A DNA stretch of 12,511 nt, taken from NCBI GenBank assembly GCA_946410505.1, contig CAMKAP010000036.1, positions 1 to 12,511 of the forward strand, in the 5' to 3' direction. The translations under genes and the position numbers were made by a program. This stretch comes from an uncultured Clostridia bacterium. GTDB lineage: Bacteria; Bacillota_A; Clostridia; Oscillospirales; Oscillospiraceae. The notes beneath the pieces are model-generated. The model ran no database searches. It worked only from the letters and a program-made list of their open reading frames with translations, and had not been told where the DNA came from. Below, piece by piece: positions 1-12,511 of this stretch (the stretch's first letter is position 1; every line of letters starts with the position of its first letter).

Positions 1-483
1 ATCGTTCATTCAGTTTACATAATTCAAGCAATCGTTCAAGTTGTCTCCAGTTTTTCGTAGTATCTGAGTAATTGTGCATCGCAGTACGACGCTACCACCC
101 TTCTGATCTTATTTGAAATATTGTCCCAAATAGGCGGTACTATTTCAATTTGATCATGTAATTGACAAGCAAATGGAGCGACTTGAAGAATCAGCAGCAC
201 TGGGATTGTGGAGCTATGCTGCTTATGTGATCTCCCCCGATCTTGCTGTAACAAATGAAGTCGCCCATATGTTTATGTCTTTGACACAAGGAAGAGGTTC
301 CTATTCAGAACAGCCTGCAATCAATATTTGGAATGGACAAGACTCGAATGCACAAATTCAGGTTTCTCAGATCCATCGAATAGTTTCTCTTTGCTGTTGC
401 TTCTGTTCCTGTTGATAATTGTTGTAAGTCGAAAAGACATGGATGTATCAATCCTGTGATTTATTCCCAGACGTAACTGCCTG
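1..483. other. AT-rich flank without an intact gene
   Basis: This stretch lies downstream of the araC-type gene and has clearly lower GC than the genes to its right, judged by eye. I see no complete gene, tRNA, IS inverted repeat or clear terminator. Two weak coding-like traces exist. One is a plus-strand open frame at 134-415, listed separately. The other is a minus-strand frame that opens with ATG at 79 and runs off the left edge (26 codons, containing NWRQLERLLELCKLNER). It has no convincing ribosome binding site at normal spacing, so I do not call it a gene. The base-composition step near 470 may mark the edge of the catabolic island. Confidence 0.5.
134..415 (+). pseudogene. possible remnant of a HerA/DUF87-like ATPase gene
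   Basis: The frame is open from just after a TAG at 131 to a TGA at 413 (93 codons), and reads like real protein over roughly codons 5-75. It has a charged helix (DHVIDKQMERLEES), then LGLWSYAAYVISPD, then EVAHMFMSLTQGRGSYSEQ, and ends in a cysteine-rich tail unlike the rest. There is no ribosome binding site before the only ATG (173), and upstream codons in this frame contain stops. The order 'W..AAY.ISPD....N..A....SL.QG..S' recalls the middle of HerA/DUF87-type or TraC-like conjugation ATPases, but this is from memory of the family and uncertain. If correct, this is a short internal fragment of a much longer gene, left by a deletion or an old mobile element. It could also be chance. Confidence 0.3.
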
Positions 484-1683
484 TCAATGCTCCGTCACTT
501 CTTTTGCGCGGTACTGATCCCGAAAAATGCGCGGCGAGACACCCTTAAACTGCTTGAAGATCTTGCCGAAGTAGCTCTGAGACGGAAAGTGGACGTACTC
601 CGCGATCTCCATCAGGGAGAGCTCCGAATACATCAAAAGATTGGCCGCACGAAAGACACGTTCTTCGTTGATATAGTCCTGCAGACACCGGCCTGTCTCC
701 TTCTTGAACAGCTTGGATAAATGGGTGGGACTAATGCCGATGCTCTCGGCGATATCGTCCAGGTATATCTTTTCCCGGTAATGTTTGCGCACGTAATCCT
801 TGGCGCGCTCCACATGGCTGGAGGTCCGGGTTTTTTCCAGCTTCTGCTTGACGCGTACGGTCAGTTCCTCAATGGCGCGGTTGCGGTAGTGCAGCAGATG
901 GGCGGGGTCCTGGGCGCTGTCGCATTTTTGAATGTAATAGCCGCTCAGACGGTAGCCCTCCTCAGGCGGAATCCCGCCCTCAATGGCGGCCCTGGTGCAC
1001 AGGGAGATGCCGATGATGGCCAGGTTCCGCCAGTGGGAAACCTCTGTGCGGGAGAGACGCCCGCTGTCCCGGTCCATGCTCTCAGCCAGGCGGATCGCAT
1101 CCTCCGTACGGCCTTCCCGGATGGCCTGCATCAGCAGCTGCTCCTCATGATAACCGTGACGATAGGAGGCATCATCGTTTTCCGCTTCTTCCTTTAGCAC
1201 AAATTGAACCTGTTCCGTCCGAACGCCCCGTTCACTCTGATTGATCAGCCGATTGAGCTGCATCAATTCCTCATTTTCCAGATTTCCGTTTTTTAACGCG
1301 GAATTGGTCAGAAGGATCATATTCCGGATCTCAGGGAGGGCAAAGCACGGCAAAAGCCTCGCTTCATCGTACTCGATTCCATAGAAAGAATACATCTGCC
1401 GACGCTTGGATGCGCTCAATCGTTCACTGCACATAGGCCCCATATAAAGGAAGCCCTCCCCGGCGTGCAGGGCTGCAAAATATGCACCATCCTTCTCTCT
1501 TAACAGGAAGGGCGCTCTCTGTCCGGCGATACCGGAACGCAGTGCGTCCCTGACACGCGCACACTGCATAAGGGGGCTGTCCTGTATGCTGTCAAAGAAG
1601 GCGACCAGACTGCCGTCCGGCGCTTCATAAACAAGATCCACCTTGATGACGGAGCAGAGGATGCGGATATGATTTTCTGCCAT
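484..1683 (-). CDS. AraC-family transcriptional regulator
   Basis: This 399-residue protein is a probable DNA-binding activator of the neighbouring glycoside genes. The C-terminal ~105 residues (about 290-392) are a typical double helix-turn-helix AraC domain. The first HTH is around 308-329 (DDIAESIGISPTHLSKLFKK) and the second around 356-378 (LMEIAEYVHFPSQSYFGKIF), followed by the family's closing GVSPRIFR. The N-terminal ~285 residues are not a cupin-type AraC sensor. They resemble the poorly characterised helical input region of large Clostridia AraC proteins (for example TEVSHWRNL and LCTRAAIEGG), so the ligand is unknown. The start is supported by GGGGAGGTG placed 5 bases before the ATG. 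The gene is divergent from the rhamnosidase gene. Its promoter region holds one of three copies of a 36-bp motif that also precedes two other operons, so it is the best local candidate for the protein that binds it. Family call is firm; regulon assignment is inference. Confidence 0.93.
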   Translation of the reverse strand: MAENHIRILCSVIKVDLVYEAPDGSLVAFFDSIQDSPLMQCARVRDALRSGIAGQRAPFLLREKDGAYFAALHAGEGFLYMGPMCSERLSASKRRQMYSFYGIEYDEARLLPCFALPEIRNMILLTNSALKNGNLENEELMQLNRLINQSERGVRTEQVQFVLKEEAENDDASYRHGYHEEQLLMQAIREGRTEDAIRLAESMDRDSGRLSRTEVSHWRNLAIIGISLCTRAAIEGGIPPEEGYRLSGYYIQKCDSAQDPAHLLHYRNRAIEELTVRVKQKLEKTRTSSHVERAKDYVRKHYREKIYLDDIAESIGISPTHLSKLFKKETGRCLQDYINEERVFRAANLLMYSELSLMEIAEYVHFPSQSYFGKIFKQFKGVSPRIFRDQYRAKEVTEH

Positions 1684-1712
1684 GGTCAGGCACCTCCCCG
1701 GTCTTTTTCTTC

Positions 1713-1741
1713 AGCATATCACAGCGAGGCCAAAATGAAAA
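1713..1741 (-). promoter_or_regulatory. predicted promoter of the araC-type gene
   Basis: Reading the minus strand, TTTTCA (complement of 1736-1741) and TATGCT (complement of 1713-1718) are separated by 17 bp. A TG one base before the -10 gives an extended -10. The implied leader before the regulator's ATG at 1683 is about 20-25 bases. The -35 lies inside the 36-bp operator at 1729-1764, so a bound regulator would cover its own promoter, which suggests autoregulation. Prediction from sequence only. Confidence 0.5.
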
Positions 1742-1764
1742 CAAAAAATACAGAAAAACGATAG
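1729..1764 (+). promoter_or_regulatory. operator copy 1 (36-bp motif) before the rhamnosidase gene
   Basis: This is the first of three copies of a motif. From left to right it has GCCAAA (motif positions 1-6), CAAAAA (14-19), ACAGAA (22-27) and TAG (34-36). Compared with copies 2 and 3, 22 of the 36 positions are identical in all three with no gaps. The right end lies exactly 20 bp before the TATGAT -10 hexamer, and its final TAG begins a poor -35. The repeated A-rich CCAAA and CAAAAA elements lie about 12 bp apart, as expected for AraC-type proteins that contact one DNA face over two or more helical turns. Assignment to the adjacent AraC protein is inference. Confidence 0.7.
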
Positions 1765-1790
1765 TCCTTTCCTGTCCCTTGTGGTATGAT
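1762..1790 (+). promoter_or_regulatory. promoter P1 for the rhamnosidase gene
   Basis: An extended -10 (TGG then TATGAT at 1785-1790) sits 17 bp after the weak -35 TAGTCC (1762-1767), which shares only three bases with TTGACA. Transcription would start near 1797, leaving a leader of about 33 bases before the ATG at 1830. The poor -35 overlapped by the operator suggests dependence on an activator. Confidence 0.6.
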
Positions 1791-1829
1791 AGCGGCATGA
1801 TGCTGACGAATGCTGCAGGAGGTCAACGT

Positions 1830-4025
1830 ATGGCTGCTGTCAATCGAGGAAAATGGATCTGTCCCCCGGGAAGCGTATGCGAAGCGATCGATCAAGCACG
1901 GCTCGTTTGCTTCCGAAAGGAGCTCAGTCTTTCCGGCTCAACAGAAAAAATGCCGGTTCGCATCTCGGCGGACGGCCGGTATAAACTCTATGCCAACGGC
2001 AAGCTTGTCTGCTTCGGACCCTGCAAGGGAGACGACAAGCGCCGCTATATGGACGAGCCGGATCTGCGTCCCTACTTGAGACCGGGGCGGAATCTTCTGG
2101 CGGTGGAAGTGCTGCTGGTCGGGAGCGACGCCTGGAACAGCAACCACAGCCTGTTTACCACGGGACTGAACGGCCTGTACCTGGAAGGGATCGCGCCGGA
2201 GGGCTGGCGCTGCCATGCCCGCGATACCGTCCGCTTTTTCGCTGAAGAAGAGGGCTTCTCCCCGCTGCACATACATGAAGAAGCGACCGGAGACCCCGCT
2301 GCGGCCGGATGGAAAGACGCGGATTTCGACGACAGCGCTTGGGATACGGCGCAGCTCTGCGCCGACGAGGACGTTCCGGCGATCCTCCGCGGCGAGAATC
2401 TGCTTCCGCGCCCCATTCCCTTTATGGAGCAGAAGCCGCACGCCTTCACTCTGCCGCTACATACGGTGGCGGCGCATAGCGAAGAGCGCTTTGTTCTGGA
2501 CGCCGGGGAAGAGATGACCGCGTTCCTGACCCTTGCCCTCAGCGGTGGAAAGGGAGCTGTGATCGAGCTGCTGCAGAGCGAGTGCTATGTGATGCCGGAA
2601 GGAAAAGGCCATCGGCTCGACCGTGTGAACGGCCATCTTGAGGGTTACACAGATTCCTATACGGTGGCCGGCTTTGACCGTGAAGTCTATGAGCCGTTCT
2701 GGTTCCGTACCTTCCGTTTCCTGCAGGTGACGATCCGCACGGCGGGGGAGCCGCTGGAGCTGAAGGCCCTGCGCTATGACGAGACAGGCTATCCGCTGGA
2801 GGTCAAAACATCGGTCACGACCTCCGATCCGACGCTTGACCCGATCTGGGACATCAGCCTGCGCACCCTGCGACGGTGCATGCACGACACCTATATGGAC
2901 TGCCCCTTCTATGAGCAGCTGCAGTACGTGCAGGATACCCGCTCGGAGATCCTGTATACCTATGCCGTCTCGGCAGACGATCGGCTGGCCCGGCAGGCGA
3001 TCGACGATTTTGCCTGCTCCCAGCGCCCCGACGGGCTGCTCAACGCCTGCTATCCCAACAAAAACGCCAACGTGATCCCCGGCTTTTCTCTCTACTACAT
3101 CCTCATGCTGCACGATCACATGATGTACTTCGGAGAAAAGGGACTGATCCGGCAGTATCTGCCCACCGTGGAGCGCATCCTGCAGTTCTTTCACAGCCAC
3201 CGCACGCGAAGCGGCCTTGTGGATAAGGTGGGCGGTGTCAACGGGGAGGCGGCGGTATGGTCCTTCATCGACTGGGCCTCGGAGTGGATGCCCACCACCG
3301 GCATGCCGACGGCGGGACTATACGGTCCGCTTACGATGGAAAGCCTACTTTATCTCTACGGCTTGCAGAAGGCTGCGGAGCTGGCGGACTGGATTGGGGA
3401 GACGGCGCTTGCCGGGGAATGGCGCAATCAGGCAGAAACCCTTCGCCTTGCGATTCGACAAGACTGCATGGACGACAGCGGCATGCTCACCGACGGGCCG
3501 GGTCGAACGGAGCTGAGCCAGCAGGCGCAGGTCTTCGGCGTGCTGACCGGGGCACTGACTGAGGAAGAAGGACGGCAAAACCTGTTGCGCACGGTGGAGG
3601 ATCGGACGATCACCCAGTGCACGGTGGCCATGTGCTTCTATCTGTTCCGCGCGCTGGAGAAAACCGGACTCTACGAATATACCGACCGGTATTGGGATAT
3701 CTGGCGCGAGATGGTTCAAAACGGCTGCAGTACCTGCGTGGAATCACCGGGGAGCTATGCCCGCTCCGAGTGCCATGCCTGGGGCTCGCTGGCGCTGTAT
3801 GAGCTGCCGACGGTCATCCTCGGCGTGCGTCCTGCCGCGCCGGGCTATGAGAAGATCGAGGTACACCCGGTTCCCGGCATGCTGACAAGCGCTTCCGGCA
3901 CAGTGCATACGCCGAGAGGTAATCTAAACGTCTCTTGGAAAAAGTCAGAGAGCGGAATCGATCTGCAAATCAGCGGGGACGCGGATGCCGTCCGTAGGAT
4001 CATCCCAAACAAAGAACAAAAATAA
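1830..4025 (+). CDS. GH78 family alpha-L-rhamnosidase-like glycoside hydrolase
   Basis: The 731-residue enzyme is predicted to remove terminal alpha-L-rhamnose from glycosides. No signal peptide is seen, so it is probably cytoplasmic. The N-terminal beta-sandwich part carries the rhamnosidase signature ADGRYKLYANGK (48-59) and GPCKGD (63-68). The (alpha/alpha)6 catalytic region spans about 335-660. It has DCPFYEQLQYVQD (357-369), whose D357, E362 and D369 align with the catalytic-site residues around the general acid of GH78; FIDW (479-482); and CVESPGSYARSECHAW (636-651), whose E638 fits the general-base position. A C-terminal beta domain follows (LGVRPAAPGYEKIEVHP, 664-680). The start is set by AGGAGGT at 1817-1823. 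An in-frame TTG at 1779 lies upstream of the promoter -10 and cannot be the start. Compared with the common DCPxRE...GD motif, Arg is Tyr361 and Gly is Gln368, so it is a divergent member. Rhamnose release is likely but not proven. Confidence 0.85.
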   Translation: MAAVNRGKWICPPGSVCEAIDQARLVCFRKELSLSGSTEKMPVRISADGRYKLYANGKLVCFGPCKGDDKRRYMDEPDLRPYLRPGRNLLAVEVLLVGSDAWNSNHSLFTTGLNGLYLEGIAPEGWRCHARDTVRFFAEEEGFSPLHIHEEATGDPAAAGWKDADFDDSAWDTAQLCADEDVPAILRGENLLPRPIPFMEQKPHAFTLPLHTVAAHSEERFVLDAGEEMTAFLTLALSGGKGAVIELLQSECYVMPEGKGHRLDRVNGHLEGYTDSYTVAGFDREVYEPFWFRTFRFLQVTIRTAGEPLELKALRYDETGYPLEVKTSVTTSDPTLDPIWDISLRTLRRCMHDTYMDCPFYEQLQYVQDTRSEILYTYAVSADDRLARQAIDDFACSQRPDGLLNACYPNKNANVIPGFSLYYILMLHDHMMYFGEKGLIRQYLPTVERILQFFHSHRTRSGLVDKVGGVNGEAAVWSFIDWASEWMPTTGMPTAGLYGPLTMESLLYLYGLQKAAELADWIGETALAGEWRNQAETLRLAIRQDCMDDSGMLTDGPGRTELSQQAQVFGVLTGALTEEEGRQNLLRTVEDRTITQCTVAMCFYLFRALEKTGLYEYTDRYWDIWREMVQNGCSTCVESPGSYARSECHAWGSLALYELPTVILGVRPAAPGYEKIEVHPVPGMLTSASGTVHTPRGNLNVSWKKSESGIDLQISGDADAVRRIIPNKEQK

Positions 4026-4039
4026 CAGAATAACGATAG
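4004..4039 (+). promoter_or_regulatory. operator copy 2 (36-bp motif) before the DUF3237/GH-A operon
   Basis: This is the second copy of the motif: CCCAAA, then CAAAAA, ACAGAA and TAG at the same motif positions as in copies 1 and 3. From ACAGAA onward it is nearly identical to copy 1 (a single difference over 15 bp). Its left part overlaps the last seven codons and the stop of the rhamnosidase gene. Its right end is again exactly 20 bp before a -10 hexamer (TACAAT at 4060-4065). Because part lies in coding sequence, conservation of the A-rich elements is all the more notable. Confidence 0.7.
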
Positions 4040-4065
4040 CAAAATGACTTCCTTTCCCTTACAAT
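4037..4065 (+). promoter_or_regulatory. promoter P2 for the DUF3237/GH-A/esterase operon
   Basis: The -10 is TACAAT (4060-4065), 17 bp after the weak -35 TAGCAA (4037-4042). Expected transcription start is near 4072. The -10 lies in the loop and inner stem of the hairpin at 4041-4085, so the promoter is nested in the terminator of the preceding gene. The leader to the ATG at 4108 is about 36 bases. Confidence 0.55.
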
Positions 4066-4091
4066 AAGGACAAGGAAGTCATTTTATTCTA
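4041..4091 (+). terminator. rho-independent terminator after the rhamnosidase gene
   Basis: A long inverted repeat is centred on 4063. AAAATGACTTCCTT (4041-4054) pairs perfectly with 4072-4085. After two mismatches, CCTTA (4057-4061) pairs with TAAGG (4065-4069) around a 3-base loop, so 19 of 21 positions pair. The A-run on the 5' arm and U-rich stretch on and after the 3' arm (TTTTATTCTATT) fit an intrinsic terminator working in both directions. Transcripts starting at P2 begin at about 4072 and lack the 5' arm, so they should not be terminated by it. Confidence 0.75.
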
Positions 4092-4107
4092 TTGGCAGGA
4101 GGCGGCT

Positions 4108-4542
4108 ATGAAACAGAAACCGGTTATGGATATCAAAATCGAGGCCAACGGCCCGGCAATCCATTTACAAGGCGAAAACGGCGAGGTGCTGATGGTGCCC
4201 TTCAAGGGCAGCGTGAAAAGTGATCTGTTCAACGGCATTGTGGAGCCCTGCGGCGTGGATACCCAGGTCGTCAATGCCGCCCATGTGCGCCATATGTCCG
4301 CCCGCTATATGCTCACCGGCAAGGACAGCACGGGCAAGGATGCGCACATCTTTGTGGAGAACAACGGCTGGTTTGATGATCTCACCAAGACCATGCCCTT
4401 CCACACGGTGCCGACCTTCTATACCGACAGCGTCGCCCTGGCGCCTTACCTGCACCGCAATGCGTTTACCGGGGAGGGTGTGGATGAGACAGACGGCCTG
4501 CACATCTACTTCTATGAGATTGGAGGACAGGTGGATGCATGA
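4108..4542 (+). CDS. DUF3237-like small beta-rich protein
   Basis: A 144-residue protein of unknown function, cytoplasmic by lack of any signal or membrane segment. The middle resembles DUF3237 proteins: GSVKSDLFNGIVEPCGVD (33-50), then ARYMLTGKDSTGKDAHIFVENNG (65-87, described here by its ends) and a late PTFYTD. The length matches that family's usual single beta-barrel domain of about 150 residues. The start is supported by AGGAGG (4097-4102) five bases before the ATG; a second in-frame ATG at 4126 lacks such a site. It is the first gene of the P2 operon, and its last eight bases overlap the start of the next gene (ATGCATGA), so the two are probably translationally coupled and may act together. 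No catalytic residue can be named. The DUF assignment is from recognition of the pattern and could be wrong at subfamily level. Confidence 0.7.
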   Translation: MKQKPVMDIKIEANGPAIHLQGENGEVLMVPFKGSVKSDLFNGIVEPCGVDTQVVNAAHVRHMSARYMLTGKDSTGKDAHIFVENNGWFDDLTKTMPFHTVPTFYTDSVALAPYLHRNAFTGEGVDETDGLHIYFYEIGGQVDA

Positions 4543-5737
4543 GCGTTTTTACGGCGTAGGTGAACCGCTCATTCAGCGCGAGCGCGATCAGGGGATCGAC
4601 GCGGCGGCTTATCTGGATCTTGTCAAGGGCCTGGGCTGCAGCGCCTACCGCAGCTGGATGCATCTGACGGAGTTGCTGGTCGATCCCACGACGCCCAACA
4701 CGGAAGAGGTCGCGCGGCACCGGCGGCTGCTGGACCGTGCGGCGGAGCTGGATATCGAAGTCACAGCCATGAGCCATGAGTGGTTTTTGCCTGCCGGCTG
4801 CAAGCAGCGAAAAGGACACGCGATGCCGAAGCGCGATCTGACTGAGGGAAGCCTGTATATGCGTGCGCTGGAAATGCTCGAACAGAGCTGGTATACCATG
4901 GCGCAGATCTTCCCGCAGGTGTCGATCTGGGAGGTCGGCAATGAGTGGAACCTGGACGCTTTCCTCCATCCAGATGGCTTCCTTGATTCAGACATGTCCG
5001 AACCTTTTACAGCGGACGAGAAGATGGACATTGCCGTAGACATGATGTACTTTTCCGCCCGCGGCATCCGCCTGGGAAATCCAAAAGCCAAGGTTGCTTC
5101 CTTCTCTCCGGCGCTGTCTACTCCCGGCCTGGGCGGGGACATGCCGGACTACCTCCCGGTGATGTACGGCGTGGCCTGGACGCTGGACAAGGTCTACTCC
5201 CGCATCAAGAGCGGAAAATTCTGGTCCACGAACACGGACGACTATTTCGACCTCGTCGCCTGGCACCCCTACGTGTTCACCAACCGTGATGTGCCGGATG
5301 CGGATCTGTTTCTGGATGTTGACGAGCCGGATCAGCTCTGGAAGAGTTACAACGACGCGGCCTGGAAGGTGATGAAAAAGTACGACGACGGCCACAAGCA
5401 GGTGCTGCTCACCGAGTCCGGCTTTACCGACTGCGGCAATCCCGAGTGGGAGAGGCGCTACGCCGGGTACAACAAAAAGATGCTGGAGATCGCACGGGAG
5501 CTGCCCTATGTGCGCACGCTCCACAATTTCCGGCTTCTCAACGAAAATGCCATGCTGCAGCGTGCGGGCATCGAGGACAATCAGATCGGCGGGCTGACGG
5601 AGGTGTATTTCGGCCTCTTCACCGACCCGGAGGACGGCTGCAAACCCCGCGCCAGAGCAAAGGCGATTCAGGAAATGACCGGCAGCACGGAAGATTTGGA
5701 AGAACTTGGCGCGAAAGTCGCGCAGACAAAAAGATAA
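4535..5737 (+). CDS. clan GH-A (TIM-barrel) glycoside hydrolase-like protein, family unassigned
   Basis: The 400-residue protein has the layout of a retaining clan GH-A glycosidase. The strand-4 motif WEVGNEWN (132-139) gives Asn136-Glu137 as the expected acid/base pair. VAWHPY (241-246) matches the His-containing strand of GH5/GH39/GH51-like barrels. VLLTESGF (290-297) gives Glu294 as the expected nucleophile on strand 7. No signal peptide is present. The start at ATG 4535 is supported by GGAGG at 4522-4526. An open reading in the same frame extends far upstream but is a shadow of the preceding gene. It overlaps the DUF3237-like gene by 8 bases and is followed 14 bases later by the esterase. 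I do not recognise a named GH family; GH5- or GH39-like are the nearest in feel. The context suggests cleavage of a plant-type glycoside, but the substrate is unknown. Confidence 0.75.
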   Translation: MHERFYGVGEPLIQRERDQGIDAAAYLDLVKGLGCSAYRSWMHLTELLVDPTTPNTEEVARHRRLLDRAAELDIEVTAMSHEWFLPAGCKQRKGHAMPKRDLTEGSLYMRALEMLEQSWYTMAQIFPQVSIWEVGNEWNLDAFLHPDGFLDSDMSEPFTADEKMDIAVDMMYFSARGIRLGNPKAKVASFSPALSTPGLGGDMPDYLPVMYGVAWTLDKVYSRIKSGKFWSTNTDDYFDLVAWHPYVFTNRDVPDADLFLDVDEPDQLWKSYNDAAWKVMKKYDDGHKQVLLTESGFTDCGNPEWERRYAGYNKKMLEIARELPYVRTLHNFRLLNENAMLQRAGIEDNQIGGLTEVYFGLFTDPEDGCKPRARAKAIQEMTGSTEDLEELGAKVAQTKR

Positions 5738-5751
5738 AAGGGAGGATCACC

Positions 5752-7311
5752 ATGGCAGAGTACATTGTACAGACCAACAGCGGCAAGGTCAGAGGCTACG
5801 AGAGAGACGGCATCGTCGAATACCTGGGCATCCCCTACGCTGAAGCTCCGGTTGGCGCGCTGCGCTTCAAGCGGTCTCTTCCCAAAGCCCCCTGGGAGGG
5901 CGTGTTCGATGCAAAGGAATACGGCTCCCCGGCGGTGCAGTTTGACGAGGGCAAGCCCCGCGGCAGTGAAGACTGTCTGTTCGTGAATGTCCAGCGGCCG
6001 CTGGAGGGCGAAAAGCTGCCGGTCTTCGTTTGGATCCATGGCGGCGGATACAATACGGGCGCTGCCAGCGATGGGATCTACAACGGCAAAGCCTTCGCCC
6101 GGGACGAGCTGGTGTTCGTCTCCTTCCAGTACCGCATGAACGTGCTGGGCTTCTATGACTTCACCACCTTCCCCGGCTGTGAGAATTTTGATTCCAACTG
6201 CGGCCTGAGCGACCAGATTCTGGCGCTTAAGTGGATCCATGAGAACATCGAATTCTTCGGCGGAGACCCGAATCGCGTCACCATCGCCGGCGAATCGGCG
6301 GGCGGTGCCTCCGTGGTCAATATGCTGGCAGTTCCCTCCGTGAAGGGCTGTTTCCAGCAGGCCATTGCCCAGAGCGCCCTGCCCAACTGCGTGACGACTC
6401 ATCAGGTGGCCCGTGCCAACATTGCGCTGTTTCTGGAGGGCATGGGCTGGACTGAGGCGGAGATGGCGGAGAAGCTCCTCACCGGCGATCCCTACAGCTT
6501 CCTCAAGGGCAACAACTATGTGGCCGCCCATCACCAGTATCGCAATCCCGGCATGTTTCTGCCCTCACCGGTGCAGGATGATCTGCTTCCTGTGCGGCCT
6601 ATCGACGCCATCCGCGGCGGCAGTGCCGAGGGTGTGAAGCTCATCATCGGCACCAATATGCACGAAGGCACCATGTTCGTCCATCCGGAGAATACGGGCT
6701 TCCCCAACTCCTGGACCATGATCGCCGAGATGTTGGAGAAGAACAAGCACGCCGACGCGATCCCCGATGTGGTTGGCTTTTATCATCCCTCTGCCCGCGA
6801 CTCTTTTGTGCTGTTCCAGCATCAGAACGACCAGGAGGGCGGGAAATTCGGCGGAAGCGGCGACCACCGGCAGATCGGCGGCGACCCCTTCATCCGCTTT
6901 GCCACAGACTACGCTTTTGAGATGCCCGCCATCAAGGTGGCCATGGGGCAGAAGAAGTACACAGACGACGTGTGGATGTACCGCTACGAGCTTGTCACTG
7001 CCTCCGGCGTTGCCACCGGCTGGAAGGCCAGCCATGCCTTCGAACTGCCCGCCGTTTTTGAAAACAAGGACTTCCATTTCAGTCACTTTGTCTTCGACGG
7101 AGAGCCGGAGGAGGTCTTTGACAAGATCGCAGCCGAAATGCACGGAGACTGGGTGCGCTTTACCAAGACCGGTGAGCCGAATCCCGACTGGGCTCGCTTT
7201 GAGGGCGCCAACTCCCCTGTGCGGATCTTCAACCGCGACACCCGCACCGAGCAGCTGGACCGCCGTCACCTGATGCAGATCTGGGGCGACATGCGGTTCT
7301 ACGAAGTATAA
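5752..7311 (+). CDS. type-B carboxylesterase (alpha/beta hydrolase)
   Basis: A 519-residue serine esterase of the carboxylesterase/cholinesterase family, predicted to hydrolyse carboxylic esters such as acyl groups on a glycoside. It has the oxyanion-hole motif HGGGY (96-100), the EDCLFVNV signature (73-80), and the nucleophile elbow GESAGG with Ser182. Glu305 (in NMHEGTMF) is the expected acid and His428 (in KASHAFELP) the expected base, so the triad is complete. The length is normal for bacterial members (about 500). No signal peptide is seen, unlike many secreted homologues. GGGAGG (5740-5745) precedes the ATG by six bases. It is the third gene of the P2 operon, 14 bases after the GH-A gene. 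No clear terminator follows; operator copy 3 begins 12 bases after its stop, so read-through into the transporter operon is possible. Confidence 0.92.
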   Translation: MAEYIVQTNSGKVRGYERDGIVEYLGIPYAEAPVGALRFKRSLPKAPWEGVFDAKEYGSPAVQFDEGKPRGSEDCLFVNVQRPLEGEKLPVFVWIHGGGYNTGAASDGIYNGKAFARDELVFVSFQYRMNVLGFYDFTTFPGCENFDSNCGLSDQILALKWIHENIEFFGGDPNRVTIAGESAGGASVVNMLAVPSVKGCFQQAIAQSALPNCVTTHQVARANIALFLEGMGWTEAEMAEKLLTGDPYSFLKGNNYVAAHHQYRNPGMFLPSPVQDDLLPVRPIDAIRGGSAEGVKLIIGTNMHEGTMFVHPENTGFPNSWTMIAEMLEKNKHADAIPDVVGFYHPSARDSFVLFQHQNDQEGGKFGGSGDHRQIGGDPFIRFATDYAFEMPAIKVAMGQKKYTDDVWMYRYELVTASGVATGWKASHAFELPAVFENKDFHFSHFVFDGEPEEVFDKIAAEMHGDWVRFTKTGEPNPDWARFEGANSPVRIFNRDTRTEQLDRRHLMQIWGDMRFYEV

Positions 7312-7322
7312 CAACAAGTTGT

Positions 7323-7358
7323 GCCAAAATAAGGGCAAAAATTACAGAATATTTGTAG
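7323..7358 (+). promoter_or_regulatory. operator copy 3 (36-bp motif) before the transporter operon
   Basis: This is the third copy: GCCAAAAT at the left, CAAAAA in the centre, ACAGAATA, then TAG. Its left 27 bp match copy 1 without gaps at 22 positions. The right end is exactly 20 bp before the TATTAT -10 at 7379-7384, the same spacing as in copies 1 and 2. It lies entirely in the gap between the esterase and the transporter. Confidence 0.7.
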
Positions 7359-7384
7359 AACAAAAGTATGCGGCCTGCTATTAT
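7356..7384 (+). promoter_or_regulatory. promoter P3 for the transporter operon
   Basis: An extended -10 (TGC then TATTAT at 7379-7384) is placed 17 bp after the weak -35 TAGAAC (7356-7361). Start of transcription is expected near 7391, giving a leader of about 90 bases. An overlapping TATAAA (7382-7387) is an alternative -10, but it breaks the spacing shared with P1 and P2. Confidence 0.6.
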
Positions 7385-7390
7385 AAAATC

Positions 7391-7464
7391 AGAAGGAAGT
7401 CATGGATACGTGAGGATATGCACTTCCCGGACTTCGGAGAAAAGAAAACTGTAGCTTATTTATT
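7391..7464 (+). promoter_or_regulatory. transporter leader with a small hairpin
   Basis: The predicted transcript begins almost at AAGGAAGTCAT (7393-7403), the same 11 bases that begin the P2 transcript (4072-4082). Within this leader GGAAGTCAT (7395-7403) can pair with ATG-ACTTCC (7418-7427, one bulged C), leaving a 14-base loop. The rest up to the AGGAGG at 7466-7471 is A-rich and apparently unstructured. No riboswitch class is recognised, and a three-codon ATG...TGA at 7402 is too short to call a leader peptide. A role in post-initiation control is only a possibility. Confidence 0.3.
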
Positions 7465-7479
7465 GAGGAGGAAAAAACC

Positions 7480-8895
7480 ATGGCAAAAGAACTCGGCCTT
7501 GACAAAGACGGCCAGCAAAAGCATCTTCGCCCGGTAGATTATCTTACCGACTCCCTCGGACAGTTCGGTCTGAACTCCATCAACCAACTCACCGGACAGC
7601 TCACCTATTTCTACACCACCAAGGTCGGCCTGGCTTCCGCCACCGTTGCGACGGTCCTGCTGATTTCCAAGATCTTCGACGCAGTCACCGACCTCTTCAT
7701 GGGCAAGATCGTAGACAAGACCAACACCAAGACCGGCAAGGCCCGCCCCTGGCTGCTGCGTATGGTCATCCCCCTGTTCCTGGCCTGCGTGCTGCTGTTC
7801 ACGGTTCCCAAGGGAATGGGCGGCTTCCGCTACGTCTACGCCCTGGTCACTACCGTCTTCGCCTCCGCCATTGTCTACACCGCCATCGCCGTTCCTTACT
7901 ACACCATGATGTCCTATAAGACCCGCAGCTCGGAAGAGAAGGGCAAGATGGGCACCTGGCGTGCGGCTGTCGGCTATGCCATCGGCGTGGCTTGCGGCAT
8001 TGGCTTGATCCCCATCACCGTAGCCCTGGGCGACGATCAGATGGCCTGGGTCAAGTTCGGCGCCATTCTGGGCGTACTCTCCGCGATCTGCCTGTTCATC
8101 ACCTACAAGTTCTCCCGTGAAATCTACCACGACGAGGGCGCCATGGCTGAGAAGGAAGCCAAGGTCGGCATCCTGCAGGGTATCAAGATGCTCCTCACCA
8201 ACAAGTACTGGGTCATCATCACCCTCGTCGGCGTGGCCATGAACATCATGTACGGCGTCATCCTTGTGGCTCCCATGTTCTACGGCTCCATCATCATGGA
8301 TAACCCCGGCTTCTACTCCACCGTCAATACCGTCAATATCTTCCCTTCCGTCATTGGCTTCCTGACCGTCGGCTTCTGGATCAAGAAGTTCGGTCTGACC
8401 GGCACGGCCAAATGGGCCTGCGTGATCGGTGTCATCGGCTGCATTATCCGCATGGCCATGCCCATGAACTCCATCATGTTCCTGGCTGGCGGCTGCCTCA
8501 TGATGTATGCCACCATTCCTCTGATCTCCGTTCTCCCCGCTATGACCCTGAACACCGCCGAGCAGAACATGCAGAAACACGGCGTGCGCATCACCGGTAT
8601 GACAAATGCCTCAAACTCTTTCGTCGGCAAGCTCGGCGGCGGTGTGGGCGGCTCCCTGATCGGCTGGGTTCTGGCCGCGGGCGGATACGACGCTTTCCTC
8701 GCCAAGGGCGCGGGCCTTGCCAACCTGACCGGCGCTCTGAAGGGTTCTGTTTTCGCCCTCAACTCCTACATCCCCCTCGGCATGTTCGTGCTGATCTTCC
8801 TGTTCCTGTTCAAGTATGATTACGAGGAGAAGCTCCCCGCCATCATCAAGGATAACGAGCGGATCAAGGCCGAAATGCTGGCCAAGGGCGAGTAA
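7480..8895 (+). CDS. GPH-family (MelB-like) glycoside:cation symporter
   Basis: A 471-residue integral membrane protein of the glycoside-pentoside-hexuronide family (major facilitator fold, about 12 membrane helices), predicted to import a sugar conjugate with a cation. The family signature is plain: KIFDAVTDLFMGKIVDKTNT (64-83), then KTGKARPW (84-91). Asp67 and Asp71 match the cation-site aspartates D55 and D59 of melibiose permease. By my alignment from memory, the two MelB aspartates that bind galactoside (D19 and D124) correspond to Asn32 and Ala137 here, which argues for a non-galactoside substrate. AGGAGG (7466-7471) precedes the ATG by eight bases. It is the first gene after P3 and the only transporter in the window, and lies between stripping enzymes on both sides, so it is the likely uptake route for the intact glycoside. 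Confidence 0.93.
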   Translation: MAKELGLDKDGQQKHLRPVDYLTDSLGQFGLNSINQLTGQLTYFYTTKVGLASATVATVLLISKIFDAVTDLFMGKIVDKTNTKTGKARPWLLRMVIPLFLACVLLFTVPKGMGGFRYVYALVTTVFASAIVYTAIAVPYYTMMSYKTRSSEEKGKMGTWRAAVGYAIGVACGIGLIPITVALGDDQMAWVKFGAILGVLSAICLFITYKFSREIYHDEGAMAEKEAKVGILQGIKMLLTNKYWVIITLVGVAMNIMYGVILVAPMFYGSIIMDNPGFYSTVNTVNIFPSVIGFLTVGFWIKKFGLTGTAKWACVIGVIGCIIRMAMPMNSIMFLAGGCLMMYATIPLISVLPAMTLNTAEQNMQKHGVRITGMTNASNSFVGKLGGGVGGSLIGWVLAAGGYDAFLAKGAGLANLTGALKGSVFALNSYIPLGMFVLIFLFLFKYDYEEKLPAIIKDNERIKAEMLAKGE

Positions 8896-8931
8896 GCTAA
8901 TACCGAATCAAAACATACAGGGATGTGTTCA
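8896..8931 (+). promoter_or_regulatory. possible degenerate fourth copy of the 36-bp motif
   Basis: Directly after the transporter stop, GCTAA, CAAAA and ATACAG fall at the same motif spacing as in the three clear operators; 18 of the first 27 positions match copy 1. However, the right part (TAG) is missing, no -10 lies 20 bp downstream (the place is AAAGGA), and the ACAG is part of the hairpin stem that follows. It may be a decayed operator or coincidence in an A-rich gap. Confidence 0.2.
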
Positions 8932-8948
8932 CCACATCCCTGTTTTTC
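8917..8948 (+). terminator. intergenic hairpin with U-tract, probable attenuating terminator
   Basis: ACAGGGATGTG (8917-8927) and CACATCCCTGT (8933-8943) form a perfect 11-bp stem with a 5-base loop. Counting the last stem base, five T then C follow. This is a standard intrinsic terminator. The GH1 ribosome binding site begins seven bases later (8955), so no promoter fits between them. The downstream genes must be reached by read-through, or from a promoter before the hairpin that I cannot see. Confidence 0.8.
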
Positions 8949-8966
8949 AAAAAAGGAGGAAGTTTG

Positions 8967-10295
8967 ATGTTCTGTCAGTTCCCCGAAAACTTTATCTGGG
9001 GCGTAGCCACCGCTGCCCAGCAGATCGAAGGCGCGGCCTTTGAGGACGGGCGCGGGGCATCCATCTGGGACGTGTTCAGCCGCCTGCCCGGCAAGATCAA
9101 GAACGGCGGCGTCCCGGACGTCTGCTGCGACTCCTATCACAACATCGAGCGGGACGTGGCTCTTCTCAAGGATTTGGGCGTAAAAGCCTACCGCCTGTCC
9201 TTCTCCTGGTCCCGCATCCTTCCGGACGGGATCGGGGAAGTCAATCCCGCAGGGATCGACTACTACAAACGCCTGCTTACCGCATTGAAGGAAGCGGGCA
9301 TCCAGGTAAACGCCACGATCTACCACTGGGATCTGCCCTATGCCCTGCAGATAAAGGGCGGCTTCGGCAACCGGGAGATCCTCGGCTGGTACTTGAACTA
9401 CGCTTCCATCCTCTTTGACAACTTCGGCGATCTGGTGGACTACTGGGTCACCTTCAACGAGCCCATCGCGACCTATGTGGGCCATGCCAAGGGCTTCTTC
9501 GCCCCGGGCCTGACGGACGAGAAATATGCCCGCCAGTGCATCCATCATCTGCTGCTCTGCCACAGCGAGGCGGTCAAGCTCTTCCGTTCACGGCAGCTGC
9601 CCGGTCAGATCGGTGTGGTGGTGGACGTGTGGAAGCACTATCCCGCCCGGCCGGACAACGTCGAGGACGTTGCCAGCGCCGTGAGGAACAACGAGATTGA
9701 GGGCTACGGCATGTTCCTGCACCCGCTCTTCCTCGGCGGCTACAGCGAGGAGCTGACGGCCTATCTGGAAGAGACCGGTTTCATGCCGAAAATGGAAAAG
9801 GGCGACATGAAAACCATCTGCCAGAAGCTGGACTTCTATGGGCTGAATTTTTATAATGGCCTGTATGATAACGCTGATGAGTACCGCGCTGCTGCCGAGG
9901 GCGGCAACTTCCAGAACCGCCCGGAGCAGCATCTGGAGGCGGTCTACGACGTGCTGCATATGCTGGCGGAAGACTACAAAATCGACATTCCCATCTATAT
10001 CACCGAAAACGGCGTGGCCCAGGACGACGGCCCGGACCGGGAGGCGATCCTGAACGACGACGAGCGTATCGCCTATGTGTCGGAGACCCTGCGCCATGTG
10101 CGCCGGGCCATGGACGACGGGATTGACGTGCGCGGCTATTACCTCTGGTCGCTGATGGATAATTTTGAGTGGTCGGCTGGCTTTGCCGCCCGCTTCGGCC
10201 TGTACTATACGGACTACGAAAAGATGGAGCTTATCCCCAAAAAGAGTGTCGGCTGGTACCGGGATGTGATCCGAAACAATGGATTTGAGGATTGA
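8967..10295 (+). CDS. GH1 family beta-glucosidase or 6-phospho-beta-glucosidase-like enzyme
   Basis: A 442-residue retaining glycosidase with the complete GH1 signature. The N-terminal FIWGVATAAQQIEG (9-22) includes the sugar-contacting Gln19. YHWDLP is at 119-124. TFNEP (162-166) has the acid/base Glu165, and ITENG (345-349) has the nucleophile Glu347. NFEW (399-402) carries the Glu401 that typically binds the 4- and 6-hydroxyls of the glycone; WSAGFAARFGL after it lacks the Ser-Lys-Tyr phosphate-binding pattern of 6-phospho enzymes as I recall it, favouring a plain beta-glucosidase. Length is normal. The start at 8967 is set by GGAGGA (8955-8960); an in-frame GTG at 8925 lies inside the terminator stem and is rejected. 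It is followed 22 bases later by the oxidoreductase gene. It would remove glucose exposed after de-rhamnosylation; the exact substrate is unknown. Confidence 0.92.
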   Translation: MFCQFPENFIWGVATAAQQIEGAAFEDGRGASIWDVFSRLPGKIKNGGVPDVCCDSYHNIERDVALLKDLGVKAYRLSFSWSRILPDGIGEVNPAGIDYYKRLLTALKEAGIQVNATIYHWDLPYALQIKGGFGNREILGWYLNYASILFDNFGDLVDYWVTFNEPIATYVGHAKGFFAPGLTDEKYARQCIHHLLLCHSEAVKLFRSRQLPGQIGVVVDVWKHYPARPDNVEDVASAVRNNEIEGYGMFLHPLFLGGYSEELTAYLEETGFMPKMEKGDMKTICQKLDFYGLNFYNGLYDNADEYRAAAEGGNFQNRPEQHLEAVYDVLHMLAEDYKIDIPIYITENGVAQDDGPDREAILNDDERIAYVSETLRHVRRAMDDGIDVRGYYLWSLMDNFEWSAGFAARFGLYYTDYEKMELIPKKSVGWYRDVIRNNGFED

Positions 10296-10317
10296 TCGAA
10301 TTAAGGGGGGAGGCAAC

Positions 10318-11421
10318 ATGAAACCAGTGAAAACCGCTGTTATCGGCTGCGGCGCCATCAGTGATATCTATCTGAGCAATATGATCAACAAGTACGCCAC
10401 GCTGGACGTGCTGGCCTGCTGCGCCAGCCACCGGGAAAACGCGGAAAAGAAGGCCGCCCAATACGGCATCCGCCCCGCCGCCACCGACGAGATTCTGGCA
10501 GATCCTGAAGTCGAGCTGGTCGTGGTGCTCACCCCGGCGCCCAGCCACTATGAACTGGTGAAAAAGGCGCTGCTGGCCGGGAAGCACGTGTATACCGAAA
10601 AGCCCATCGCCACGGAACTCTGGCAGGCGAAGGAGCTGGTTTCCCTGGCGAAAGAAAAGGGCCTGCTGCTGGGCGCGGCGCCGGAGACCTTCCTGGGCAG
10701 CCTCCTTCAGACCGGGCGCAAGGCGCTGGATGAGGGGCTGATCGGCGAAGTCACGAGCTTCCACGTGGCAGCCAACCGGGATTTGACCGTGCTGGCCAGC
10801 CTCTTCAAGTTCCTGCGGCAGCCGGGCGGCGGTATCTGCTACGACTATGGCGTGTATTATCTCACGGCGCTGGTCTCCCTGCTGGGGCCGATGGCGGAGG
10901 TCTACGCCAAAGTGGGCAACCATGCAAAGACCCGCCCCAACGTGGCGCCCTTCAGCCCGGAGTACGGCCAGGACTATGTCTACGACAACGAGGCGCAGGT
11001 CAACGCCATCCTCACAACAAAGAGCGGCGTGACCGGCACCTTCTCCCTTAACGGCGACAGCGCGATGCAGGATCAGGCCTATTTCACCATCCAGGGCACC
11101 AAGGGCATTTTACAGCTGGGGGACGCCAACCAGTTCGGCGGCGAGGCACGCTATCTGCCCAACAATCCCCGTGAGGCCGTATGGCAGACCCTGGAGCCGG
11201 CGTCGACCTTATCGGATAACTGCCGGGGGCTCGGCGTGGCGGACATGGCAAGATGCATCCGTGAGGGCGGCACCCCTCAGGTCAGCGCCGAGATGCCCTG
11301 CCATGTGCTGGATATCATCGAGAAAATCATGGAGAGCGGAAAGAACGGACGGACTTGTACGACAGAGACCGTCTGTGACCGCCCCGCAGCATTTGAGAAC
11401 TGGAAGGAGCTGCTGAAATGA
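10318..11421 (+). CDS. Gfo/Idh/MocA family NAD(P)-dependent oxidoreductase
   Basis: A 367-residue cytoplasmic dehydrogenase of the glucose-fructose oxidoreductase/inositol dehydrogenase family. The Rossmann nucleotide site is VIGCGAIS (8-15), and TEKPIAT (93-99) contains the conserved catalytic Lys95. The second-domain signature GGGICYDYGVYYLTAL (170-185) gives Asp176, but the usual His of the DxGxH motif is Tyr180, as in one branch of the family. Members oxidise sugar or polyol hydroxyls, in some cases at C3 of a glucoside. GGAGG (10309-10313) precedes the ATG at 10318. An in-frame ATG at 10279 lies inside the GH1 gene and has no ribosome binding site. The stop overlaps the next start (ATGA), implying coupled translation. 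The substrate is not determinable; released glucose/rhamnose or the glycoside itself are candidates. Confidence 0.92.
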   Translation: MKPVKTAVIGCGAISDIYLSNMINKYATLDVLACCASHRENAEKKAAQYGIRPAATDEILADPEVELVVVLTPAPSHYELVKKALLAGKHVYTEKPIATELWQAKELVSLAKEKGLLLGAAPETFLGSLLQTGRKALDEGLIGEVTSFHVAANRDLTVLASLFKFLRQPGGGICYDYGVYYLTALVSLLGPMAEVYAKVGNHAKTRPNVAPFSPEYGQDYVYDNEAQVNAILTTKSGVTGTFSLNGDSAMQDQAYFTIQGTKGILQLGDANQFGGEARYLPNNPREAVWQTLEPASTLSDNCRGLGVADMARCIREGGTPQVSAEMPCHVLDIIEKIMESGKNGRTCTTETVCDRPAAFENWKELLK

Positions 11422-11918
11422 TCGTACAGGCCAATTCTCATCTGGGCTTCGTGTGCCATGATTTGGACAAAAGCGTGCAGTTTTACGAGGAGATCCTGGG
11501 CTGCAAAGAGAAATTCAGTCTGTATTACGGCGACATGATCCCGCCAACCGAGGAGGAGCGCGCGCAGATCCCTCCCGAAGTGATGGCGCGTCTGGAACAA
11601 TTAAAGGACGTCCGCTGGATCGTCTATCTGGAGTGGATGGACGGCTATTTCATTGAGCTCTTCAATGAGGTGGACGCCCACATCGATAACCCCTATAATC
11701 CGGCCAATTACGGCTATACACATTTTTCTTTTGTGGTGGACGATATTCAGGTCTTTTATCAAGAGCTCATGGAAAAAGGCGAAGAGGATATCATTGATGT
11801 GAAGCCGCAGTTCAACTGCGATCACACCTGGGCCATGTGGTTCCATGACCCGGACGGCAACCGCATCGAAGTTCACCAGTATACGGAACGTTCGTTTGAA
11901 CTGATTGGAAGAAACTAA
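11418..11918 (+). CDS. VOC (glyoxalase/bleomycin-resistance fold) metalloprotein
   Basis: A 166-residue two-module vicinal-oxygen-chelate protein. The four metal-ligand positions of the superfamily are present: His8 (NSHLGFVCHD), Glu80 (YFIELFN), His102 (YTHFSFVVDD) and Glu151 (DPDGNRIEVHQYT). It is therefore expected to bind a divalent metal and act as an isomerase/epimerase, lyase or related enzyme, not as a metal-free drug-binding form. A loop of about 30 residues (40-68, acidic and proline-rich) between beta strands of the first module is longer than in short glyoxalases. The gene overlaps the preceding oxidoreductase by four bases and precedes the flavin reductase by 13, so the three form a tight unit. 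VOC proteins in isoflavone-reducing bacteria include a dihydrodaidzein racemase; whether this one acts on an aglycone is speculation. Confidence 0.88.
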   Translation: MIVQANSHLGFVCHDLDKSVQFYEEILGCKEKFSLYYGDMIPPTEEERAQIPPEVMARLEQLKDVRWIVYLEWMDGYFIELFNEVDAHIDNPYNPANYGYTHFSFVVDDIQVFYQELMEKGEEDIIDVKPQFNCDHTWAMWFHDPDGNRIEVHQYTERSFELIGRN

Positions 11919-11931
11919 GGAGGAAAACGCC

Positions 11932-12511
11932 ATGGAACGCAAGTACCCGAACCTATGTAAGCCCATCCGCATCGGCAACGTCTGGTATCGCAACCGCATG
12001 TTCTCCACGCCCATGGGCGGCACGGACATCGAACTGGACGGCTGCATCGGCCCCAAGTCCCAGGCTTTCTATGAATACCGCGCCAAGGGCGGCTGCGCGG
12101 CGGTCACCATCTCGGAGCTGATGGTGCACCCCAGCGACGGCAGCCACGCCTACCGCCTGGACGAGAGCATTTTGAACTCTCTGCCTAAGGCAACCTACAC
12201 AGCCGACGCGATCCGCCGCCACGGCGCCATCCCCAGTGCAGAGCTTTCTCACTCCGGCATGTTCGCCGGCACGTACATGACCGACAAAAACAAGCAGCAC
12301 GGCCTGAACCAGTGGAGCGCCGACGACGGCGTGCGGGCTGACGGCGTGCCCTACAAGGCCATGAGCAAGGAAATGATCGCCGAGATCGTTGCGGCCTACG
12401 GCCATGTGGCGGGCCTCTGCAAGCGGGCGGGCTTTGAGATGCTGATGGTCCACGGCGGCCACGGCTGGCTCATCAACCAGTTCCTCTCTCCCATGTTCAA
12501 CCACCGCACCG
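11932..12511 (+). CDS. Old Yellow Enzyme-type NADH:flavin oxidoreductase (partial, cut by the window edge)
   Basis: The first 193 residues of an FMN-dependent TIM-barrel oxidoreductase; the gene continues beyond the right edge. Recognisable parts are the opening NLCKPIRIGNVWYRNRMFSTPM (7-28, described by its ends), the strand AELSHSG (103-109), and the active-site segment VHGGHGWLINQFLSP (173-187) with His174 and His177. That segment is usually followed by NxRxDxYGG in the family. Close relatives are often fused to a C-terminal FAD/NAD(P) domain (about 640-670 residues, as in 2,4-dienoyl-CoA reductase, BaiCD/BaiH and daidzein reductase); whether this one is cannot be seen. AAGGAGG lies eight bases before the ATG. 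Likely role: reduction of an activated C=C bond, possibly in a plant aglycone. Family firm, substrate inferred from context. Confidence 0.9.
   Translation, partial: MERKYPNLCKPIRIGNVWYRNRMFSTPMGGTDIELDGCIGPKSQAFYEYRAKGGCAAVTISELMVHPSDGSHAYRLDESILNSLPKATYTADAIRRHGAIPSAELSHSGMFAGTYMTDKNKQHGLNQWSADDGVRADGVPYKAMSKEMIAEIVAAYGHVAGLCKRAGFEMLMVHGGHGWLINQFLSPMFNHRT

Follow-up and report, generated by a model that had tools for sequence, protein, structure and literature searches.

The window, the whole stretch of 12,511 nucleotides analysed here, carries a gene for an AraC-family regulator on one strand and, on the other, genes for glycosidases, an esterase, a transporter and reductase-type proteins, arranged as follows.

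484–1683, minus strand: AraC-family regulator of 399 amino acids with two C-terminal HTH segments (Pfam HTH_18, HTH_AraC), the proposed binder of the repeat described below
1830–4025, plus strand: alpha-L-rhamnosidase of the GH78 type (Pfam Bac_rhamnosid6H, Bac_rhamnosid_C, Bac_rhamnosid)
4108–4542, plus strand: DUF3237 protein, first gene of operon 2 (Pfam DUF3237, 45.5 bits)
4535–5737, plus strand: GH-A clan (TIM-barrel) glycosidase-like protein, without a Pfam match (AlphaFold pLDDT 83)
5752–7311, plus strand: type B carboxylesterase (Pfam COesterase, 308 bits)
7480–8895, plus strand: GPH-type sugar:cation symporter (Pfam MFS_2, 191 bits)
8967–10295, plus strand: GH1 beta-glucosidase-like protein (Pfam Glyco_hydro_1, 476 bits)
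10318–11421, plus strand: Gfo/Idh/MocA oxidoreductase
11418–11918, plus strand: VOC/glyoxalase-fold protein
11932–12510, plus strand: old-yellow-enzyme (OYE)/2-enoate-reductase type protein, cut by the window end

The regulator has the two-HTH C-terminal domain of the AraC/XylS family at about residues 299–389 (HTH_18, 66 bits against a cut-off of 33.6; HTH_AraC, 54.1 bits against 26.6, in two stretches), and these segments are conserved in an alignment of 29 relatives. Its N-terminal ~280 residues match no Pfam family and are predicted to form an alpha/beta part plus a helical part (pTM 0.40). Assignment as RhaS (NCBIfam, 49.7 bits against 288) or RhaR (32.2 against 363 and 29 against 525) was rejected. 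So was membership in the YSIRK-targeted surface antigen regulators: the TIGR04094 model matches residues 61–388, but its score is 114.3 bits against 200.

Operon 2 starts with the DUF3237 gene, which the earlier sequence-only reading of this DNA did not mention. Its second product has no PDB sequence match at E ≤ 1, and Foldseek places its predicted structure closest to PslG, GH1 and GH5 enzymes (best E 4.8e-11, TM 0.60). The top-ranked matches have TM values no higher than about 0.6, so the model suggests a GH-A clan fold and carries no claim on substrate. A class-wide search of 391 genomes found this gene in G001 alone. The GPH symporter scores slightly under the TIGR00792 cut-off (221.9 against 231.35 bits), and a 647-aa relative of the OYE-type protein, in locus L009, has NCR and 2,4-dienoyl-CoA reductase as its best PDB matches.

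A repeated motif at a fixed distance from the -10

Three 36-mers, one ahead of each proposed transcript, align without gaps and have 22 of 36 positions in common. The sequence-only reading had described these repeats, together with the exactly 20 bp that separate each motif end from a -10 hexamer, and both descriptions hold.

1713–1721, minus strand: putative extended -10 of araC, TGATATGCT, with its -35 region inside operator 1
1729–1764, plus strand: operator 1, at the rhamnosidase promoter (half-sites 1731–1743 and 1751–1763)
1785–1790, plus strand: -10 of promoter 1, TATGAT
4004–4039, plus strand: operator 2 (half-sites 4006–4018 and 4026–4038)
4060–4065, plus strand: -10 of promoter 2, TACAAT, at a hairpin apex
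7323–7358, plus strand: operator 3, at the transporter operon (half-sites 7325–7337 and 7345–7357)
7379–7384, plus strand: -10 of promoter 3, TATTAT

When the window was scanned with a consensus built from any two sites, the third came out on top with 22 matches, while the best non-overlapping place scored 15–17. Each operator consists of a 13-bp half-site repeated in the same direction with a 20-bp period (consensus CAAAATAAGRAYA); comparing the profile with itself gives a maximum of +8.8 bits at shift 20 and negative values at the other shifts from 5 to 25, except at 11 (+1.1). CA opens the two half-sites in 39 and 43 of 46 sites, respectively. We then collected 60 non-redundant motif matches from other loci, chosen blind to the -10, which still contain a few frame-shifted copies of one site. 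TAnnnT lies at offset 20 in 46 of them, and at each other offset from 8 to 40 in 0–6. Because of this concentration at a single offset across related loci, the motif and its 20-bp spacing are not a product of chance.

At a 17-bp spacer, the -35 positions read TAGTCC, TAGCAA and TAGAAC, each matching TTGACA at three of six bases, as had been noted, and none of the 46 sites exceeds three. The G of this TAG is a T in 35 of 53 sites, so the triplet is better read as part of a binding half-site than as the remnant of a -35. The layout is that of class II AraC-type sites: two same-direction half-sites about 20–21 bp apart, the proximal one lying over a weak or absent -35 at a fixed distance from the -10. 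Seven hexamers do reach four or five of six matches to TTGACA when 15- or 16-bp spacers are allowed, and TG stands one base 5' of the -10 in 18 of 46 promoters; some basal activity free of the activator is therefore possible.

A fixed distance, which the sequence-only reading had missed, also links operator 1 to the extended -10 of the regulator gene. Where araC diverges from an operator, TGnTAnnnT starts at offset 9–11 in nine of 26 places and at exactly 21 in another nine, so that 18 of 26 fall at one of two fixed distances.

Motif, regulator and target genes across genomes

The regulator is present in 13 of 199 related genomes. All 25 matches to the motif model at E ≤ 1e-4 fall in 11 of these 13 and none in the 186 genomes without it, in a strictly filtered search with no more than 26 scored candidates per genome. 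Four of the 11 (G065, G070, G111 and G122) had given no training site, yet all have matches. The other two (G050 and G088), in which only 120–145 regulator residues matched, have no model match at E ≤ 0.05. At looser cut-offs, genomes without the regulator have matches in one of 186 (E ≤ 1e-3) and 56 of 186 (E ≤ 0.05). In a separate search of 21 genomes (~67 Mb) for a 28-mer with up to three mismatches, the motif proved rare, with 19 occurrences against one for the reversed pattern; 18 of these are on contigs from the regulator's loci, and the remaining one lies 5' of a same-family OYE gene (L126).

Operators and araC adjoin in most of the loci compared, and the motif persists next to araC relatives with as little as about 34% identity. 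It also recurs 5' of OYE and rhamnosidase genes on other contigs (L125, L126, L127), and its presence at the same targets there supports the proposed membership of the regulon, namely the rhamnosidase gene, the GH-A/esterase operon and the transporter operon. With a leave-one-locus-out matrix, a score of at least 15 was reached upstream of 32 of 36 GPH transporter, 17 of 19 DUF3237, 16 of 34 GH-like and 11 of 26 rhamnosidase genes, compared with two of 1722 shuffled upstream regions. Since AraC proteins only about 34–47% identical have this operator in common, crosstalk is possible in some genomes.

We consider it very likely that the 36-bp repeat serves as operator for the AraC-family protein encoded beside it, which would act as a class II activator of a three-transcript rhamnoside regulon. 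The co-occurrence of regulator and motif supports the adjacent AraC protein as the binder, as the sequence-only reading had proposed, and the tandem half-sites, the proximal one over the -35, likewise favour its activator layout; direct binding, activation and the inducer are the parts of this explanation that we infer. Two monomers or one dimer would bind the two half-sites, the promoter-proximal one standing in for the missing -35 at 21 bp upstream of the -10, where the bound regulator could contact RNA polymerase. Under this control would come the rhamnosidase gene, the operon of DUF3237, GH-A and carboxylesterase genes, and the operon of GPH transporter, GH1 and oxidoreductase genes, with a rhamnosyl-glucoside, or a product derived from it, as the probable inducer.

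The same protein might instead bind the motif mainly to repress, or act both ways, by covering the -35 region. The overlap with that region and the TG ahead of many -10 hexamers fit such a role, and at araC itself, where the divergent promoter has its -35 region under or right beside the operator, repression is likely. At the target promoters, by contrast, the poor -35 matches leave little promoter to repress, and a fixed 20-bp spacing suits contact with RNA polymerase, whereas a blocker needs none; we therefore regard repression as the main role as improbable. There is still less to recommend an unlinked AraC- or YesN-type regulator as the binder, with the adjacent araC a bystander. G001 does hold seven further AraC-type matches, and one model match (L104, E 4.2e-4) adjoins another AraC relative in a genome without the orthologue. 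Against this stand the confinement of matches at E ≤ 1e-4 to genomes with this regulator, the adjacency of operators and araC in most loci and the two fixed distances to the extended -10 of araC. Least probable of all, and very nearly negligible, is the reading of the A-rich block as an UP element, or as an A-tract feature common to promoters in general, in place of a specific operator: the motif is 59% A and lies upstream of the -10, but a generic A-tract would not account for the CA at the half-site starts, the 20-bp repeat, the lack of any match at E ≤ 1e-4 in the 186 related genomes without the regulator or the concentration on one set of target genes.

A terminator-like hairpin at promoter 2

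Promoter 2 overlaps both the rhamnosidase end and a hairpin, an arrangement absent from the sequence-only reading. The first 22 bases of operator 2 (4004–4025) are the last 22 of the rhamnosidase ORF, and the -10 falls within the following element.

4041–4085, plus strand: hairpin of 19 pairs (4041–4054 with 4072–4085; 4057–4061 with 4065–4069)

Its stability (-22.4 kcal/mol; z -6.4 against 60 letter shuffles within the window), its position just after a gene and its T-rich tail to about 4093 are those of an intrinsic terminator. It apparently serves to terminate the rhamnosidase mRNA, and its tip bears the -10. A simple terminator scan, whose loop and stem limits exclude it, did not list it.

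Ten distinct sequences retain the hairpin through compensatory changes, and in all 10 the centre of the inverted repeat lies within about 1 bp of the -10. The operators and hairpins of L029, L132 and L133 were read without matrix placement, as the cut segment began inside the operator. One covariation measure, the count of further pair types, was not unusual (74 of 500 shuffles). Among rhamnosidase junctions, six of seven have runs of 9–23 pairs centred on the -10; the same survey found no such run of at least nine pairs at 17 carboxylesterase-to-GPH junctions (best 8). Of 55 operators not near an upstream gene end, two have at least nine pairs (L022, 11; L061, 9). The same is true of 56 of 4450 shuffles, which means that 9–11 pairs by themselves are not decisive. 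In L052 the operator lies over the rhamnosidase end but without a long hairpin centred on the -10, and L048, L051 and L057 have tandem genes without an operator at that junction.

The constant centring on the -10 would also be expected if the inverted repeat were a palindromic operator for a second protein, such as a repressor over the -10, and no terminator. We find this unlikely, though less so than the alternatives weighed above: the stems vary in sequence but still pair (L012, L029, L124, L013), a T-rich tail follows (weakest in L009, L011 and L131), and in four distinct loci with longer gaps a separate terminator-like hairpin lies within the gap and the -10 carries no long one. The arms are also longer than those of usual operators.

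If the hairpin is a terminator, promoter 2 may be three elements in one, its operator overlapping the 3' end of the upstream gene, its spacer serving as a terminator arm and its -10 as the loop, with rhamnosidase transcription interfering; we put this forward tentatively, as the less probable outcome. Polymerase from promoter 1 would cross the operator and the -10 and terminate at about +1 to +20 of promoter 2. Transcribing the rhamnosidase gene would in this way both clear promoter 2 and throttle it; alternatively, the bound activator would form a roadblock. The doses of the two transcripts would thereby be coupled, and selection would maintain the hairpin's centre at the -10 even as the stem sequence diverges. 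An overlap between operons, of a terminator with the next promoter, is described for Salmonella tufB-secE in the available part of PMC7055797. The likeness is that of the overlap; here the tip of the hairpin bears the -10, and the operator extends over upstream coding sequence.

Relation to known regulators and significance

The proposed switch resembles XylS at Pm, another AraC/XylS-family system, in its pair of direct-repeat half-sites, in each of which 6 bp separate a CA box from a second box that ends in A. For XylS, the half-sites recur with a period of 21 bp. The period here is 20 bp, the boxes are nnCA and nRAYA where XylS has TGCA and GGNTA, and the present system differs further in its A-rich filling, its Clostridia host and its rhamnoside genes. 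That XylS and RNA polymerase sites overlap at Pm is the title of a reference listed in PMC5481539. Predicted AraC-family rhamnose regulators of Bacillales, Bacteroides and Enterococcus, as described in the portion available of PMC3870299, share the family, direct-repeat operators, rhamnose-related targets and a basis in comparative genomics; their periodicity is 21 bp, whereas here it is 20, the targets are glycosidase, esterase, transporter and reductase genes, and the protein fails the RhaS/RhaR NCBIfam cut-offs. The likeness is one of description. Carbohydrate regulons of Caldicellulosiruptor bescii likewise have local regulators of the AraC type, whose tandem-repeat sites lie upstream of promoter elements and were interpreted as those of activators (PMC8579813, in part); organism, regulators and targets differ, and these too are likened by description. 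The accessible part of PMC3572039 holds no comparable motif. In the open-licence papers searched, titles and abstract beginnings gave no recognisable description of this AraC clade or regulon, an absence that proves little for the literature at large.

The switch is thus a new, well-supported example of a familiar kind, with an unusual layout at promoter 2. The repeat is very probably the landing site of a regulator for genes that would take up and break down rhamnose-bearing plant compounds. For this AraC clade of gut and rumen Clostridia, it provides a precise operator and a regulon, and a way to find co-regulated enzymes even when unlinked, among them the reductase and a conserved GH-A protein without a Pfam family; this opens a rhamnoside-degradation pathway to testing. 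With promoter 2 embedded in a putative terminator, the arrangement is compact, and transcription of the first gene would be expected to disturb that of the second; the loci with a separate terminator would be natural controls for such interference.

The operator repeat and its promoters

The sequence-only reading had described a 36-bp motif repeated at three promoters, an observation that our analysis confirmed. The three copies (operators 1 to 3; 1729-1764, 4004-4039 and 7323-7358) share 22 of 36 positions, and each stands 20 bp upstream of a -10 hexamer (TATGAT, TACAAT and TATTAT, respectively); read from the sequence, every -35 position matches TTGACA at three of six bases, as had been reported. 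With any two sites used as the pattern, the third ranked top elsewhere in the window with 22 matches, and places overlapping no site reached 15-17. The operators lie among the following features.

484-1683, minus strand: gene for the AraC-family protein (the regulator)
1713-1721, minus strand: putative araC extended -10, at one of two fixed distances to the operator
Right of araC, plus strand: rhamnosidase gene (promoter 1)
Right of araC, plus strand: DUF3237/GH-A-like/carboxylesterase operon (promoter 2)
4041-4093: hairpin plus T-rich tail, centred on the promoter 2 -10
Right of araC, plus strand: GPH transporter/GH1/Gfo-Idh-MocA (GFO)/VOC/enoate-reductase (OYE) operon (promoter 3), interrupted by the window end

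The 400-aa protein encoded at 4535-5737 falls in no Pfam family; its AlphaFold model (pLDDT 83), with PslG, GH1 and GH5 enzymes as top Foldseek matches, supports its predicted assignment as GH-A-like. Twenty-one other aligned copies are 69-96% identical to it. Of 102 genomes of the genus, 11 have the gene, each together with AraC; class-wide sampling found it in 1 of 391 genomes (G001 alone). The left end of the window (1-480) has a G+C content of 40%, against 53-62% in the adjoining cluster, and holds a single putative 80-aa ORF and none larger.

Scanning GTDB contigs with the AraC protein yielded 53 loci (best-segment identity 34-98%). The 22 invariant positions, run on these loci and the window, gave 66 matches scoring at least 16 outside genes; removal of the window's own sites left 62, of which 60 were non-redundant. 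The -10 played no part in choosing these 60 sites, and TAnnnT occurs at offset 20 in 46 of them; the other offsets between 8 and 40 each have it in at most 6. The commonest letters over the sites read CAAAATAAGRACAAAAATAACAAAATAANRATAT, N20, TATAAT. Applied to upstream regions, a leave-one-locus-out matrix, whose scores are not fully independent because it still contained near relatives of the left-out locus and because that locus's sites had been picked using the window's motif, reached at least 15 upstream of GPH (32/36), DUF3237 (17/19), GH-like (16/34), rhamnosidase (11/26), carboxylesterase (4/33), OYE (2/11), AraC-type (3/60) and other (6/341) genes, and of none of 9 GH1 or 4 GFO genes; shuffled upstream regions reached that score in 2 of 1722 cases. 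Every carboxylesterase, GH-like, OYE, GH1, GFO or VOC gene under 15 scored below zero, and most of these are operon-internal.

Matched against itself at shifts of 5 to 25, the profile scores +8.8 bits at shift 20 and +1.1 bits at shift 11, all remaining shifts being negative. The half-sites occupy 36-mer positions 2-14 and 22-34 (0-based); CA opens them in 39 and 43 of the 46 sites, respectively, and YA closes them in 44 and 45. This layout is that of the XylS site, given as TGCA-N6-GGNTA twice in PMC5481539 and PMC9722767; PMC3870299 describes direct repeats with 21-bp periodicity for AraC-family rhamnose regulators. At a 17-bp spacer, none of the 46 sites matches TTGACA at more than three of six bases; four or five matches occur in five sites at a 15-bp spacer and in two at 16 bp.

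The regulator and the araC promoter

The regulator was found (E <= 1e-40) in 13 of 199 genomes sampled around the nearest relative. We searched the same genomes with a model of motif, spacer and -10 built from sequence only, using strict filters and scoring at most 26 candidates per genome. At E <= 1e-4 it gave 25 matches, all within 11 of the 13 regulator-bearing genomes and none in the 186 without a regulator match. At E <= 1e-3 there were 28, one in a regulator-less genome (G182, 4.2e-4), and at E <= 0.05 67 of 199 genomes matched, 56 of these without the regulator. In the two regulator genomes lacking a model match (G050, G088), the protein match spans only 120-145 residues. Training sites came from 7 of the 11 matching genomes; G065, G070, G111 and G122, the last two being similar genomes, gave none, yet all match the model. 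HTH segments are conserved over 29 aligned regulators. The interpretation drawn earlier, of a small regulon with the adjacent AraC protein as binder and probable activator at sites overlapping the -35, is supported.

Operators also occur on separate contigs, some of which could adjoin in these draft genomes. The clearest case is G016, where an operator precedes an OYE gene on a 66-kb contig (L125) whose flanks both carry genes unlike any window protein. In G019, operators precede OYE (L126) and rhamnosidase (L127) genes on separate contigs, and in G065 one lies at the end of a contig (L123) bearing GPH-GH1-GFO-OYE. In G006 the system is present twice, on two contigs (L031, L014), with operators at each copy, and crosstalk is therefore likely there.

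We compared 26 places, several of them near-relative loci, where araC diverges from an operator. On the araC strand, nine of them have an extended -10 (TGnTAnnnT) whose start lies 9-11 bp from the edge of the operator, and in another nine this distance is exactly 21 bp, the two classes differing by about one helical turn; the element lies elsewhere in five and is absent in three. In the window, the araC -35 region would lie within operator 1. The fixed distances (18/26) suggest autorepression: araC may be made constitutively, its product repressing the gene upon binding operator 1.

The hairpin at promoter 2

Operator 2 takes in the last 22 bp of the rhamnosidase gene, stop codon included, and the promoter 2 spacer, -10 and start region form a 19-pair hairpin (-22.4 kcal/mol; z -6.4 against 60 letter shuffles) with the -10 at its tip and a T-rich tract after it. 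Among 21 junctions between rhamnosidase and the next operon, this form appears in 12 (10 distinct). In five (four distinct), the stop lies 47-260 bp upstream of the operator, a terminator-like hairpin occupies the gap, and the -10 has runs of at most five pairs; the remaining four show neither arrangement. Such a hairpin is found in none of 17 carboxylesterase-to-GPH junctions, and operators elsewhere show runs of 11 (L022) and 9 (L061) in 2 of 55. Strong off-centre hairpins overlap the spacer or -10 in L040 (7411-7474) and L054 (GPH promoter).

Across all 10 distinct sequences, pairing is best in the register whose centre lies within about 1 bp of the -10. Seven of them can be aligned with no shift; in these, 94.7% of cells are paired and five pairs carry compensatory changes on both sides, a count reached in 1 of 500 shuffles (slid controls, 0-2); further pair types were unremarkable (74/500 shuffles). 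The stem is changed in L012 and almost wholly different in L029, with an identical centre.

A start site is expected about 7 bp downstream of a -10, and that of promoter 2 probably falls at the second hairpin arm, so that the whole hairpin would occur only in read-through RNA from promoter 1. This favours reading the hairpin as a terminator for rhamnosidase mRNA, apparently set inside the promoter of the following operon. Terminator-promoter overlap is described at Salmonella tufB-secE in PMC7055797.

Breadth of the operator type

AraC relatives about 34-47% identical likewise adjoin the operator, and in two loci (L043 and, from Streptococcus sp., L055) it is followed by a GPH gene and then a 927-932-aa GH78-type rhamnosidase; the operator therefore seems to belong to a broader rhamnoside-linked AraC clade. 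Metallo-beta-lactamase-fold genes occur in L042, L043 and L045, a ROK gene in L043, and GH1 relatives in L042, L043 and L047. From gene content, we infer rutin-like rhamnosyl-glucosides as the substrate; flavonoid rhamnosidases and reductases of related gut bacteria are described in PMC11170127. Weaker operator-like matches, one divergent from a GPH gene, adjoin other AraC genes (27-29% identical; L104, L129), and the operator type may extend to these paralogues.

The motif and its regulator make up a new, well-defined system of a kind already known, in which the biggest surprises are a promoter within an apparent terminator and an operator common to the araC promoter.
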